Assembly (NCBI GenBank): GCA_021650895.1
Contig: CP091278.1
Span: 1,207,659 to 1,271,658 of the forward strand
DNA length: 64,000 bases
Origin: Candidatus Jettenia sp.
GTDB lineage: Bacteria; Planctomycetota; Brocadiia; Brocadiales; Brocadiaceae
Direction: 5' to 3'
The notes under the pieces are model-generated. The model made no database searches and had not been told where the DNA came from. It worked only from the letters and a program-made list of their open reading frames with translations. Below, piece after piece: positions 1-64,000 of the stretch (position 1 is the first letter of the stretch; every line of letters begins with the position of its first letter). The position numbers and the translations under genes were made by a program.

Positions 1-121
1 TAGGAGCTTCTTGTGAAATACGCCTTACCTCACCCCATACATACTTATCGAGCATCAGATCTCCAATAACTAATATCTTAGGAGAACCCAGATTTGAGAT
101 AATATTGAGCAGATTATCCAT
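1..121 (-). CDS. hldE: N-terminus of heptose-7-phosphate kinase (HldE/RfaE1), cut by window edge
   Basis: This is the first 40 codons of a minus-strand gene that runs off the left edge. The translation contains KILVIGDLMLDKYVWGEV followed by RRISQEAP, which matches the N-terminal beta strand and substrate loop of the PfkB-type D-glycero-beta-D-manno-heptose-7-phosphate kinase (HldE kinase domain, RfaE1). The enzyme phosphorylates heptose 7-phosphate at C1 on the route to ADP-heptose for LPS inner core. The ATG at 121 has an AGGAG about 10 bases upstream, which supports the start. It lies 30 bp downstream of the response regulator and is probably in the same operon. Whether the adenylyltransferase half is fused cannot be seen. 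Confidence 0.8.
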   Translation of the reverse strand, partial: MDNLLNIISNLGSPKILVIGDLMLDKYVWGEVRRISQEAP

Positions 122-150
122 CAACGTAAAACTCCTGTAAAAATAATATT

Positions 151-798
151 CTATAAAACTTTGCTATCCTGGTTATTCTTTATTACCGTATCATCAGCTT
201 CTTCATCCAGGAAGTAAGATATTTTGATATTGAGAGAAGAGGATAACTTATCAAGGGTCATAAGGGAGGCTGCTATTTGCCCATTTTCAATCTGAGATAA
301 CAGACTCGGCGACAAACCTGTGCGATCTGCCAATTGCTTCTGAGTAATTTTTTTACTTTTTCTTATAGATTTAAGCTTTTTCCCTACAGAACTTTTGAGC
401 TTATCTTTTGAGCTACCAATAAGGCAATATGTCTTTTGTGCATTATTGAGTGCTTTTCGTAAATCGTTTAAATCGAATGGCTTCTTTAAATAGTCAAATG
501 CATCGAGTTTCATAGTCTCAACCGCAGTCTTAAAAGAAGGATATCCTGTCAGGATAATAACACAAATATTACTGTGTTTCGATTTAATCTCTTTCAGTAA
601 TTCCGTACCACTTATTTGTGGCATCTTCAAATCTAATATAACAATATGGAACCTTTCCTGCTCTAAGGCTGGTAAGGTATCCATCGGTTTTGTTATACCT
701 TTCGTGATGTATCCTTCGTCAGACAGGAATTTAGTTAAATATAAGTTATAGTCTTTATCGTCATCTACAACTAATATCTTTATTCCTCTATCCATCAA
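151..798 (-). CDS. Response regulator with receiver domain and XRE-type helix-turn-helix
   Basis: A 215-residue protein. Residues 6-120 form a CheY-like receiver: acidic pair in ILVVDDDKD, phospho-acceptor Asp in VILDLKMP, the conserved Thr in ILTGYP and the Lys in YLKKPFD. Residues about 138-200 are a Cro/XRE helix-turn-helix (ITQKQLADRTGLSPSLLSQ, then IENG), so the output is DNA binding by a phage-repressor-like fold rather than the usual OmpR, NarL or NtrC type. The start overlaps the end of the upstream kinase gene by 11 bp, which implies translational coupling and makes that kinase the likely phosphodonor. Target genes are unknown; autoregulation or control of the adjacent LPS gene is only a guess. 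Confidence 0.88.
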   Translation of the reverse strand: MMDRGIKILVVDDDKDYNLYLTKFLSDEGYITKGITKPMDTLPALEQERFHIVILDLKMPQISGTELLKEIKSKHSNICVIILTGYPSFKTAVETMKLDAFDYLKKPFDLNDLRKALNNAQKTYCLIGSSKDKLKSSVGKKLKSIRKSKKITQKQLADRTGLSPSLLSQIENGQIAASLMTLDKLSSSLNIKISYFLDEEADDTVIKNNQDSKVL

Positions 799-3151
799 CC
801 GTCACCTTTCCAAAATCTATTGGTAAATTGATATCAAAGGTAGTGCCTCTACCTACCTTACTTTTAACACAAATGGTACCATGATGTCTTTCTATGATTC
901 CGTAGGTAATAGACAATCCGAGTCCCGTCCCTTTCCCTACTTCTTTCGTTGTAAAGAAGGGATCAAAGACTTTCGATAGATGATCTTCAGAAATACCTTC
1001 TCCGGTATCTTTAAAACTAATCGTGATCATCTTTTTATCTTTTTGGACTGTTGTTATTGAAATAGTATCGCCACGTTCTGTAGCATCATCAGCATTAATC
1101 AATAAATTCATAAATACCTGTTGTAATTGTTCTGCAAAACCACTGATCTTTGGTAAAGATGAGGACAGTCTTAAAACGATATTTTTATCTTTTGCAGTAA
1201 ACTGTTCAATAATAAGGGCAACCGTATTCTTTATTAATTCATTGATATGAACAGGTTTTGGCTGCTCATTTCCCTCAAAGTGAGATAATTCCAGCAGGGA
1301 ATCGACGGTTTTCTCTATACGCTTTGTTACTTTTTGCATAGTCTTAAATTCTTTTACGTTTTCCTTCGTAAAGGAGTTATTCCTTTCGAGAAAGCCCTGT
1401 ATCATACCGGAAAGGATAGCAAGGGGTGTGTTGATTTCGTGAGCAACCCCGGCTGCAAGTCTCCCAATTGAGATCAACCTATCTGAGTGTATGAGCTGCT
1501 GTTGAAGCTTTTTCTGTTTTTCTTCCACCTGCTTTTTATTCGTAATATCCTGAATCAACTCCAGTACCTGCACAACTTTTCCATCCTTATCAAAAATAGG
1601 AGAACTAATTACATTACAAAACTTTTTCTTGTGATGGTTATAAATAACCCGCTCGATTTGATTTATTTTTCCTGTCTCAAACACCTTAATCGAAGGACAA
1701 TCTACAGGCGGAGACTGGAGATGACAATAGGTATCGAAACAGGTATGGTTTACTATATTTTTTCCTAAAGGATGATGCTCGATTAACCGTTTATTCGCCC
1801 AGCATATTTTATTATCTTTGTTAATTACAAAAAGATCAGCGCCTATTTCACTCACAATATTATCGAGCTTTTTCTTTTCCTCTTTTAATTCCGTTTCGAG
1901 ATTCTTCCTTTTCGTTATATCCCGAAAGTGTGCCAGCAGATATAAAATATTCCCTTCTTCTTTCACAACAGTCATATCTAATTCCATCACTAAAATCTGT
2001 TGATGTTTACTAATAACTTCAATTTCTGTTGTTGGAATCTTACTGTTGACTGCAAGGGCAAGAAGCTCTGCAACTAATTTTTTTGATGTCTCAGGCAAGA
2101 AATCATAAACGTATTTACCCAAAAGTTCTTCCATTTTGTAGCCAATAATTTCTTCTTCACGCTGGTTTATCGTAAGAATCTTTCCATTAAGATCTATCAT
2201 TACCATAGAATCCGCGGCATGATTAAATAAAGTCTTATAGCGCTCTTCTGATGCTTTAATACGATTAAACAGCTTTGTATTCTCAAGGGCAATGGCAAGC
2301 TGTGGCGCTATTTGCCAGAGATAATAATTACATTGCTCATTAAAACTATTTACCTTTTCACTGCCAAAGGCAATAGCGCCAAGCACCTTTCCTTTATAGG
2401 TAAGGGGAAAGCCACAGCGCGAATGTATTCCTTCTTTATAGAGGACTTTATCCGTCCAAAAACGGACTTTTTTTGTATCATTGACAATAACAGGTTCTCC
2501 TGTTTTAATAATCTCTTCCAAAAGACTGCCAGACATTGGAAAAAATTCACCTTCACCAATCTCACTGAAATTATAGGTTTTTGTTAATGCAAATACCTGG
2601 AACCAGTGTCCTTGTTCATTGGAAATAATTATGCAGGCGCGATCAAATGGTATAACCTTTTTCAACTCACTGCATACCGTTGAAAAGCTTTCCCTTATAT
2701 CAAGACTGGTGGCTATCGTCTTATTGATATTACTAATAATTTCTTTATCTATAAGTGTTTTTTTGAGGCTGGCCTCTAACTGCTGCTTATACAGCGCCTT
2801 TTCAATGGTCTTTTTTAAATAATCCGGATCAAATGGCTTCAGGATATAGTCAACAGTTTCCAGGCACAGGGTATTTATCACCGCCTTTATCTTATTTTGA
2901 TCAATCATAACAAGTATGATGGTATCAGATGAGACTTCTTTAATTTTATTTATAAGCGAGAGTTCACTGACGTCTTGCAACCTTAAGTCAAATAAAATTA
3001 AATCAATTTCATGTTTTTCAAGGATATGAACAGCAGCATCGCTGCCAGATACCACGTAAACATGATATCCATTCTCTTCCAAGAGGCCTTTGAGTGATAC
3101 ACACATCAGCTTATCGTCATCAATGATGAGTATGTTGTGTCTCTTATTCAT
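788..3151 (-). CDS. Histidine kinase with N-terminal receiver, GAF and two PAS domains
   Basis: A 787-residue soluble kinase with no membrane segment. Order seen: receiver domain at about 6-120 (ILIIDDDK, LILFDLRLQDV, LKPFDPDY), GAF domain about 140-295, PAS about 300-420, a second PAS about 425-545, HisKA with the phospho-accepting His near residue 571 in AAGVAHEINTPLAILSG, and a HATPase with N box NLLINADDA and G boxes DTGEGISEDH and GKGTGLGLSITYGII. The second PAS contains several Cys and His residues (HTCFDTYCHLQSPPVDC) that could hold a metal or haem; this is inference. It starts the operon and its 3' end overlaps the receiver-XRE regulator. The N-terminal receiver suggests it is itself an intermediate in a phosphorelay. 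Confidence 0.9.
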   Translation of the reverse strand: MNKRHNILIIDDDKLMCVSLKGLLEENGYHVYVVSGSDAAVHILEKHEIDLILFDLRLQDVSELSLINKIKEVSSDTIILVMIDQNKIKAVINTLCLETVDYILKPFDPDYLKKTIEKALYKQQLEASLKKTLIDKEIISNINKTIATSLDIRESFSTVCSELKKVIPFDRACIIISNEQGHWFQVFALTKTYNFSEIGEGEFFPMSGSLLEEIIKTGEPVIVNDTKKVRFWTDKVLYKEGIHSRCGFPLTYKGKVLGAIAFGSEKVNSFNEQCNYYLWQIAPQLAIALENTKLFNRIKASEERYKTLFNHAADSMVMIDLNGKILTINQREEEIIGYKMEELLGKYVYDFLPETSKKLVAELLALAVNSKIPTTEIEVISKHQQILVMELDMTVVKEEGNILYLLAHFRDITKRKNLETELKEEKKKLDNIVSEIGADLFVINKDNKICWANKRLIEHHPLGKNIVNHTCFDTYCHLQSPPVDCPSIKVFETGKINQIERVIYNHHKKKFCNVISSPIFDKDGKVVQVLELIQDITNKKQVEEKQKKLQQQLIHSDRLISIGRLAAGVAHEINTPLAILSGMIQGFLERNNSFTKENVKEFKTMQKVTKRIEKTVDSLLELSHFEGNEQPKPVHINELIKNTVALIIEQFTAKDKNIVLRLSSSLPKISGFAEQLQQVFMNLLINADDATERGDTISITTVQKDKKMITISFKDTGEGISEDHLSKVFDPFFTTKEVGKGTGLGLSITYGIIERHHGTICVKSKVGRGTTFDINLPIDFGKVTVDG

Positions 3152-3535
3152 TTAAAACGTAGTCCGTGATGTTTATAAATATCGAACTTATGAAAACTTA
3201 TTAATGTCGGCTATCTTAATACCGTAGAAAAACTATGTCAAGCAGAAAGCATGATTGTTCAAGTTACGATATTATGGAATAATCTCTGAATTAAAAACTA
3301 TCTTATAAAAATAAATTATGATATATTTCAAAAGTGTGCCAAATAATAATATTTTAATATAGAAAGAAGGGAAAATATATGAGAAATAAAATTTTTAAAG
3401 TAAAAATGTTGCCTGGCATATCTATTGGAGTGGCTACACTATAACTATAAGTCCAAACTTTTACCTGCTATCTTAAGTCTGAAAAATTTTCCTATTTGCG
3501 GTTACTTCTCAAACCTAACCTATGAGGACATTTTA
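3152..3535. other. Divergent intergenic region with a 21-codon ORF
   Basis: This AT-rich gap lies between the divergent kinase and MBL genes and should hold both promoters; no box is clear enough to name. A 21-codon ORF (3379-3444, plus strand, peptide beginning MRNKIFKVKMLPG) has a purine-rich AAGAAGGGA 7 bases before its ATG. It could be a leader peptide or chance. Confidence 0.3.
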
Positions 3536-4618
3536 ATGATATTCAGACAGTTAAATAAAACATCATGCAAAACCTATCTTATCGGCTCTGAAAAAACAAA
3601 AGAAGTAATTATAGTAGATCCTATCCTAAACCAGATAAAAGAATATATATCCCTTATTAAAAACGAGGGATTAAAACTAACATATGTACTGGATACCCAT
3701 ACACATGCCGACCATATTTCAGGCGCTGGCTCATTGGCAAATCAGATGGGCGCTGTATATGCTATGAACCAAAACGCACCTGTCCGCTGTGTGACTTCTC
3801 ACATTCCAGATGGATTTGATTGCCACCTAAATGATATACCCGTAAAAGTTATGCACACACCTGGTCACACCAAAGATAGCATGTGCCTTATATTTCCAGA
3901 TCGTATTTTAACAGGAGATACATTATTCTTAGACGATGGCGGAGCAGGACGTACTGATTTACCAGGCGGTGATCCGGCTGAACATTGGGAATCCCTCCAA
4001 AAGATTATGAGATTACCTGATCATTTAATTGTCTACCCAGCCCATGAATACCGACGACGAGAGCCGTCAAGCCTGGGTGAACAAAAGAAAAACAATCCCA
4101 ATTTACAACCTCGCACAAAAGATGAGTACATCAAGTGGCTCACCGATATGAAACTAGGACCTGCCGAATGGATGAAAGACGTACTTAAGGCTAACTATGC
4201 CTGCGCTAGTGATCCCAAAGCGGCATGGATCCCGGCAGACACACCAGCCTGCGAGATTAAGGGCACAGGATCTCCGGAAGTGAATGAACAGCCGGTTCCG
4301 ACAATCCCGGCAGCAGAAGTTAAACGCCGTGTAGCGGCGAATCAGCTCAATGATACAATTATTTTGGATGTTCGAGAACCATCAGAACTTACGGGTAAAT
4401 TAGGGGCCATTAAAGGCGCTCTTAATATTCCTGTCGGCCAAATAATGCAAAGGTTAACAGAGTTAGAAAAATTGAAGACAAAAGAAATTATTACGGTGTG
4501 CCGAAGTGGAGGTCGCGCCCACACCGCTGCTACTATCTTATTAAAGAAGGGATTCAAGAAGGTTTTCAACATGAGCGGTGGCATGACGGCCTACCGGCAG
4601 ACAGAAAAGGCAGAGTAG
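3536..4618 (+). CDS. Metallo-beta-lactamase/rhodanese fusion, persulfide dioxygenase-like
   Basis: A 360-residue protein. The N-terminal 240 residues are a glyoxalase II-type metallo-beta-lactamase domain: HTHADHISGAG supplies the metal ligands, followed by MHTPGHTKDSMC, GDTLFLDDGG and the late His in VYPAHEY. This pattern is typical of ETHE1-type persulfide dioxygenases. Residues about 250-355 are a rhodanese domain with active-site Cys in VCRSGGRAHTAA. The fusion would couple sulfur transfer with oxidation of glutathione persulfide or a similar low-molecular-weight persulfide to sulfite. An upstream in-frame start at 3425 is possible, but the ATG at 3536 has GAGG 9 bases upstream and begins exactly where the fold begins (MIFRQLNKTSCKTYLIG). 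The gene stands alone on the plus strand. Confidence 0.88.
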   Translation: MIFRQLNKTSCKTYLIGSEKTKEVIIVDPILNQIKEYISLIKNEGLKLTYVLDTHTHADHISGAGSLANQMGAVYAMNQNAPVRCVTSHIPDGFDCHLNDIPVKVMHTPGHTKDSMCLIFPDRILTGDTLFLDDGGAGRTDLPGGDPAEHWESLQKIMRLPDHLIVYPAHEYRRREPSSLGEQKKNNPNLQPRTKDEYIKWLTDMKLGPAEWMKDVLKANYACASDPKAAWIPADTPACEIKGTGSPEVNEQPVPTIPAAEVKRRVAANQLNDTIILDVREPSELTGKLGAIKGALNIPVGQIMQRLTELEKLKTKEIITVCRSGGRAHTAATILLKKGFKKVFNMSGGMTAYRQTEKAE

Positions 4619-4732
4619 GCCTTTTACATGTCATTTAATCACAAAGGCCGTGGAGGCGAAAGATCGTTAATATGATTATTGAAGAAGTATACCATCAAAA
4701 AGCTGAAAATGGTTGAAAATTTTATGGTATTG

Positions 4733-5791
4733 CTACAAAAATTCGGCAAGTATCCGGCGGGCTTCTTCCGGATCTAATTTGGGTATATTCAATAATTGAA
4801 GATTATCCTGTGCATGTTTAACGGTCTTCATGCCAACCAGTGAAGTTGTTACACTGCGAAGCGAGCGAATAATCTGAATAGCACGAAGAGCAGCGCTATC
4901 CCCAAGATTATCAAGTGACTGAAATGAAAAAATTTTATTTTCTTTTAACACCTGTGTCTGTAATAAAGTAGCGCTAGACATTACCAGAAGGTCTATCTTT
5001 TCTGCAGCATCAAGAATAGTAATCCACTTACCACCGAGTTCCTGATTTTGCTTTACTGCAGCCTCAGGCATATAAATGTTTATCGGAAGCTGAATAATTC
5101 GGAAGTGATGGTGTGATCCTGCAGAGGTTGCTTCAGCCGCATCCAGCACCCGCTTAAGGGAAATTCTGCACGGATTATCGATGTCTAAACGATAACCATC
5201 CCATGTTGCCGTTCCGTACATTCGAATACGTCCCTCCTTCACAAATCTTTCAAGTACATCAAATGCCAGAGAAAGTCTGTGATAAAATTCATCTTGAGAT
5301 ATCTCAGAAAGTTGTAATTCGGGATTATGGATATAGTAAATATCGATGTACTCAACCCCCAAATTTTTCAAACTCATCAAAACACATTCACGGATATATT
5401 CAGGCTTGAGAGAGTGACATCCCATAACAATGTCTGTTCTATTGAGAATACCGGTCTTTAGAAATCGATTTCGGACAAATTCAGAAGGGGCTTCCCCCGA
5501 TTCACTATCAACAGGAATGAATCCGCCTTTTGTAGCAATAATAACTTGCTTGCGAATCTGAGGATCTTTTTTCATGAAACTTTGGATAACCCGCCCAACG
5601 ATTTTTTCACTTCTCATATCCCTGTAATTTATTGCAGTATCTATAACACTGCACCCCAATCCAATAGCCGCAATAATTGCGTGGAAGTAACATGCATCTG
5701 TTTTATCATCCTCTTCTCCCAGGTAAGTACCAATACCAATTGAAGAAAGTTGAGGAACTATCTTGTGTTGTGAAATTTTATGTTCTTGCAT
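4733..5791 (-). CDS. Aldo/keto reductase family oxidoreductase
   Basis: A 352-residue NAD(P)H-dependent oxidoreductase of the aldo/keto reductase (TIM barrel) family. The start IGIGTYLGEEDD, the DTAINYRDMRSE block (catalytic Asp and Tyr), Lys in IIATKGGF and His in IYYIHNPEL supply the expected catalytic tetrad. C-terminal VTTSLVGMKTVKHAQDNL is the usual cofactor-binding end. The substrate cannot be inferred. It is longer than the ~320-residue average because of an insert around residues 95-125. It is convergent with the MBL-rhodanese gene and does not form an obvious operon with the transporter gene to its right. Confidence 0.87.
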   Translation of the reverse strand: MQEHKISQHKIVPQLSSIGIGTYLGEEDDKTDACYFHAIIAAIGLGCSVIDTAINYRDMRSEKIVGRVIQSFMKKDPQIRKQVIIATKGGFIPVDSESGEAPSEFVRNRFLKTGILNRTDIVMGCHSLKPEYIRECVLMSLKNLGVEYIDIYYIHNPELQLSEISQDEFYHRLSLAFDVLERFVKEGRIRMYGTATWDGYRLDIDNPCRISLKRVLDAAEATSAGSHHHFRIIQLPINIYMPEAAVKQNQELGGKWITILDAAEKIDLLVMSSATLLQTQVLKENKIFSFQSLDNLGDSAALRAIQIIRSLRSVTTSLVGMKTVKHAQDNLQLLNIPKLDPEEARRILAEFL

Positions 5792-5907
5792 AATTACAGT
5801 CTTTCATGATTATCATCGCATCAGGGGCACTATAGATAACTTACATAAAAACACTCTTGGCTATTGTTCTCTCATTTACGGCCTCTTTTCATGAAAAAAC
5901 AGGAGTT

Positions 5908-5933
5908 GATGTAGGGCAAGGCTTTAGCCTTGC
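5908..5933. repeat. Short dispersed palindrome (GGCAAGGCTTTAGCCTTGCC family)
   Basis: The hairpin-forming sequence GATGTAGGGCAAGGCTTTAG continuing CCTTGC recurs at 16571-16597. Partial copies occur at 44040 and 44548. It lies downstream of the TauE gene and may also act in transcript ending. Confidence 0.7.
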
Positions 5934-5980
5934 AAAGGTGCAAACCGAAAGGTTTATCTCTTACAAAAATCCTTTTTCAT

Positions 5981-6751
5981 CTACCGAGCAACAAGAAGCT
6001 TTACTACCATTGCAATAACACACATAGTAAGTATCATCCTGATAAACCGTTCACCCTTGCTTACAGCAAAATGGCTGCCAACCAAGGCCCCCAGACCATT
6101 ACCCATCGCTAAGATTAAACCTATCGTCCAATATATCTTGTTATGAACTACAAATACAAGGAGCGAAAACATCGCATTGATGCCGGCAATAAACACCTTG
6201 TGACTATTCGTCTTTACCAGATTTAGTCTACCAAGTATATTGAGAGCCATAATAATGAGGAAACCAACACCTGCTTGAATAAACCCACCATAAACCCCAG
6301 CGAAGAATAAGGAAACCATAATAACTGTGCGCCGTTTCCAACTTAGCTTAGATATATCCTCATGAGAGTAAGTATTGCCATTCTTCCTCTGAATTGGGTT
6401 CCAAAGAATAAGGCCGAGAATGAGTATCATAACGACAGCCAATGTTCTTTTGAAGAGCACATCGGATATTCCTACAGCAAGTTGAGCGCCAATAACAGCC
6501 CCTATCAGGGGAGGACCTGACAATATAAGGCTTGCCTTAAAATCCGAAACACCCTTTCTCCGAAAACCAGCAACTGCGAATATACTCTGAACGGTAATCG
6601 CCAAACGATTCGTTCCATTCGCCACAGATGCCGGTAAACCAAGAAAGATAAGCATCGGCAGGGTAAGAAGCGAACCACCACCTGCAAGTGTATTCATAAA
6701 TCCCGCTGTTACGCCTACAGCAAAGATAACAAAAAATTGCCATATTTCCAT
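5981..6751 (-). CDS. Sulfite exporter TauE/SafE-type membrane protein (DUF81)
   Basis: A 256-residue integral membrane protein with about seven or eight hydrophobic segments. The N-terminal half has the family signature GFMNTLAGGGSLLTLP followed by SVANGTNRLAI, and a second related repeat follows later (AGVYGGFIQAGVGFL, then TNSHKVFIAGINAMF). Family members export sulfite, sulfoacetate or related organosulfur anions across the inner membrane. The nearby persulfide-dioxygenase-like gene would produce sulfite, so a sulfur detoxification link is plausible but unproven. The gene starts 16 bp after the flavoprotein gene upstream, so the two are probably cotranscribed. Confidence 0.88.
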   Translation of the reverse strand: MEIWQFFVIFAVGVTAGFMNTLAGGGSLLTLPMLIFLGLPASVANGTNRLAITVQSIFAVAGFRRKGVSDFKASLILSGPPLIGAVIGAQLAVGISDVLFKRTLAVVMILILGLILWNPIQRKNGNTYSHEDISKLSWKRRTVIMVSLFFAGVYGGFIQAGVGFLIIMALNILGRLNLVKTNSHKVFIAGINAMFSLLVFVVHNKIYWTIGLILAMGNGLGALVGSHFAVSKGERFIRMILTMCVIAMVVKLLVAR

Positions 6752-6766
6752 GTAAATTCAGCATCC

Positions 6767-7816
6767 TTATAATGGCATCAGGTCTCTACCTGCTATTTTA
6801 GAACCTAGCTTCCACGATACTTTCGTCTGCCTTCTTTCCACTTTTGTTAGCTCAGTATAGAGTCCAAGAGCATCAATTCCTGATGTAAAACTCTTGCTTA
6901 TTGCCTCGGCTGCAAACAGGCCTGTAGATAGTGCACAAGAAATTCCCTCGCCAAAGGCATTTAAGAAGCCCGCAGCTTCCCCGACAAGCAGGATATTTCC
7001 CTTTCCCAGATAAAAATTACCTGTCGTACACATATCATTACCCAGACAACTCGCTTCCCGTACTAAATTTTTAAGCGTTAGGCCAAACCTGTCTTTCAAC
7101 ATTTCAGAATATTTCCGAAGGTAAGGATCTATCTTACCACCTTTTCTCACTGCAGTGCCAAAGACTTGTAAACCATTTTTTACATTATACCATGCATACA
7201 CATCGCCATACTGTGATTCCAGAAAACCATGATAAAAGTAAGGATCTAAATCAGAATTACCCTCATAATAATTCTGATACGCAATAAACCATTTTAAGCC
7301 TTTTTCAAACTCTGGTTTAAGTCCAGCCCTGATTACAGACTTACTGCCTTCTGCACTTATTACATACTCGCACGTAATAGGTATCAGTTCATGACTGATT
7401 GTATCGTAGCACTCCAGGATTATAGAATTACCCAAATCTTTAAATCCTTTTAAACAACAGCAATCCCTGACTTCTGCCCCTGAATTTTTAATCAACCAAT
7501 AATCATAGTCTGAACGCCATACGTTTGGTGCGCCGTTGCCGTCCTTATGAAATGGCCAATCTGAGAAATTTTTACTATCAGTCCAGAATCTAACACCCTT
7601 TAAAAGGTTTGGTGTAACGTATACTGATTCAGGAATTTTACCAAAATATTTTTCCGTTATATCCTGTGATCTTTTAAAAATAATACCCGAACATATCTTA
7701 TATCTGGGAAGTTTCTTTTTATCTATCACAAGCACCTTGAATCCTTCATTTACTAAACCTCTGGCTGAAGCTGCGCCAGAAGGACCAGCACCAACAATGA
7801 CAACATCATATTTCAT
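6767..7816 (-). CDS. Geranylgeranyl reductase family FAD-dependent oxidoreductase
   Basis: A 349-residue flavoprotein. The N-terminal Rossmann motif VVIVGAGPSGAASARGL is followed by an acidic strand end (VLVIDKKKLPRYKICSG), where PRYK-C-G is typical of the geranylgeranyl reductase/BchP branch. GNILLVGEAAGFLNAFGEGI is the second FAD motif. Members saturate isoprenoid double bonds (archaeal lipids, menaquinone or chlorophyll side chains) or act on other polyenes. In a planctomycete an isoprenoid quinone or hopanoid-related substrate is possible; this is inference. Next to it on the 3' side is the TauE-type transporter (16 bp gap). Confidence 0.88.
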   Translation of the reverse strand: MKYDVVIVGAGPSGAASARGLVNEGFKVLVIDKKKLPRYKICSGIIFKRSQDITEKYFGKIPESVYVTPNLLKGVRFWTDSKNFSDWPFHKDGNGAPNVWRSDYDYWLIKNSGAEVRDCCCLKGFKDLGNSIILECYDTISHELIPITCEYVISAEGSKSVIRAGLKPEFEKGLKWFIAYQNYYEGNSDLDPYFYHGFLESQYGDVYAWYNVKNGLQVFGTAVRKGGKIDPYLRKYSEMLKDRFGLTLKNLVREASCLGNDMCTTGNFYLGKGNILLVGEAAGFLNAFGEGISCALSTGLFAAEAISKSFTSGIDALGLYTELTKVERRQTKVSWKLGSKIAGRDLMPL

Positions 7817-8163
7817 CTACCAGTAACTCCTAAAATTGTTTTTAAGACGTATGATAACCCTTGCTAAATCGTTTAACATCTGATACATTGGTACGTAATT
7901 TAACAGGCGCAGTTCTCTTTTTTATATTAGTATTCTCTCAATTCTTAAGCTAAAGTCAATGCGCTTTTTCTCACTATTCAAATACATAACCTTAGTTTTA
8001 AGAAATAAAAATTTACATTGATAAACAATAAGAAGTATGCTCGTTTAAGGTGTTATCGTATTATCTTTTAAATTTATTCTTAGAAAAAAGTTTTATCCTG
8101 CCACGATCCTTACTTACATATAAGAAATACAGAAAGAGTACTTTCATTGCTACTTGCTGTGCT
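7817..8163. other. Divergent promoter region
   Basis: An AT-rich gap between a minus-strand flavoprotein and a plus-strand glycosyltransferase. It should contain both promoters. No riboswitch, terminator or repeat is evident. An in-frame GTG at 8050 could extend the glycosyltransferase by 38 residues. Confidence 0.3.
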
Positions 8164-9678
8164 ATGAATACAATATTTTTAACCCTACTTATAATCTTTT
8201 ACTTTCCGGCTGCATTATGGCTGTTTCTTTACGGTATGAATAATTATTACATGATCTACCTTTTTTTAAGGAAAGTGAAGAAAGAATCATCCCAAAATAA
8301 GGAATTCCTGAAAAGATTTTGGCTAACGAATAAAGATACATTGCCAAAAGTTACCACACAATTACCAGTCTATAATGAAAGATACGTAGTAGAACGTTTA
8401 ATTCACGCAGTTGTGAATATCCATTATCCAAAAGAACTTCACGAAATACAGGTATTAGATGATTCTCAGGACGAAACAAAGGATATCGTAGCTGCCCTGG
8501 TAAAAAAATATAAAGATATGGAATATAATATAAAGCATATCTCAAGGGAAAATAGAATAGGCTTTAAGGCTGGTGCTTTAAATACAGGCCTCAAAATGGC
8601 AGAAGGAGAGTTCTTAGCAATTTTTGATGCCGACTTTTTACCTGATAAAGATTTTTTTTATAAGACCATTCCCTTTTTTTATGAAAAAGAAAAAATTGCT
8701 TTGGTTCAGGCACGATGGGGATATGTAAATAGAAATTATTCCCTTTTAACCATAGCACAAAGTATCGGTATGGATGGGCATTTCATTATCGAACAAGGCG
8801 CCAGGACGTGGAATGGACTGTACATGAATTTTAATGGAACTGCCGGAATCTGGAGAAAAGAAGCTATTATCGATTCAGGCGGATGGCACTATGATACCCT
8901 AACGGAAGATTTAGATCTATCATATAGGGCGCAACTAAAAGGGTGGAATACAAAATTTATTTTTGATGTTGTCGCTCCTTCAGAAATACCCATCGATGTA
9001 AATGCCTATAAATCTCAGCAACACCGATGGGCAAAAGGTTCAATACAAACTGCTAAAAAAATCTTACCTCAGGTTTTTAAGTCGAAAGATGGATTTATAA
9101 AAAAGATGCAGGCATGTATACATCTCAATCAATATATGGTCCACCCTATGATGATTGTTCTTGCCTTACTCTCTTACCCGTTAATGTTTCTCTTAAAACC
9201 AGCAAATCGTATATCAGTCTCTTTCACTATGAAAATCGTGTGGTGTTTAATACTGTTGGGTACCTTTGCGCCATCATTTCTCTATATAATTTCTCAGAAA
9301 GTAAGCTGTAAAGATTGGTTAAAAAGATGTATTTTTATACCGGCGCTTATGATTATAGGATGTGGTATTGCCATCAATAATACCAAAGCAGTAGTTGAAG
9401 CGCTCTTAAATATGAAAAGTGATTTTATCAGAACACCTAAATATGGCGTTATTAAACGGGATAAGATCACGACAATAAAAAATTATGCATTAGCGGTAAA
9501 TTTAACTTCTTTTGGTGAAATATTCCTGGGCATATATTGTCTCGCGGGATTTATACAATATTTAATGAATAAAGAATTTATTTTTGGATATTTCTTACTG
9601 ATCTGCACTATAGGGTTTTTCTATATAGGTACCCTTTCTTTTATAGAAAATGTAAAAAGAAGAAGGGCAATGTATTAG
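8164..9678 (+). CDS. Membrane family 2 glycosyltransferase (cellulose-synthase-like)
   Basis: About 504 residues from the ATG at 8164; an upstream GTG at 8050 would give 542. An N-terminal membrane segment (TIFLTLLIIFYFPAALW) leads into a GT-A domain with VLDDSQDET (UDP-binding Asp), FDADFLP (DxD-type metal site), TEDLDLSYRAQLKGW (catalytic TED) and QQHRWAKGS (the QxxRW product-binding motif). Four or five transmembrane helices follow. This is the processive synthase layout seen in BcsA-like and ceramide/diglucosyl glycosyltransferases, so it should extend a beta-linked glycan or glycolipid across or at the inner membrane. No PilZ domain or BcsB partner is seen. I prefer the ATG because the extension lacks family-like sequence, although neither start has a good ribosome-binding site. 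Confidence 0.88.
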   Translation: MNTIFLTLLIIFYFPAALWLFLYGMNNYYMIYLFLRKVKKESSQNKEFLKRFWLTNKDTLPKVTTQLPVYNERYVVERLIHAVVNIHYPKELHEIQVLDDSQDETKDIVAALVKKYKDMEYNIKHISRENRIGFKAGALNTGLKMAEGEFLAIFDADFLPDKDFFYKTIPFFYEKEKIALVQARWGYVNRNYSLLTIAQSIGMDGHFIIEQGARTWNGLYMNFNGTAGIWRKEAIIDSGGWHYDTLTEDLDLSYRAQLKGWNTKFIFDVVAPSEIPIDVNAYKSQQHRWAKGSIQTAKKILPQVFKSKDGFIKKMQACIHLNQYMVHPMMIVLALLSYPLMFLLKPANRISVSFTMKIVWCLILLGTFAPSFLYIISQKVSCKDWLKRCIFIPALMIIGCGIAINNTKAVVEALLNMKSDFIRTPKYGVIKRDKITTIKNYALAVNLTSFGEIFLGIYCLAGFIQYLMNKEFIFGYFLLICTIGFFYIGTLSFIENVKRRRAMY

Positions 9679-9725
9679 ACAGGCACAAATCTCCTTCTAT
9701 CCTCTTCTACAATTCAATTGAGCAA

Positions 9726-10562
9726 ATGCCTGCGCACGTATTTACTTACACTTATAAGGGTAGCACATATACGCTGTTGAATTTTATAGCCGATAAACTA
9801 GCCATATCGAAAAAGAGAGCAAAGCAACTGCTGGATAAACGACTGGTTTTTGTAAATAAGAGACGAATATGGATTGCCTCTTATCAATTGAACAGAGGAG
9901 ATGTTGTTGAAGTCCTTACAGAAGACACACAACCCTCGCAATCTAAAAAAGGCGTTATCCTATATCAGGATGATCATTATCTGATTGTCTCAAAACCTCC
10001 GGGTATCCTTACAAATGGTGCTGAGAGCCTTGAGAGCAATTTAAAGATATATTTAAAAAATAACCACCTGAGAGCTGTCCATCGGTTAGATAAAGATACT
10101 TCTGGTGTCGTTATCTTTGCAATGAACAAAGATGCCTTCGAGCGTATGAAAACTTTGTTCAAAGGAAATCTTGTGAAAAAGGTCTACAGGGTTATTGTAA
10201 AGGGAAATGTGGAGATACAAAATTTTACTATAGATACCCCCCTACACGGACAAAAGGCTGTGACACATGTAAAGCTCTTAAAAAGAGGAAGAGATACTTC
10301 CTATCTGGAGGTGAATATCGAAACGGGCAGGACACATCAAATCAGAATCCACCTTGCCTCTGCGGAATATCCCGTCATTGGAGAAATGGAATACAATCGT
10401 AAACCAATTGGAAACCCCCTATTGAGGCACATCAGAAGACAGATGCTCCATGCCTATCAAATAACGTTCTCTCATCCATACACTCACAAAACGGTATCCA
10501 TAACAGCAGATATTCCAGATGATTTTAATCAAAATCTCAAAACCTTTGGCCTTGCAGAATAA
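9726..10562 (+). CDS. RluA-family pseudouridine synthase
   Basis: A 278-residue enzyme with an N-terminal S4 RNA-binding domain (residues about 10-70, SKKRAKQLLDKRLVFVN) and a pseudouridine synthase domain. The catalytic Asp is in VHRLDKDTSGVVIFA, and GRTHQIRIHLA is the conserved later motif. It isomerises specific uridines in 23S rRNA or tRNA; which positions cannot be told from sequence alone. It starts 47 bp after the glycosyltransferase stop and may be read from the same promoter. Confidence 0.92.
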   Translation: MPAHVFTYTYKGSTYTLLNFIADKLAISKKRAKQLLDKRLVFVNKRRIWIASYQLNRGDVVEVLTEDTQPSQSKKGVILYQDDHYLIVSKPPGILTNGAESLESNLKIYLKNNHLRAVHRLDKDTSGVVIFAMNKDAFERMKTLFKGNLVKKVYRVIVKGNVEIQNFTIDTPLHGQKAVTHVKLLKRGRDTSYLEVNIETGRTHQIRIHLASAEYPVIGEMEYNRKPIGNPLLRHIRRQMLHAYQITFSHPYTHKTVSITADIPDDFNQNLKTFGLAE

Positions 10563-10628
10563 GAGATATCTATAGATAACTTAAGGAGAATGCCCTGTTG
10601 TTATTTTTTACTATTTACGTTACATTAG

Positions 10629-10770
10629 GTTGGGTTTTAAAAGGCAAAACCCAACGACTTTTTACCCACCCCTCAATCCCCTCCCAAGAGGGGACTTTTA
10701 TACTCCCCTCTTGAGAGGGGATCGGGGGTGTGTTCCTTCCCCTATAGAGACGCAAAATCTTGCGCCTCTA
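10629..10770. repeat. Cluster of three palindromic intergenic repeats
   Basis: Three hairpins follow one another: GTTGGGTTTT paired with AAAACCCAAC (10629-10655), a ~64 bp dyad built on CCCCTC...GAGGGG (10667-10730), and TAGAGACGCA-N6-TGCGCCTCTA (10745-10770). The last recurs at 33222-33247 and, inside the riboswitch, at 57259. The first hairpin could terminate the pseudouridine synthase transcript. The rest of 10563-10943 shows nothing else. Confidence 0.7.
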
Positions 10771-10943
10771 TAATTAGGGTTAGGGGTGTGTTCATGGCAT
10801 AACGAAAAACTTTGAATTTCCTATACATTACATGAGATTGTAAACCAAGATATACCATAATTCTGATGAATGTATCTCTGCAATATATTTCACTATAAAA
10901 AAGGTTGGACAATTTTTATGCGGTTGTATATCTGCATGCCTGT

Positions 10944-13004
10944 TTAATTATACTCCACATGAAGCAAGGGAGCGCCAGCTTGGGAACCCTCAAATGACTC
11001 TGCTATTCTCTTACCTGTCCCCGTAATAATCAATACCAGCGAGTTGCCGCTCGACCATTCAGGACGACTCACAATCTCTTGTATAACTGCAGCTATGTTG
11101 GGTGTCCGCTGATCAGGACCTGCTTGTCCCACAATCGTCCACGGTACGGGAGACCACGACACTGCCGATGCCGTTCTTGGTCTGGATGATATATTCTTTT
11201 TAAGAGAAGTAAATGTCGTAGCATTATCAACTTTTTCTCCCTGAATCGTGAGTGAAGGAGTTCCATTCGAGGTTGCCTCATCTACCTTGAATTGAATATA
11301 GGCATTGACGATTATGGCATTTTGAGGGATATCAACTCCACTGAAGCGCATCCCTACCGTTTGGTTTCCACCATCAAAAACTAATTCAAGATCATCGCCG
11401 TTGAGCGCCATACTACCTTTAGTCTTCTCTTCCGCATCATCTGAACCAATTGAAACCCGAAAATCTTTAATTACGGAAACACTGCTAACAACAACTTCCA
11501 CATCATCGCTTGCAGCCAAATCACCATCGCTGGCATCCAGGCGCAGTACGTACGCGCCCGCATCTGAAAAGCTCGCCGTTGTGACAACAGCATTGTCATC
11601 GGCAAAAGTAACCGTACCTGGTCCGCTTACCTTACTCCATGTGGTGGTCACTGCACCCGGTGGATCTGGTAAGCCGTCATCCGTTACCGTACCATTCAGA
11701 GAAGCACTGCTGGACAAGGTAATCGTCTGGTCTGGCCCCGCGCTGACTACCGGCGGCCGGTTTGCCGAAGGAGATTTAGTGATGATGAATCCATCGTCAA
11801 GTACGGTCCCATCAGATCTCAGCGCCTGGAATGTCAATATATCATTATCAATAATAACGTGCGCAAATGAATACTCCGAATCGCATCGAATGACCCAGTT
11901 GGGTAGTGTGGTGGAGCAAGGATGAAGCCCCGCGCCACCGCCGCCAACCACGAGATAAATTTGTCCATGTCCGGCAGTAGAGAAATTATAAGCCTCCGGT
12001 CCGAAATTATTCGAATTATCTTTAATAAGAGAATTGTAAGCGAGTGGCTTAGTCCTGGCATAATTATGGTTATGACCCTGGAATACCAGATCAACGTTGT
12101 ATTTATCAAAGAGAGGCTGGAGGTTTGCCCGTATGCTGGTAGAATCAGAGTGACTTCCCCCGCCTGAGTAAACATTGCGATGAAAACAAATAATAATCCA
12201 TTGTATGTTGGGATCCGATGCTGCGATAGCAAGATCACTATCTATAAAAGCATACTGGGCACTGCCAGGACTTGTTGAGCTATCGGTATTTGAATCGATT
12301 GTCAAAAAATGCACATTCCCAACATTGTAAGAATAATATCGCTCGGTCGGAGTTCCGTTGGTGGGCATTGAAAAATGTGCCTGAGCGAAGCTATAGGGAG
12401 GATCATTCCCAGTAGTGTCATGGTTTCCCCATGCTGGCATCAGGGCAGCCAAGGCGGCGTAAACAGATTGCTGTTCAATCCAGGTATGATAGCTGCTATC
12501 GGATGATGTATATGCAAGATCACCGGCAATGAGGTGTAGGTCGGCATTTTGTGCAGCCAGAGCTGAATTAATAAGAATAGAATTTGGCTCTGTGTTTTTA
12601 TCACCTACGACAGTGAAAACCAGAGTGCCGGTTCCTGATGTGCCCGGCGTTGGCGTAGTCCGAAAAGTATAATCCTGACTCCATAATCCCCCATCGTCAC
12701 TTACACGATAATGATAAAGCGTATCCGGAGTAAGGCCTGTTAACTCAACGGTATGAATGGGTTCACCATGCACAGTATCCACGCCGGCAGTCATACTGCC
12801 GTACATGGTAGTTTCTCCGTACTCAACCATTGGAGGGCTATGGCTGTTATCTGATGACCACATAACCGTCATAGAACTTGCAGGGTCATGTTGCCAGGAA
12901 AGGTGCACCTGGCTTACCGCCGCATATGTTTGTGACGAGAACATCAACGTTGAAAAACCAAATAAGAACATGAATAACTTATGTAAAGGCCTGGTTGAAT
13001 GCAT
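10944..13004 (-). CDS. Secreted purple-acid-phosphatase-like metallophosphoesterase
   Basis: A 686-residue exported protein. A signal peptide (about residues 1-28, hydrophobic core then TYAA) precedes a fibronectin-like purple acid phosphatase N-domain (about 30-115). The metallophosphoesterase core (about 125-395) shows VVGDKN, AGDLAYTSS, GNHDTTG, CFHRNVYSGGGSH and GHNHNYAR, giving the two-metal ligand set. Residues about 415-505 form a PKD/Ig-like domain, and the last 170 residues are a beta-rich domain with conserved SGVDIPQNAIIVNAYIQFKV-like sequence. It probably hydrolyses phosphoesters outside the inner membrane. The ATG at 13004 has AAGGAGA nine bases upstream. The gene stands alone and is divergent from the large kinase. 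Confidence 0.88.
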   Translation of the reverse strand: MHSTRPLHKLFMFLFGFSTLMFSSQTYAAVSQVHLSWQHDPASSMTVMWSSDNSHSPPMVEYGETTMYGSMTAGVDTVHGEPIHTVELTGLTPDTLYHYRVSDDGGLWSQDYTFRTTPTPGTSGTGTLVFTVVGDKNTEPNSILINSALAAQNADLHLIAGDLAYTSSDSSYHTWIEQQSVYAALAALMPAWGNHDTTGNDPPYSFAQAHFSMPTNGTPTERYYSYNVGNVHFLTIDSNTDSSTSPGSAQYAFIDSDLAIAASDPNIQWIIICFHRNVYSGGGSHSDSTSIRANLQPLFDKYNVDLVFQGHNHNYARTKPLAYNSLIKDNSNNFGPEAYNFSTAGHGQIYLVVGGGGAGLHPCSTTLPNWVIRCDSEYSFAHVIIDNDILTFQALRSDGTVLDDGFIITKSPSANRPPVVSAGPDQTITLSSSASLNGTVTDDGLPDPPGAVTTTWSKVSGPGTVTFADDNAVVTTASFSDAGAYVLRLDASDGDLAASDDVEVVVSSVSVIKDFRVSIGSDDAEEKTKGSMALNGDDLELVFDGGNQTVGMRFSGVDIPQNAIIVNAYIQFKVDEATSNGTPSLTIQGEKVDNATTFTSLKKNISSRPRTASAVSWSPVPWTIVGQAGPDQRTPNIAAVIQEIVSRPEWSSGNSLVLIITGTGKRIAESFEGSQAGAPLLHVEYN

Positions 13005-13265
13005 ACTTCAATTCTCCTTATAAAGTCATCACATTAAGGAACGATAGGAAATGATAAGAAATTGCTTATTTAGTTTGTGCTATGCGAATAATAAAACAAG
13101 AATATAGGAATTGCAAGCTTTTTTGTAAGCTTTATTTTTCGGCAAAATACAGAAAAAGATTTTGAACAGATAAATCACTTTATATTTGTAAGTACTTCAT
13201 CTATACTTTTCTGTAGAGTAGTTACGGTAAAATTTCAAATTTTTTAAGGATTCTCAGTTAAAACA

Positions 13266-16200
13266 ATGACTCCACAATTTAATCTCCATTTAAGCTCTTT
13301 CCTGAGGTACTTCTCAAAGTGTTCTTGTATTACGGTTTTTCTGATAGGGCTTCTCGTACTTCTTGGCTGGATATTTGATCTCACCGTCCTCAAGGATTTT
13401 ACCATAAGCCCTGTTATCATGGTGGCTAATACAGCAATCTCTTTTATCCTGATGAGTAGTGCAGTATGGTTCATGCAGATAAAACGTGCAAACCGATGGA
13501 CAAGGCATCTGGCACATGGGTGCATACTTATCGTCTTAGTTATAGCATCTCTTACCCTTATTGAATTCCTGTTTCATCTGGATATTGGAATTGACCAATT
13601 CTTAGTCCGTGATTTCGATGTTGGTTATGGTATGGTCTTTCCCGGCAGAATGTCTCCTATCACTGCATCAAACTTTTTTCTCACCAGCATTGCCTTATTC
13701 CTTATCGATAAAAATGACCCAAAATACCATCGGCCAGGCCAGATTTTAATAATAATAGTAATCTTAATCTCTTCACTTATCTTCTTAGGATATATCTACG
13801 GTGTACAGCCTATCTTTAATCTCACTTCCTCTCTGAGGATAGCCTTACATACAACGATAACATTCATCATACTCAGCGCCGCCATTCTTTCTCTCCACCC
13901 AAACCAGGGCATCATGGCAATATTTACCGGTGTAAGTGCGGGAGGTCGTTTGATGCGTCGCCTGCTCGGTGCAATGATTCTTATTCTACCTTTTTTAAGT
14001 TGGCTGAGATTGTTAGGAGAAAGGAAAGAACTTTATAACACTGAATTTGGTTTATCCATTGAAGTGGTACTCAGTGTCTCTGTTTTTGTATTTCTTATCT
14101 GGCGAAGCGCCATAGTACTCGACAGAAAGGATACGGAGCGCAAACAAATAGAAGAACAGTTACATGAAGCAACCCGAAAATTGAAATTCCATATGGAAAA
14201 TTCTCCCCTGGCTGTAATTGAATGGAATTCAGATTATCGGATTACCCGATGGAACAGTAAAGCTGAGGAGATTTTTGGATGGAACAGCGCAGAGATACTA
14301 GGCAAACGCATCGATGAACTCCAATGGATCTATAAAGAGGATTGGGATAGTGTCCGGCAGGTAATGGCCGATATGCTGGATGGCTCGCGCTCAAGCAATA
14401 TTAATAAAAACCGCAACCATCGCAAAGACGGCTCTATTATTTTTTGTGAATGGTACAACTCTGCGCTACTTGATGCTTCAGGCAAACTTGTGTCTGTTCT
14501 TTCACTCGTATTAGACGTTACTGATCAAAAGAAGGCTGAGGAGGAGATAAGAAACATTGCAAAATTTCCTTTAGAAAACCCATATCCCGTATTACGTATT
14601 GCTCAAAATGGCACACTTCTCCAGGCTAATCAATCAAGCCGGTTTTTATTAGATGAATGGAATTGTGATATTGGTCAAAATATACCCGATTTTCTGTTCC
14701 AATTTATCAAAGAGGCCTTCCATTCCGGAAAAGTAAAGGAAGGCGTTGAAATAGCATACAAGGATCAGATATTCTCTTTTACTATGGTACCCGTAATGAA
14801 TACCAGCTATGTTAACCTATATGGTGTAGATATCACCGGGCGGAGGCAAGTTGAGAACAAATTGAAAAAACATCAGGAACAGCTTGAAGAACTGGTAAAA
14901 GAGCGTACTACGGAACTGAAAGTAATCAACAAACAACTCCTCCAGGAAATCGAAGAACGTAAACAGGCAGAAGATGTATTAGAGAAAGAACGGCAGTTCT
15001 TAAAAATTATCCTTGATACCATAGAAGTAGGAATCGTTGTCTGTGATCCCCATGGTATTTTAACCCTTTTTAATCGTACTGCACAGGAAACTCATGGTTT
15101 ACCACCAAAACCTCTTCCTCCTGAACAGTGGGGAGAACACTATACATTGTATATGCCTGATGGAAAAACGAGAATAAAAACAAAAGAGCTTCCTCTCGTG
15201 CGCGCCTTACAAGGGGAAGACGTTCGTAATGCAGAGGTAATGATTATTCCAGAACACGGTATCGCGCGCTTATTCTCAGTTAGCGGACGAGCGCTGGTTG
15301 ATCGACATGGAAGAACATTTGGCGCTGTTATTGCCGCACATGACATTACCGAACGCAAAAGGGTGGAGGAGGCACTCCGTGCCAGTGAAAATAAATATCG
15401 TTTGCTCGTTGAAAATTTACCGCAAAGGATATTGTATAAAGACAAAAATCTATCATATATATCTTGTAATGAAGTTGCAGCCAGAGATTTCCATATCAGA
15501 CCGGATGAAATCTATGGAAAAACTGATTATGACTTCTTCCCAAAAGAATTTGCCGATAGACACAGGGTTGATGATAGAAAGGTTATGGAATCAGGAAAAA
15601 AGAAGGATGGGGAAGAAGTTCTTATTATAGATGGCAAAGAACTTATCCTGCACACGGTAAAAACACCAATAAAAGATGAACAAGGCAATATCATCGGTAT
15701 TCTAAGCTGTTCCTTAGATATTACCGAAAAAATTACTTTACAGAAGGAGGCAGAACAGTCCAGACATCTGGCATCATTAGGTGAACTGGCAGCCGGTGTT
15801 GCTCATGAAATTAATAACCCTGTGACGGGCGTTATCAACTGTGCCCAAATACTTTTTAATAAAAGTCAGGAGGGAAGCAGAGAAAGAGACCTTGCCGGCC
15901 GGATTATCAAGGACGGTGATCGCATAGCAAGAATTGTCCACAGCCTTCTCTCCTTCGCTCAGCCCGGTGGTAGAGAGAAAAAAGGTATTATCAGTATACA
16001 TGAAATACTGTCTGACACCCTCATACTAACAGGGGCGCAATTGCGAAAGGATAATATCAGGCTAAAAATGGATGTTCCTCAAACATTACCGGGCATCACT
16101 GCAAATGCTCAACTCATTCAGCAGGTATTCCTGAATGCTATTAACAATGCGAGGTATGCCCTGAACCAGAAGTATCCGGGGTCACACGATGATAAAATCC

Positions 16201-16484
16201 TTGAGATTTCAGGGGAAGAAGTAGTGCTCTGTGATTATCCCTCTATAAAAATTACTTTTTATGATCATGGTACTGGCATACCGGCTCACATACGGGATAA
16301 AGTGATGAACCCTTTTTTTACCACAAAACCAACCGGTAAGGGAACTGGTCTGGGTCTGAGCATAAGCCACGGTATTATAAGAGATCACGGCGGTAAGCTT
16401 ATGATTGACAGCGTTGAAGGGAGATTCACGAAAATTTCAGTTATTCTCCCGGTGAAATCTTATGCAAAACCAACAACGGTGTAA
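13266..16484 (+). CDS. Large membrane-bound multi-PAS sensor histidine kinase
   Basis: A 1072-residue kinase. The first ~285 residues contain about eight hydrophobic segments, a MASE-like membrane sensor. Several PAS regions follow (about 295-425, 430-540, 590-715, 720-845), separated by a coiled coil (ENKLKKHQEQLEELVKERT, about 535-580). HisKA has the phospho-acceptor His in LAAGVAHEINNPVTGVIN at about residue 846. The HATPase shows NAINNARYAL, DHGTGIPAHI and GKGTGLGLSISHGII. There is no receiver domain and no response regulator next to it, so its partner is elsewhere. The ATG at 13266 has AAGGA 13 bases upstream, which is a little far. Confidence 0.9.
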   Translation: MTPQFNLHLSSFLRYFSKCSCITVFLIGLLVLLGWIFDLTVLKDFTISPVIMVANTAISFILMSSAVWFMQIKRANRWTRHLAHGCILIVLVIASLTLIEFLFHLDIGIDQFLVRDFDVGYGMVFPGRMSPITASNFFLTSIALFLIDKNDPKYHRPGQILIIIVILISSLIFLGYIYGVQPIFNLTSSLRIALHTTITFIILSAAILSLHPNQGIMAIFTGVSAGGRLMRRLLGAMILILPFLSWLRLLGERKELYNTEFGLSIEVVLSVSVFVFLIWRSAIVLDRKDTERKQIEEQLHEATRKLKFHMENSPLAVIEWNSDYRITRWNSKAEEIFGWNSAEILGKRIDELQWIYKEDWDSVRQVMADMLDGSRSSNINKNRNHRKDGSIIFCEWYNSALLDASGKLVSVLSLVLDVTDQKKAEEEIRNIAKFPLENPYPVLRIAQNGTLLQANQSSRFLLDEWNCDIGQNIPDFLFQFIKEAFHSGKVKEGVEIAYKDQIFSFTMVPVMNTSYVNLYGVDITGRRQVENKLKKHQEQLEELVKERTTELKVINKQLLQEIEERKQAEDVLEKERQFLKIILDTIEVGIVVCDPHGILTLFNRTAQETHGLPPKPLPPEQWGEHYTLYMPDGKTRIKTKELPLVRALQGEDVRNAEVMIIPEHGIARLFSVSGRALVDRHGRTFGAVIAAHDITERKRVEEALRASENKYRLLVENLPQRILYKDKNLSYISCNEVAARDFHIRPDEIYGKTDYDFFPKEFADRHRVDDRKVMESGKKKDGEEVLIIDGKELILHTVKTPIKDEQGNIIGILSCSLDITEKITLQKEAEQSRHLASLGELAAGVAHEINNPVTGVINCAQILFNKSQEGSRERDLAGRIIKDGDRIARIVHSLLSFAQPGGREKKGIISIHEILSDTLILTGAQLRKDNIRLKMDVPQTLPGITANAQLIQQVFLNAINNARYALNQKYPGSHDDKILEISGEEVVLCDYPSIKITFYDHGTGIPAHIRDKVMNPFFTTKPTGKGTGLGLSISHGIIRDHGGKLMIDSVEGRFTKISVILPVKSYAKPTTV

Positions 16485-16570
16485 TAGAGAGAATCTTCAT
16501 ATTGTCCATAAAGGAAAAGGCGAGAAATATTCAAAATGAAAGGTAAACCAGAGGCCTTCGGCAATTTTAT

Positions 16571-16597
16571 GATGTAGGGCAAGGCTTTAGCCTTGCC
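16571..16597. repeat. Short dispersed palindrome, second copy of the 5908 family
   Basis: GATGTAGGGCAAGGCTTTAG followed by CCTTGCC is nearly identical to the copy at 5908. It sits 87 bp after the stop of the large kinase. Confidence 0.7.
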
Positions 16598-16848
16598 GCC
16601 CCTGCCTGAATACATACACGAGGATAGTAACCCTAAAGAGCTTATGCAAAAAGTATGACTATTTTTAATCACAATATACTATATTGTAATTGATTTTTAA
16701 GAAGATTATAAGAATCCTCGTAATTACTCAAAATACGGTGCAAACCTAACTCGGAAGTTGTTCAAAAGGTTATCTTTTCACAGTCATTGTGGGCAAGCTA
16801 AAGCCAGGAGCAAAGCAAAGAAGAAGTAATCCCCCTTGATCCCCCTTT

Positions 16849-16959
16849 AAAAAAGGGGGAAAAAAGTGTAAGTGTTTGAAAAAAGGGGAAAATGGCAAGT
16901 GATTTAAAAAAGGTGAAAATGTATGAGTATTGAGAAAATGGAAAATAATGAGGTTGTTT
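16849..16959. repeat. Degenerate 27 bp tandem repeat, four units
   Basis: Units begin at 16849 (30 bp), 16879, 16906 and 16933 (27 bp each) on the pattern A6GGGGAAAATG...AGTGTTTG. The period is exact for three units although the bases have drifted. It follows a CCCCCTTGATCCCCCTTT repeat. No spacer structure is present, so it is not a CRISPR. The minus-strand ORF across it is repetitive and probably untranslated. Confidence 0.65.
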
Positions 16960-17012
16960 CTTTCGTTTTGAAAAGGGGAAAGAAAATTAACAATTCCTTG
17001 TATCATCTTGCA

Positions 17013-17138
17013 GGTTCAATTTTGTAAATCGAACCCCTATATTTTGCATGGTCGATAGCTCATAGCGTTTTCATGGTTAAACACATAGAAAATATTCCAA
17101 ATTGAGGGTTCAGGTTATAAACCTGAACCCGCCCAGGG
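17013..17138. repeat. ~127 bp direct repeat, copy A (downstream side of RND operon)
   Basis: This segment matches 23382-23509 in the same orientation over its full length with scattered substitutions. Each copy holds two hairpins: an outer GGTTC...GAACC stem near its left end and a 25 bp palindrome (GGGTTCAGG...CCTGAACCC) near its right end. The two copies bracket the RND efflux operon. Confidence 0.85.
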
Positions 17139-17248
17139 CATATTATCATCCCCGCATGTTTTCTCTCATTCCCCTGTATTTTTTTTGTCATTCTCACACT
17201 GATGGGGAGCGGGAAAAGGAATGGCAACACCTTATGTTTTTCTTTTGT

Positions 17249-18685
17249 CTATCCCCAGCCGCCACCAAGTGCCTTATAAATGTTTACACTAGCGTTAAAT
17301 TGTTGTTGTTTGATGCTTACTAATTCGAGGCGGGATTGCAGGGCATTTTGTTGTGTTATTAACACCTCCAGGTAATTTGCTCTGCCAGTTTTGAATAGTT
17401 CTGATGATATTTCTATTGATTGAGTTAAAGCTGTCACTTTTTTCGTTGTAAAGTTGTATGCCTGTTCCAAATTCTTAATATTGTTCATCTCATTATACAC
17501 TTCTATATAACCGTTAATAATTGTTTTTTGATAATTGTACAATGCTTCTAGCTGTTTCGCCTGTGCGGTCTTAAATTGTGCCTTAATTGCGCTTCGGTTA
17601 ATTAACGGGACGGTTAAACTGCCGAGTGCGGTGTATGCAATGGATTCAGGTGATCGAAATAAAAATGAGGGATTAAAAGCCTGAAACCCCATTGCCCCTG
17701 TAATGTTTAAGGAAGGATAAAATGCCTTCTTTGCCGACTTCACATCTGCTTTCATAGCCATCAATTCAAATTCAGCCTGTTTTATATCAGGTCTGTTTTT
17801 TAATAAATCTGATGGAATACCGACCTTTACCTGAGCAGGAATTTCCTTTGGGAGGATTGATTTTTTACGGATAATTGGTTGTGGGAATCTACCCAATAAA
17901 AAATTTATTCTGTTTTCACTCACGGTAATTCTTTGGAGGACTTCAACTTCCAGAGCCTTTAAATTTAATAATTGTGCCTCAAACTGCTGTACTGCTAACT
18001 CAGTGGCTGCAGCAGCCTGTTTTTGAATAGTAACAATGGAAAGCGCATTTTCCTGTAATTTGATAGTTTCCCGGATAACTTCCAATTCGTTGTCTAAACT
18101 TAATAATTCGTAATAGGTAATTGCTATTTCTGCGATTAAGTTGGTAAGCACTACATTTTTCCCTTCGATGCTACCAAGATAACGAGCAAATGCAGCTTTC
18201 TTCTTGTTACGGAGTTTACCCCAAATATCCGCTTCCCATGTTGTTGTTTGCAAACCGATAAAATAATCGGGAAGATCATCAGGTACTATTTGTCCGGGGG
18301 TAATCTCGGTTGCTCTGTTTCCGGCGCCATCCATAGTATAGCGCCCGAATCTTCTTTGTGCAACAGAACCACCACCGGAAATTTCGGGGAACAAAGCCCC
18401 TTTACGCAGTCTTAAATCTGCCCGTGCAATTTCAATTTTTTGCAAGGTCATCAATACATCAAGATTATTTTTTAAAGCTGTATCGATTAAACCAATTAAT
18501 GTAGTATCAGAGAAAAACTGCCGCCAGTCAATCTTTGCTGAATTTGTCAAATCTTTCGTATCTGCAAATGATTTAGGTATTGTTTTTAAGGTACTGTCTT
18601 CAATATTTTTTGTTGTCTGGCAACCTGCCATAAGCGAGCATACAGCCACAAAACCAAAGGCTAATGTATTTTTCGATTTCTTCAT
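17249..18685 (-). CDS. RND efflux outer-membrane lipoprotein (TolC/OprM-like, NodT family)
   Basis: A 478-residue outer-membrane channel component. The lipobox LMAGC in the first 25 residues predicts a lipid-anchored N-terminus. Two repeated coiled-coil/beta-barrel halves follow, with family sequences such as ADLRLRKGALFPEISGGGS, IPSDLLKNRPDIKQAEFEL, KSAKKAFYPSLNITGAMG and LIEVLITQQNAL-like TGRANYLEVLITQQNAL. It joins the adaptor and the permease to make a tripartite pump through the periplasm. It is the last gene of the operon and starts 7 bp after the permease stop. The spacing and order adaptor-permease-channel are the standard ones. Confidence 0.92.
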   Translation of the reverse strand: MKKSKNTLAFGFVAVCSLMAGCQTTKNIEDSTLKTIPKSFADTKDLTNSAKIDWRQFFSDTTLIGLIDTALKNNLDVLMTLQKIEIARADLRLRKGALFPEISGGGSVAQRRFGRYTMDGAGNRATEITPGQIVPDDLPDYFIGLQTTTWEADIWGKLRNKKKAAFARYLGSIEGKNVVLTNLIAEIAITYYELLSLDNELEVIRETIKLQENALSIVTIQKQAAAATELAVQQFEAQLLNLKALEVEVLQRITVSENRINFLLGRFPQPIIRKKSILPKEIPAQVKVGIPSDLLKNRPDIKQAEFELMAMKADVKSAKKAFYPSLNITGAMGFQAFNPSFLFRSPESIAYTALGSLTVPLINRSAIKAQFKTAQAKQLEALYNYQKTIINGYIEVYNEMNNIKNLEQAYNFTTKKVTALTQSIEISSELFKTGRANYLEVLITQQNALQSRLELVSIKQQQFNASVNIYKALGGGWG

Positions 18686-18692
18686 TGTTGTT

Positions 18693-21600
18693 TTAAATTA
18701 CCTCTGTTAACGCTATTTCTTCTTTGGTTCCTTTCCTTGCAAACTTTTCTGCAAGAGTCGCAAAAGCTACATACAGACCCGGAATAATAATTACCCCGAA
18801 TATCGTTCCAAACAGCATGCCTCCTGCTGCTGCTGTACCAATAGTTCTATTGCCAACAGCGCCTGCGCCGGATGCAAGCATTAAGGGAATCAATCCGGCA
18901 ATAAAGGCAAATGAGGTCATAAGGATTGGTCGCAACCTCACGGTTGCTCCTTCAACGGCAGCCTGTATAGGTGTGCGTCCTTCCCTGTGTTTTAATGAGG
19001 CAAATTCAACAATCAGAATGGCATTTTTACCTAATAAACCGATAAGCATAACCATAGCTACCTGAGCATAAATATTGTTTTCTAAACCCATGAGCATCAA
19101 GAGTAAAAATGCTCCGAATACTCCGGTTGGTAAAGAGAGAATAACGGGCATGGGCAAGAGAAAACTTTCATACTGTGCAGACAATAGTAAATACACAAAT
19201 ACCAGACAAATAAGAAAAATATACATTGCTTCGTTGCCTGCCAATACCTCATCACGGGTTATACCTGCCCAATCTATATCATATCCTTTGGGCAATTTTT
19301 CTTTTGCTACTTCCTGAATGGCTGCAATAGCGCTTCCGCTGCTGTATCCGTCAGCAGCTTCTCCGTTCACCTCTGCCGATGGATACATATTGTAACGGGT
19401 TATCTGATCAACTCCATAAATCCTTTCTATTCTCATAAAAGCAGATAACGGCACCATTTCATCTTTATTATTTTTTGCATACAACTTAAGTATGTCCTGG
19501 GGCTTGGCCCGGTATTCAGGTAATGCTTGTACCATTACTTTGTACATTTGGCCAAAGCGGATAAAATTGGTAGCATATTCACTTCCTAACAAGGTTTGTA
19601 AAGTACCCATTGCATTATCAACCGTTACTCCTTTTTGAGCGGCTTTATCATGATCAATATGAACCATGTATTGCGGGAAGCTTGCATCAAAAACGGTGAA
19701 AGCCCTTGCTATCTCAGGCCGGTCTTTCAAGTCGTTGATAAACTGGTTGACCACCGTTTCCATTTTTTTTAAATCCCCTCTGCCGGTTTTATCCAACAAC
19801 CTTAATTCAAAACCACTAGCATTTCCATAGCCCGGCACCGCGGGCGGAGGGAAGAACTCGGTTTTTGCATCTTTAATGTGTTTCGTTTTTTCGGCAACAA
19901 GTTCAATGATGTCATTCACAGATTCCTTTCGCTTTTTCCAGTCTTTTAAGTTAATCAGGCAAGTGCCATACGTAGCGCCTGTTCCATCAGATAAGATGTT
20001 TATTCCTGCTAAGGAAGAAACTGACTCTATGGCTTCAATACTTTCACATGCCTTTTGCACTTCATGCACTACTTCTTTGGTTCTTTCTAAAGTTGAGCCG
20101 GAGGGAGTGGTAATGCTGGCATAAAATGTTCCCTGGTCTTCATTGGGAATAAACCCTGAAGGGAGGAACTTGCCTAAAACGCCTGTTCCCATGCAAAATA
20201 TCAGCAATACTGAAAAAGTTATAACCTTACGATTAGCAATGATGCCAAGTAATCTTTGATAGCGTTCAGAAAGATTATTGTACCAGGAGTTGAAACCACC
20301 GAAAAAGCGCTTCAGCAAAGATTTGCTGGTATGGTTACCATGGGTACGTTTCAGTAATAGGATACAAAGAGCAGGGGTGAGCGTAAGTGCAACAAGTCCC
20401 GACAGAACGATAGATATTGCCATGGTAAGGGAGAATTGACGATAGAAAATACCGGTAGGACCCGACATAAAAGCCACAGGAACGAACACAGCCGACATAA
20501 CCAGAGTAATAGCGATAATAGCTCCGCTAATTTCTCTCATCGCTTTTTCGGTAGCTTTCTTTGCTCCGATATGTGAGTGTTCCATTTTTGCATGCACCGC
20601 TTCTACCACTACTATGGCATTATCTACTACAATGCCTATGGCAAGAACTAATGCAAAAAGGGTAATCAGGTTTAAAGAGAAACCTAATAACTGCATGAAG
20701 AAGAGGGTACCGATCAATGAAACAGGTACGGCAATAGCGGGAATGAGCGTTGAACGCCAATCCTGCAGAAAAATAAATACTACCAATGATACCAGTAAAA
20801 ATGCCTCGATCAGGGTTTTTAAAACTTTATGAACAGAAGCATCTAAAAAACGTGATACATCATAACTAATCTCATAATCCATACCTTCAATAAAAGCAGA
20901 TTCTTTAATCTCAGCTATTCTCTTTTTCACATTACTGATTACTTCACTGGCGTTGGAACCCGGCAACTGCTTAATTATGATGGAAGCAGTGGGTTTGCCA
21001 TTAAATTTTGATTCCACATCAAAATCGACCGTATTAAACTCTACCTCAGCAATGTCTTTTATGCGGAGAATTTCCCCATCGGCATTTGATTTTATGGGGA
21101 TGTTTTCATACTGGCCTTTGTCTGTATACCTGCCTGTATATTTTACCACGTACTGTAATGCCTGTGCTGATTTGTCCCTATCCGAACTTACTCCTACTTT
21201 ACCCGGGGCAGCTTCTACATTTTGTTCCTGTAATGCTTTCCGTACATCATCTGTAGAAATATTATAGGCAAGCATTTTATCGGGTTTTAACCAGATACGC
21301 ATAGCGTATTCCCTGGCTCCCAATATGTCTGCATAACCAACCCCATTAATTCTTTTTAATTCCGGCAGTATATTAATATCAGCAAAGTTGTACAGGAATT
21401 TTTCGTCCAAAGTAGGATCTTTGCTGAAAATGTCTAAATACATCAGCATAGCCCTTTCTTCCTTCTCGATTTTTACTCCATTTTTTATTACTTCCGAAGG
21501 AAGTTCGTCTGTTACAACAGCCACCCTGTTTTGAACATTTACCGCAGCAATACTGGGGTCGGTGCCTGCTTCAAAAATAATTTGTATTACACCCACACCA

Positions 21601-21854
21601 TCGTTTCCCGAAACGGACGACATATATTTCATACCCGGAACGCCATTGATAACACGTTCCAAAGGCACAATGGCAGCTTTTGTAACGGTTTCTGCGTTGG
21701 CGCCGGCAAACTCAACGGTAACAATTACTGATGGCGGGGCTATATCGGGAAATTGCGTCATCGGCAATTGGGTTAAAGATAATACCCCCAATAAGGTAAT
21801 GATTAAAGATATTACTATGGATAAAATGGGTCTATGGATAAATTTTTCAGTCAT
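18693..21854 (-). CDS. RND efflux permease, HAE1 (AcrB/MexB) family
   Basis: A 1053-residue inner-membrane proton-driven exporter, the full family length. It begins with FIHRPILSIVISLIITLLGV, contains the two large periplasmic loops, and has transmembrane helix 4 with LALVLAIGIVVDNAIVVVEA, which carries the two conserved proton-relay Asp/Asn-region residues. It ends with the second helical block (GLLGKNAILIVEFA). The HAE1 class exports hydrophobic and amphiphilic compounds; the actual substrate is unknown. AGGA lies 7 bases before the ATG. The wording of the N-terminus (PMTQFPDIAPPSVIVTVEFA) recalls Bacteroidetes homologues, which together with the flanking direct repeats raises the possibility of transfer. 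Confidence 0.94.
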   Translation of the reverse strand: MTEKFIHRPILSIVISLIITLLGVLSLTQLPMTQFPDIAPPSVIVTVEFAGANAETVTKAAIVPLERVINGVPGMKYMSSVSGNDGVGVIQIIFEAGTDPSIAAVNVQNRVAVVTDELPSEVIKNGVKIEKEERAMLMYLDIFSKDPTLDEKFLYNFADINILPELKRINGVGYADILGAREYAMRIWLKPDKMLAYNISTDDVRKALQEQNVEAAPGKVGVSSDRDKSAQALQYVVKYTGRYTDKGQYENIPIKSNADGEILRIKDIAEVEFNTVDFDVESKFNGKPTASIIIKQLPGSNASEVISNVKKRIAEIKESAFIEGMDYEISYDVSRFLDASVHKVLKTLIEAFLLVSLVVFIFLQDWRSTLIPAIAVPVSLIGTLFFMQLLGFSLNLITLFALVLAIGIVVDNAIVVVEAVHAKMEHSHIGAKKATEKAMREISGAIIAITLVMSAVFVPVAFMSGPTGIFYRQFSLTMAISIVLSGLVALTLTPALCILLLKRTHGNHTSKSLLKRFFGGFNSWYNNLSERYQRLLGIIANRKVITFSVLLIFCMGTGVLGKFLPSGFIPNEDQGTFYASITTPSGSTLERTKEVVHEVQKACESIEAIESVSSLAGINILSDGTGATYGTCLINLKDWKKRKESVNDIIELVAEKTKHIKDAKTEFFPPPAVPGYGNASGFELRLLDKTGRGDLKKMETVVNQFINDLKDRPEIARAFTVFDASFPQYMVHIDHDKAAQKGVTVDNAMGTLQTLLGSEYATNFIRFGQMYKVMVQALPEYRAKPQDILKLYAKNNKDEMVPLSAFMRIERIYGVDQITRYNMYPSAEVNGEAADGYSSGSAIAAIQEVAKEKLPKGYDIDWAGITRDEVLAGNEAMYIFLICLVFVYLLLSAQYESFLLPMPVILSLPTGVFGAFLLLMLMGLENNIYAQVAMVMLIGLLGKNAILIVEFASLKHREGRTPIQAAVEGATVRLRPILMTSFAFIAGLIPLMLASGAGAVGNRTIGTAAAGGMLFGTIFGVIIIPGLYVAFATLAEKFARKGTKEEIALTEVI

Positions 21855-21866
21855 TGTGTTTCCTAT

Positions 21867-23006
21867 TTAGTTTTTAACCATAAACATGGTTTGTTCTTTT
21901 GATTGTGCCAGTATTTGTTTCATGGAAATAACTTCCGGAATTATCTTATCTCCTTCTTTCACTAGCTGAATACCTTCATAAATAATTCTATCATGAGAAG
22001 ATAATCCGGGTTCAATCACATACAAATGAGGAATACGAAGCTTTGGAACAATGCTTTTCATTTTTACGGTGTTGGAGGAATCTACCGTAAACACATACAT
22101 TTTGTCCTGAATTTCAAAGGTTGCTTTCTGCGGAATTATTAAAGCGTTTTTTTCTTCTTTTGTTATCCTGACTTTGCCACTGGAACCATGTTTTAAAAGA
22201 AGATCCGGATTAGGAAAACATGCTCTGAAAGCGATATTTCCGGTGTCTTTGTCAATTGTCCCTGCAACGGTTTCAATACATCCGTTACAACTATGAATTT
22301 GATTGTTCGCTAATACTAACGTCACATCATTCTTCTTTTCTGAGTCTATGAGTGTGGTAAAGTCTAAATACTCTTTTTCAGATACATTGAAATAAGCAAA
22401 CACTTCTTTGTTATCTGAAAGGGTAGTTAGCAGAGTTCCTTCATCGACTAAACTTCCGATTTTATTGGGAATCCTGTCAATTATTCCATCAAATGGCGCT
22501 TTTATTACCGTATAGGATAGATTTAATTCAGCGCTTGCTACATAAGATTGCGCTTCGTCTACTTTTGCATGAAGCGCATCCAGTTTAGCCTGAGCCATTT
22601 GAAGCTCTGTTTTTGAGACTATATTCTTTTCTACCAGCATTTTTACGTTTTGCAAATCCAGTTCAGCGGCTTTTGCTTCTGCAATCGCACTTTTCAGCAC
22701 TGCCTTAGCTTTTAATACCTCTATTTCATATTTCTTGCGACGCATGCTAAAAAGAATTTGCCCGGCTTTTACAATTTCACCTTCATCAACATGGATTTTT
22801 TCGATATATCCTTTAACTTTGGCTCTTATCTCTACGTGTTGTAAAGAATGTATGTCTGCGACATAATCATTCGTATATGCCGTATCCATAACAACAGGAT
22901 TGGTAACAGGATATTTTTCCCGATTATCGGTAATTTCTTTTTCTGATGAGCATGCGGGTATGAGTAGAGCAGCGCATACACTCAAATACATAGATGCTTT
23001 TTTCAT
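21867..23006 (-). CDS. RND periplasmic adaptor (membrane fusion) lipoprotein
   Basis: A 379-residue adaptor of the AcrA/HlyD type. I take the ATG at 23006 because it starts a lipoprotein signal (MKKASMYLSVCAALLIPACS). An in-frame start at 23084 adds 26 residues of poor signal-like sequence. The protein shows the lipoyl half-motif (VEIRAKVKGYIEKIHVDEGE), a helical hairpin (about 95-165) and the second half (LSYTVIKAPFDGIIDRIP), then beta-barrel and membrane-proximal domains. It bridges the permease and the outer-membrane channel. It is the first gene of the operon and ends 12 bp before the permease start. No clear Shine-Dalgarno precedes the ATG; the leader is AT-rich. Confidence 0.9.
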   Translation of the reverse strand: MKKASMYLSVCAALLIPACSSEKEITDNREKYPVTNPVVMDTAYTNDYVADIHSLQHVEIRAKVKGYIEKIHVDEGEIVKAGQILFSMRRKKYEIEVLKAKAVLKSAIAEAKAAELDLQNVKMLVEKNIVSKTELQMAQAKLDALHAKVDEAQSYVASAELNLSYTVIKAPFDGIIDRIPNKIGSLVDEGTLLTTLSDNKEVFAYFNVSEKEYLDFTTLIDSEKKNDVTLVLANNQIHSCNGCIETVAGTIDKDTGNIAFRACFPNPDLLLKHGSSGKVRITKEEKNALIIPQKATFEIQDKMYVFTVDSSNTVKMKSIVPKLRIPHLYVIEPGLSSHDRIIYEGIQLVKEGDKIIPEVISMKQILAQSKEQTMFMVKN

Positions 23007-23381
23007 AGGAATAATTAATAATAATAAAGGTGATAGGAAATTGTTTTTTCTTAAGGATAACGGTAAATCAATATAAAAGAACAAAAGATAATGAGAAAAA
23101 GTTCCCAGGATAACTGGAAGATAACTGGAAATTAATTTTTCCTTTTCCAGGATGCTCGGAACCTATCAGGTAAAAATCTTATGGAAAGGAAAAGGCATGC
23201 CGGAAAAGTGATTTTTTTGAAATTCTTGCCACCAGGAGACTGGATCATCTAAGGTAAGCGGTTTTTAAGCGACAGGGTGCACCTCATATGCATCAAGCTA
23301 AGCTCTCGTAGATTGCTGGCTTGTTCTCAAACCATGTCCTCATGTAAATAAGAAAGAGTTGGGGGATAAGCTACCCTCGCG

Positions 23382-23509
23382 GGTTCGATTTTGTAAATTG
23401 AACCCCTATATCTTACATGGCCGATAGCTCATAGCGTTTTCATAGTTAAACACATAGGGAAATATTCCAAATTGAGGGTTCAGGTTATAAACCTGAACCC
23501 GCCCCGGGG
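23382..23509. repeat. ~127 bp direct repeat, copy B (upstream side of RND operon)
   Basis: This is the second copy of the repeat at 17013-17138, in the same orientation, ending with the same 25 bp palindrome and a GCCC(C/A)GGG tail. It lies about 375 bp upstream of the adaptor start. No transposase is visible next to either copy. Confidence 0.85.
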
Positions 23510-23529
23510 TTTTTAGATAACTCCAGACC

Positions 23530-23633
23530 GGGTGGCACGGACAAACTCGTTTGTCCGTGCTTATTGCTTATTTACCTACGTACATGGATATGGATTACAA
23601 AACACTGACAAACAAAGTTTGTCAGTGCCACCC
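23530..23633. repeat. Composite palindromic repeat with GGGTGGCAC...GTGCCACCC ends
   Basis: The element is bounded by GGGTGGCAC and GTGCCACCC and holds two hairpins, GGACAAAC/GTTTGTCC and CACTGACAAAC/GTTTGTCAGTG. The same arrangement is found at 26904-27188, where a 190 bp element interrupts the first hairpin. Confidence 0.8.
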
Positions 23634-23703
23634 CGGGGGGTGGCTTACAGCGTATGAAAAATTCTCTCCTTATACCTACTATATCTCATATGATTCCAGA
23701 TAC

Positions 23704-23777
23704 TAAGAGCTTATCTGAAAACTCCCTTTTGAGACTTATTTTTCAATGGCTTTTATAGGTTTTCGGATAGGCTCTTA
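23704..23777. mobile_element. Possible 74 bp miniature element with ~20 bp inverted ends
   Basis: TAAGAGCTTATCTGAAAAC on the left pairs with GTTTTCGGATAGGCTCTTA on the right (two mismatches). Ends of this kind (GAGCCTATCCGAAAAC) resemble transposon termini. No reading frame lies inside. A small AGCCAACT/AGTTGGCT hairpin follows directly. Confidence 0.45.
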
Positions 23778-23818
23778 GCCAACTGAAGTTGGCTAAATAG
23801 TTACAAAAGAACTCAAAA

Positions 23819-24787
23819 TTATTGTGTGGCGTCCGATACTAATTTATCCTCCTGCTGAAAACTCTTCAAATATTTGAAGTAATCCCCCTCTGTTGTGAGT
23901 ATGAGATGTGTTTGTTTGTTAAACGTTGACTCATAGGTTTCCAGTGTTTTTGTAAATGAATAAAATTCAGGGGCATTCTTGTATGCCTCTGCATAAACTC
24001 TTATCGCTTCTGCATCTGCTTGTCCCTTAATCTCCTCAGCGGTTCGATACCCTTCCGATTCAATACGCTCCAGTTCTCTTTTCATAGAACCCAGGATTTC
24101 AGCCTCTTCTCTTCGCCCCTCTGATTCGTATTTGTTTGCAATACGGATACGCTCCGATCGCATCCGGTCATATATCTTCGGAATAACAGCTTCGACATAA
24201 TTAATATACTTAACACGGACATCTACCAATTCGATGCCATACCGGCCTTCTAATGCACGTGTAGCCATTTTCCGAATCTCTTCAACAATCTTGTCGCGGC
24301 CCATCGTAATCATTATCTTTTTAATATCTTCCGCCTCCTCCAGCTCCTTTGTTGTATACTCCAGCTTGCGATTGGTATTTCTCAATACCTCCCTTAAGGT
24401 ATACGCACTAACTACGTTTTTGACTGCAGATTCAATTACTTCATCCAACACACCCTGACCACGGGATTCCGTCCCCAGGGATGTGTAAAATTTAAGAGGG
24501 TCTGCGATTTTCCAACGTGCCCATGTGCCTACACCAATATTTTCTTTATCCCTCGTGAGAATATCACTGGGTTCTCCACTCCATTCCAGCAATCGTTTAT
24601 CAAAATACCTGACCTCCTGAATAAACGGGGTTTTCAGGTAAAGCCCGGGTTCTGTAATTGTCCGAACAGGTTTTCCAAACTGTGTAATAACAGATTGTAA
24701 TCGTACGTCTACAACATACAGAGATCCCTTCAAACATATCAGGAGAATAACTACTGCCATAATTGTTATGAGTGTTGCCTTCTTCAT
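23819..24787 (-). CDS. hflC: HflC, SPFH-domain modulator of FtsH protease
   Basis: A 322-residue membrane-anchored band-7/SPFH protein. One N-terminal membrane helix (residues about 5-25, TIMAVVILLICLKGSLYVV) leads to the SPFH domain (VDVRLQSVITQFGKPVRTI, EPGLYLKTPFIQEVRYFD), then a long charged coiled coil (about 200-270, with RIANKYESEGRREEAEILG). With HflK it forms the large periplasmic-facing complex that surrounds and restrains FtsH during membrane-protein quality control. Its ATG overlaps the stop of hflK by 4 bp, so the pair is translationally coupled. Confidence 0.93.
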   Translation of the reverse strand: MKKATLITIMAVVILLICLKGSLYVVDVRLQSVITQFGKPVRTITEPGLYLKTPFIQEVRYFDKRLLEWSGEPSDILTRDKENIGVGTWARWKIADPLKFYTSLGTESRGQGVLDEVIESAVKNVVSAYTLREVLRNTNRKLEYTTKELEEAEDIKKIMITMGRDKIVEEIRKMATRALEGRYGIELVDVRVKYINYVEAVIPKIYDRMRSERIRIANKYESEGRREEAEILGSMKRELERIESEGYRTAEEIKGQADAEAIRVYAEAYKNAPEFYSFTKTLETYESTFNKQTHLILTTEGDYFKYLKSFQQEDKLVSDATQ

Positions 24788-25788
24788 TTCCCTACATCCT
24801 CCGCATTAAGTCCAAGGATAGGCAAGAACCCCTTTAGATCTTTATCGATAATGTATAACCTTTCACATTTCGGTATAACCTTCGACATAGTTTCCAGAAA
24901 GAGTCTGCGCCGGGTCACATCTTCCGCTTTTTTGTATTCTTCATATACCGCCAGGAATGCTTTCACATCTCCAGTAGCTTCATTTACCCTTCGAATCCGG
25001 TATCCTTCAGACTCTTTAATTACTTGTTGTTTTTTTCCTTCTGCCGCAGGCAATATCTTGTTTTTTTGCCCTTCGGCATCGTTAATGATTCTGTCTCTGA
25101 TTTGAATCGCCTGGTTTACGGCATTAAAAGCATCTTTTACGGGCGGTGGTGGATCGACCCCTTTGAGTAATACCGTTTGAATATCAATACCACATTTATA
25201 ACTATCCAAAATCCTTTGAAGATCTTCTCTGGATTTTTGTTCAATCTCTGTCCTTCCGATAGTTAAGACCTCATCAATTGAGCGATCACCGATCAAGGTA
25301 CGCATCACCGCCTGCGAGACGCCACGGATAGTTTCCTGAACATTCCTGACATTAAAAAAATACTCTTCCAACGCCTTTATTTTGTACCGGATGACCCAGT
25401 GCACCTCAGCACAGTTAAGGTCTCCAGTAAGCATTAATCTCTCTTCTTTCGCATCGGAATATTCATAATCAATCATACTGGAAAGAGTATTTTGTCTTGT
25501 CCTGAAACCAAACTCTTCATTATAAATCCGTTTAACTTCGCCTTTGAGCACCTTATCAATACCATAGGGAACCTTCGTATGCAACCCCGGACCAACGGTT
25601 TCTATATATTGGCCGAATCTTAGAATAACAGCCTCTTCGTTGGCTTTCACAGTATAAAAAGCCGTATATCCGGTGACAATAACAAAAGCGATAATGAGAA
25701 AGGGAGGGATAAACTTTTTTATCGATTTCCATGGTATATCATTGAAATGAATATCTTGTGGTCTTCTGTATGGCCCGTAATCAGGCAT
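24784..25788 (-). CDS. hflK: HflK, SPFH-domain modulator of FtsH protease
   Basis: A 334-residue partner of HflC. A Pro-rich, Gly-poor cytoplasmic start (MPDYGPYRRPQDIHFND) precedes one membrane helix (about 30-50) and the SPFH domain (EEAVILRFGQYIETVGPGLH, KVPYGIDKV). AAEGKKQQVIKESEGYRIRR marks the coiled coil. The internal VLLKGVDPPPPVKDAFNAVN is the HflK signature. It begins the hflKC pair. The upstream AIR-synthase-like gene ends only 13 bp away, so the three may be one transcript. Confidence 0.93.
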   Translation of the reverse strand: MPDYGPYRRPQDIHFNDIPWKSIKKFIPPFLIIAFVIVTGYTAFYTVKANEEAVILRFGQYIETVGPGLHTKVPYGIDKVLKGEVKRIYNEEFGFRTRQNTLSSMIDYEYSDAKEERLMLTGDLNCAEVHWVIRYKIKALEEYFFNVRNVQETIRGVSQAVMRTLIGDRSIDEVLTIGRTEIEQKSREDLQRILDSYKCGIDIQTVLLKGVDPPPPVKDAFNAVNQAIQIRDRIINDAEGQKNKILPAAEGKKQQVIKESEGYRIRRVNEATGDVKAFLAVYEEYKKAEDVTRRRLFLETMSKVIPKCERLYIIDKDLKGFLPILGLNAEDVGK

Positions 25789-25800
25789 AGTACCCCCTCC

Positions 25801-26808
25801 TTATAAAATCTTTACTAACTCATCTACTTTAAATACCGGCATTTTTACCAGCTTGCCTTTTCTCAGGAGTTTTAATCCTTCATTCTTCTTCGTAAGTTTT
25901 CCTATAGGGGTACATACTATATCATTCTTTTTCAGGATAGCAATAACTTCTTTTGTAAATTCTGGATTGAGTGCAATCAGGAGCGCCCCTGATGCGATAA
26001 GGCCCAGCGGGTGGATGTTATAAAACTTACACATTTGCTCTGTTTCTGTATAACAGGGAATCTTTTCCCTATCAATGATAACCCCTGTTCCGGATACGCT
26101 AGCGAGTTCCATAATACCTGTCGCTAATCCACCCTCTGTTGGGTCGTGCATGGCATGGATTTGAGCTACGGTATTTGCCAGCAAGGCATCTGCAACAACG
26201 CTTAATCCGGGATTATTGATAAATGCCTGTGCCCTTTTAACGAATTGATTACCAAATTCCTTTTTCAGTACCGATGCCTTTTTATGTGCTATAATAGAAG
26301 TCCCCTCTATAGCAATACCTTTGGTCAGTAAAAGATCATCACCCGGACATGCCCGGCTATTTACCACCAACTTATCCTTTTCTACTTCACCCAGCATAGT
26401 GCCAACAATAATTGGCCGATCGATTGTAGAAGAGATTTCGGTATGGCCGCCACATACCGTAATATGAAGCGCCTGGGCCGCTTCAATAATATCGTGAAAG
26501 ATTTGCGTTACCAATCTTTCATTCGTCTTTCCTTCTGGTAACAGTATAGTTGTTAGGAACCACTTCGGGGTCGCCCCCATGGTAGCAATATCATTGGCAT
26601 TTACGTTAACTGCATACCATCCGATATGATGCGTGGTAAAGGTAATAGGGTCTGTCTTTGCTACGAGGTACTTTTCCCCAAAGTCGATAACAGCAGCGTC
26701 TTCACCAATTTGCGGGCCTACAATTATTCTCGGATCCTGTATAGGATTTAAGGCCAGCAGCCTTTCAAGCAATCGATAATCAAGCTTTCCAACAGGAAAA
26801 CGGTTCAT
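25801..26808 (-). CDS. AIR synthase-related (HypE/PurM superfamily) ATP-binding protein
   Basis: A 335-residue member of the PurM/HypE/SelD/ThiL fold. Visible motifs are IGEDAAVIDFG (ATP and metal site), NVNANDIATMGATPKWFL, VCGGHTEISSTIDRP and HDPTEGGLATGIMELA. It lacks the C-terminal Cys that HypE uses for nitrile transfer: the end reads KLVKMPVFKVDELVKIL. It is therefore more likely one of the uncharacterised HypE-like proteins than a hydrogenase maturase, and no hyp genes are nearby. It sits directly upstream of hflK (13 bp). Its substrate is unknown. Confidence 0.85.
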   Translation of the reverse strand: MNRFPVGKLDYRLLERLLALNPIQDPRIIVGPQIGEDAAVIDFGEKYLVAKTDPITFTTHHIGWYAVNVNANDIATMGATPKWFLTTILLPEGKTNERLVTQIFHDIIEAAQALHITVCGGHTEISSTIDRPIIVGTMLGEVEKDKLVVNSRACPGDDLLLTKGIAIEGTSIIAHKKASVLKKEFGNQFVKRAQAFINNPGLSVVADALLANTVAQIHAMHDPTEGGLATGIMELASVSGTGVIIDREKIPCYTETEQMCKFYNIHPLGLIASGALLIALNPEFTKEVIAILKKNDIVCTPIGKLTKKNEGLKLLRKGKLVKMPVFKVDELVKIL

Positions 26809-26903
26809 ATAGATAACTTAGCGAGAAATACTCCAGTAAGTATTCTTTTGTTACTCAATAGTAACTTGATGTATAGGATTTTCATTTTGTGCAAGCGGGC
26901 TCA

Positions 26904-27188
26904 GGGTGGCACGGACAAACTAGTACACTGTCAATATAATTCATAATAATACGATTTGTATCGGTTCAACTGCATGTGGCTGTGTCATTGCGAGGGTAGT
27001 GTCCGAAGCAATCCCCTGGATATTTCAAAAGAGATTGCTTCGAGAAAATACCCCTCGCAATGACACATACGAGAGAGTCTATTATGATAAATTAAGTTGA
27101 CTGTGTACTGGTTTGTCCGTGTTTGTTTCCATACCCGCGCGAATAGGGAATATCATACACTGACAAACAAAGTTTGTCAGTGCCACCC
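26904..27188. repeat. Composite palindromic repeat interrupted by a 190 bp element
   Basis: This is the second copy of the repeat at 23530. It starts GGGTGGCACGGACAAAC and ends GTTTGTCAGTGCCACCC. Its first hairpin loop is split by the MITE at 26921-27110, which gives a clear order of events. Confidence 0.8.
26921..27110. mobile_element. 190 bp MITE, copy 1
   Basis: The terminal inverted repeats begin TAGTACACTGTCAA on the left and, read inward from the right, (C/T)AGTACAC(A/T)GTCAA. The second copy at 44726-44915 has the same length and differs at roughly ten positions. The interior is a large dyad: TGTCATTGCGAGGG pairs with CCCTCGCAATGACA, and CGAAGCAATC pairs with GATTGCTTCG. A TA at each end suggests TA target duplication as in IS630/mariner-type elements; the right TA is TG here. 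There is no coding capacity, so it must be moved in trans. Confidence 0.8.
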
Positions 27189-27246
27189 TGGCTCAATAAT
27201 ACCTTGATGTGTAAGCTATTGCATACCGTAATTCTATTGAATTTAT

Positions 27247-27933
27247 CTATATGATATCACGTATATCCCGTAAACCGATCTGCTCGCGACTCATAAAAGG
27301 CTCGCCATAATCAACCCGTATGAGATTGCCATAATATTGGTTCTTTGCTGTGATGGTATTGCTGATCTGCTTCCACCGGGCTTCGTCATACGCAAATTGG
27401 GATTGATAAATATGTGCGATTTTTAATTTCTTCTCAAATTCCCTGCTGATGTCCAGGATAAATGAAGGAGTAATATGGAGACGGAAATGAGAGCAAAGAT
27501 AATAAAAAATGCAGGCAGGATACCATGGTTCTCCTGGAATATCCGATTTTGTCAATTTTGCATAAAACCGGGCTGCCTCACCGATCTGGGTAGTCTGAAC
27601 ATGATCAGGATGAGCATCGACCCAATAGGGAAGGAAAATCACTTCAGGACGTATCTTTCTGATTACAGCAGCAACTTTTTTACGGGCCTCGATACTATCC
27701 ATAAGATAGCGGTTTGGAAGATCAAGCACCGTCCTGCTCTTTATCCCTAATACAGTAGTCGATAACTCCCATTCTTTTTTTCTGATCTCAGGACTGCCAT
27801 ATGGGGTAGGCTCGCCGTTGGTCATATCAAGGATATGAACATCATATCCCAGGCTAACTAATTTGAGAATACTTCCTCCCATGCCAGCTTCAACATCGTC
27901 AGGGTGTGGACCTATAGCAAGAATAGTCATCAT
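27247..27933 (-). CDS. PIG-L/LmbE family deacetylase, BshB1-like
   Basis: About 228 residues. The zinc-binding motif IGPHPDDVEAGMGG, the later DAHPDHVQTT and the C-terminal YYGNLIRVDYGEPFMSREQI with GLRDI match BshB1, the N-acetylglucosaminyl-malate deacetylase of bacillithiol biosynthesis. It removes the acetyl group from GlcNAc-malate before cysteine addition. No bshA or bshC is in the window, so another N-acetylsugar substrate remains possible. A GTG at 27960 would add nine residues; the ATG pair at 27933/27930 starts right at the fold and is preferred, although no good Shine-Dalgarno is seen for either. Confidence 0.82.
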   Translation of the reverse strand: MMTILAIGPHPDDVEAGMGGSILKLVSLGYDVHILDMTNGEPTPYGSPEIRKKEWELSTTVLGIKSRTVLDLPNRYLMDSIEARKKVAAVIRKIRPEVIFLPYWVDAHPDHVQTTQIGEAARFYAKLTKSDIPGEPWYPACIFYYLCSHFRLHITPSFILDISREFEKKLKIAHIYQSQFAYDEARWKQISNTITAKNQYYGNLIRVDYGEPFMSREQIGLRDIRDII

Positions 27934-28022
27934 GTTAGATACTGCCGATAATCTCCACACAGATGAGATCGTACAACGAAAAATTTGTAAGCAAAAACAA
28001 AGGTTTTTATCATTCCTGGTAA

Positions 28023-28559
28023 TTACTCAATATTTTTTATCGCTTTCACCATTTCAAGGATTTTTTCTGGTAAATGATCCCTGTTCTTATAATTCACGGT
28101 TAATACGGTAACATCCTTACGTTTTTTTATACCCCCGGTAAAAACATTCCCATCTTCCATGATGACAGAGATAAGAGGCTTTTCACTATCAAGGATACTA
28201 CTTACCAGCTCTCTGAATTTCATTGAGAAAAGTTCCATTTTTCCAATCTCATCAATAACAATTATCGATTTATTTTTCATAGCATTTTCTAACGTTGGAA
28301 CAGCTATCTTTTCGAAGGAATCAAGATCGACATAATATTTTCCAACTCTATAATCACTATGATAATCTACGTGTGCCAGAATACCATCGTCTCCATCTAA
28401 CGTAACAATCCTAAAGCCCATACGTTTACCCATGACACGGATCTCTTCTGTAAAAAAACCTCCAGCATCTGCACCTAGTAAAGGTATAATCTTCTTCATT
28501 ACTGTTGTTTTACCCACACCAGGTTTACCAGTTAACAAGATATGCTTCTTCATAATCAT
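28023..28559 (-). CDS. THEP1-type nucleoside triphosphatase
   Basis: A 178-residue P-loop NTPase. LLTGKPGVGKTTVMKKI is Walker A, GGFFTEEIRVMGKRMGFRIV is the family-specific strand pair, and IIVIDEIGKMELFS is Walker B. It matches the THEP1 family, first described from thermophiles and related to human NTPCR, which hydrolyses ATP/GTP; the biological role is unknown. It lies 4 bp downstream of an MTH1187-family gene, so the two are clearly cotranscribed. Confidence 0.9.
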   Translation of the reverse strand: MIMKKHILLTGKPGVGKTTVMKKIIPLLGADAGGFFTEEIRVMGKRMGFRIVTLDGDDGILAHVDYHSDYRVGKYYVDLDSFEKIAVPTLENAMKNKSIIVIDEIGKMELFSMKFRELVSSILDSEKPLISVIMEDGNVFTGGIKKRKDVTVLTVNYKNRDHLPEKILEMVKAIKNIE

Positions 28560-28563
28560 ACGT

Positions 28564-28878
28564 TTACTTTTTTAGAATTTTCTCTAATTCCTTCTCTACA
28601 GATCGTACCTTATGTTCGATCATCTTTACCTTTTTATCCGTATCTTTTCTCTCATCCAGCTTTATTACTGTGTATACCCTCTGTGCTGTTTCTAACATCG
28701 TATTATGACATTTCTTAATCAAGTCAAATACAGAATCACTATCCCCTTCTACCACGGTACTCATAGCATTCAGCTTATAGTCTAATCCACTTTCATGAAT
28801 GACTTTAACAACCTTAGCAACGTGGCTGGCAAGGTCAACTTCCTCTCCGACAGGTACTACGCTAATTTCAGCAATCAT
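28564..28878 (-). CDS. MTH1187 family thiamine-binding protein (YqgV/DUF77)
   Basis: A 104-residue protein with the ferredoxin-like DUF77 fold: IAEISVVPVGEEVDLASHVA at the start and LNAMSTVVEGDSDSVFDLIK in the middle. The family binds thiamine or related pyrimidines in some members. The C-terminal 25 residues are a charged helix (KVKMIEHKVRSVEKELEKIL), longer than in minimal members. The ATG at 28878 has AGGAGG upstream. It is first in a two-gene operon with THEP1. Confidence 0.87.
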   Translation of the reverse strand: MIAEISVVPVGEEVDLASHVAKVVKVIHESGLDYKLNAMSTVVEGDSDSVFDLIKKCHNTMLETAQRVYTVIKLDERKDTDKKVKMIEHKVRSVEKELEKILKK

Positions 28879-29146
28879 TTCATACCTCCTTTAAAATTTC
28901 TTCCTGAAGAAGAATGGTTCTTTTCGTAGTTAACACAATTACAATAAGGGTGATGTCATGTTATATCAGAAAGAGTATAATTTCAAGCACGAAAACAAAG
29001 CTGGCTTCCCTGCAAAGCTATTCTTTCTGGTTTCTTCACTATAGTATTGACAAACTGCCTGAAAGGGTATATTAATGAACCTTAAGAAACTTTCCGTACA
29101 CCTGTCATAAAAATTCTGTAAACGAAAAGATTTTTCATAAATAGCC

Positions 29147-30271
29147 ATGATTCAAGACCAAGATACGCAGCGTCTCTTCTTCACACCAGAAAGGTTTGCA
29201 CACGAGCAAGTTCAAAGGATGGAGCCTCCCCGCGGAAGACTCTTAATTGCAGGATGCCGTTCGGGTTCTTATTTATCAACAAGGACATTCCAGAGATATA
29301 AGGAACTCCTGGCAAAAGAAGGGAGTAAAAACGATATCTTACACCTGGAAAATATCGATAAGCAATTCTCTGATTCAGAAACCTGTGTCCGGTTAGATGT
29401 CCACGTCAGTGGTTATGATGTATTCATCTTCCAGGCCCTTTTCAACCCTACCTCAGACTACAGTATTGACCAAAATTATATGGCGTTCCTCATTGCTGCC
29501 AGGACATTTCGGGAAAATGGCGCTAATCACGTAACAGCCGTACTGCCCTATCTTGCATATGCCCGGCAGGATAAACCGACGAGATTTATGAGAGAACCAA
29601 CAACAGCAAAGCTTATGGCCGATATGAGTATTGAGGCGGGCATTGACCGGCTCGTTGTCTGGAACCCACACTGTGACCAAATCCGGGGATTCTATGGAAG
29701 CATGCCAGTCAATGTACTGGGGTCATTACCATTATATATCGATGAATACCGCCGCTTTCAGGGGCGGGAAGACACCATTGCTGTTGCTCCCGACGCAGGA
29801 GCTTCGAAATTTGTAGCTCATTTTGGAAGGGCACTGAATCTCAAATGTGCCGTTGCATCAAAATATCGTCCACGTCCTGAAGAAGCCGTAATCTCTGAGA
29901 TTATTGGCGACTTCACAGGAAAAAAGATCGCAATCATTCTCGATGATATGATAAGTAGTGGTGGCACTATCTATGCACTCATTAAAAAGCTGGTGGAAGA
30001 AAAGGGAATTGAGGAGATATATCTTGGAATTTCACATAACCTCTGTGTTGGAGACGCCCATGATCGTTTAATAGATTTATACAAGAACTATCATCTAAAA
30101 GAGATGATAGTAACAAATAGCATCCCCCAGACAGCCGCATTTCAATCCCTACCCTTTGTCTCAATACAGTGCTTATCAGATACACTCTGCCGGACGATCA
30201 ACAGGATTCATTACAATCAGTCAGTAAACGAAATGCTGTATCAGCCATTAACGCCATACATCAAAGATTGA
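29147..30271 (+). CDS. prs: Ribose-phosphate pyrophosphokinase (PRPP synthetase), divergent
   Basis: A 374-residue enzyme that makes PRPP from ribose 5-phosphate and ATP for nucleotide, His and Trp synthesis. Motifs: SDSETCVRLDVHVSGYDVFI (the ATP-side start), VLPYLAYARQDKPTRFMREP (flexible loop), VVWNPHCDQIRGFYG, and the PRPP loop IILDDMISSGGT. The C-terminus SLPFVSIQCLSDTL followed by RIHYNQSV is the usual end. It is about 60 residues longer than the common class I enzyme, mostly at the N-terminus, and the loop reads DDMISSGGT instead of DDMIDTAGT. A 628 bp inner part is duplicated at 32491. Confidence 0.9.
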   Translation: MIQDQDTQRLFFTPERFAHEQVQRMEPPRGRLLIAGCRSGSYLSTRTFQRYKELLAKEGSKNDILHLENIDKQFSDSETCVRLDVHVSGYDVFIFQALFNPTSDYSIDQNYMAFLIAARTFRENGANHVTAVLPYLAYARQDKPTRFMREPTTAKLMADMSIEAGIDRLVVWNPHCDQIRGFYGSMPVNVLGSLPLYIDEYRRFQGREDTIAVAPDAGASKFVAHFGRALNLKCAVASKYRPRPEEAVISEIIGDFTGKKIAIILDDMISSGGTIYALIKKLVEEKGIEEIYLGISHNLCVGDAHDRLIDLYKNYHLKEMIVTNSIPQTAAFQSLPFVSIQCLSDTLCRTINRIHYNQSVNEMLYQPLTPYIKD

Positions 30272-30383
30272 AGGGCACATTGACTTCAATTGGCTTTTCA
30301 ATCTTCTTCGCTGGTTCAATTGTCCCTGATTGAATCATACGTTTGAACTGACTCGAGCCTTCAAATATGTCTCCAAAAATCAT
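30261..30383 (-). CDS. Possible 40-residue protein downstream of the cytochrome gene
   Basis: A 40-codon ORF starts 30 bp after the stop of the di-haem cytochrome on the same strand and overlaps the prs stop by 11 bp from the other side. The peptide (MIFGDIFEGSSQFKRMIQSG, then a Lys/Glu/Pro-rich tail) has protein-like composition but no family I recognise. The ribosome-binding site is weak. It may be a small gene or a chance frame. Confidence 0.3.
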   Translation of the reverse strand: MIFGDIFEGSSQFKRMIQSGTIEPAKKIEKPIEVNVPFNL

Positions 30384-30412
30384 TTACTCTAGATTTTGAA
30401 ATTCCTCAACAT

Positions 30413-31840
30413 TTATAGAGATTTCAAGTATTCTACAAGGTTATTTATCTGCTGATCACTCAAGCTAAGGTTTAAGGCTGTATTGTAATGTTTGACTACA
30501 TCTTTCAACGTTGCAAATCGACCATCATGAAAGAATCGGCCTTTATTTTTTTGTTTCATAAAAATACCAAACTCACGTATGAAAAGTCCCTCCAGATTCG
30601 CTGTCTTATATCGATTATCCGGTGCTCGGTTGGCCTGAAAACTATCAATACCAATATCCTCAGGCTCATGGAGGTTCCATCCTGGCTCAGACCACAATGG
30701 CGTAATATGGCAGTTATTACATTCACCCTTACCCTCAAAGATTTCTTTTCCACGCTCGGCAGCATCTTTATCAAAATGAATACCCGCCTTTGACTTTGGT
30801 GCGAGAAGGGATAACTGATAAAAATGGAGTGCTGGAAGTTTTGAGGTAATGAGATCTTCGTCTGGTTTTGCCCGCAAATTCCCAAAACCCTCTTTAGCAG
30901 CTATGGGAAATTTAGAAGCATCGTCGAGACGAGGATCAAAAAATGTGCCCTTGCCATGCAATTCTATGTTAGCTACAAAGGCATTCCAATAGGTAACTGT
31001 ACCCCATGCGCCGGTCCAGGTATGCAGGTTAAAGCCTGCTAGACCAAAGGCATTCGGAATCATCGTTGCCGCAGAGCCTCCATCCGGTCTAAAACCTTTG
31101 CCATCGAGCAGAAGTTCTGCATCAAATTTTCCAGGCCCCCAAGAATTGAGTACTTTTTTTACTATCTCTACACCGGTGTTTAGTATAGTAGCAATGACAT
31201 TTAGATTAGGGGAAAGAGCAATGATAGAGCCAACATCAAGATCGTAATTGGCCCAACCATCCAATCGTTCACCGATACCGAAGATTAAAGAATTATTAAC
31301 GGTAGAGTGACAAAGTGAACATTGGAAACCTATCGATTTAAGAGTGCCATCATCGTTGAAGAAACCCGTGACGCCGACAATTGCGTTACGCTTGAGCAGG
31401 AGTAGGGTATTGTTTGGGTCATCAAGATTAAGATTCCCTTCTTTTATTTTTCTAATAATATGCTTGGGCAGTGCCTTCACATCAATTTTTAGCCCCAATG
31501 CTAATGCCTTTTTAGGACTTACTTTTTCGATAGATTTATGGAGTTGAAGTTTATCTCCCCAAAATTCCTCATCACCGTAGGTATCAAACCGGAAGATACG
31601 CTGGCCCTCAGTAATAGAATCCGATACATCCGATTCAGATTTCTGTACTGGAGCAACTGACATTTCGATTAGTGGGTTTAGTTTCTGTTCTATCTCTGCT
31701 AGATCATCTCCTTCTGTAGTCTGTTTCTGCTCTGCGCCTATCGAAGCCTTTCTACTTGAGAAGGCGAATCCAAGAGTCACGATAAGTAGAATAATAGGTA
31801 TTACTATAACTGCTGTCCGTAATTTGACCTGAGAACACAT
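30413..31840 (-). CDS. Di-haem c-type cytochrome, cytochrome c peroxidase/MauG-like
   Basis: A 475-residue exported protein. A membrane anchor or signal (TAVIVIPIILLIVTLGFAF, about residues 9-27) is followed by two haem-binding sites: FQCSLCHST near residue 175 and GECNNCHITP near 375. The C-terminal domain has RFFHDGRFATLKDVVKHYN and LSDQQINNLVEYLKSL, typical of the electron-transfer domain of bacterial di-haem peroxidases. The window shows no peroxidase partner. It could reduce H2O2 or act as a periplasmic redox protein; anammox bacteria carry many such cytochromes. It lies between the intact prs gene and its partial copy. Confidence 0.85.
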   Translation of the reverse strand: MCSQVKLRTAVIVIPIILLIVTLGFAFSSRKASIGAEQKQTTEGDDLAEIEQKLNPLIEMSVAPVQKSESDVSDSITEGQRIFRFDTYGDEEFWGDKLQLHKSIEKVSPKKALALGLKIDVKALPKHIIRKIKEGNLNLDDPNNTLLLLKRNAIVGVTGFFNDDGTLKSIGFQCSLCHSTVNNSLIFGIGERLDGWANYDLDVGSIIALSPNLNVIATILNTGVEIVKKVLNSWGPGKFDAELLLDGKGFRPDGGSAATMIPNAFGLAGFNLHTWTGAWGTVTYWNAFVANIELHGKGTFFDPRLDDASKFPIAAKEGFGNLRAKPDEDLITSKLPALHFYQLSLLAPKSKAGIHFDKDAAERGKEIFEGKGECNNCHITPLWSEPGWNLHEPEDIGIDSFQANRAPDNRYKTANLEGLFIREFGIFMKQKNKGRFFHDGRFATLKDVVKHYNTALNLSLSDQQINNLVEYLKSL

Positions 31841-32490
31841 TTTTCTTGCTCCTTTCTGCGGCTATATCTAATCTACAACCAAAACTGATTCCCTCTACAA
31901 TACGGTAAATTTAAAAGACACGGTCAAAAACATCCAAGATTTAATAATTATCTATATCCAATATAGCCAGCAAATAATTTTTAATGAAGATTTATTTTCT
32001 ACAGATATTCCTTAAGATAAAAAGGGGTCTTTCATACTCATGAAAACAACTTTCCTAACGCTTAATCCAAAGGTATAAGCGCGTATTTGATAAATGTATC
32101 TTTATAGAACAAATAATATGCCTGTAAGATGAATTATTGATAGAAATTCTTATTAGGATAAAAAAATATATATATAAATCTTTGGGAAATAATTGGTTAT
32201 GGTTATCGTACAGATATTCGATACGATATCATTGATTTTGAGAAGCTGGTTTTTTATGCATACATACACCTACACAATTATTAAATACTATTCTTAAGTA
32301 ACTACTTTAAAAATAGATGCGATATATCATAACATGTTTATAAAAGCATACCTTCGATATGAGATTACATGCATTTTTGAGGATAGTAAAGTGGATGGGT
32401 TTGTCAAGACCATTTATTACTAATTTTTAGATGCATTGATAAATAAATTACCAGACACAGAAGGATAACGAAAGGAACCCGTAGGGTAAC
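31841..32490. other. AT-rich intergenic region upstream of cytochrome
   Basis: No open frame, repeat or RNA motif that I can name. It must contain the promoter of the di-haem cytochrome. Its right end abuts the duplicated prs segment at 32491 without an insertion sequence at the junction. Confidence 0.3.
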
Positions 32491-33118
32491 TATTGACCAA
32501 AATTATATGGCGCTCTTCATTGCTGCCAGGACATTTCGGGAAAATGGCGCTAATCACGTAACAGCCGTACTGCCCTATCTTGCATATGCCCGGCAGGATA
32601 AACCGACGAGATTTATGAGAGAACCAACAACAGCAAAGCTTATGGCCGATATGAGTATTGAGGCGGGCATTGACCGGCTCGTTGTCTGGAACCCACACTG
32701 TGATCAAATCCGGGGATTCTATGGAAGCATGCCAGTCAATGTACTGGGGTCATTACCATTATATATCGATGAATACCGCCGCTTTCAGGGGCGGGAAGAC
32801 ACCATTGCTGTTGCTCCCGACGCAGGAGCTTCGAAATTTGTAGCTCATTTTGGAAGGGCGCTGAATCTTAAATGTGCCGTTGCATCAAAATACCGTCCAC
32901 GTCCTGAAGAAGCCATAATCTCTGAGATTATTGGCGACTTCACAGGAAAAAAGATCGCAATCATCCTTAATGATATGATAAGTAGTGGCGGCGCTATCTA
33001 TGCGCTCATTAAAAGGCTGGTAGAAGAAAAGGGAATTGAGGAGATATATCTTGGAATTTCACACAACCTCTGTGTCGGAAACGCTCATGATCGTTTAATA
33101 GATTTATACAAGAACTAT
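32491..33118 (+). pseudogene. Partial duplicate of prs, inactive
   Basis: This 628 bp segment matches 29464-30091 with no gaps and about a dozen or so substitutions. It lacks the first ~105 and last ~60 codons. Its frame is still open (ATG at 32507, stop at 33158, 217 residues), but the PRPP loop is changed from DDMISSGGT to NDMISSGGA, losing a catalytic acid and a phosphate-binding Thr. The last 13 residues are unrelated to prs. It cannot be a working PRPP synthetase. The low divergence points to a recent duplication or gene conversion. Confidence 0.9.
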
Positions 33119-33221
33119 AGTGATCAACGATTGAAACCAGACAACGTATGGCGGAGATGAAGTTTTGTAAACCACATGCTCTGCGGGGTATCGTGATCAA
33201 TGTTTACCATGTACACAATGG

Positions 33222-33400
33222 TAGAGACGCAAAATCTTGCGTCTCTACCTTTCATTTTCCTGCCTAATCCCGTAGGGATACCATGATTATAAAAAAGGCA
33301 GAAAAAAGCCCTTAAACCCCGAAGGGGTGACATAGGATACCTGCGTTGAGATGTCATCCCTTCAGTATCTATAATCATCTCACCCCTTTGGGGTTGAATG
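33222..33400. repeat. Palindromic repeats: GAGACGC hairpin and CCCCGAAGGGG dyads
   Basis: TAGAGACGCA-N6-TGCGTCTCTA (33222-33247) is a perfect hairpin shared with 10745. After it, ACCCCGAAGGGGTGACAT is answered by ATGTCATCCC and TCACCCCTTTGGGGTT, making a ~130 bp imperfect dyad. The rest of 33161-33563 holds nothing else recognisable. Confidence 0.7.
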
Positions 33401-33563
33401 CGATATGTTCGGTTTCATACAGAGGGCACTATAGCTATGCTGTATATTCTTAAAATAGCATTGAAATAATTCTTTAAATATTTTATACTTCGTGCCAATT
33501 TAAAAATAATTAAACATAAAATAAAATCTTAAACCCTTCGGTTTTTCTCGAGGATTCCCAATA

Positions 33564-34023
33564 GTGTCTGAACAGGAAAAGCTGTTCTTTTTGAAAAACC
33601 AAAAACTCTTCTCAAATAACTACCTTGAATACAGGTTCCAATCATCCTCTTTATGGAATGCAGATAATGAAAAGGTACACACGGCATTTGAAGATATAAA
33701 GTATGCTTATAAATCTATCCAATCATTAAAGCTCGGCCCGGGAGAAGAAGCGAATCTTGAGGATAAATTTATAAGGCCAGTGCTCGCAGCACTTGAGATT
33801 ATGAATGGGATGTCCAGCCAACCACCCCGAGAGGTACAAGAAAGAGAAGACCTGACTACGCACTATTTAAAGATAAAGATTCCCATAAAGAAGCCCGCAA
33901 GGGAAAGGATAATCCCAAATACTTCTACTCTTATCCCCTCACCATTCTGGAAGCAAAATACTGGGGAAGAAGCTTAAACGATACCGATCCCAAAGATATC
34001 CTTGATAATTGTGACCCAACAAC
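33564..34023 (+). pseudogene. Frameshifted N-terminal remnant of a restriction-modification enzyme
   Basis: Two frames together read as one protein start. Frame one (33564 to about 33795, GTG start) gives LKLGPGEEANLEDKFIRPVL. A single indel near 33795 then moves the reading to a second frame: YEWDVQPTTPRGTRKRRPDY, then KGKDNPKYFYSYPLTILEAK and YWGRSLNDTDPKDIL. This is the N-terminal domain of large Eco57I/type IIG-like restriction-methylases. Similarity stops after DPTT, so the methylase part is gone. Frame one alone would end at 33977 as a meaningless 137-residue ORF. Confidence 0.75.
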
Positions 34024-34168
34024 TCTCATTACAACTCTGATAATCGTGACCCACATTAAAAAGTCTGATACTGCTCATGATTTTTTTAGCCTATCTTGAA
34101 GAACGGATAATCGAGATAAACATAAAGAAAAATAGTGAAATCAGAAGCTTTCTAAAATGGTCTAAAAT

Positions 34169-34226
34169 GGATTGATAAAATCATCCATTGAGTAATTATA
34201 TTTTAGTTTTCATTATTATGCAAAGC
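34169..34226. repeat. Degenerate 58 bp direct repeat, left copy
   Basis: An ungapped alignment with 37800-37857 shows about three quarters identity, beginning with GGATTGATAAAAT. The two copies bracket the lipoprotein and DUF262 genes. Confidence 0.4.
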
Positions 34227-34409
34227 TTTCCAGGTTGTCTAAAAATTCAATTGCTTATACTTGGCATTTTAAAAGATTTAACCCTATTTTCACCGCTAAA
34301 TTAAAGAAATGCATATGTGAGCAAGAATATAGATAAATCTGTATTCAATTTTAGAAATGTACATATTGTAAAATTACTTGAATACCATTCTAAAGGAGAA
34401 AAGAATTCA

Positions 34410-35093
34410 ATGAAAAAGGCCATTTTATTGCTTTTTATTTCTATGATAACTTTGGGAATAATTGGTTGTACTGTAAATGTAAAACCTGTGCTTAATTCGA
34501 GTTTAAGTATGGATGCCTTCAAAAAAATGGGGAAAATTGAGTTACACGATACCAGAATTGCTCTTTACATAGATCAAAAAATGAAAGAACTAAATGCGAA
34601 TCAAACTATTAAAATGGGTAATTTTTCCTTTGATCTAGGTGATGCTTTTTCTGTGAAACTGATAAAAGCTTTAGCGTACAACTTTAAGACTATATATTTT
34701 CTTGACCAACCAACGTATGCGGGTGCATATCCTGTAGATGCTATCATGTATGTTAATCTACAAGATGCAGATGTTAACTTAGGTATAAAAACAGGATTTT
34801 CAACTGTCTCTACAGAAGCTTATACACGACTTTCAATTAGGGCGGAGATTAAAGATGCTGAAGAAAATAAGACAATATGGGTAGGAACTACACAAGCTAA
34901 AGAGTCCGGATCTCATGAGGAAAAATACATGACATACCAAGAAGCAGGACGAGGCTATGCAATAGCTATTGATAATGCAATTGATAAGGCAATCGGCGAT
35001 CTTATAAATGATATGAGTAAATCTCAAAATTTACAGCTATATATCGCTAAATGGGAACAGAGACATAAAGGAGATACTCATGTTTCAAAGTAA
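34410..35093 (+). CDS. Lipoprotein of unknown function
   Basis: A 227-residue exported lipoprotein. The ATG at 34410 is preceded by AAAGGAGA and starts a signal with lipobox LGIIGC; an in-frame start 93 bp upstream has neither. The mature part has alternating strands and helices and no family I recognise. One possible relation is to auxiliary lipoproteins of the outer-membrane maintenance type (MYVNLQDADVNLGIKTGFS, TRLSIRAEIKDAEENKTIWV). It overlaps the next lipoprotein gene by 14 bp, so the two products are probably made together and may interact in the periplasm. Confidence 0.75.
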   Translation: MKKAILLLFISMITLGIIGCTVNVKPVLNSSLSMDAFKKMGKIELHDTRIALYIDQKMKELNANQTIKMGNFSFDLGDAFSVKLIKALAYNFKTIYFLDQPTYAGAYPVDAIMYVNLQDADVNLGIKTGFSTVSTEAYTRLSIRAEIKDAEENKTIWVGTTQAKESGSHEEKYMTYQEAGRGYAIAIDNAIDKAIGDLINDMSKSQNLQLYIAKWEQRHKGDTHVSK

Positions 35094-35811
35094 ATTGATT
35101 TATTACAGTATACTAATTGTCCTTATCCTATCTGGATGTGCTTCGCCATTAAAAACCGATACAGTATCTTTTGAACCGCTTTCATCTTATAAGAATAAAC
35201 AGGAAATAGATAGCTTAGAGATAGCTGTAGTACCTGTTGATTCTTTAGAAAAATCAAAAGAAATATTTGGTACCGATCTTAAATCTGCCAATATTTTGCC
35301 TATTCACTTAATTGTTCAAAACAATGGTAAAAAGGAGTTTGAGATTAATCATCAACAAATTTTTGGTATTACTCCGGATGGGAAATATACAGTAGCCTAT
35401 ACATTGAATAAAACGGCTGAACATGTACGAAAATCATCTATCGGTACAACAGCCGTTGCTGGCGCTGTTGCAGGGACGTTAGCTGGAGCAGCAATAGGTG
35501 CTGGAATAGGGGCGGGAATTGGTTATGCAGGTGGAGATGCCTCTACAGGAGTAGCAACAGGGGCAATCATTGGTGGTACTGCAGGTGCTGCTACTGGTAC
35601 TGCTGTTGGTTTATCTGATTCTTTTACCGTTAAATTCAAACAAGAATTAGCAAACTTGGCATTTGAAGATAAAGTTATCTTTCCTCGTGATATACAACAG
35701 GGTTTTATTTATTTAAAATGGGCATCTTATAACAAAATAAGGATAAAACTTTTTGATATTACTGATAATAAAGTTCATGAATTGGTATTTGATGTATCTG
35801 TGGCACGTTAA
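35080..35811 (+). CDS. Lipoprotein with glycine-zipper membrane segment
   Basis: A 243-residue protein. The signal ends in lipobox LILSGCAS. Residues about 120-185 form a long Gly/Ala-rich run (VAGAVAGTLAGAAIGAGIGA and GAIIGGTAGAATGTAVGL) with GxxxG spacing, a glycine zipper of the kind that inserts in or packs against membranes. The flanking domains are beta-rich (IPIHLIVQNNGKKEFEIN-like sequence) and unrecognised. It overlaps the preceding lipoprotein gene by 14 bp. The pair could be an envelope-stress or surface complex; no function is assigned. Confidence 0.75.
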   Translation: MFQSKLIYYSILIVLILSGCASPLKTDTVSFEPLSSYKNKQEIDSLEIAVVPVDSLEKSKEIFGTDLKSANILPIHLIVQNNGKKEFEINHQQIFGITPDGKYTVAYTLNKTAEHVRKSSIGTTAVAGAVAGTLAGAAIGAGIGAGIGYAGGDASTGVATGAIIGGTAGAATGTAVGLSDSFTVKFKQELANLAFEDKVIFPRDIQQGFIYLKWASYNKIRIKLFDITDNKVHELVFDVSVAR

Positions 35812-35826
35812 AAGGATCATAGGGTC

Positions 35827-36009
35827 ATGCATAAACTACGCGAACCATCTCAAAAACAGATCGATTTAGCTGTATCTTTTGGTTTAAATCCTTGTGAAAA
35901 ATCATTCCGACCAGTTTCTGCTGAAATGACTAATGCTCTTGAACTCAAATCCTTTGCGATAGTTGAAGTAAAGAGTATTTTTCCTGGAGGTGGAAACAAT
36001 ATACGTTGA
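35827..36009 (+). CDS. Possible small protein, 60 residues
   Basis: It starts 15 bp after the glycine-zipper lipoprotein. The peptide EPSQKQIDLAVSFGLNPCEK resembles the short PTEKQ-x-YA-type segments found in some small DUF proteins and in larger DNA-associated proteins, so it may be a real small gene or the head of a truncated one. AGG lies a few bases before the ATG. The following 240 bp hold no frame. Confidence 0.35.
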   Translation: MHKLREPSQKQIDLAVSFGLNPCEKSFRPVSAEMTNALELKSFAIVEVKSIFPGGGNNIR

Positions 36010-36250
36010 TCATAGGTAAGACATTGCCATATCGGTTAGTCGTAAAGAGTATCGCTAACACCGACAATCTTTACTTTAAAGGCACTCATAAGTATTGCCG
36101 TCCATGGAAAATTGAGAAATCTGGCAATCATAATATTCAAGGTTAGCTACATAGCTGGTCGTTGCAGCAAACAGCAACTGCAATCACGCGTGGCTAACCC
36201 TTGTTGAACTTCTTTTTTAGAAAGTCAAAATAAGCCTTAGCGAGGTTAAA

Positions 36251-37585
36251 ATGACAAATAATGATGATGAATTGAATAATGATAGTGATGAATTAGACAT
36301 TAAGGCAACTGAGCGTATAATAAATTACGAACCATTAAACCCAACTATCAAGTCATTATATGACAACTGGAAGACTGGTGATTTATTGCTTCAACCAGAA
36401 TTTCAAAGAAATTATGTTTGGGATGCCCAAAAAGCAAGTAACCTAATTGAATCAATCCTGTTAAAAATCCCCATCCCAATTATTTTTACCGCTGAAGATA
36501 ATGGCACTGAAGAAGTAATTGATGGTCAGCAAAGATTAACTTCAATTTTTTCTTTTATTGATGGGTCGTTTCCCAACGGTACTGATTTTAAATTAAAAAA
36601 GTTGAATATTTTAAAAGAGCTAACTGGTAAAAATTTTAATGAATTAGATGAATCACTACAAAAAGCTATTTGGAAGAGAGGGTTGTCAATAATAAAAATA
36701 AATAGCAATTCCCATGAGGATATTAAGTTTGAAATGTTTGAAAGACTAAATACCAATATTACACGCTTAAATTCTCAAGAATTACGCAACTGTATGTATA
36801 GAGGCGAATACAACAATTTAATAAAAGAACTGGCATCAAATAAAGACTTTCAATTTATTTTAGATAAAGAAGATTACTCTAAAAGAATGTTGGATTCCGA
36901 ATTGGTCCTTATGTTTTTTGCCTTTTACAACCAAAACTACGATAAATATAAAGGCAATATGAAGCAATTTTTAAATGAGGAAATGCGGAAAAATAGAAAA
37001 ATTCCAAATGATGAGCAAAAAAAATTGGGCGAAGTGTTTAGAAAATCTGTAGATTTAATAAAAACGGTTTTTGGTAAAACTGCATTTCGAGTTTTTTCGA
37101 TAGATGAAAATACGAAGGCAGGGTCCTTTGATACTCGTAAACTAAACCAAGGTTTATTTTTAACGCTAATGTATGGTTTCGCTCATTATTCAAAAAATCA
37201 AATAATGCCCTATTCTGATTTAATCAAAGAAGAATTAATTAATCTCGAAATTCACAATGTGATCTTTTTAAATTCATTAACTGGTAGTGGCACAAATAGT
37301 CGAGAGAATACATTAAAAAAAATTGAAATTTGGAAAGAAACTTTACGGGGAATTTTAGGATACCCAGTTAATGAACCAAGAAGTTTTTCATTAGCTATTA
37401 AGCAATCATTATTTAATTTCAACCAAACATGCAAATTATGCAAACAAAAAATTAATTCGATTGATGATTCGGAAGTTGATCATATTACTTGTTATTGGAG
37501 GGGAGGCAAAACTATACCGGAAAATGCTCAACTTACACACCGAATTTGTAATAAAATAAAAAGTGGCAACAACCAGGCTTTTTAA
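36251..37585 (+). CDS. DUF262 and HNH domain protein (GmrSD-like defence nuclease)
   Basis: A 444-residue protein. The N-terminal DUF262 domain carries LQPEFQRNYVWDAQKASNLI and EEVIDGQQRLTSI, the paired motifs of the ParB-like NTPase/nuclease fold. The C-terminus has a zinc-knuckle HNH nuclease: CKLCKQKI, then SEVDHITCYWRGG and LTHRICNKIKSG. This DUF262-HNH layout is shared by GmrSD, SspE and BrxU-type proteins, which cut modified phage DNA or sense DNA modification. No dnd/ssp or BREX genes are nearby, so it may act alone. The gene is AT-rich and lies in the accessory region; GAGG precedes the ATG. Confidence 0.87.
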   Translation: MTNNDDELNNDSDELDIKATERIINYEPLNPTIKSLYDNWKTGDLLLQPEFQRNYVWDAQKASNLIESILLKIPIPIIFTAEDNGTEEVIDGQQRLTSIFSFIDGSFPNGTDFKLKKLNILKELTGKNFNELDESLQKAIWKRGLSIIKINSNSHEDIKFEMFERLNTNITRLNSQELRNCMYRGEYNNLIKELASNKDFQFILDKEDYSKRMLDSELVLMFFAFYNQNYDKYKGNMKQFLNEEMRKNRKIPNDEQKKLGEVFRKSVDLIKTVFGKTAFRVFSIDENTKAGSFDTRKLNQGLFLTLMYGFAHYSKNQIMPYSDLIKEELINLEIHNVIFLNSLTGSGTNSRENTLKKIEIWKETLRGILGYPVNEPRSFSLAIKQSLFNFNQTCKLCKQKINSIDDSEVDHITCYWRGGKTIPENAQLTHRICNKIKSGNNQAF

Positions 37586-38039
37586 CAATGGGCTCAAGTG
37601 TAACTGCAGGAGAAGGAATTCTGATGATACCATACGTAATTTTGGAGATTACTATCTTTCTTTTGAGGTCCCTTTTTGAACCAGTCGAGTGGGATGAATT
37701 AAAAGAAGTTTTGTGAGCTTGGTTGAGAAAAGAAACCTAACAACCTCATAAGACATAGCAAATCATGTTGTATAGATTCATTTCAATTCGGTTAAGTGCG
37801 GATTGATAAAATAACCCACTGAGTGGCAATATTCTGACTTTCATCGTTGTGTAAAGTAAGATACTTATGATAGTGATTGGGAAGCAAGTGCTGAAATTAA
37901 ATTTGATGTAAAAGGTAAGCGTTATGCAACCTAACCTACACAACTAAGAACGGGGACATTTGTATTGTTTAATGGACGCGCAGAAGATAGCCGAACAAAT
38001 CAGAATGTCTGTTCTAGCATAAGATTATTGTTTTGAAAC
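37586..38039. other. Intergenic, non-coding
   Basis: No supported gene. It contains the right copy of a degenerate 58 bp repeat (37800-37857, see 34169) and the 3' side of a decayed PIN toxin gene begins at 38040. Confidence 0.4.
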
Positions 38040-38233
38040 CTATTGTCCTTTGAAAGGATTAATAATTGTTAAGTTACTCTCGATGGTTTGTCCATTTTGC
38101 ATGTCTTCTGTATAGAGAATCGAACAGTTATTTTCTAATCTTGATTTGAAAATATTGCCTCTTTAGCTTTTACCTTTTTTCTTTCTTCTGAATTTATGAA
38201 ACATATAAGAACATTTGTACCAACGAAAACTTT
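38040..38233 (-). pseudogene. Remnant of a PIN-domain toxin (VapC-like)
   Basis: Directly after the 61-residue antitoxin the same frame reads KVFVGTNVLICFINSEERKK and then stops. A different frame resumes as CSILYTEDMQNGQTIESNLT followed by IINPF, which is the usual end of a PIN toxin. The central ~70 residues are missing, the start codon is gone, and the first catalytic Asp (normally FVDTN) is Gly. The toxin is therefore dead while its antitoxin gene is still open. Confidence 0.75.
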
Positions 38234-38236
38234 ACC

Positions 38237-38422
38237 TTACATGTAATTTTCTCTATCAAACTTATAGTTTGAGGGCAGTTTTACGTTATACTTCTTGAAA
38301 ATATTTTCTAATATTTCTTCTCTACCTCTTTTTGTTTTAACGACAGTAATGCTTTCACCTTTTAGAACTTTTCCAATCTTTTCAAGTTCTTCATCTCTTT
38401 CAATTTCTATTATTACCTTCAT
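38237..38422 (-). CDS. Small antitoxin-like protein, orphaned from its PIN toxin
   Basis: A 61-residue charged protein (IIEIERDEELEKIGKVLKGE, ending SNYKFDRENYM). Position and size fit an antitoxin of a VapBC-type pair, because a PIN toxin remnant follows at once in the same frame. No DNA-binding motif can be identified with confidence. With the toxin gene broken it may persist by chance or may still neutralise a related toxin. Confidence 0.6.
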   Translation of the reverse strand: MKVIIEIERDEELEKIGKVLKGESITVVKTKRGREEILENIFKKYNVKLPSNYKFDRENYM

Positions 38423-38512
38423 TGCTTATTGTTTGGGTCTTATTATTTTATGATAGCATGAAAAAAAATTGTAAATAAAAAGTACGCCAATTCCGTTTAT
38501 TGTATGGTTTGA

Positions 38513-38914
38513 CTATTTTAGGGAGACAATATTTAAACCCTCCACCATTTTAAAATGTCTTATATTATTGGTGAGAAGGATTAAATTATAACAGAGGCAA
38601 GTGGCGGCTATTAAAAGGTCAAAATCACCTATCGCTATTTTAAGCTTTCTCAATTTTCCCCGCTCTTTTCCGAAGACTTTACAAATTTCATCATCCAGTC
38701 CCAGGATTGAGACCCCAGTTAGAAAATTGTCTAAAGCCTTTTTATCTCCTTCAGGATTCGTGGAATAATAAACACCTTCGTATAATTCGGCCAAAGAGAT
38801 AACGCTAATAGCCAGCCCCTCTTTTCTAAGAGCTAGAAGTCTTTTAACTATTTCCCTTTGTCCATTGAGATAATGAATAATCCAATCAGTATCAATAAGA
38901 TATGAGAGTGTCAT
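38513..38914 (-). CDS. vapC: PIN-domain ribonuclease toxin, VapC family
   Basis: A 133-residue PIN toxin. The acidic residues needed for metal-dependent RNA cleavage are present: Asp in YLIDTDWIIHYL, Glu in ISLAELYEGVYYS, and the Asp pair in IAIGDFDLLIAATCL. LLTNNIRHFKMVEGLNIV closes the fold. Toxins of this type cleave tRNA or rRNA when the antitoxin is degraded. The start overlaps the antitoxin stop by 4 bp. It appears intact, unlike the PIN relic just downstream. Confidence 0.88.
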   Translation of the reverse strand: MTLSYLIDTDWIIHYLNGQREIVKRLLALRKEGLAISVISLAELYEGVYYSTNPEGDKKALDNFLTGVSILGLDDEICKVFGKERGKLRKLKIAIGDFDLLIAATCLCYNLILLTNNIRHFKMVEGLNIVSLK

Positions 38915-39147
38915 AATTTGGGTTCACTTCTGGTGGATATAAGACGGTCTTCGTAAATATCCTTTATGAGTTTCTCAACGTCAATAGTTCCCTTCCACCT
39001 TCCCGCGGATTTTTCAAATGCATCTTTTTCTCTTAGAGAAGGAATTTCGATTATGGTTATAGTAATTTCTTTTCCTTCCGCAATGTCTATTTTTTCCATT
39101 GGCTCAATCACTCCTTTGGAAAATCTAGCTTTAATTGTTTTTCCCAT
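38911..39147 (-). CDS. Antitoxin, AF2212/DUF104-like
   Basis: A 78-residue protein. IKARFSKGVIEPMEKIDIAE is the DUF104 (AF2212-like) antitoxin start, a beta-barrel DNA-binding type; the C-terminal half is charged and helical and should wrap the VapC toxin. It is first in the operon and overlaps the toxin gene by 4 bp, which keeps antitoxin synthesis ahead of toxin. Confidence 0.83.
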   Translation of the reverse strand: MGKTIKARFSKGVIEPMEKIDIAEGKEITITIIEIPSLREKDAFEKSAGRWKGTIDVEKLIKDIYEDRLISTRSEPKL

Positions 39148-39304
39148 TTTTAACCCTCTTTTTTAGAATTGTAAAATAATTATTCTAAAGTTTAAATTTA
39201 TTTCTCAATAGTATTTTTGCATTTATCACATCAATGATGATACAGTCATACTTTAATGCTTTCGTACATACATAGGTGAGAATTTTTTATATAGGGATTA
39301 ATTT

Positions 39305-39667
39305 CTATTTCCTAATTCTTAATCTTCCATCTTTATAAACACAAAATTTATTTAACAACTTACCAGCACACTTCACTAAGATGTTTTCTACGACTTTTAC
39401 TTTTTCATCAGACTTCGCATTTTCAAGCCTTAGCAACAAAACTCCTCCATGGAATGATCCTGAATTGTAGATTAACTCCCCAAAATCCTTATCCATAGTA
39501 ACAACCATTCGTTTTTCAGAGACAGCTATTTTCAAAATTTCTTTATCAGGGAGGTGTGGGTCTATATCTCTAACACTTTTTGTATCATATCCCTGATTTA
39601 TGAACCATTTTTCTACCTTTTTTCCTACCCCTACATCAACCAAGAATTTTAAGTTTTTTTGTTCCAC
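39305..39667 (-). CDS. DUF5615 PIN-like toxin
   Basis: A 120-residue Mut7-C/PIN-like protein. LKFLVDVGVGKKVEKWFINQ, then DIDPHLPDKEILKIAVSEKR and VVTMDKDFGELIYNSG, are the standard blocks of DUF5615, which is the presumed ribonuclease toxin of DUF433-DUF5615 pairs. The usual first motif LxDxN is here VDVGV, keeping the Asp but changing the Asn. It follows the DUF433 antitoxin gene with a 2 bp gap. Confidence 0.85.
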   Translation of the reverse strand: MEQKNLKFLVDVGVGKKVEKWFINQGYDTKSVRDIDPHLPDKEILKIAVSEKRMVVTMDKDFGELIYNSGSFHGGVLLLRLENAKSDEKVKVVENILVKCAGKLLNKFCVYKDGRLRIRK

Positions 39668-39669
39668 CT

Positions 39670-39915
39670 TTAAGTACCAGTACCAACTTCAAATACCTGT
39701 TCCTCACTTACTAATTCAGCCGCATAAAGTAAAACGGCTTGAATATCTTCAGGCTCTAATTCAGGGTAGTCTTCAAGTAGTTCCTGTACCGTAATTCCAG
39801 CAGCCAATGCCTTCAAAATTTGTTCGACAGTAATTCTTAACCCTCTGATAGTTGGTTTACCAACCATTACTTCGGGATTAATGGTAATTCTGTTTAGTAA
39901 ATGTTTGGAATCCAT
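39670..39915 (-). CDS. DUF433 antitoxin
   Basis: An 81-residue protein with the full DUF433 pattern: ITINPEVMVGKPTIRGLRIT, then a winged helix (VEQILKALAAGITVQELLED) and YPELEPEDIQAVLLYAAEL. DUF433 proteins bind their own promoter and neutralise the DUF5615 partner encoded directly after. This makes a third toxin-antitoxin unit within 1.9 kb. Confidence 0.88.
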   Translation of the reverse strand: MDSKHLLNRITINPEVMVGKPTIRGLRITVEQILKALAAGITVQELLEDYPELEPEDIQAVLLYAAELVSEEQVFEVGTGT

Positions 39916-40444
39916 CTTTCCTTCCTTCTTTTAATGCTTTTTGTGTAAATAGTTTGAGTGCAATTTTAACCTTAATTCTAGATTGTTATACGACCGAACT
40001 CTTGTATCGCTGTAACTTATTTAATTCTATTTCTCTATCTTTTTAACTATCCTAAATTTTCGATAGTTGTAAAACATTACAAGCTTATAAATCTTTGGAT
40101 AAATTAGCTATAAAACCTTCTTTTCAATAATTCAGTAATTCACCAAATTATATACCTTTTTAGACCGTATTTCACCTTATTTTCCTACTTCATAATAAGG
40201 TGACTCAAACATTTATATTTTACTGTAGTCAAATTGTAGTTAACTCCATCGGAAACCAACGGAAGCCACGAGAATCATTAAAATTTAAAATGCGTAGTAA
40301 GTCATTTATTATACAATAAGTAATTGAGGTCATTACAGTCACAAATTAGCCAGTTACAAAAAATGCTAAAAATGCCTTTTTATAAATAACAATCACAATT
40401 TTATAACTATATTATTCATAGCAAAATAAGAAAATATAGCATGA
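39916..40444. other. AT-rich intergenic region, nothing recognised
   Basis: It separates the toxin-antitoxin cluster from the DUF362 gene. No frame, hairpin of note or repeat shared with the rest of the window is seen. It carries the promoter for the DUF433-DUF5615 pair at its left end. Confidence 0.3.
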
Positions 40445-41512
40445 TTAAACCACCAGCTCGTACTCCATGCTTCCCAACCCTATCTCCTGTGCATAGCGAA
40501 TTTGAACAGTGTAATCAATGTCAGGCCAGGCATCTTTGAAAAAATCCGTTCCAATGCGCTCCTGAATAATATCCGTTGTTGCCTTTTCAATAGCAACAGG
40601 GTCACGGGATGCCATGATACCGATATCTGCAATCTCCGGGTCATAGGCTGTATCCATACAGTCACAATGCCTGGTAATATGTGTCAGAAAATTGAAAAAG
40701 ACGGTTTTCCCTGTCTTTCCCTTGAGAATGGCCAAACAGTATTCAGCTACTTTTTTTTGTAGATTAACCGTACTCTCATCCCAGGAAATCTCCACAGCAT
40801 CAAACTGACATACGGCCAGACACTCACCGCAGCCAACACATATCTTGGGATCGATGATGGCATAGCGCTCACCCATTTTTATTGCTCCCACAGGACACCA
40901 CCTACCACATACACCACAAGTACTACACCGTTTTTTAAGAATTTGAGGAATAACGCCGGAATGTTGCGCCAATTTTCCGCCACGCGATGAGAGCCCCATT
41001 CCAATATTCTTCAGCGTAGCTCCCATACCTGCCATCACATGCCCTGTTACGTGAGCAATTGAGATGATAACATTAGCTGCCCTGGCTATCCCTGCAACAT
41101 AGGCATATCTGCATAATTTCTGATTAATCTCCACTTGTACATCATGCTCACCCCAAAGCCCATCTCCGATAAGAATGGGAGCACCAATATTTTCGTAACG
41201 GAAGCCATGCTCATATGCATGAGAAATATGATCAACAGCATTAGTACGGCTGCCTGTATATAATGTGTTTGTTTCTATCAAAAAAGGCTTTCCACGATAC
41301 TCTTTTACTTTATCTACAACAGCCTTCACAATAGGCGGCTTAAGGTGGCCAATATTCCCTTTTTCTCCAAAACTCGTTTTCACCGCCACCATATCATTTT
41401 TATCAATTGCATCTTTAAATCCTGCAAAATCAAATAGCCGGCTTATCTTTTGTGCATGAGAGGAAACGTCCTCGCCATGCTCTGTTTTCATAAAATAAAC
41501 CTTACTCTTCAT
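40445..41512 (-). CDS. DUF362 domain protein with two [4Fe-4S] ferredoxin motifs
   Basis: A 355-residue protein. The DUF362 part (SKVYFMKTEHGEDVSSHAQK, then VAVKTSFGEKGNIGHLKPPI and GHVMAGMGATLKNIGMGLSS) surrounds a ferredoxin insert with CSTCGVCGRWCPVG and CVGCGECLAVCQFD, giving two [4Fe-4S] clusters. The family is common in anaerobes and of unknown reaction; electron transfer to an unidentified partner is the only safe statement. It is a single gene, divergent from recG. Confidence 0.88.
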   Translation of the reverse strand: MKSKVYFMKTEHGEDVSSHAQKISRLFDFAGFKDAIDKNDMVAVKTSFGEKGNIGHLKPPIVKAVVDKVKEYRGKPFLIETNTLYTGSRTNAVDHISHAYEHGFRYENIGAPILIGDGLWGEHDVQVEINQKLCRYAYVAGIARAANVIISIAHVTGHVMAGMGATLKNIGMGLSSRGGKLAQHSGVIPQILKKRCSTCGVCGRWCPVGAIKMGERYAIIDPKICVGCGECLAVCQFDAVEISWDESTVNLQKKVAEYCLAILKGKTGKTVFFNFLTHITRHCDCMDTAYDPEIADIGIMASRDPVAIEKATTDIIQERIGTDFFKDAWPDIDYTVQIRYAQEIGLGSMEYELVV

Positions 41513-41650
41513 GCTTTCTCTCCATAAGACAACAAGAATTCAAATTTGAAAGGAATTTTATTATAGTGCAAAGTATCAAAATATTCAATTTGACAAACAA
41601 TAATTAGCATTCTAATATTTAGACTAAATTTTCATGTTCTTACCAATATT

Positions 41651-43762
41651 GTGAATCTTCAAATGTTAGTTACAAAATCTATTATTAAGACAACCTCACA
41701 GTCTCCATTAAACCAAACAATACAATACCTGAAAGGTGTTGGACCAAAACGAGGTGAAATCCTTGAACGGCTGGGGATCCGCACCATTCGTGATGTACTT
41801 TACTATTTCCCACGTGATTATAAGGACCACACGAAAATCCAAAAAATATCCAAAGCAAAGATAGGCGCAAAGATTACTATTCAGGGCAAGGTACTCGGTG
41901 TACATGCCAGAATGTCGAGAAACAGAAAACATATCGTTGAAGTCTTCGTTGAGGATGGAACAGGCACGATAGCAGCAACCTGGTTTAATCAACCCTTCCT
42001 TATCGATAAATTTCATGTTGAAGATACCGTATTTTTACATGGAAAGGTAGGCGCATACAAATATCTGCAGTTATTAAGTCCGGAATATGAGATCGTTCAG
42101 AACGAAGATATCAGCGAGAAGGAAGGGAGTATTATCCCCATATATCCACTTACTGAACATATGAGTCAAACCCACTTTCGAAAGATTGTGGAAGAGGCAG
42201 TGCATCATTTTACCGGTCATGTTGAAGAGATAGTACCCAAAGAACTCATGAAAAAAAATCGGTTAATACCTATCCAGGACGCTCTAAGAGATATCCATTT
42301 TCCCAAAACATTTGAGCATTTGAAACATGCAAAATCTAAACTTATCTACGATGAATTATTTATCCTTGAAATAGCTATGGCGCTCAGAAGGTGGAGTATA
42401 AAAGAAGAAACGGGAATCTCATTCAAAGCAGGACCTAATGTCGATACCCATATTAGAAACCTCATACCTTTCACGTTAACAAACGCACAAGAACGGGTAA
42501 TCCATGAGATTAAAAATGATATGCGCAGCAGCAAACCGATGAACCGATTACTTCAGGGAGATGTAGGCTCAGGCAAGACTGTTGTGGCAATCTATGCAAT
42601 CCTTACCGCCATTGCCAACGGTTACCAGGCTGCGTTTATGGCCCCTACTGAAATACTGGCTGAACAGCATTTTCATACCCTCAAAAAATACCTTACGTGT
42701 TCACATGTCAGGATACGATTATTGACAGGAGAATCGCATGCCAGGTATAAAAAGAGCGATCTTGAGCAAATTAAAACCGGGCAGGTCGATTTAGTTATTG
42801 GAACTCACGCCCTCATTGAAGAAACTGTCCAATTCAGAAAGCTAGGCCTCGTAGTAATAGACGAGCAGCATAAATTCGGTGTGGTACAACGCTTGAAACT
42901 TAAGGAAAAGGGGTCTTGCCCCGATGTACTCATCATGACAGCAACCCCCATCCCTCGCACCCTTTCCCTCACTTTATTCGGTGATCTGGACATTTCAGTA
43001 CTGGACGAAATCCCACCAGGACGTTCTCCTATTAAGACCTTGTGGATACTTAATGGTAAAGAAAAAAATGCCTATGACCTGATCCGGAGCGAAGTTGCTA
43101 AAGGCAGGCAGGTTTTTGTTGTTTATCCCCTCGTTGAGGAATCAGAGGTTCTTCATCTGAAAGCCGCTGTAACAGAGGCAAAAAGACTGCAACATGATAT
43201 ATTTCCAAATCTCAGGATAGGTTTGCTTCACGGGCAAATGAAATCTGGAGAAAAAGATAAGATTATGACAGATTTCAAAGAAAAAAGGTACGACATACTC
43301 GTCTCTACAATAATCATCGAAGTCGGTATCGATATACCGAATGCAACCGTAATGGTTATAGAACACGCCGAGCGCTTTGGACTCGCTCAGCTTCATCAAC
43401 TCAGGGGACGCATAGGCAGGGGCAATGATCAGTCATATTGTCTGCTTTTTGGATATCCCAAAACACCGATATCGCATGAGCGGCTGAAGATTATGACAAG
43501 AACCTGTGATGGGTTCAAGATTGCAGAGATGGATTTCAGGCTCAGGGGCCCAGGGGAATTCTTCGGTACTCGTCAACACGGGTTGCCAGAACTCAGGATA
43601 AGTGATCTCATAAGAGACTTTCCCATACTCGTGCAGGCCCGTAAAGATGCCTTTGAAATCATTTCCAAAGACCCACATCTTGCTTCAGAGACACATCAAA
43701 AGATGAGACAAAAAGTCCTGGAAACTTTTCGGGACAGATTAGAACTTATCCATATAGGATAG
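41651..43762 (+). CDS. recG: ATP-dependent DNA helicase RecG
   Basis: A 703-residue helicase that drives branch migration of stalled forks and Holliday junctions. The wedge/OB part starts with IQYLKGVGPKRGEILERLGI and FPRDYKDHTKI. The motor has Walker A GDVGSGKTVVAIYA, DEQHKFGVVQR (motif II), TATPIPRTLSLTLFGDLD (motif III) and late motifs IIEVGIDIPNATVMVIEHAE and LHQLRGRIGRG. The C-terminal RecG helix is present. The GTG at 41651 or the ATG at 41663 can start it; neither has a strong ribosome-binding site. Confidence 0.95.
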   Translation: MNLQMLVTKSIIKTTSQSPLNQTIQYLKGVGPKRGEILERLGIRTIRDVLYYFPRDYKDHTKIQKISKAKIGAKITIQGKVLGVHARMSRNRKHIVEVFVEDGTGTIAATWFNQPFLIDKFHVEDTVFLHGKVGAYKYLQLLSPEYEIVQNEDISEKEGSIIPIYPLTEHMSQTHFRKIVEEAVHHFTGHVEEIVPKELMKKNRLIPIQDALRDIHFPKTFEHLKHAKSKLIYDELFILEIAMALRRWSIKEETGISFKAGPNVDTHIRNLIPFTLTNAQERVIHEIKNDMRSSKPMNRLLQGDVGSGKTVVAIYAILTAIANGYQAAFMAPTEILAEQHFHTLKKYLTCSHVRIRLLTGESHARYKKSDLEQIKTGQVDLVIGTHALIEETVQFRKLGLVVIDEQHKFGVVQRLKLKEKGSCPDVLIMTATPIPRTLSLTLFGDLDISVLDEIPPGRSPIKTLWILNGKEKNAYDLIRSEVAKGRQVFVVYPLVEESEVLHLKAAVTEAKRLQHDIFPNLRIGLLHGQMKSGEKDKIMTDFKEKRYDILVSTIIIEVGIDIPNATVMVIEHAERFGLAQLHQLRGRIGRGNDQSYCLLFGYPKTPISHERLKIMTRTCDGFKIAEMDFRLRGPGEFFGTRQHGLPELRISDLIRDFPILVQARKDAFEIISKDPHLASETHQKMRQKVLETFRDRLELIHIG

Positions 43763-44039
43763 CAGTTCTCAAGCGCCTGATAATCTTAATCCAAATCTCT
43801 TCTGCTCCACCACTTCATAAGAAAAAAAAGAAAACAATCATCAACCCTGTGAAGATAAAAATATACATAATCCTGGCCTGAGAAATATGCCATGTTACAG
43901 AGGTGTGCTGGCACAAGAACGTGCTATGACACACGGCGATAAACTTATAATGACATAGTGCTCTATACTCTTACCACATTCTATTGATAGAAATATAGTA
44001 ACATGCATTAAGCCTTCGGCAATTTTAAGATACAGGGAA

Positions 44040-44565
44040 GCAAGGCTTTAGCCCATATGCATCAAGCTAACCCGTAATCCCCCTGCCCCCTTTAAAAAAG
44101 GGGGAAATCCCTCGTTCCTCCCTTTCTAAACTTCCCCTTCTTCCCCCCTTTTTAAAGCTTGTCCTTACCCACATCTTTAAATACCACAAAGAACACGAAG
44201 TACACGAAGAATAAGAGAGTTCCAAATCTCAATAAATTCTTTTTATGATCGATCCCTTCTTGAGGCGATGTGAGTGTGAGTGAGAAAACACTGACACTGA
44301 CACTAAACAAAAAGCAACACACCCCTACCTCAATTGTAAAGGCGCAAAATCTTGCTTCTCTACGTTCTTCTTTCTTCGTGTACTTCGTGGTTTACCTTGC
44401 TTCTCCCTTCGCTCCCTACCTAACTTGTGGGTAAGGATAAGTTTTTAAAGAGGGGCAAGGGGGATTAGAGGGGAACATGGACACACGCTGTTCTTTTTAC
44501 AAGGAGATACCTCCTTTTTATGGAACACTATCCTTAGCTTGATACATATGAGGCTTTAGCCTTGC
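44040..44565. repeat. Nested ~525 bp imperfect inverted repeat
   Basis: Short elements on the left reappear in reverse order and orientation on the right: GCAAGGCTTTAG...CATATGCATCAAGCTAA against TTAGCTTGATACATATG...CTTTAGCCTTGC, then CTTGTCCTTACCCACA against TGTGGGTAAGGATAAG, then CACGAAGTACACGAAG against CTTCGTGTACTTCGTG. The middle (~44211-44366) has a GAGTGTGAGTGAG/CACTGACACTGACAC run and a broken GACGC hairpin. It fills most of the 1.2 kb gap after recG. Confidence 0.65.
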
Positions 44566-44725
44566 CTCCTAGAATTACATGAGCCGGAACTTTTTGAATA
44601 ACATATTTCTAAAAGGTATTCATTTTGCTTACAAGTACATGCATGATCGTTCGGCTATTGGAGACGTGATGAAGGGCTACGGTTACCCGGTCGTTCATCG
44701 GGAAAGGCTACATGCCGACCTCTCC

Positions 44726-44915
44726 TAGTACACTGTCAATATAATTCATGATAATACGATTTGCATCGGTTCAACTGCATGGGGTTGTGTCATTGCGAGG
44801 GTAGTGTCCGAAGCAATCCCCTGGATATTTCAAAAGAGATTGCTTCGGGAAAATACCCCTCGCAATGACACATACGAGAGAGTCTATTATGGTAAATTAA
44901 GTTGACAGTGTACTA
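44726..44915. mobile_element. 190 bp MITE, copy 2
   Basis: It is the same length as copy 1 at 26921 and almost identical in sequence. Its ends, CTAGTACACTGTCAA and TTGACAGTGTACTAG, are perfectly inverted, with a TA at both edges. It lies 55 bp upstream of hsp20 and may supply or disturb upstream regulatory sequence. Just before it, 44654-44728 reads as an open, protein-like frame (MHDRSAIGDVMKGYGYPVVH...) ending at the MITE edge; this may be a gene tail or chance. Confidence 0.82.
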
Positions 44916-44970
44916 GCCGAGCGATTAAGTTTTTCATAGTTTTGTTCTTAATTTTGAAAGGGGGCACATC

Positions 44971-45426
44971 ATGGCGAGAGAAATTACAAAATGGTCACGC
45001 TTACCATCTATTACTTCACTACAGAATGAAATGAATCGGATGTTTGACCGGTTTTTTGGTGGTTGGGATTCAACCGAACCTTTGATGGAAACCAGTATGT
45101 TGGCTCCGCCTGTTGATCTATCGGAAACAACAGATAAAATTATCGTAAAAGCAGAGGTACCAGGAGTTAACCCAAATGAAATAAATATTGCAATACAAGA
45201 TAATACCCTTTTAATTAAAGGTGAGAAAAAAGAAGAGAAGGAGGAAAAGGGAAAAAGTTTCTATCGTATGGAAAGGCGCTATGGAAGTTTCGCACGTACC
45301 ATTGAACTTCCCACTTCTGTAGACTCAAACAAAGTAACGGCGGAGTACAAAAATGGTGTGCTTGAGATTACCATGGAAAAGAAAGAAGCAGTAAAACCAA
45401 AACAGATTTCAGTAAAGGTTAGCTAA
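44971..45426 (+). CDS. Hsp20 family small heat-shock protein
   Basis: A 151-residue chaperone. The alpha-crystallin domain spans about residues 45-140 (APPVDLSETTDKIIVKAEVP, LIKGEKKEEKEEKGKSFYRM, GSFARTIELP and the closing EYKNGVLEITMEKKE). The C-terminal ISVKV supplies the I-x-V type anchor for oligomers. The N-terminus (SLQNEMNRMFDRFFGG) is the usual one. It binds unfolding proteins without ATP. GAAAGGGGG precedes the ATG. No CIRCE element is seen upstream; the MITE ends 55 bp before the start. Confidence 0.93.
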   Translation: MAREITKWSRLPSITSLQNEMNRMFDRFFGGWDSTEPLMETSMLAPPVDLSETTDKIIVKAEVPGVNPNEINIAIQDNTLLIKGEKKEEKEEKGKSFYRMERRYGSFARTIELPTSVDSNKVTAEYKNGVLEITMEKKEAVKPKQISVKVS

Positions 45427-45438
45427 ACAAAAAAATAA

Positions 45439-45549
45439 AGGGGTTGTCCAAAACGTATGTGCCTGTGCAATTCATAAAGGCAAAATATAAGATTCTTCCC
45501 TGTCTATTGTACACCTGCGCTCATTTCTAGGACTTTTTGGACAATCCCT
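45439..45549. mobile_element. Possible 111 bp miniature element with 15 bp inverted ends
   Basis: AGGGGTTGTCCAAAA at the left and TTTTGGACAATCCCT at the right are inverted copies with one mismatch. The interior is unstructured and non-coding. It starts 13 bp after the hsp20 stop. The loop is too long for an intrinsic terminator. No second copy was noticed in the window. Confidence 0.4.
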
Positions 45550-45594
45550 ATTTAGCAATCAGAGCAAAGGCTTCCGTCATGTGAATGAATATTT

Positions 45595-46329
45595 CTAACA
45601 AGTATAAAAGTAAAGAAGCATAGAAGTAATTGCAATGGCAGCGGTCTCAATCCTCAAGATAGAAGTACCTATACTGATGGGCACAAAACCTGCTTTCTTT
45701 GCCATTTCAATTTCCGTATAAGTAAAACCCCCTTCAGGACCTATGAGACAGATAATCCTCTTGAGAGAAGGATATTCGTTCAATACACCCTTTAATGTTT
45801 TGGTATGGGTTTCTGTGCATGCGATGAGTGAAAGATCGTAATTACCAGCAGTCTTTATTAAGCTATCCAGAGGCATTACATCTTTTATTTTTGTAATAGA
45901 ATTTCGTTTACATTGTTTCGATGCCTGAATAACTATTTTGTCCCATTTTTCTATCTTTGTTTCGGATCTGTCCCGGATATCGACAACGCTTCGCTCACAG
46001 TGAATTGGAATCAAAGTCCTTACACCTAACTCTGCACATTTTTGGATTAAAAAGGTTACGAGTTTTCCTTTAGGAATAGAAAAAGCAATAGTGATATCAA
46101 CAGGTGCCTCTCTGTCAACAGCATTCGATTGTTCAATACATACTTTCAATGTATCATGAAATATTTCCGTAATACGAGCAAGATATTCAAATCCTTCTCC
46201 ATCAAAGAGGGTTATTTTAGCTCCTAACTTTGCTCGTTTGACGTGTAAGATATGATGTGCTTCCCTGCCATCAAGCCAAATTTCATTCGTTGCGGGAGCG
46301 TTTGGTATGTAAAAACGATCTTGATGCAT
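45595..46329 (-). CDS. rsmE: 16S rRNA (uracil-1498-N3)-methyltransferase RsmE
   Basis: A 244-residue SPOUT-class methyltransferase that modifies U1498 of 16S rRNA. The N-terminal PUA-like part has EAHHILHVKRAKLGAKITLF, and the trefoil knot at the C-terminus shows LIGPEGGFTYTEIEMAKKAG and ISIGTSILRIETAAIAITSM. It lies 19 bp after rnfB on the same strand and may be cotranscribed with it. Confidence 0.93.
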   Translation of the reverse strand: MHQDRFYIPNAPATNEIWLDGREAHHILHVKRAKLGAKITLFDGEGFEYLARITEIFHDTLKVCIEQSNAVDREAPVDITIAFSIPKGKLVTFLIQKCAELGVRTLIPIHCERSVVDIRDRSETKIEKWDKIVIQASKQCKRNSITKIKDVMPLDSLIKTAGNYDLSLIACTETHTKTLKGVLNEYPSLKRIICLIGPEGGFTYTEIEMAKKAGFVPISIGTSILRIETAAIAITSMLLYFYTC

Positions 46330-46348
46330 CTTTATCAGGAAAGAATTT

Positions 46349-47176
46349 CTAAACTAACGCTGCTGTATGCGCAGCAAGGCTTTGTTCTCTCGCAAAGTTG
46401 ATTATGGTATGATTAGGACACACCTCCACACATTTTCCGCATGAAGTGCATTTATTATAATCGATTACGGCAAGGTTATTCTGGACATGGATAGCATCGT
46501 ATGGACAAATCTTTTCACATTGCTTACAAGCAATACAAGAATCCTGACAGATCTTTTTAGCAACAGCCCCCTTATCGAGGGATTTGCATCGTACGTGTAC
46601 CATCTTTGATTCAGGTACTATGCTGATGATCTTTCTTGGGCAAACCGCCGCACACTTTCCACAACCCGTACAGCGCTCCTTTATCACCTGAGGAAGACCA
46701 TCCTTGCCCATATACATTGCTTCAAATTTGCAGGCCTCTACACACGTGCCCAAACCAAGACAGCCATAATCACAACCGAGAAATCCACCGCTTACAATAT
46801 GCGCAGCACGGCAATCCTGAATCCCATCATAAGTAAATTTATCTTTAACACCCCTTGCATGGCACATCACAACGGAGATAACACGTTCTCTATTTTCGAA
46901 TTTTACCCCCATGATATTTGCCACGAGTTTTGCTACGGCAGCCTGTCCCACCGTACAGCCACTTACGGGAACTTTACCTTCCACAACAGCCTGGGCAAAA
47001 CCACCACAACCAGGCTGACCACATGCCCCGCAGTTTGCGCCAGGAAGTACTTCGTTAATACTATCAATGCGCGGATCGACTTTTACCGCGAATTTATCTG
47101 ATGCAATGGCCAATCCTATTCCAAAGACCATGCCTAATATACTTAATGTTATCGCAGCGCCTAATATTAAATCCAT
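46349..47176 (-). CDS. rnfB: RnfB, iron-sulfur subunit of the Rnf complex
   Basis: A 275-residue protein from the ATG at 47176, which has GGGGA eight bases upstream; the track-length start 15 bp earlier has none. An N-terminal membrane helix (LILGAAITLSILGMVFGIGL) is followed by the Fe-S motif NCGACGQPGCGGFAQAV with its later Cys, then ferredoxin repeats (CTGCGKCAAVCP, CIACKQCEKICP, CTSCGKCVEVCP). RnfB passes electrons from ferredoxin into the Rnf complex, which exchanges them with NAD while moving Na+ or H+. No other rnf gene is adjacent, so the subunit is separated from its operon or forms part of a different assembly. Confidence 0.92.
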   Translation of the reverse strand: MDLILGAAITLSILGMVFGIGLAIASDKFAVKVDPRIDSINEVLPGANCGACGQPGCGGFAQAVVEGKVPVSGCTVGQAAVAKLVANIMGVKFENRERVISVVMCHARGVKDKFTYDGIQDCRAAHIVSGGFLGCDYGCLGLGTCVEACKFEAMYMGKDGLPQVIKERCTGCGKCAAVCPRKIISIVPESKMVHVRCKSLDKGAVAKKICQDSCIACKQCEKICPYDAIHVQNNLAVIDYNKCTSCGKCVEVCPNHTIINFAREQSLAAHTAALV

Positions 47177-47196
47177 TTTGTTTCCCCACAAATGAG

Positions 47197-47763
47197 TTAT
47201 TCAAAAATGTCTTTTAAATCTATTTCTAATCCCTCTATTATCCTGGATTTCATTATTCCTTCTTTTTTAGATCTGCAGAACTCCGAATACGATCCCTTCT
47301 CTAAAGTTAATATTTCAATAGCTTTTTCATCAGGAAATACCAGCCAATATTCCTTTACACCATATTTTCTATAGATTTCTTTCTTTTCTACGGTATCATA
47401 AAAAGAAGAAGATGGAGATATTATTTCAACAATAAGGTCAGGCGTCCCCTGTATCGCATTTCTACCAATGATACTTTTATTTTCATTTCTAATAAAAATG
47501 ATATCTGGTTGAAATATTTCATCATCATCAAAAATCACATCCGTTGGAGCATTAAAAACCCTTCCGAGTCTTTTTCTCTTTACCCAGCTCCATAGTAAAG
47601 CTCCTAAATTCATGGATACACCTTGATGATCTGGTAACAGTGCTGGAACTATACGCAATTCCCCATGAAAAATCTCGTAGCGATTGTTATCATCTATCTT
47701 TAGATAGTCAGCGTATGTTATTTTTCTTTTATCAGTTATAGATGCCATCGCTTCTTCCTTCAT
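47197..47763 (-). CDS. Uma2 family (DUF820) putative endonuclease
   Basis: A 188-residue PD-(D/E)XK-fold protein. YEIFHGELRIVPALLPDHQG at the start, FQPDIIFIRNENK and TPDLIVEIISPSSSFYDTVE, then KKEIYRKYGVKEYWLVFPDE, give the Asp-Glu-Lys catalytic core. Uma2 proteins are numerous in cyanobacteria and planctomycetes and their targets are unknown. An internal ATG at 47748 is an alternative start. It lies 20 bp upstream of rnfB but is unlikely to be functionally related. Confidence 0.88.
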   Translation of the reverse strand: MKEEAMASITDKRKITYADYLKIDDNNRYEIFHGELRIVPALLPDHQGVSMNLGALLWSWVKRKRLGRVFNAPTDVIFDDDEIFQPDIIFIRNENKSIIGRNAIQGTPDLIVEIISPSSSFYDTVEKKEIYRKYGVKEYWLVFPDEKAIEILTLEKGSYSEFCRSKKEGIMKSRIIEGLEIDLKDIFE

Positions 47764-47847
47764 TTAATTACGTATAATACACTGTAGACTTGGGATCCTA
47801 TAGATATCGCCATCTGTAAAAACACAGAACATAGACAATTAGTTCCC

Positions 47848-49521
47848 TTAAGCCATAGTCCCAATCATTCTATGGATTGCTTGCCCTGCAGGCACCATCG
47901 GGAAGACATTTTCACTTGGATCTACCCTAAAGTCCATGATAACAGGACCATGGAGAGAAAATGCCTTTTCTATCGTCGGCCGGACATCTTCTTTCTTTTC
48001 AACCAAAAACCCTTTTGCACCATATGCCTCTGCTAACTTAACGAAATCCGGATTGCCGTCCAAATTAACACCAGAGTAACGCTTGTTATAAAATAATTCC
48101 TGCCATTGCCGTACCATTCCAAGATATCCGTTATTCAATATAGCTATTTTCACAGGAATATTTAAACGAACGACAGTACTGAGTTCCTGAATATTCATTT
48201 GAATACTGCCGTCTCCTGCGATATCTACTACAATTTTATCGGGACACCCTAATTGAGCTCCTATAGCAGCAGGGAAACCGTAACCCATAGTACCAAGCCC
48301 ACCAGACGAGAGAAAAGTACGCGGTTTTGTAAACGTAAAAAATTGAGCCGCCCACATCTGATTTTGCCCTACTTCTGTCGTAATAATAGCATTACCTCTG
48401 GCTACATCACAAATTTGTTCAATCACATATTGGGGTTTGATTACGCTTCCATTATTATTATAAGATAATGGGCTTTTTTCTTTCCAATGCTTGATTTTAT
48501 CAAACCACTCTCTTCTCTCAACAAAATGGATATATTTTTTCAACTCTTTCAAAATATTTTTTGCATCACCTACAACCGGAATATCTACCTCAATACTCTT
48601 ACTAATGGATGACGGGTCAATATCAATATGAATAATTTTCGCATCAGGGGCAAATTCATCAATTTTCCCTGTAATACGGTCATCAAACCTTGCACCAATC
48701 GCTATCAAAACGTCGGACTCGGTTACAGCAAAATTTGCGTAAGCAGTGCCGTGCATTCCTAACATCCCTAAAGACAAGTGATGGTCCTCAGGAAAGCCTC
48801 CAAGACCCATAAGAGTCGTGGTTACCGGAAGGTTTCCTTTTTCTGAGAACTCAAGCAATTCCTTTGAGCAATCGGAGGCAATGATGCCTCCACCTGTGTA
48901 GACAACAGGTCGTTTAGAATTATTGATCACTTCAGCAGCAATCTTGATTTGGCGAATATTTCCTTCGTATTTGGGCTTATACCCTGGTAAATTAACCTCT
49001 GCTGGTATTATCTCCTCGCACTTCTCCATAGTAATATCCACAGGTAAATCAATCAGTACGGGACCTCGGCGCCCTGTATTCGCTATATAAAACGCCTCCT
49101 TTACAATCCTTGCAAGGTCTTTAATATCTTTTACGAGATAACTGTGCTTCGTTATAGGACGAGTAATACCGATGATATCAGCTTCCTGAAAGGCATCATT
49201 CCCGATAAGAAATGTTTTTACCTGTCCTGTTATAGCCACAACAGGAATAGAATCCATGTAGGCCGTAGCAATAGCGGTAGCCAGATTTGTAGCACCAGGT
49301 CCTGATGTGGCAAGACAAACACCTACTTTACCGGTAGCTCTGGCATATCCGTCTGCTGCATGACCAGCGCCCTGTTCATGTCTGGTTAAAATAAATTTTA
49401 TGGGAGATTCAAATAATACATCAAATAACGGCAAAACAGCACCACCAGGGATTCCAAAGACATACTCAACCCCTTCCCGTATTAAAGCATCTACTAAAAT
49501 TTGTGAACCTGTCTTAATCAT
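47848..49521 (-). CDS. ilvB: Acetolactate synthase large subunit
   Basis: A 557-residue ThDP- and FAD-dependent enzyme making 2-acetolactate or 2-aceto-2-hydroxybutyrate for branched-chain amino acids. The catalytic Glu is in LTRHEQGAGHAADGYARATG; CLATSGPGATNLATAIATAY and the FAD-region RFDDRITGKIDEFAPDAKII are typical. The ThDP/Mg site is GDGSIQMNIQEL...NNGYLGMVRQWQ. Neither ilvN/ilvH nor ilvC is adjacent, so the regulatory subunit must be elsewhere. Its ATG at 49521 lies after an AT-rich 230 bp gap with no attenuator seen. Confidence 0.93.
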   Translation of the reverse strand: MIKTGSQILVDALIREGVEYVFGIPGGAVLPLFDVLFESPIKFILTRHEQGAGHAADGYARATGKVGVCLATSGPGATNLATAIATAYMDSIPVVAITGQVKTFLIGNDAFQEADIIGITRPITKHSYLVKDIKDLARIVKEAFYIANTGRRGPVLIDLPVDITMEKCEEIIPAEVNLPGYKPKYEGNIRQIKIAAEVINNSKRPVVYTGGGIIASDCSKELLEFSEKGNLPVTTTLMGLGGFPEDHHLSLGMLGMHGTAYANFAVTESDVLIAIGARFDDRITGKIDEFAPDAKIIHIDIDPSSISKSIEVDIPVVGDAKNILKELKKYIHFVERREWFDKIKHWKEKSPLSYNNNGSVIKPQYVIEQICDVARGNAIITTEVGQNQMWAAQFFTFTKPRTFLSSGGLGTMGYGFPAAIGAQLGCPDKIVVDIAGDGSIQMNIQELSTVVRLNIPVKIAILNNGYLGMVRQWQELFYNKRYSGVNLDGNPDFVKLAEAYGAKGFLVEKKEDVRPTIEKAFSLHGPVIMDFRVDPSENVFPMVPAGQAIHRMIGTMA

Positions 49522-49751
49522 TACTTTTCTATATTATGAAAGATTATGGAAATATTCATTAAAATATAAAACATATATAAACGTTAACTCTATTACAAGA
49601 AAAAGCGATTGCAGCATCCATCGCTTTCAGGATATGTTTCAATAGGAGAGCACAAATTTGGTTAAACAAGTAGGAACCTATTTACAAATTTATAATCTGG
49701 CATGAATTTTGGCTGTTAACAGGGTCAATTCAGCATAAAACCGATACACCT

Positions 49752-50218
49752 TTACTTATCAGTTTTTTCCTGTTCCATGTCCTCGTCCAAATCTACATAA
49801 TCTAAGTCATCTATATCCTCGTACTTTGGTGGCTTATATCCGGGTTTTTTAGAATTTTCAACCTCCTCGTTATAAGCTTTAAGGACTTTTTCCTGAATCT
49901 CTTCCTGCATTTCGAATTTATTGGATGTGCTGTATCCGCATGCAACTTTAATCTGCCCGCGCCTTTAGATGCGCGTTTTTCATCAAGTTTTGCACCACAA
50001 TCGTTACAATGTTGTGCCATTAAATGGTTTTTTCCACCACATTTAGGACATCTATCCGTAAGCTTTCTGCTCGGCATAGCCACAAACGCCCCTTTGTGTC
50101 CTTCGATAACCTTTAGATCCCTTACGACAAAATCATTATCTATCGTAATGCTACAAAACGCCTGCAATCTATTTCTCTTCGCTTCTGTTAACTTTACTCT
50201 GACTTCAGTAATATTCAC
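49752..50218 (-). CDS. spoVG: SpoVG with zinc-ribbon insert, frameshifted in this sequence
   Basis: The first ~85 codons read [36 protein letters not shown] and a four-Cys zinc ribbon (CPKCGGKN...[10 protein letters not shown]). At about 49970 the reading frame breaks: the frame of the start goes on into 50 basic nonsense residues ending at 49811. The next frame continues as [20 protein letters not shown], then [20 protein letters not shown] to a stop at 49752, a sensible acidic tail. A missing base in AAAGGCGCGGG would explain it. SpoVG is an RNA/DNA-binding regulator. The start overlaps the ispE stop by 4 bp. Confidence 0.8.
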
Positions 50219-51126
50219 AATCTTCCCCCTTCCCGCTCCTTAACAGTGTCATCGAAATCGCTGGTTACCACAAACACATCACCGATATTAAGCATCTTTA
50301 TTTTCTGTTCAATCTCCTTTTGGTCACATCCTCCTTTACATAAACCATATAAGGCTGAGCCGCTTCCTGATAAGAGTGTACCACAAAAATCAATCTCTGC
50401 TAAAGTCTTTTTTATCTTCTCAAGCTCTGGATAAAGCCTAAAAACTACTTCTTCTAAACGATTATGTAAATAAGCACCTAATTTTTCCGGATTACCTAAT
50501 AGTAGTGTCTGCAAGAAAAAATTAACATCTTTTAAATTTTTTGTCAAGTTAATTTTAAAATTTTCATAAACCGTTGTGGTACTTATTTCAAACTTTGGAT
50601 AAATTATTACATAATTGTATTTTACATGCAACGGATAAGGGATAATTATCTCTCCCCTACCTTTACATATCGCTGTATTTCCAATAACAAAAAAGGGAGT
50701 ATCAGACCCTAATTTTCCGGCTAGCGATATAAGTTTTTTTTCATCATATCCAAGCTGCCATAAGTTGTTTAGTCCAACCAAAGTAGCTACAGCATCACTG
50801 CTTCCACCGCCAAGACCTGCACCGATCGGTATTTTTTTATCTAAATATATTTTTACACCTCGGGAAATTCCAGATTCTTTTTGAAGTAAACGCACCGCTT
50901 TTAAAACAAGATTATCTTCACCGGTAGTGAGTCTGGGATTTGAACAAGAGAATTCTATACCTTTTTCATGATTCTCGAGAGAAATGTAATCAAATAAACT
51001 AACTTCTTGCATAACCGTTTCGATTTCATGATAACCGTCTGGCCGTTTACCCAATATTTCAAGAAATAGATTAATCTTTGCAGGTGCAGCAATCTTTATC
51101 TTCCCTTGTTCTTTCCATATTCTCAT
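50215..51126 (-). CDS. ispE: 4-diphosphocytidyl-2-C-methyl-D-erythritol kinase
   Basis: A 303-residue GHMP kinase of the MEP isoprenoid pathway; it phosphorylates the 2-hydroxyl of [25 protein letters not shown] is the N-terminal substrate motif, [17 protein letters not shown] the ATP-binding loop, and [12 protein letters not shown] the third GHMP motif. It overlaps spoVG by 4 bp, the same ispE-spoVG proximity known from Gram-positive chromosomes. Upstream, after a 50 bp gap, lies rsmD. Confidence 0.94.
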
Positions 51127-51176
51127 TTATATTACCTTTTCTCTTTGTATCTTATGCATCTGACTGGTTAACAGTA

Positions 51177-51749
51177 CTATACTTTAAAAAATGAAAGCTG
51201 CGTATCACCATAAACCCGAGTATCGAATAGTTCCAAACAAGAAGCTTCTGGCGGTATGGTAAATTCCATGGTTCTATGCTGTAATATTATGAGACCATCA
51301 GGTTGTATGATACGTTTATTACATAAGGATGAAAACACGATGAAGAGTTTATTCATATAGGGACTTTTTTCGATACATGGATATGGCGGACTGGCAAGGA
51401 CGAGGTCAACTTCCCTCTTATTTTTCTCAAAATATTGAACAACTTCAAGCACATCGTATTGTAAGACCTGTGCCTTATCTTGAAGCTTAGTTGTCTCAAG
51501 ATTTTTCTTAATAACCTGAATTGCTGATTTCTCTTTTTCTACAAAAATACAAAACTCTGCTCCACGGCTCAATGCCTCTATTCCAATTGCTCCTGTGCCC
51601 GCATACAGGTCAATAATTCTGCTGCCTGGAATAACATGTGAAAGTATATTAAAAAGAGAGCCTTTTACCCTATCCAGTATAGGTCTCGTCTTATCCCCCT
51701 TTACAGAACAAAGGGGCATACCCTTCGCGCTGCCCGCAATTACCCGCAC
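51177..51749 (-). CDS. rsmD: 16S rRNA (guanine-966-N2)-methyltransferase RsmD
   Basis: A 190-residue SAM-dependent methyltransferase. MRVIAGSAKGMPL and TRPILDRVKGSLFNIL form the RNA-contacting start, IIDLYAGTGAIGIEALSRGA is the SAM motif, and LVLASPPYPC replaces the usual DPPY with a Ser-Pro-Pro-Tyr form. It methylates G966 of 16S rRNA. The change from Asp/Asn to Ser at the catalytic motif is unusual and should affect activity unless the neighbouring residues compensate. Confidence 0.9.
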   Translation of the reverse strand: MRVIAGSAKGMPLCSVKGDKTRPILDRVKGSLFNILSHVIPGSRIIDLYAGTGAIGIEALSRGAEFCIFVEKEKSAIQVIKKNLETTKLQDKAQVLQYDVLEVVQYFEKNKREVDLVLASPPYPCIEKSPYMNKLFIVFSSLCNKRIIQPDGLIILQHRTMEFTIPPEASCLELFDTRVYGDTQLSFFKV

Positions 51750-51964
51750 AATATACTAATTATATAAGTAATTAAACAAATAACCTTTTCTCGTGAATAC
51801 TATATTATCTGGTCTTATAAAAACATGATAAGTATATTTTTCAATTAAGTCAATTCTAAATTCTGTATTGACATATACAAGATATAATTTATAATTTTAT
51901 GTCTTAAATTAAATCCTGAAGCTATTCCGAATAATAGCAATTTTAATCAAGGTACTCTATAATT

Positions 51965-53071
51965 ATGATTGGTAATTTAGAAAAAGAATTAGCTCCTCTT
52001 CGGGAACGTCTACTCCATCTCGGAGATTCTCTTTGACTTAGAGAATAAAAAAAAAGAACTGTCCACCTTAGAAGAACAACTCTCTTCTCCCCACTTTTGG
52101 GAAAACAAAGATAAGGCTCAACAAACTATTCGGAGGTTAAAATCTCTTAAGGGAATTCTCTTGCCTCTTCACGAATTGCAAAAGACATTAGATGACATAG
52201 AATGCTTATCCGTTCTTGCAGAGGAAGAACAAGACGAGCAGGTAGAAGCTGAAGTTGTTGGTGATATTAAGTCATTTATCCAAAAGCTTGAGAAGTTCGA
52301 ATTGCGCACTATGCTTGGCGAGCCTCGCGACCATTGCAATGCTTATTTAAGCATTTATGCAGGAGCCGGAGGAACAGAGGCTTGTGATTGGGTGTCTATG
52401 TTATTTCGGATGTATAGCCGTTGGATTGAAAAAAGCGGATATACATTCTCTCTTATCGATGTATTACCAGGTGAAGAAGCTGGGATCAAAAGAATCACCG
52501 TCCTTATAAAAGGTGATTATGTTTATGGATATTTAAAGTCTGAAATTGGGGTGCATCGTTTAGTACGAATTTCCCCCTTTGATGCAAATGCCAGAAGGCA
52601 TACATCTTTTGCCGCAGTCGATGTACTGCCGGAAATTGAAGAAGAGAAGAGATTGAGATTAATGAAAATGACTTACGGATAGATACCTATCGGGCATCCG
52701 GAGCGGGCGGTCAACATGTTAATAAAACATCATCTGCTGTCCGTCTTACTCATATATCTACTGGTATTATCGTACAATGCCAGAGTGAACGCTCGCAGCA
52801 TCAGAACCGAAGGATGGCTTTAAATATGTTGAAAGCAAAATTGTATCAAATAAAAGAAAAAGAAAAAGAAAAAGAACTTTCTATGGCTTATGATGAGAAA
52901 GGAGAAATTGCATGGGGCCATCAAATCCGCTCATATGTATTACAACCTTATTCTCTTGTTAAAGATTTGCGTACCAATAAGGAAACAGGAAATACCCAGG
53001 CCGTATTGGATGGAGAAATCGATGAATTTATGGAAGCATATTTAAAGTGGAAAATGCTAAAAATCAGTTAA
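51965..53071 (+). CDS. prfB: Peptide chain release factor 2, programmed frameshift plus a second break
   Basis: RF2 recognises UGA and UAA. The gene starts at 51965, reaches an in-frame TGA at 52034 after 23 codons, and continues in the +1 frame ([16 protein letters not shown]). The stop-codon recognition tripeptide SPF is in [17 protein letters not shown]. At about 52641-52652 the frame breaks again: one frame ends at a TAG at 52680, while the next gives [20 protein letters not shown] with the catalytic GGQ, and ends [20 protein letters not shown] to the stop at 53071. All parts of the protein are present, so a one-base loss (real or a sequencing error) is the likely cause. Confidence 0.92.
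52021..52037 (+). promoter_or_regulatory. Programmed +1 frameshift site of prfB
   Basis: CTT TGA C follows codon 22, with a Shine-Dalgarno-like GGAG a few bases before it. This is the classical autoregulatory signal: low RF2 lets the ribosome slip from CTT to TTT and read past the stop. Confidence 0.93.
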
Positions 53072-53109
53072 ATATATTTTAAGGAAAATTAGAGAACATA
53101 GAGAACATT

Positions 53110-54375
53110 ATGATTACATTAAAAAACGATGATCCAGAAGTTTGGCGCGCCATACAAGACGAAATAGAAAGGCAAAAAAATACCATTGATTTAATAGCAT
53201 CAGAAAATACCTGCAGTATCGCGGTACAAGAAGCACAGGGGTCATCGATGACTAACAAATACGCCGAAGGGTATGCAGGAAGACGATGGTATGCTGGATG
53301 TGGAAATGTGGATACCGTAGAACGTTTAGCAGTTGAAAGAGCAATACAAATTTTTGGAGCTGAACATGCTAACGTACAACCCCATGCAGGTTCACAAGCT
53401 AACATGGCTGTTTGTTTCTCAGTACTAAAACCAGGTGACCGTATGTTGGGAATGGATTTATCTCACGGCGGACACCTCACCCACGGATTTAAAAAGAATT
53501 TCTCAGGGATGATGTATGAGATAACCCATTACGGCGTAAAAAAGGACACGGGCTACATCGACTACGATGAGTTACGAAACATTGCCCTTAAAACGAAGCC
53601 TCACATAATCATTGCCGGCGCAAGCGCATATCCAAGAATACTCGACTTCCCAAGATTCAGAAAAATTGCGGATGAGGTTGGAGCTTACTTTATGGCTGAT
53701 ATTGCCCATATTGCCGGGCTTATCGCTGGAGGCGCCCATCCCAGTCCGGTTCCCTATGCAGATTTTGTTACCACAACAACCCATAAAACACTTCGGGGAC
53801 CACGAGGCGGTTTGATCTTATGTAAATCAAAATATGCAAAAAAGATCGATTCCGTAGTTTTCCCTGGAATTCAAGGTGGACCATTTATGCACGTTATTGC
53901 AGCAAAAGCGGTTGCGTTTAAAGAGGCCATGACTGAGGAGTTTAAACAATGCCAACACCAAACGGTAAAGAATGCAAGGGCAATGGCACAGGAATTTGTA
54001 AAAAGAGGATACAATCTTGTATCGGGCGGAACGGATAATCATCTCTTTCTGATCGATCTCCGAAACAAGGGTATTACGGGAAAAGAAGCTCAGTTAGCAT
54101 TAGAAGCAGCCGATATTATCCTGAATAGAAATACGATTCCCTTTGATGAAATGGGCGCAAGTGCAAATGAACCGAACGGTATTCGTATTGGAACACCTAC
54201 GATAACTTCAAGAGGCATGAAAGAAGCTGATGCCGTGAAAATAGCGGACTGTATTGATAAAATCCTCTCACAACCCCATGATATGAAGACAAAGGAAGCT
54301 GTTCGAAAAACCATTAGAGATCTTTGTTCGCAGTATCCATTATACAAGGAAAATGCCAGCCAGACTTCGAAATAG
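53110..54375 (+). CDS. glyA: Serine hydroxymethyltransferase
   Basis: A 421-residue PLP enzyme that interconverts serine and glycine and charges tetrahydrofolate. [60 protein letters not shown] and the PLP-lysine [16 protein letters not shown] are all present. The length is standard. The start lies 38 bp after prfB and the gene is followed by a clear terminator. Confidence 0.95.
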
Positions 54376-54407
54376 CAATTCTTTAGTAACAATTGAGCAC
54401 TTTAAAA

Positions 54408-54435
54408 GGGCTGGAGTAATCCAGCCCAATTTTTT
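54408..54435 (+). terminator. Intrinsic terminator after glyA
   Basis: GGGCTGG pairs with CCAGCCC across a six-base loop, followed by AATTTTTT. It ends only 12 bp before gpsA, so gpsA may need its own promoter inside or ahead of glyA, or read-through. Confidence 0.85.
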
Positions 54436-54447
54436 ATAGTTATCAAA

Positions 54448-55467
54448 ATGACTTCGAGATCGTCACGAAAAATAACTGTTATTGGCAACGGTGGATGGGG
54501 AACTACTCTTTCAATCCTGCTCCATAAAAAAGGTTATGAGGTTACCCTTTGGGGCGCTGATGCATCATATGTAAATTATCTGAAAGAGAAAAGAGAAAAT
54601 GTTAAATTTTTAAAAGGCATTCCCATCCCTTCCGGAATCTGCATTACTTCTGACATCTCAAAAAAGTTACTCGATGCAGAACTCATCATATCCGCAACAC
54701 CAACTCCCTACCTGCGTTCTGTACTTACGAAGTTTAAAGACATACTTGTTTACAGCGTACCGATTGTTAGCGTTACAAAAGGAATTGAAAACGATACCCT
54801 TCTGAGACCCAGCCAGATCATCGCTGATGTTGTTGGAAAACAATCTGTTTCTTTACTTCTCGGCCCAAGCCATGCAGAAGAAGTAGCGCGTGAATTGCCC
54901 ACAACGACTGTCGCATCTTCACAGGATGCGGGTTTAGCACAATTCGTTCAAGAGGTTTTTACCACAGATAGGTTTAGAGTTTACACAAATCCCGATATGA
55001 TCGGTGTTGAGTTAGGCGCAGCAATGAAAAATGTGATTGCTATCGCATCAGGTATTTGTGATGGCTTGAAATTTGGCGATAATTCTAAGGCAGCCCTTAT
55101 TACTCGCGGATTAGCAGAAATTAGCCGTCTGGGTATCGTTATGGGGGCACAGAGAAGCACCTTCGCAGGACTTACCGGATTAGGCGACTTAATAACGACC
55201 TGTATTAGCCCATACGGAAGAAACCGCTGGGTTGGAGAACAAATTGGAAAAGGAAGAAAATTATCTGAAATCCTAAAGAGTATGGAACAAATTGCAGAAG
55301 GTGTTTGGACGACAAAATCTGTTACAGCGCTTTCAAACAGATGGAACGTAGAAATGCCTATCACAAAAGAGATCTACAATGTACTTTTCACTGATAAAAG
55401 TCCGCTCGATGCAGTAAGCAATCTCATGATGCGCACTCCAAAATCTGAAGTGGAAGAATTAATCTGA
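54448..55467 (+). CDS. gpsA: Glycerol-3-phosphate dehydrogenase [NAD(P)+]
   Basis: A 339-residue enzyme that reduces dihydroxyacetone phosphate to sn-glycerol 3-phosphate for phospholipids. The N-terminal Rossmann motif VIGNGGWGTTLSILLHKKGY, the substrate Lys in GVELGAAMKNVIAIASGICD, and FGDNSKAALITRGLAEISRL with FAGLTGLGDLITTC are standard. It sits just behind the glyA terminator with no other lipid gene adjacent. Confidence 0.95.
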   Translation: MTSRSSRKITVIGNGGWGTTLSILLHKKGYEVTLWGADASYVNYLKEKRENVKFLKGIPIPSGICITSDISKKLLDAELIISATPTPYLRSVLTKFKDILVYSVPIVSVTKGIENDTLLRPSQIIADVVGKQSVSLLLGPSHAEEVARELPTTTVASSQDAGLAQFVQEVFTTDRFRVYTNPDMIGVELGAAMKNVIAIASGICDGLKFGDNSKAALITRGLAEISRLGIVMGAQRSTFAGLTGLGDLITTCISPYGRNRWVGEQIGKGRKLSEILKSMEQIAEGVWTTKSVTALSNRWNVEMPITKEIYNVLFTDKSPLDAVSNLMMRTPKSEVEELI

Positions 55468-55998
55468 ACATAGTCTTTGATCTTCCGTTTTCTCAGTTTA
55501 CCATTTTTTACATCTCTTCAATCATTACCTCTTATTATTAAGCTTTTATTCCTTAATCCTATGATAATGTATGCAATCATATACAGGGAGTATCTTTTTA
55601 TAACTATTATGAGATACTGTTTAAATACTTATTATATATCTACTTAAAGATAATATATAAGAACTATGTATGTATATGCCTACACGAAAACGAGCATGTT
55701 CCCTTTAAATATAAAATAAATACTATCAGAACACCTCATATGATTATCATAAGTATATATTGTTAAGCTATTTATAGAAAAATTTTATATATTTTCTTAA
55801 ATTTTTCTGTAAAAGAACATTTTGGCAAATGTATTGCGCTATCAGGGCAAAGAAGCATTATTCCACTCCAGACATCACCGGAATTAATAAGTCCTACAGA
55901 GATAATTCAAAAAATAAAACGAGAAAAATTCTCATCAAGATCTTATTTTTCGGAACAATTATTTATGTTAGAATAACAAAGCATGAGGTAACATTATT
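55468..55998. other. AT-rich intergenic region before the polysaccharide cluster
   Basis: No supported gene or riboswitch. Very AT-rich with several short direct runs such as TATATATC/AATATATAAG. It should hold the promoter of the deacetylase gene. Confidence 0.3.
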
Positions 55999-57054
55999 AT
56001 GATGATAAGCAGAATAAATAAATTACTACAGACTGCTCGGAGGCTTAAGAAGTTATTTGATCGAAAGATACTTATTTTGCATTATCATCGTATAACTGAG
56101 GAGCATTCAGATCCCAGTTCTTTATGTATAACCCCACAAAATTTCTCTGATCACCTGGAGATTTTGCAAAAATACGCCCGGCCAATACAGCTACAGCAAT
56201 TGATTAAAGCATTCCATAATAAAAGCCTCCCGCATAAATCGGTAGCAATTACCTTTGATGATGATTATGCTGATAACCTCCATAATGCCAAACTATTGCT
56301 GGAATGCCACGATATCCCGGCAACGATGTTCCTTACTACCGGATATATTGGAAAGATGTGTGATTTCTGGTGGGAGGAACTGGATAATCTATTACTACAG
56401 CCAGATATGTTATCAAAGACGCTTCGCTTAAGTATGAATAAAAATATTAGCCAATGGGAATCGAGTAAAGCAGTTCAGAGCTATCATGAGGACTATTGGC
56501 ACTATCGCCGTTGGACGAATTGGGAAAAAGACGATCCTTGTGCCCGCCATGTCATTTATCTTTCCCTTTATGAACTGTTACACCATTTGTCAGAAGAAGA
56601 ACAACAAGAGGTAATTGATAAACTATTACTGTGGGTTAATGTCAGATCAACTGATACTGATCAACAAACTCCTGACTCTCTCTCGTTTGAGGATGTATAC
56701 GCCCTGGCACAAGGAAAACTTATTGAGATTGGTGCGCATACCGTAACACATCCAATACTTTCCACACTCCCACTGGCTACGCAACGGAAAGAAATACTCC
56801 AAAGTAAAGCATATCTTGAGGAGATACTGAGCCGTCCGATAACAAGTTTTGCATATCCTTATGGCAGAGAGTGCGATTATACGGAAGAAACAGTCACCCT
56901 TGTGCAAGAAGCCGGATTTCATTGTGCTTGTACGAATGCTTCTGGTATTATTGGAAGAGACACGAACTGTTTTCAGCTGCCTCGCATCCAGATATATAAT
57001 TGGAATGGGGAAGAGTTTTCTCGGCAATTATCGAGATGGTTTAATTTCCAATAA
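55999..57054 (+). CDS. Polysaccharide deacetylase (NodB-type, CE4) family protein
   Basis: A 351-residue protein. The NodB motifs are VAITFDDDYADNLHNAK (catalytic Asp-Asp), IGAHTVTHPILSTLP (zinc His residues) and ITSFAYPYGRECDYT. A ~115-residue insert (about 130-240, rich in Trp and His) separates the first and second motifs, longer than in most CE4 proteins. There is no signal peptide, so it probably acts in the cytoplasm or at the membrane during glycan assembly. It opens the glycan cluster. Confidence 0.87.
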   Translation: MMISRINKLLQTARRLKKLFDRKILILHYHRITEEHSDPSSLCITPQNFSDHLEILQKYARPIQLQQLIKAFHNKSLPHKSVAITFDDDYADNLHNAKLLLECHDIPATMFLTTGYIGKMCDFWWEELDNLLLQPDMLSKTLRLSMNKNISQWESSKAVQSYHEDYWHYRRWTNWEKDDPCARHVIYLSLYELLHHLSEEEQQEVIDKLLLWVNVRSTDTDQQTPDSLSFEDVYALAQGKLIEIGAHTVTHPILSTLPLATQRKEILQSKAYLEEILSRPITSFAYPYGRECDYTEETVTLVQEAGFHCACTNASGIIGRDTNCFQLPRIQIYNWNGEEFSRQLSRWFNFQ

Positions 57055-57192
57055 TACTATATTTTATTTGACATAAAATGCTATACTTGAATATAATTAA
57101 CGAACTATTTATATAATTTGTTATTCCAAGCAAACAAGTTGCACTTAAAGTTTTGCGAGAAGATGTGGAATAAGATATACATAGTCAAAATA

Positions 57193-57316
57193 CAAAGCGA
57201 TAAAGGCAAACCCTGAGTGATCAGGGGACGCAAAGTAAAGGATCTTTAATAATACTGATAGAGACGCATAATGATGCGCCTCTGCTATGAATTAAAGATA
57301 GCCCTACTACCGAAGA
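57193..57316 (+). promoter_or_regulatory. Cyclic di-GMP-I (GEMM) riboswitch
   Basis: AAAGGCAAACC, a CTGA-GTGA-TCAG stem with a GNRA tetraloop, and GGGACGCAAAG together are the conserved core of the GEMM-I aptamer. A second arm, ATCTTTAAT paired with ATTAAAGAT, matches P3, and ACTACCGAAG fits the 3' end. The P3 loop contains an extra hairpin, TAGAGACGCA-N6-TGCGCCTCT, identical in arms to the dispersed repeat at 10745. A strong hairpin follows 22 bases later. The tetraloop receptor in P3 is not obvious. Confidence 0.78.
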
Positions 57317-57338
57317 AAAATGTTTAATAAACTCAAAC

Positions 57339-57402
57339 AAATACAAAAACCTTACTCCGGAAGTATTTGACCAAATATTTCCGGAGTAAGGTTTTTGTAT
57401 TT
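57339..57402 (+). terminator. Perfect 24 bp hairpin, likely riboswitch-linked terminator
   Basis: AAATACAAAAACCTTACTCC continuing GGAA is followed by a 16-base loop and its exact complement, ending in TTTTTGTATTTT. It lies 22 bases after the GEMM aptamer and could be its expression platform. The same symmetry would end transcription from both sides. Confidence 0.65.
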
Positions 57403-57476
57403 TAAGAGTGCGTGTAGGAACAACATCAAAACAAATCTTAGTTGACTGATTCTTTGAATCTTATAGAAAAGCGAAG

Positions 57477-57595
57477 ATGTCTCTTATCGATTTAGATATT
57501 GCTTATTCTTCTTTGACTTGCTATGCCACCTGATCCCTATTTTTTATCATTCCCAATCAATAGAGAAGGTTATAAGTTTATACAAGCACTAGTCC
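57477..57595 (+). pseudogene. Deleted relic of an ABC-2 exporter permease (second wzm copy)
   Basis: The ATG and the next 12 codons (MSLIDLDIAYSS) match the start of the intact permease at 58836 (MSPTDLDLAYSS). After an internal loss it continues with TGACTTGCTATGCCACCT (matching about 58935-58953) and then CTATTTTTTATCATTCCCAA (matching about 59455-59480). Roughly 550 bases are missing in two deletions. It follows the riboswitch hairpin by 75 bases. Confidence 0.75.
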
Positions 57596-57730
57596 GACTC
57601 CACGGTACACCATCAGTTATATTACAATACCTTTAGTAAATTGTTTTTTAGCAAAAAACTATCAGCTATAAGATAATTAGGCAAGAAAATTGCTTCCTTT
57701 TATACTTCATACTCAAATTTGAAAAATTGA

Positions 57731-58675
57731 ATGGAATATAATAAGATGCCACAAGTTAGCGTAATTATTCCTACGTATAATCGTGCTAAGCTTCTCCACT
57801 CAGCAATTACCAGTGTATTAAATCAGACATTTCAGGATTTTGAGATAGTTGTAATAGATGATGGTTCGCAAGATAATACGCAGGAAATTGTAAAGAATTT
57901 TCATGATGAGAGAATACGGTATATATGCCATAAGGAAAATAAAGGAGAAGCCGGTACCAGAAACACGGGAATAATAAATTCACATGCTGAATATATAGCA
58001 TTCTTAGACGACGATGACGAATGGTTACCGGAAAAACTCCAGCTACAAGTTGATTTATTAAAAGATAGCAAATCCAAAGTTGGATGTATATATACGGGTT
58101 ATTTAGTAGTAGATACAACGAAGGGAAAAATATTACGTCGAAGGATTCCCATAAAGCGAGGAGACATTTATCGCGATCTTTTTGTAAGAAATTATATTGG
58201 AGTTCCATCTACTGTTATTCTCAGAAGAGAATGCTTTCACAAGGTAAATTTATTCGATGAGAACATAACCTTTGGAACCGATTATGATATGTGGATTCGG
58301 ATTGCAAAAGAATTTCATTTTGATTATATAGAAAAACCTCTCGTTAAGTATTACATTCATAAAAATAGACTTTCTGCTAATTTGGATATACAAATTAAAG
58401 GATTTGAAACAATTCTTAAAAAATATAATCAATTTTTCACCTTAAACAATAAAATTTACTGTCATCAGTATATATATCTTGGCTTACTGTATTGTTGCAC
58501 CGGAAATTTCAAAAAAGGAAGAGAAATATTTTTTAAAACAATACGATTACGTCCATTTGGAATAAGAAGTTATCTAGGCCTTGCACTCTCCCTTTTCAGT
58601 ACAGATAATTTCAGGAGAATAAGAAATTTAATAGAAAAATTTCTCTTGTATCGTAAAAATCAGAGCCCATTTTAA
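57731..58675 (+). CDS. Family 2 glycosyltransferase
   Basis: A 314-residue GT-A enzyme. VSVIIPTYNRAKLLHSAITS, VVIDDGSQDNTQEIV and ENKGEAGTRNTGI form the nucleotide-sugar site, with the metal motif AFLDDDDEWLPEKL; FGTDYDMWIRIAKEF is the acceptor-side motif. It transfers one sugar to the growing glycan or lipid carrier. The C-terminal 70 residues are basic and helical, with no transmembrane span. It is the first intact gene after the riboswitch (about 330 bases from the hairpin). Confidence 0.88.
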   Translation: MEYNKMPQVSVIIPTYNRAKLLHSAITSVLNQTFQDFEIVVIDDGSQDNTQEIVKNFHDERIRYICHKENKGEAGTRNTGIINSHAEYIAFLDDDDEWLPEKLQLQVDLLKDSKSKVGCIYTGYLVVDTTKGKILRRRIPIKRGDIYRDLFVRNYIGVPSTVILRRECFHKVNLFDENITFGTDYDMWIRIAKEFHFDYIEKPLVKYYIHKNRLSANLDIQIKGFETILKKYNQFFTLNNKIYCHQYIYLGLLYCCTGNFKKGREIFFKTIRLRPFGIRSYLGLALSLFSTDNFRRIRNLIEKFLLYRKNQSPF

Positions 58676-58835
58676 GACTAAAATATTGAGAACCTAAATT
58701 TTGTAATGGAACACAAATTTATAATTTACCATTTTCCCCCAACAATTTATAACAATAATTATCTTGATAACGAGATATATCTTTGATATACATTAAGTTA
58801 GAGTATTTCTTAGAATATCGTTTTTTTAAATAAAG

Positions 58836-59675
58836 ATGTCTCCAACCGATTTAGATCTTGCTTATTCTTCTGAAAAAAGTATTTCTACCTTACATAAGAA
58901 ATCATATCATAGGAGTTCATTGGTTCACCATGTGGACTTAATATGCCACCTCGTGCGTCGTGATTTTACTTTACGTTATAAACAATCGATACTTGGTGTC
59001 CTTTGGTCACTTGTGCTTCCCTTAGCTCAACTCATCGTATTAGTATTCCTTTTTGATATTGTTGTCCCTTTAAATATTGATGCCTACCCGGTTTTTGTCT
59101 TTGGTGCTTTACTGCCATGGACGTGGTTCAGCACATGTTTAGGTTCAGCAGGTAATCTCTTTATTCAAAACCGGGACTTAGTTCGGCGGCCTCATTTTGT
59201 CCCCGCTGTTCTTATTATTGTGAATACCCTATCAAACTTACTGAATTATGTAGTAGCCATGCCAATACTTTTTGGCATGTTAATCTTTTACGGCAAAACT
59301 TTGACATGGGCTTTATTAACCCTTCCCTTGCTTATCCTCATCCAGGGTATTTTGATTGTTAGTCTTGGTTTAATGATTGCAACCCTGAACGTCTTTTATC
59401 GTGATATACAGCATATGATGAGCATGATGCTTATGCTTCTGTTCTACCTGACCCCTGTTTTTTATCGTTCCCAATCGGCTGCTGAAAATTATCGTATCTT
59501 GTACACGTACAGCCCGCTTGCAATATTAATCCAGAACTATCGGGCAATCTTTCTCTACGGCACATTCCCCGAATGGAATTCATTGCTCATTGCCGGCATT
59601 ATAAGCGTTGTTCTCTGCAGCTTCAGTTACCTTGTGTATTGTCGTTACCTTCACGATGTTATCGATACCATTTAG
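58836..59675 (+). CDS. wzm: ABC-2 type polysaccharide export permease (Wzm-like)
   Basis: A 279-residue inner-membrane protein with six hydrophobic segments. DLICHLVRRDFTLRYKQSIL followed by GVLWSLVLPLAQLIVLVFLF is the usual start of Wzm/TagG-type permeases, and FYRDIQHMMSMMLMLLFYLT with TPVFYRS is the conserved end. It exports a lipid-linked O-antigen or capsule chain. Its stop at 59675 and the GTG of the partner ATPase at 59702 are 26 bases apart. Confidence 0.9.
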   Translation: MSPTDLDLAYSSEKSISTLHKKSYHRSSLVHHVDLICHLVRRDFTLRYKQSILGVLWSLVLPLAQLIVLVFLFDIVVPLNIDAYPVFVFGALLPWTWFSTCLGSAGNLFIQNRDLVRRPHFVPAVLIIVNTLSNLLNYVVAMPILFGMLIFYGKTLTWALLTLPLLILIQGILIVSLGLMIATLNVFYRDIQHMMSMMLMLLFYLTPVFYRSQSAAENYRILYTYSPLAILIQNYRAIFLYGTFPEWNSLLIAGIISVVLCSFSYLVYCRYLHDVIDTI

Positions 59676-59701
59676 TCAAGCGATTATTCGAGGAGTATAG
59701 G

Positions 59702-60880
59702 GTGTCTGCCGTTCTCACTGTAGAATCTATCTCAAAGCAATTTAAAATCCAGCGCAATCGTCCTGTTTCCCTCAAAGAATCTATAATCTGGTGGTTCCAT
59801 AACCGTTATAATACCAGCAATAACAGATTTTGGGCACTCCGCGATGTTAGTTTTTCAGTAGAGCAAGGTCAGGTATTGGGCATTATTGGTCATAACGGCG
59901 CAGGAAAAAGTACTCTGCTGCGTTTATTATGTGGCCTGGGAAGGCCTACCTGTGGACGTATCCAACGTACAGGACACGTAAGCGGCTTACTTGAATTGGG
60001 AAGCGGATTCCATCCTGACATGACCGGCCGTGAGAATCTCATGACGGGAGGAATCCTGAGCGGCCTGACCAGACGCGAGGTACAGGCAAGGCAGCAGGAG
60101 ATCGTAGCCTTTGCCGAATTGGAAGAATTCATCGATCAGCCAGTAAGAACCTACTCCAACGGTATGTATTTACGGCTTGCATTCGCAGCAGCTATCCATT
60201 TTGATCCCGATGTACTCATTATCGATGAAGTATTAGCAGTTGGAGACTCACGCTTTCAGAAAAGGTGTCTCGAACGGTTGAATGCCTTTCGTATATCAGG
60301 TAAAGCCTTAATCCTGACATCGCACGACTCTGAGCAGATCAAAAGCTTGTGTGATGAAGTCCTGGTATTAGAGGAAGGCCGTGTCGTGATGCAGGGCGAC
60401 CCGACAAGCGCCATAAGTTGTTATAACGATCTGATGCGCCAGAGGACAGAAAAACGGGCTGCACAGCTTTTCAATGGAGTAGTTCAGCCAAGTCTGATAG
60501 TTGAACGTGGCAACCGTATGGGGACACAGGAAGTATCGATCTGTGCTGTCCATTTGTATGATAAACAAGGAAATATGAATGATACCCTGCATAGCGGAGA
60601 TGGCTTGACAATCGAACTTAACTACAACCTTACTGCGTCTCTGTCCGACATGGCTCTTCTCCTGGGTATCTATAGCGAGACTAATGTTAAGTGTTTTGAG
60701 ACCTATATCCTATCGGTAAGCGCAACCTTTGGTCCCCTAACCAAACAAGGCAGTTTCAGTTGTCACTTCCGGGAATTACCCTTGCTCCCTGGATTATATT
60801 ATATTACCGTAGGTCTCTATCCCACTGATTGGAGCTATGTTTACGATTATCATTGGCAAATGCACCCTTACACGTTCTAA
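59702..60880 (+). CDS. wzt: Polysaccharide export ATPase with glycan-recognition domain (Wzt-like)
   Basis: A 392-residue ABC ATPase. I choose the GTG at 59702: GAGGAG lies about nine bases upstream, and the protein then begins with ABC sequence. Walker A is IIGHNGAGKSTLLRLLCG, the signature YSNGMYLRLAFAAAI, and Walker B VLIIDEVLAVGD. After about residue 250 comes a beta-sandwich C-terminal domain (SICAVHLYDKQGNMND, FSCHFRELPLLPGLYYITVG) as in Wzt proteins that read the non-reducing end of the glycan. It partners the permease just upstream. Confidence 0.92.
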   Translation: MSAVLTVESISKQFKIQRNRPVSLKESIIWWFHNRYNTSNNRFWALRDVSFSVEQGQVLGIIGHNGAGKSTLLRLLCGLGRPTCGRIQRTGHVSGLLELGSGFHPDMTGRENLMTGGILSGLTRREVQARQQEIVAFAELEEFIDQPVRTYSNGMYLRLAFAAAIHFDPDVLIIDEVLAVGDSRFQKRCLERLNAFRISGKALILTSHDSEQIKSLCDEVLVLEEGRVVMQGDPTSAISCYNDLMRQRTEKRAAQLFNGVVQPSLIVERGNRMGTQEVSICAVHLYDKQGNMNDTLHSGDGLTIELNYNLTASLSDMALLLGIYSETNVKCFETYILSVSATFGPLTKQGSFSCHFRELPLLPGLYYITVGLYPTDWSYVYDYHWQMHPYTF

Positions 60881-61153
60881 AAAACGGAATACACTCTGGG
60901 GTTTCCGGTATAATTTCTCTTTGTCCGGTCTGGTCTATTCCACCAGAGAATTCAGGATAAGCTGAGACGAAGATATGAACCTAATTAAGCACAGTCACAT
61001 ATCACATTTAAAACCAAGGGAAAATCATCGCCGTTGATTTTTCGCTCGATCGAGTCCGTTAAAGACCGTAAAAGCAAAAAGGGTTATTGTAAACTGGTTC
61101 TAAACTTGCTGTAAAACACTATACAATCGGGGAATCAAAAAGGAGCAATGTAT

Positions 61154-62398
61154 ATGGAATCAAAAAAGTATGTGATTCAAACTGACCGAATCAAAAGTCC
61201 TTTGATAAGTATCATTGTCACGAATTTCAACTATGCAAGATATATTGAGACTTGCCTGCAATCGATAGCTGATCAAACGTATACAAAATTTGAGTGCGTT
61301 ATTGTGGATGACGTCTCTCAAGATAATTCCGTAAAGATTATTGAACGCTTCATCGATAGCAACCAGGTATCGGACCGATTTCGTTTAGTACAGCACGGGG
61401 AGAACCAGGGTCAAATGGCGGCATTCCAGACGGGCCTTGAACACACAAGCGGCAGATTTGTGGTATTTGTTGATGCTGACGATCTTTTGCTGCCGGATTT
61501 CATTGAAACCCATCTCAAGGCACATTTGAATTCGTCCTACGAGGCAGCTTTAAGCAACTCGGATCAGTTCCAAATTGGGTCTGATGGACAGATTCTCAGC
61601 GCTACCCACATTGTCATGTACAAAAATCGTGGCAATACGAGATCGATCGCAAGGGAACCAAAGAATGGTCAGTGTGAGTGGAGCTTCTCGCAGGAAGGGC
61701 CAATGACCTTTCGACAACCGGATTTACCCATAGAATACTATCACGCATGGGAGATTCCGCAATGGGGCTGGATGTGGAGCACGACCAGCGCAGCGATGTT
61801 TCGGCGCGATGTTTTAAATATGATTATGTCTGAGGAATGTCGTTGTCTGAGGGTGTGTGCGGATAGCTATTTATTTCATTTCTCCCACGCGCTTGGTGGC
61901 ACCCTGATAATTCCTGCCGTCCATGGGTGCTATCGCCGCCACGGCAGTAACGCCTTCTCCAACAACCCCATTATTGGCGGCTTTAACAGTCCCGGTGACG
62001 TTCGGAGAGACCCTAAAGCCCTTTCCAGGGAGCTTAGTTTTCGACTTGCTATCAAACGCTTCGACTATTTTCATGCTGTAATCGGCAAAGATCGTATAAT
62101 TTGGCTCTTAAAGTATTTTGGTTCCGGCAGGAAATTTATAAAACTCACACTATCACCCAAAACCTTTCCCGAAAACATGTTCATACCAAGCGTGCGCATA
62201 ACCCCGGAAAACATATTTTACCAGAAGATTTTTAGGTCTCCGGTTGCGCCACAGAAAATAATTATCCGCATAATCGGGAGGTTCTATTTGAGGTTTGTTC
62301 GATACATGTATCAAGTAATTAGATTTTTTAAAAACCCTAGAGTAGACCGGATCAAGTTTTCTCTGGAATCTTGCTCCAAAGAGACCGATAGCGTGTGA
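61154..62398 (+). CDS. Family 2 glycosyltransferase, longer form
   Basis: A 414-residue GT-A enzyme. LISIIVTNFNYARYIETCLQ, CVIVDDVSQDNSVKII and GENQGQMAAFQTGLEHTSGR give the donor site, VVFVDADDLLLPDFIE the metal motif. The ATG at 61154 lies eight bases after AGGAG; the ATG at 61148 is too close. A ~130-residue C-terminal part is basic and aromatic. Another sugar transferase of the same cluster; specificity unknown. Confidence 0.87.
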   Translation: MESKKYVIQTDRIKSPLISIIVTNFNYARYIETCLQSIADQTYTKFECVIVDDVSQDNSVKIIERFIDSNQVSDRFRLVQHGENQGQMAAFQTGLEHTSGRFVVFVDADDLLLPDFIETHLKAHLNSSYEAALSNSDQFQIGSDGQILSATHIVMYKNRGNTRSIAREPKNGQCEWSFSQEGPMTFRQPDLPIEYYHAWEIPQWGWMWSTTSAAMFRRDVLNMIMSEECRCLRVCADSYLFHFSHALGGTLIIPAVHGCYRRHGSNAFSNNPIIGGFNSPGDVRRDPKALSRELSFRLAIKRFDYFHAVIGKDRIIWLLKYFGSGRKFIKLTLSPKTFPENMFIPSVRITPENIFYQKIFRSPVAPQKIIIRIIGRFYLRFVRYMYQVIRFFKNPRVDRIKFSLESCSKETDSV

Positions 62399-62459
62399 GC
62401 AGTAAAATTCATCAAACCAGCAAGCCGAATAATCATTTATTAAAGTGAGAATTATAGCA

Positions 62460-63719
62460 ATGAAAATGGAAACATCTCTTAAAGAATACTTGATAGACTT
62501 CTATCTTCACAAATCTGATGTTTTTTGCATCATGCCATGGGTACATATGCATAGCTGGCCTGATGGCAGAGTACTACCATGCTGTTATGCGAAATGCGAT
62601 CAACCCATCGGATATTTGAATAACGGTTTAAAAGTCGTTTGGAATAACGATGCTTACAAGGCCTTTCGGCAAAAAATGCTTAAAAATATTCCAATCCCAG
62701 AGTACTGCTATAAATGCTATGAATACGACAAGTCTGGAAACTTTTCTTATCGAAGATATGCAAATAAAAAATTCGGGAAACACTTCTATGAGGCTTTAGA
62801 CGAAACGGACGCAGACGGAACCTATAACAAGTTTACGCTTCGCTATTTGGATTTCCGGTTCTCAAACCTATGCAACCATCGCTGCAGATCATGCGGTCAT
62901 GGACTTTCAAGTAACTGGTATGACGAGCATGTGAAGATACATGGCGATCCCGGCCTTCCAAAGGTAATCAAATCAAACAATCAAGCGTATCTTAAAGAGG
63001 TATTGGAAATACTTCCGTCTGTAGAAGCTGTATATTTCGCAGGCGGTGAACCATTGATACAAGAGGAGCATTATCTCATACTCAGCAAGCTTAGGGAAAT
63101 AGGGAAAACCGATGTTGATCTTTCGTATAACACAAATTTATCTACTCTCGGTATAAAGAATTATGATGTTTTTGATTTATGGCGTGGATTCAAAAGTCTC
63201 AGAATTGGCGCTAGTTTAGATGGTTCCGGAAGTCGTGGTGAGCTGCTAAGAAAAGGACAAAGTTGGGAAGTTATTGTGAGGAACAGGAAAAAATTAATGG
63301 AGAACCCGCCAGAGGTAGGATATTTTGAATTTGGAGTTTCAGCTACAGTTGGAGCCATGAATGTTCTTCACATTCCGGATTTCCACCGTGAATGGATTGA
63401 TGCGGGTCTTATTCCTCCAAATGCTTTCCTGATCAACCCTATTATGGATCCAAATTTTTTACGGGTGAATATATTACCGAGGGAATATAAAGATCAAGTA
63501 GAGAAAAAATATAAAAAATTTATGAGAGAATGTCTATCGGGATATGCGGAAACATACCAAGAATACGAAGCCTTTCTTAGGTTAATGTGGGAACATGATT
63601 TACAGGAGTATCTGCCTACTTATTTCTGGTGGATAAAAACACTGGACGAAAGTCGCGGTGAAAACTTTGTGCAAGTTTTCCCGGAATGGAAAGAGCTTTT
63701 TCTAAAGTACGCTCAATGA
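62460..63719 (+). CDS. Radical SAM protein with N-terminal twitch/SPASM domain
   Basis: About 420 residues. The first ~95 residues are a twitch/SPASM-like Fe-S domain (MPWVHMHSWPDGRVLPCCYA, then YCYKCYEYDKSGNFSYRRYA). The radical SAM core follows, with the cluster motif FSNLCNHRCRSCGHG (CxxxCxxC) and the SAM-binding YFAGGEPLIQEEHYL. This order, auxiliary domain before the core, is the reverse of the common peptide-modifying SPASM enzymes. It uses a 5'-deoxyadenosyl radical on an unknown substrate; in a glycan cluster a sugar or lipid substrate is conceivable. The ATG at 62460 is chosen; a GTG at 62445 is possible. Confidence 0.87.
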   Translation: MKMETSLKEYLIDFYLHKSDVFCIMPWVHMHSWPDGRVLPCCYAKCDQPIGYLNNGLKVVWNNDAYKAFRQKMLKNIPIPEYCYKCYEYDKSGNFSYRRYANKKFGKHFYEALDETDADGTYNKFTLRYLDFRFSNLCNHRCRSCGHGLSSNWYDEHVKIHGDPGLPKVIKSNNQAYLKEVLEILPSVEAVYFAGGEPLIQEEHYLILSKLREIGKTDVDLSYNTNLSTLGIKNYDVFDLWRGFKSLRIGASLDGSGSRGELLRKGQSWEVIVRNRKKLMENPPEVGYFEFGVSATVGAMNVLHIPDFHREWIDAGLIPPNAFLINPIMDPNFLRVNILPREYKDQVEKKYKKFMRECLSGYAETYQEYEAFLRLMWEHDLQEYLPTYFWWIKTLDESRGENFVQVFPEWKELFLKYAQ

Positions 63720-63881
63720 GTAAAAGTAAGACATAGGTAAAATTTTGTTCTATACGCTTCCCTGCAGCATTATCTTGCTGAATGGTAATCTTGGTACAAT
63801 TAAATACAGCTTTTATCCATTTCGGATGCGTACAAAAAAGCTATGAGATGTAATCATCAGCTTATGGAAGGAAAAATGATC

Positions 63882-64000
63882 ATGGAACCAGATCAATTTG
63901 CTTCAGGCCAGCCTTTGGTGTCGGTCATTATCCCTGCATACAATGCGGAAGCTTTTATTCTGCATACATTAAATTCAGTGATCTCTCAAACTTACAAAAA
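63882..64000 (+). CDS. Start of a family 2 glycosyltransferase, cut by window edge
   Basis: The frame reads FASGQPLVSVIIPAYNAEAF followed by ILHTLNSVISQTYK, the standard beginning of a GT2 enzyme. The ATG at 63882 has AAGGA nine bases before it; ATGs at 63864 and 63876 are in frame. It continues past the right edge, so the glycan cluster extends further. Confidence 0.85.
   Translation, partial: MEPDQFASGQPLVSVIIPAYNAEAFILHTLNSVISQTYK

What the first reader, a model, noticed from the sequence alone, without database searches (positions are those of the whole stretch)
57193..57595. c-di-GMP riboswitch stranded in front of a gutted exporter gene
A GEMM-I aptamer and a 24 bp perfect hairpin precede not a working gene but a relic of an ABC-2 permease. 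The intact permease lies 1.3 kb further on and has no such switch before it. Either the switch once controlled a first copy of the exporter and lost its target, or it now acts on the glycosyltransferase at 57731. In both cases it ties surface glycan export to c-di-GMP.
Basis: partly seen in the sequence, partly recalled or inferred. Interest (0 to 1): 0.78.

Follow-up and report, generated by a model that had tools for sequence, protein, structure and literature searches.

The report
Riboswitch driving an anammox glycan exporter
An RNA sensor for the signal molecule c-di-GMP sits in front of a glycosyltransferase and glycan-export operon of an anammox (Jettenia-group) bacterium; it is not stranded, because in two sister species it adjoins that operon directly, and the broken gene behind it is the scar of an older exporter operon.

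Summary
A c-di-GMP-I aptamer (RF01051, 59.8 bits, E 3.5e-9) lies at 57195-57314, with a consensus-perfect promoter upstream, a 30-bp terminator hairpin downstream, and a gutted permease behind it. 'Stranded' does not hold. In the two other Jettenia-genus genomes the 278-bp relic block (57449-57726) is absent, and the same switch and terminator abut the glycosyltransferase that leads into the intact permease and ATPase. In two Brocadia genomes a c-di-GMP-I switch directly precedes the homologous permease. The live target is most likely the glycosyltransferase-permease-ATPase operon. The relic also carries about 150 nt of the start of a large glycosyltransferase gene that has no match in the three Jettenia-group genomes, so it is the collapsed remains of an older exporter operon. 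This genome has 24 such aptamers. In class A platforms the aptamer's 3' strand is the terminator arm (predicted ON with c-di-GMP). In class B, used here, a separate terminator coexists with the folded aptamer (predicted OFF, moderate confidence). Brocadia uses class A on the same exporter, so the sign may be inverted between genera. A new member of a known riboswitch class with a readable history; ligand binding and sign are untested.

The parts
57068..57097 (+). promoter TTGACA-18-TATAAT, 12 of 12 consensus letters
   Evidence: conserved in G001 and G002
57195..57314 (+). c-di-GMP-I aptamer
   Evidence: RF01051, 59.8 bits
57234..57241 (+). beta: 5' strand of aptamer helix P3 (AGUAAAGG)
   Evidence: model alignment; read from the sequence
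57302..57308 (+). alpha: 3' strand of P3 (CCCUACU)
   Evidence: model alignment
57339..57402 (+). terminator hairpin; its 5' arm holds alpha' (CCUUACU, 57350-57356), U tract from 57392
   Evidence: covariation
57449..57726 (+). scar of an older exporter operon, absent in G001 and G002
57450..57512 (+). scar piece 1: upstream region and start of a permease gene
57521..57558 (+). scar piece 2: later part of the permease gene
57564..57711 (+). scar piece 3: start of a large glycosyltransferase gene that follows permease and ATPase in relative G005
57731..58675 (+). family 2 glycosyltransferase, first intact gene of the operon (likely start 57746)
   Evidence: PF00535, E 1.8e-38; abuts the switch in G001 and G002
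58836..59675 (+). ABC-2 permease, Wzm-like
   Evidence: PF01061
59702..60880 (+). ATPase with Wzt C-terminal domain
   Evidence: PF00005, PF14524
55999..57054 (+). polysaccharide deacetylase upstream, not thought to be under the switch
   Evidence: PF01522

Best explanation
A functional c-di-GMP-I riboswitch with its own promoter and intrinsic terminator controls transcription into the operon glycosyltransferase (57731) - permease (58836) - Wzt-type ATPase (59702). The piece between terminator and glycosyltransferase is the scar of an earlier exporter operon (permease, lost ATPase, large glycosyltransferase) that the switch once fed. Shown by computation: the aptamer, the hairpin, the conserved order switch-glycosyltransferase-permease, the make-up of the scar. 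Inferred: that c-di-GMP binds, that transcription reads through to the ATPase gene, and the sign. The terminator is separate from the aptamer and compatible with its folded form, and its 5' arm (alpha') mimics the P3 3' strand (alpha) and could pair with beta when the aptamer is not held together; I therefore predict that c-di-GMP favours termination. Sign: about 0.55 OFF, 0.2 ON, 0.25 little or no switching. The confidence below is for target and origin, not for the sign.
For: RF01051 hit; promoter and terminator conserved in two sister genomes; hairpin covariation; in both sisters the switch abuts the glycosyltransferase; switch directly before the homologous permease in two Brocadia genomes with different upstream genes; scar pieces above all of 1000 shuffles, in the gene order of G005, with no intact source for piece 3 in the Jettenia-group genomes; 24 aptamers and 11 GGDEF matches in this genome; class B terminator compatible with the folded aptamer.
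Against: No binding or transcript data. In equilibrium folds the class B terminator forms in the full leader whatever P3 does, so switching is not shown. In this strain 280 nt of mostly untranslated scar lies between terminator and glycosyltransferase and could reduce read-through. The homologous exporter of Brocadia AMX1 (L086) has no such switch, so the link is not universal.
Confidence: 0.8

Rival explanations
1. The switch is stranded: its only target was the gutted permease, and in this strain it now only makes a terminated leader RNA.
For: The scar lies directly behind it and holds permease pieces.
Against: In two sister genomes without the scar, aptamer, terminator and promoter are conserved directly before the glycosyltransferase. 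In this strain aptamer, promoter and hairpin are intact, and the hairpin has changed by matching changes on both arms.
Confidence: 0.1
2. The hairpin is a constitutive terminator and the class B leader does not switch; the aptamer makes a c-di-GMP-binding small RNA or serves some other purpose.
For: At equilibrium the terminator forms in every class B leader alongside P3; 30 pairs are hard to keep open.
Against: A separate terminator with a conserved base that copies alpha recurs in 18 sorted leaders from several genera, before pilus, exporter and other genes. In nine of the Jettenia leaders beta pairs better with alpha' than with alpha.
Confidence: 0.2
3. The scar is a recent local insertion made by copying bits of the present operon, not the remains of an older one.
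For: Both sister genomes lack it; the permease pieces are nearer to this strain's own permease than to those of the sisters.
Against: Piece 3 comes from a glycosyltransferase gene with no match at E 1e-20 in G000, G001 or G002, so the present operon cannot be its source. The permease pieces differ by 10-16% from the intact own gene, more than the 3-7% between this strain and G002 over the same gene.
Confidence: 0.1

Closest known systems
c-di-GMP-I (GEMM-I) riboswitch, RF01051; transcriptional OFF switches of Clostridioides difficile class I (PMC11477304)
   Same: Aptamer class; terminator downstream of the aptamer; predicted termination with ligand
   Different: Sign here is only predicted; the terminator's 5' arm copies the aptamer's P3 3' strand; the target is a glycan exporter of an anammox bacterium
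Bc2 RNA, c-di-GMP-I ON switch of Bacillus thuringiensis (PMC4933901)
   Same: Aptamer class; intrinsic terminator as platform; resembles the class A leaders of this genome and of the Brocadia exporter
   Different: The window's leader is class B, with a terminator that does not use the aptamer's own strand
c-di-GMP-I-GGC model, RF03167
   Same: Best model for the Brocadia switches before the same permease
   Different: The window's aptamer is listed under RF01051
Wzm/Wzt-type glycan ABC exporters
   Same: ABC-2 permease plus ATPase with Wzt_C, among glycosyltransferases and a deacetylase
   Different: Below the NCBIfam cut-offs for the named galactan and teichoic acid exporters; the glycan is unknown

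Membership tests
c-di-GMP-I riboswitch (RF01051) | sequence and structure score over the curated cut-off | tested here: met
   59.8 bits against 35, full length
c-di-GMP-I riboswitch (RF01051) | ligand-contact letters G20, A47, C92 (Vc2 numbering) as in c-di-GMP binders, not the G20A form of c-AMP-GMP binders | tested here: met
   read from the model alignment; the mapping of Vc2 positions is from own knowledge
c-di-GMP-I riboswitch (RF01051) | GNRA tetraloop on the first stem | tested here: met
   GUGA loop in CCCUGAGUGAUCAGGG
c-di-GMP-I riboswitch (RF01051) | binds c-di-GMP | not testable with these tools
   needs in-line probing
c-di-GMP-I riboswitch (RF01051) | expression platform before a co-oriented gene | tested here: met
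   terminator hairpin and operon; order conserved in two sister genomes
transcriptional OFF riboswitch | terminator compatible with the ligand-bound fold, antiterminator formed without ligand | tested here: inconclusive
   compatibility met; the beta-alpha' antiterminator is possible but does not win in most partial-transcript folds
Wzm/Wzt glycan ABC exporter | ABC-2 permease followed by ATPase with Wzt C-terminal domain | tested here: met
   PF01061, PF00005 and PF14524 over their cut-offs

The most novel reading that the evidence does not exclude
Sister anammox genera control the same glycan exporter with c-di-GMP riboswitches of opposite sign (class A, ON, in Brocadia; class B, OFF, in Jettenia), class B being a platform in which the terminator's 5' arm copies the aptamer's P3 3' strand so that beta chooses between alpha and alpha'.
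Probability: 0.4. Interest if true: 0.55.

Novelty: new member of a known kind. Interest (0 to 1): 0.4.

Why it matters
Anammox bacteria live as granules and biofilms, where c-di-GMP has been correlated with extracellular polymers (PMC11224092), but my searches of the held library found no account of c-di-GMP riboswitches in them (the library lacks most subscription journals). This locus gives a concrete, testable link from c-di-GMP to a glycan exporter. The 24 aptamers of this genome, with several platform types, are a natural set for studying how one aptamer is wired to opposite outputs, and the scar records a change of the genes behind a retained switch.

Tried and rejected
Hairpin as an unrelated mobile palindrome: rejected, since hairpins of this kind, with a conserved base and a variable apex, lie 25-41 nt behind class B aptamers in several genera and covary. 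Relic as a chance match: rejected by shuffles. Relic as a copy of the present operon: rejected because piece 3 has no source in the Jettenia-group genomes. Dating the scar by the species tree: inconclusive; this strain is about equally near to G001 and G002 in much of the flanking DNA and nearer to G002 downstream of the switch. A second structured element in the 90-nt leader before the aptamer (57102-57192): not supported, z -1.2. One hairpin alignment with wrong end points was discarded and redone. Literature on anammox c-di-GMP riboswitches: none found.

Full report
What is there. The only Rfam match in the window is a c-di-GMP-I aptamer at 57195-57314 on the + strand, 59.8 bits, E 3.5e-9, over the full model. 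The letters at the known ligand contacts are those of c-di-GMP binders (AAAGGCAAAC, GACGCAAAG, CUACCGAA; the mapping to the Vc2 structure is from own knowledge). Ahead of it lies a TTGACA-18-TATAAT promoter at 57068-57097, conserved in both sister genomes. Behind it lies a hairpin of 30 pairs at 57339-57402 with a U tract. On an alignment of seven homologous hairpins five pairs show changes on both sides; the number of such cells (8) was not reached in any of 500 shuffles. So the hairpin is kept as a hairpin, and by position and U tract it is an intrinsic terminator.

The organism. The window lies in a 3.82 Mb single-contig genome. It is thus an anammox bacterium of the Jettenia group. It has 24 matches to RF01051, 23 over the cut-off, 11 GGDEF matches and one PilZ.

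The relic. The block 57449-57726 is absent in G001 and G002, where riboswitch, terminator and the roughly 45 nt behind it run straight into the glycosyltransferase start. Short repeats, TTGACTG and TTGAATG, lie at its ends. Its content, in order: upstream region and start of the permease gene (57450-57512), a later part of the same gene (57521-57558), and the start of a large glycosyltransferase gene (57564-57711). The last matches relative G005, where that gene follows permease and ATPase directly. Scores exceed each of 1000 shuffles: 33 against at most 23 for the permease part, 38 against at most 19 for the glycosyltransferase part. That glycosyltransferase has no match at E 1e-20 in the three Jettenia-group genomes, so the scar cannot be copied from the present operon. 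It reads as an older permease-ATPase-glycosyltransferase operon collapsed by deletions. Whether the sisters lost the scar or never had it is not settled by the tree; its content points to loss. Its permease start resembles the present Jettenia permease (90%), so it was probably a second copy.

The target. The order in the window is deacetylase (55999), switch, scar, glycosyltransferase (57731; likely start 57746), permease (58836), ATPase with Wzt_C (59702), glycosyltransferase (61148), radical SAM protein (62445). No + strand terminator-like site was found between the riboswitch hairpin and 59000. In Brocadia genomes G020 (L090) and BIN37 (L085), whose upstream genes differ, a c-di-GMP-I switch (best model RF03167) lies directly before the homologous permease. 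With 56 aptamers in the 4.0 Mb genome G020, a co-oriented aptamer within 300 nt upstream of a given gene is expected about 0.002 times (own estimate), so two such cases are unlikely to be chance. The Brocadia AMX1 locus (L086) has no such switch.

The platform and the sign. Of 48 aptamers from this and related genomes that a script could sort, 30 are class A: the P3 3' strand (AGCCUUACUGCCGAAGAU) is itself the 5' arm of the terminator, so folded aptamer and terminator exclude each other, which predicts ON with c-di-GMP. Eighteen are class B, the window's included: a separate terminator 25-41 nt downstream, whose 5' arm repeats the P3 3' strand (alpha') and which is compatible with the folded aptamer; this predicts OFF, or no switching. 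The sorting rule was the presence of the alpha' motif, so that presence is not independent evidence; but apart from the rule, all sorted class B aptamers end in ACUACCGA and all class A in ACUGCC. The G002 orthologue (L087) was not sorted by the script; it reads ACCACCGA and has the class B layout. In nine Jettenia class B leaders, the window's included, beta fits alpha' better than alpha (-4.7 to -5.5 against -3.5 kcal/mol), which suggests beta-alpha' as antiterminator. But the equilibrium fold of the full leader keeps a terminator in every case, and beta-alpha' dominates the partial transcript in only three of 18. I therefore hold OFF at about 0.55. A third platform, judged by eye in L001-L004 and L006, has a CAGCAC-type segment behind the aptamer that can pair with the ribosome-binding region (GGAGGUGCUG) of the next gene. 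Both signs are known for c-di-GMP-I: OFF in C. difficile (PMC11477304), ON in B. thuringiensis (PMC4933901). Genes behind class B leaders in this genome include a prepilin-like protein, a Flp pilin with a prepilin peptidase, PilM and this exporter; behind class A, a matrixin-like protease and NHL-repeat exported proteins among others.

Verdict. The sequence observation is right and richer than described. It is a new member of a known riboswitch class, with a well-supported target and an untested sign.

Noticed in passing
window 60840-60880: The ATPase gene has a 1-nt deletion near its 3' end relative to both sister genomes, which shortens the open frame (435 against 470 codons); the Wzt_C domain is still matched almost to its end.
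   Followed up: partly
L007:1717-2967: A class A c-di-GMP-I switch precedes a tandem run of small cysteine-rich peptides (72-87 aa, e.g. ...WGCGSSCKEGCKKACKDWCKN...); the one scanned has no Pfam match.
   Followed up: no
L024 (G000:C1:1124283-1124358, minus strand): A c-di-GMP-I aptamer below the cut-off (33.5 bits) seems to carry a long palindromic, MITE-like insert in its P3 region (...GTGTCATTGCGAGGG...CCCTCGCAATGACAC...).
   Followed up: no
L016-L023 and L008, L011-L013: Aptamers of this genome carry one of two shared accessory modules in the P3 loop (a GUGGACAGUGUU...-type insert or a GAGACGCAU...AUGCGUCUC hairpin), as if copies had spread by duplication or gene conversion.
   Followed up: no
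G000:C1:3092636-3093066 (L001, L004): Two c-di-GMP-I aptamers lie in tandem about 340 nt apart before a secreted beta-helix-like protein; the same pair occurs in G001 and G002.
   Followed up: no
window 57727-62476 against G001 and G002: Downstream of the switch this genome is often clearly nearer to G002 (93-98%) than to G001 (84-95%), while upstream it is about equally near to both, as if DNA had been exchanged with an edge at the switch.
   Followed up: partly
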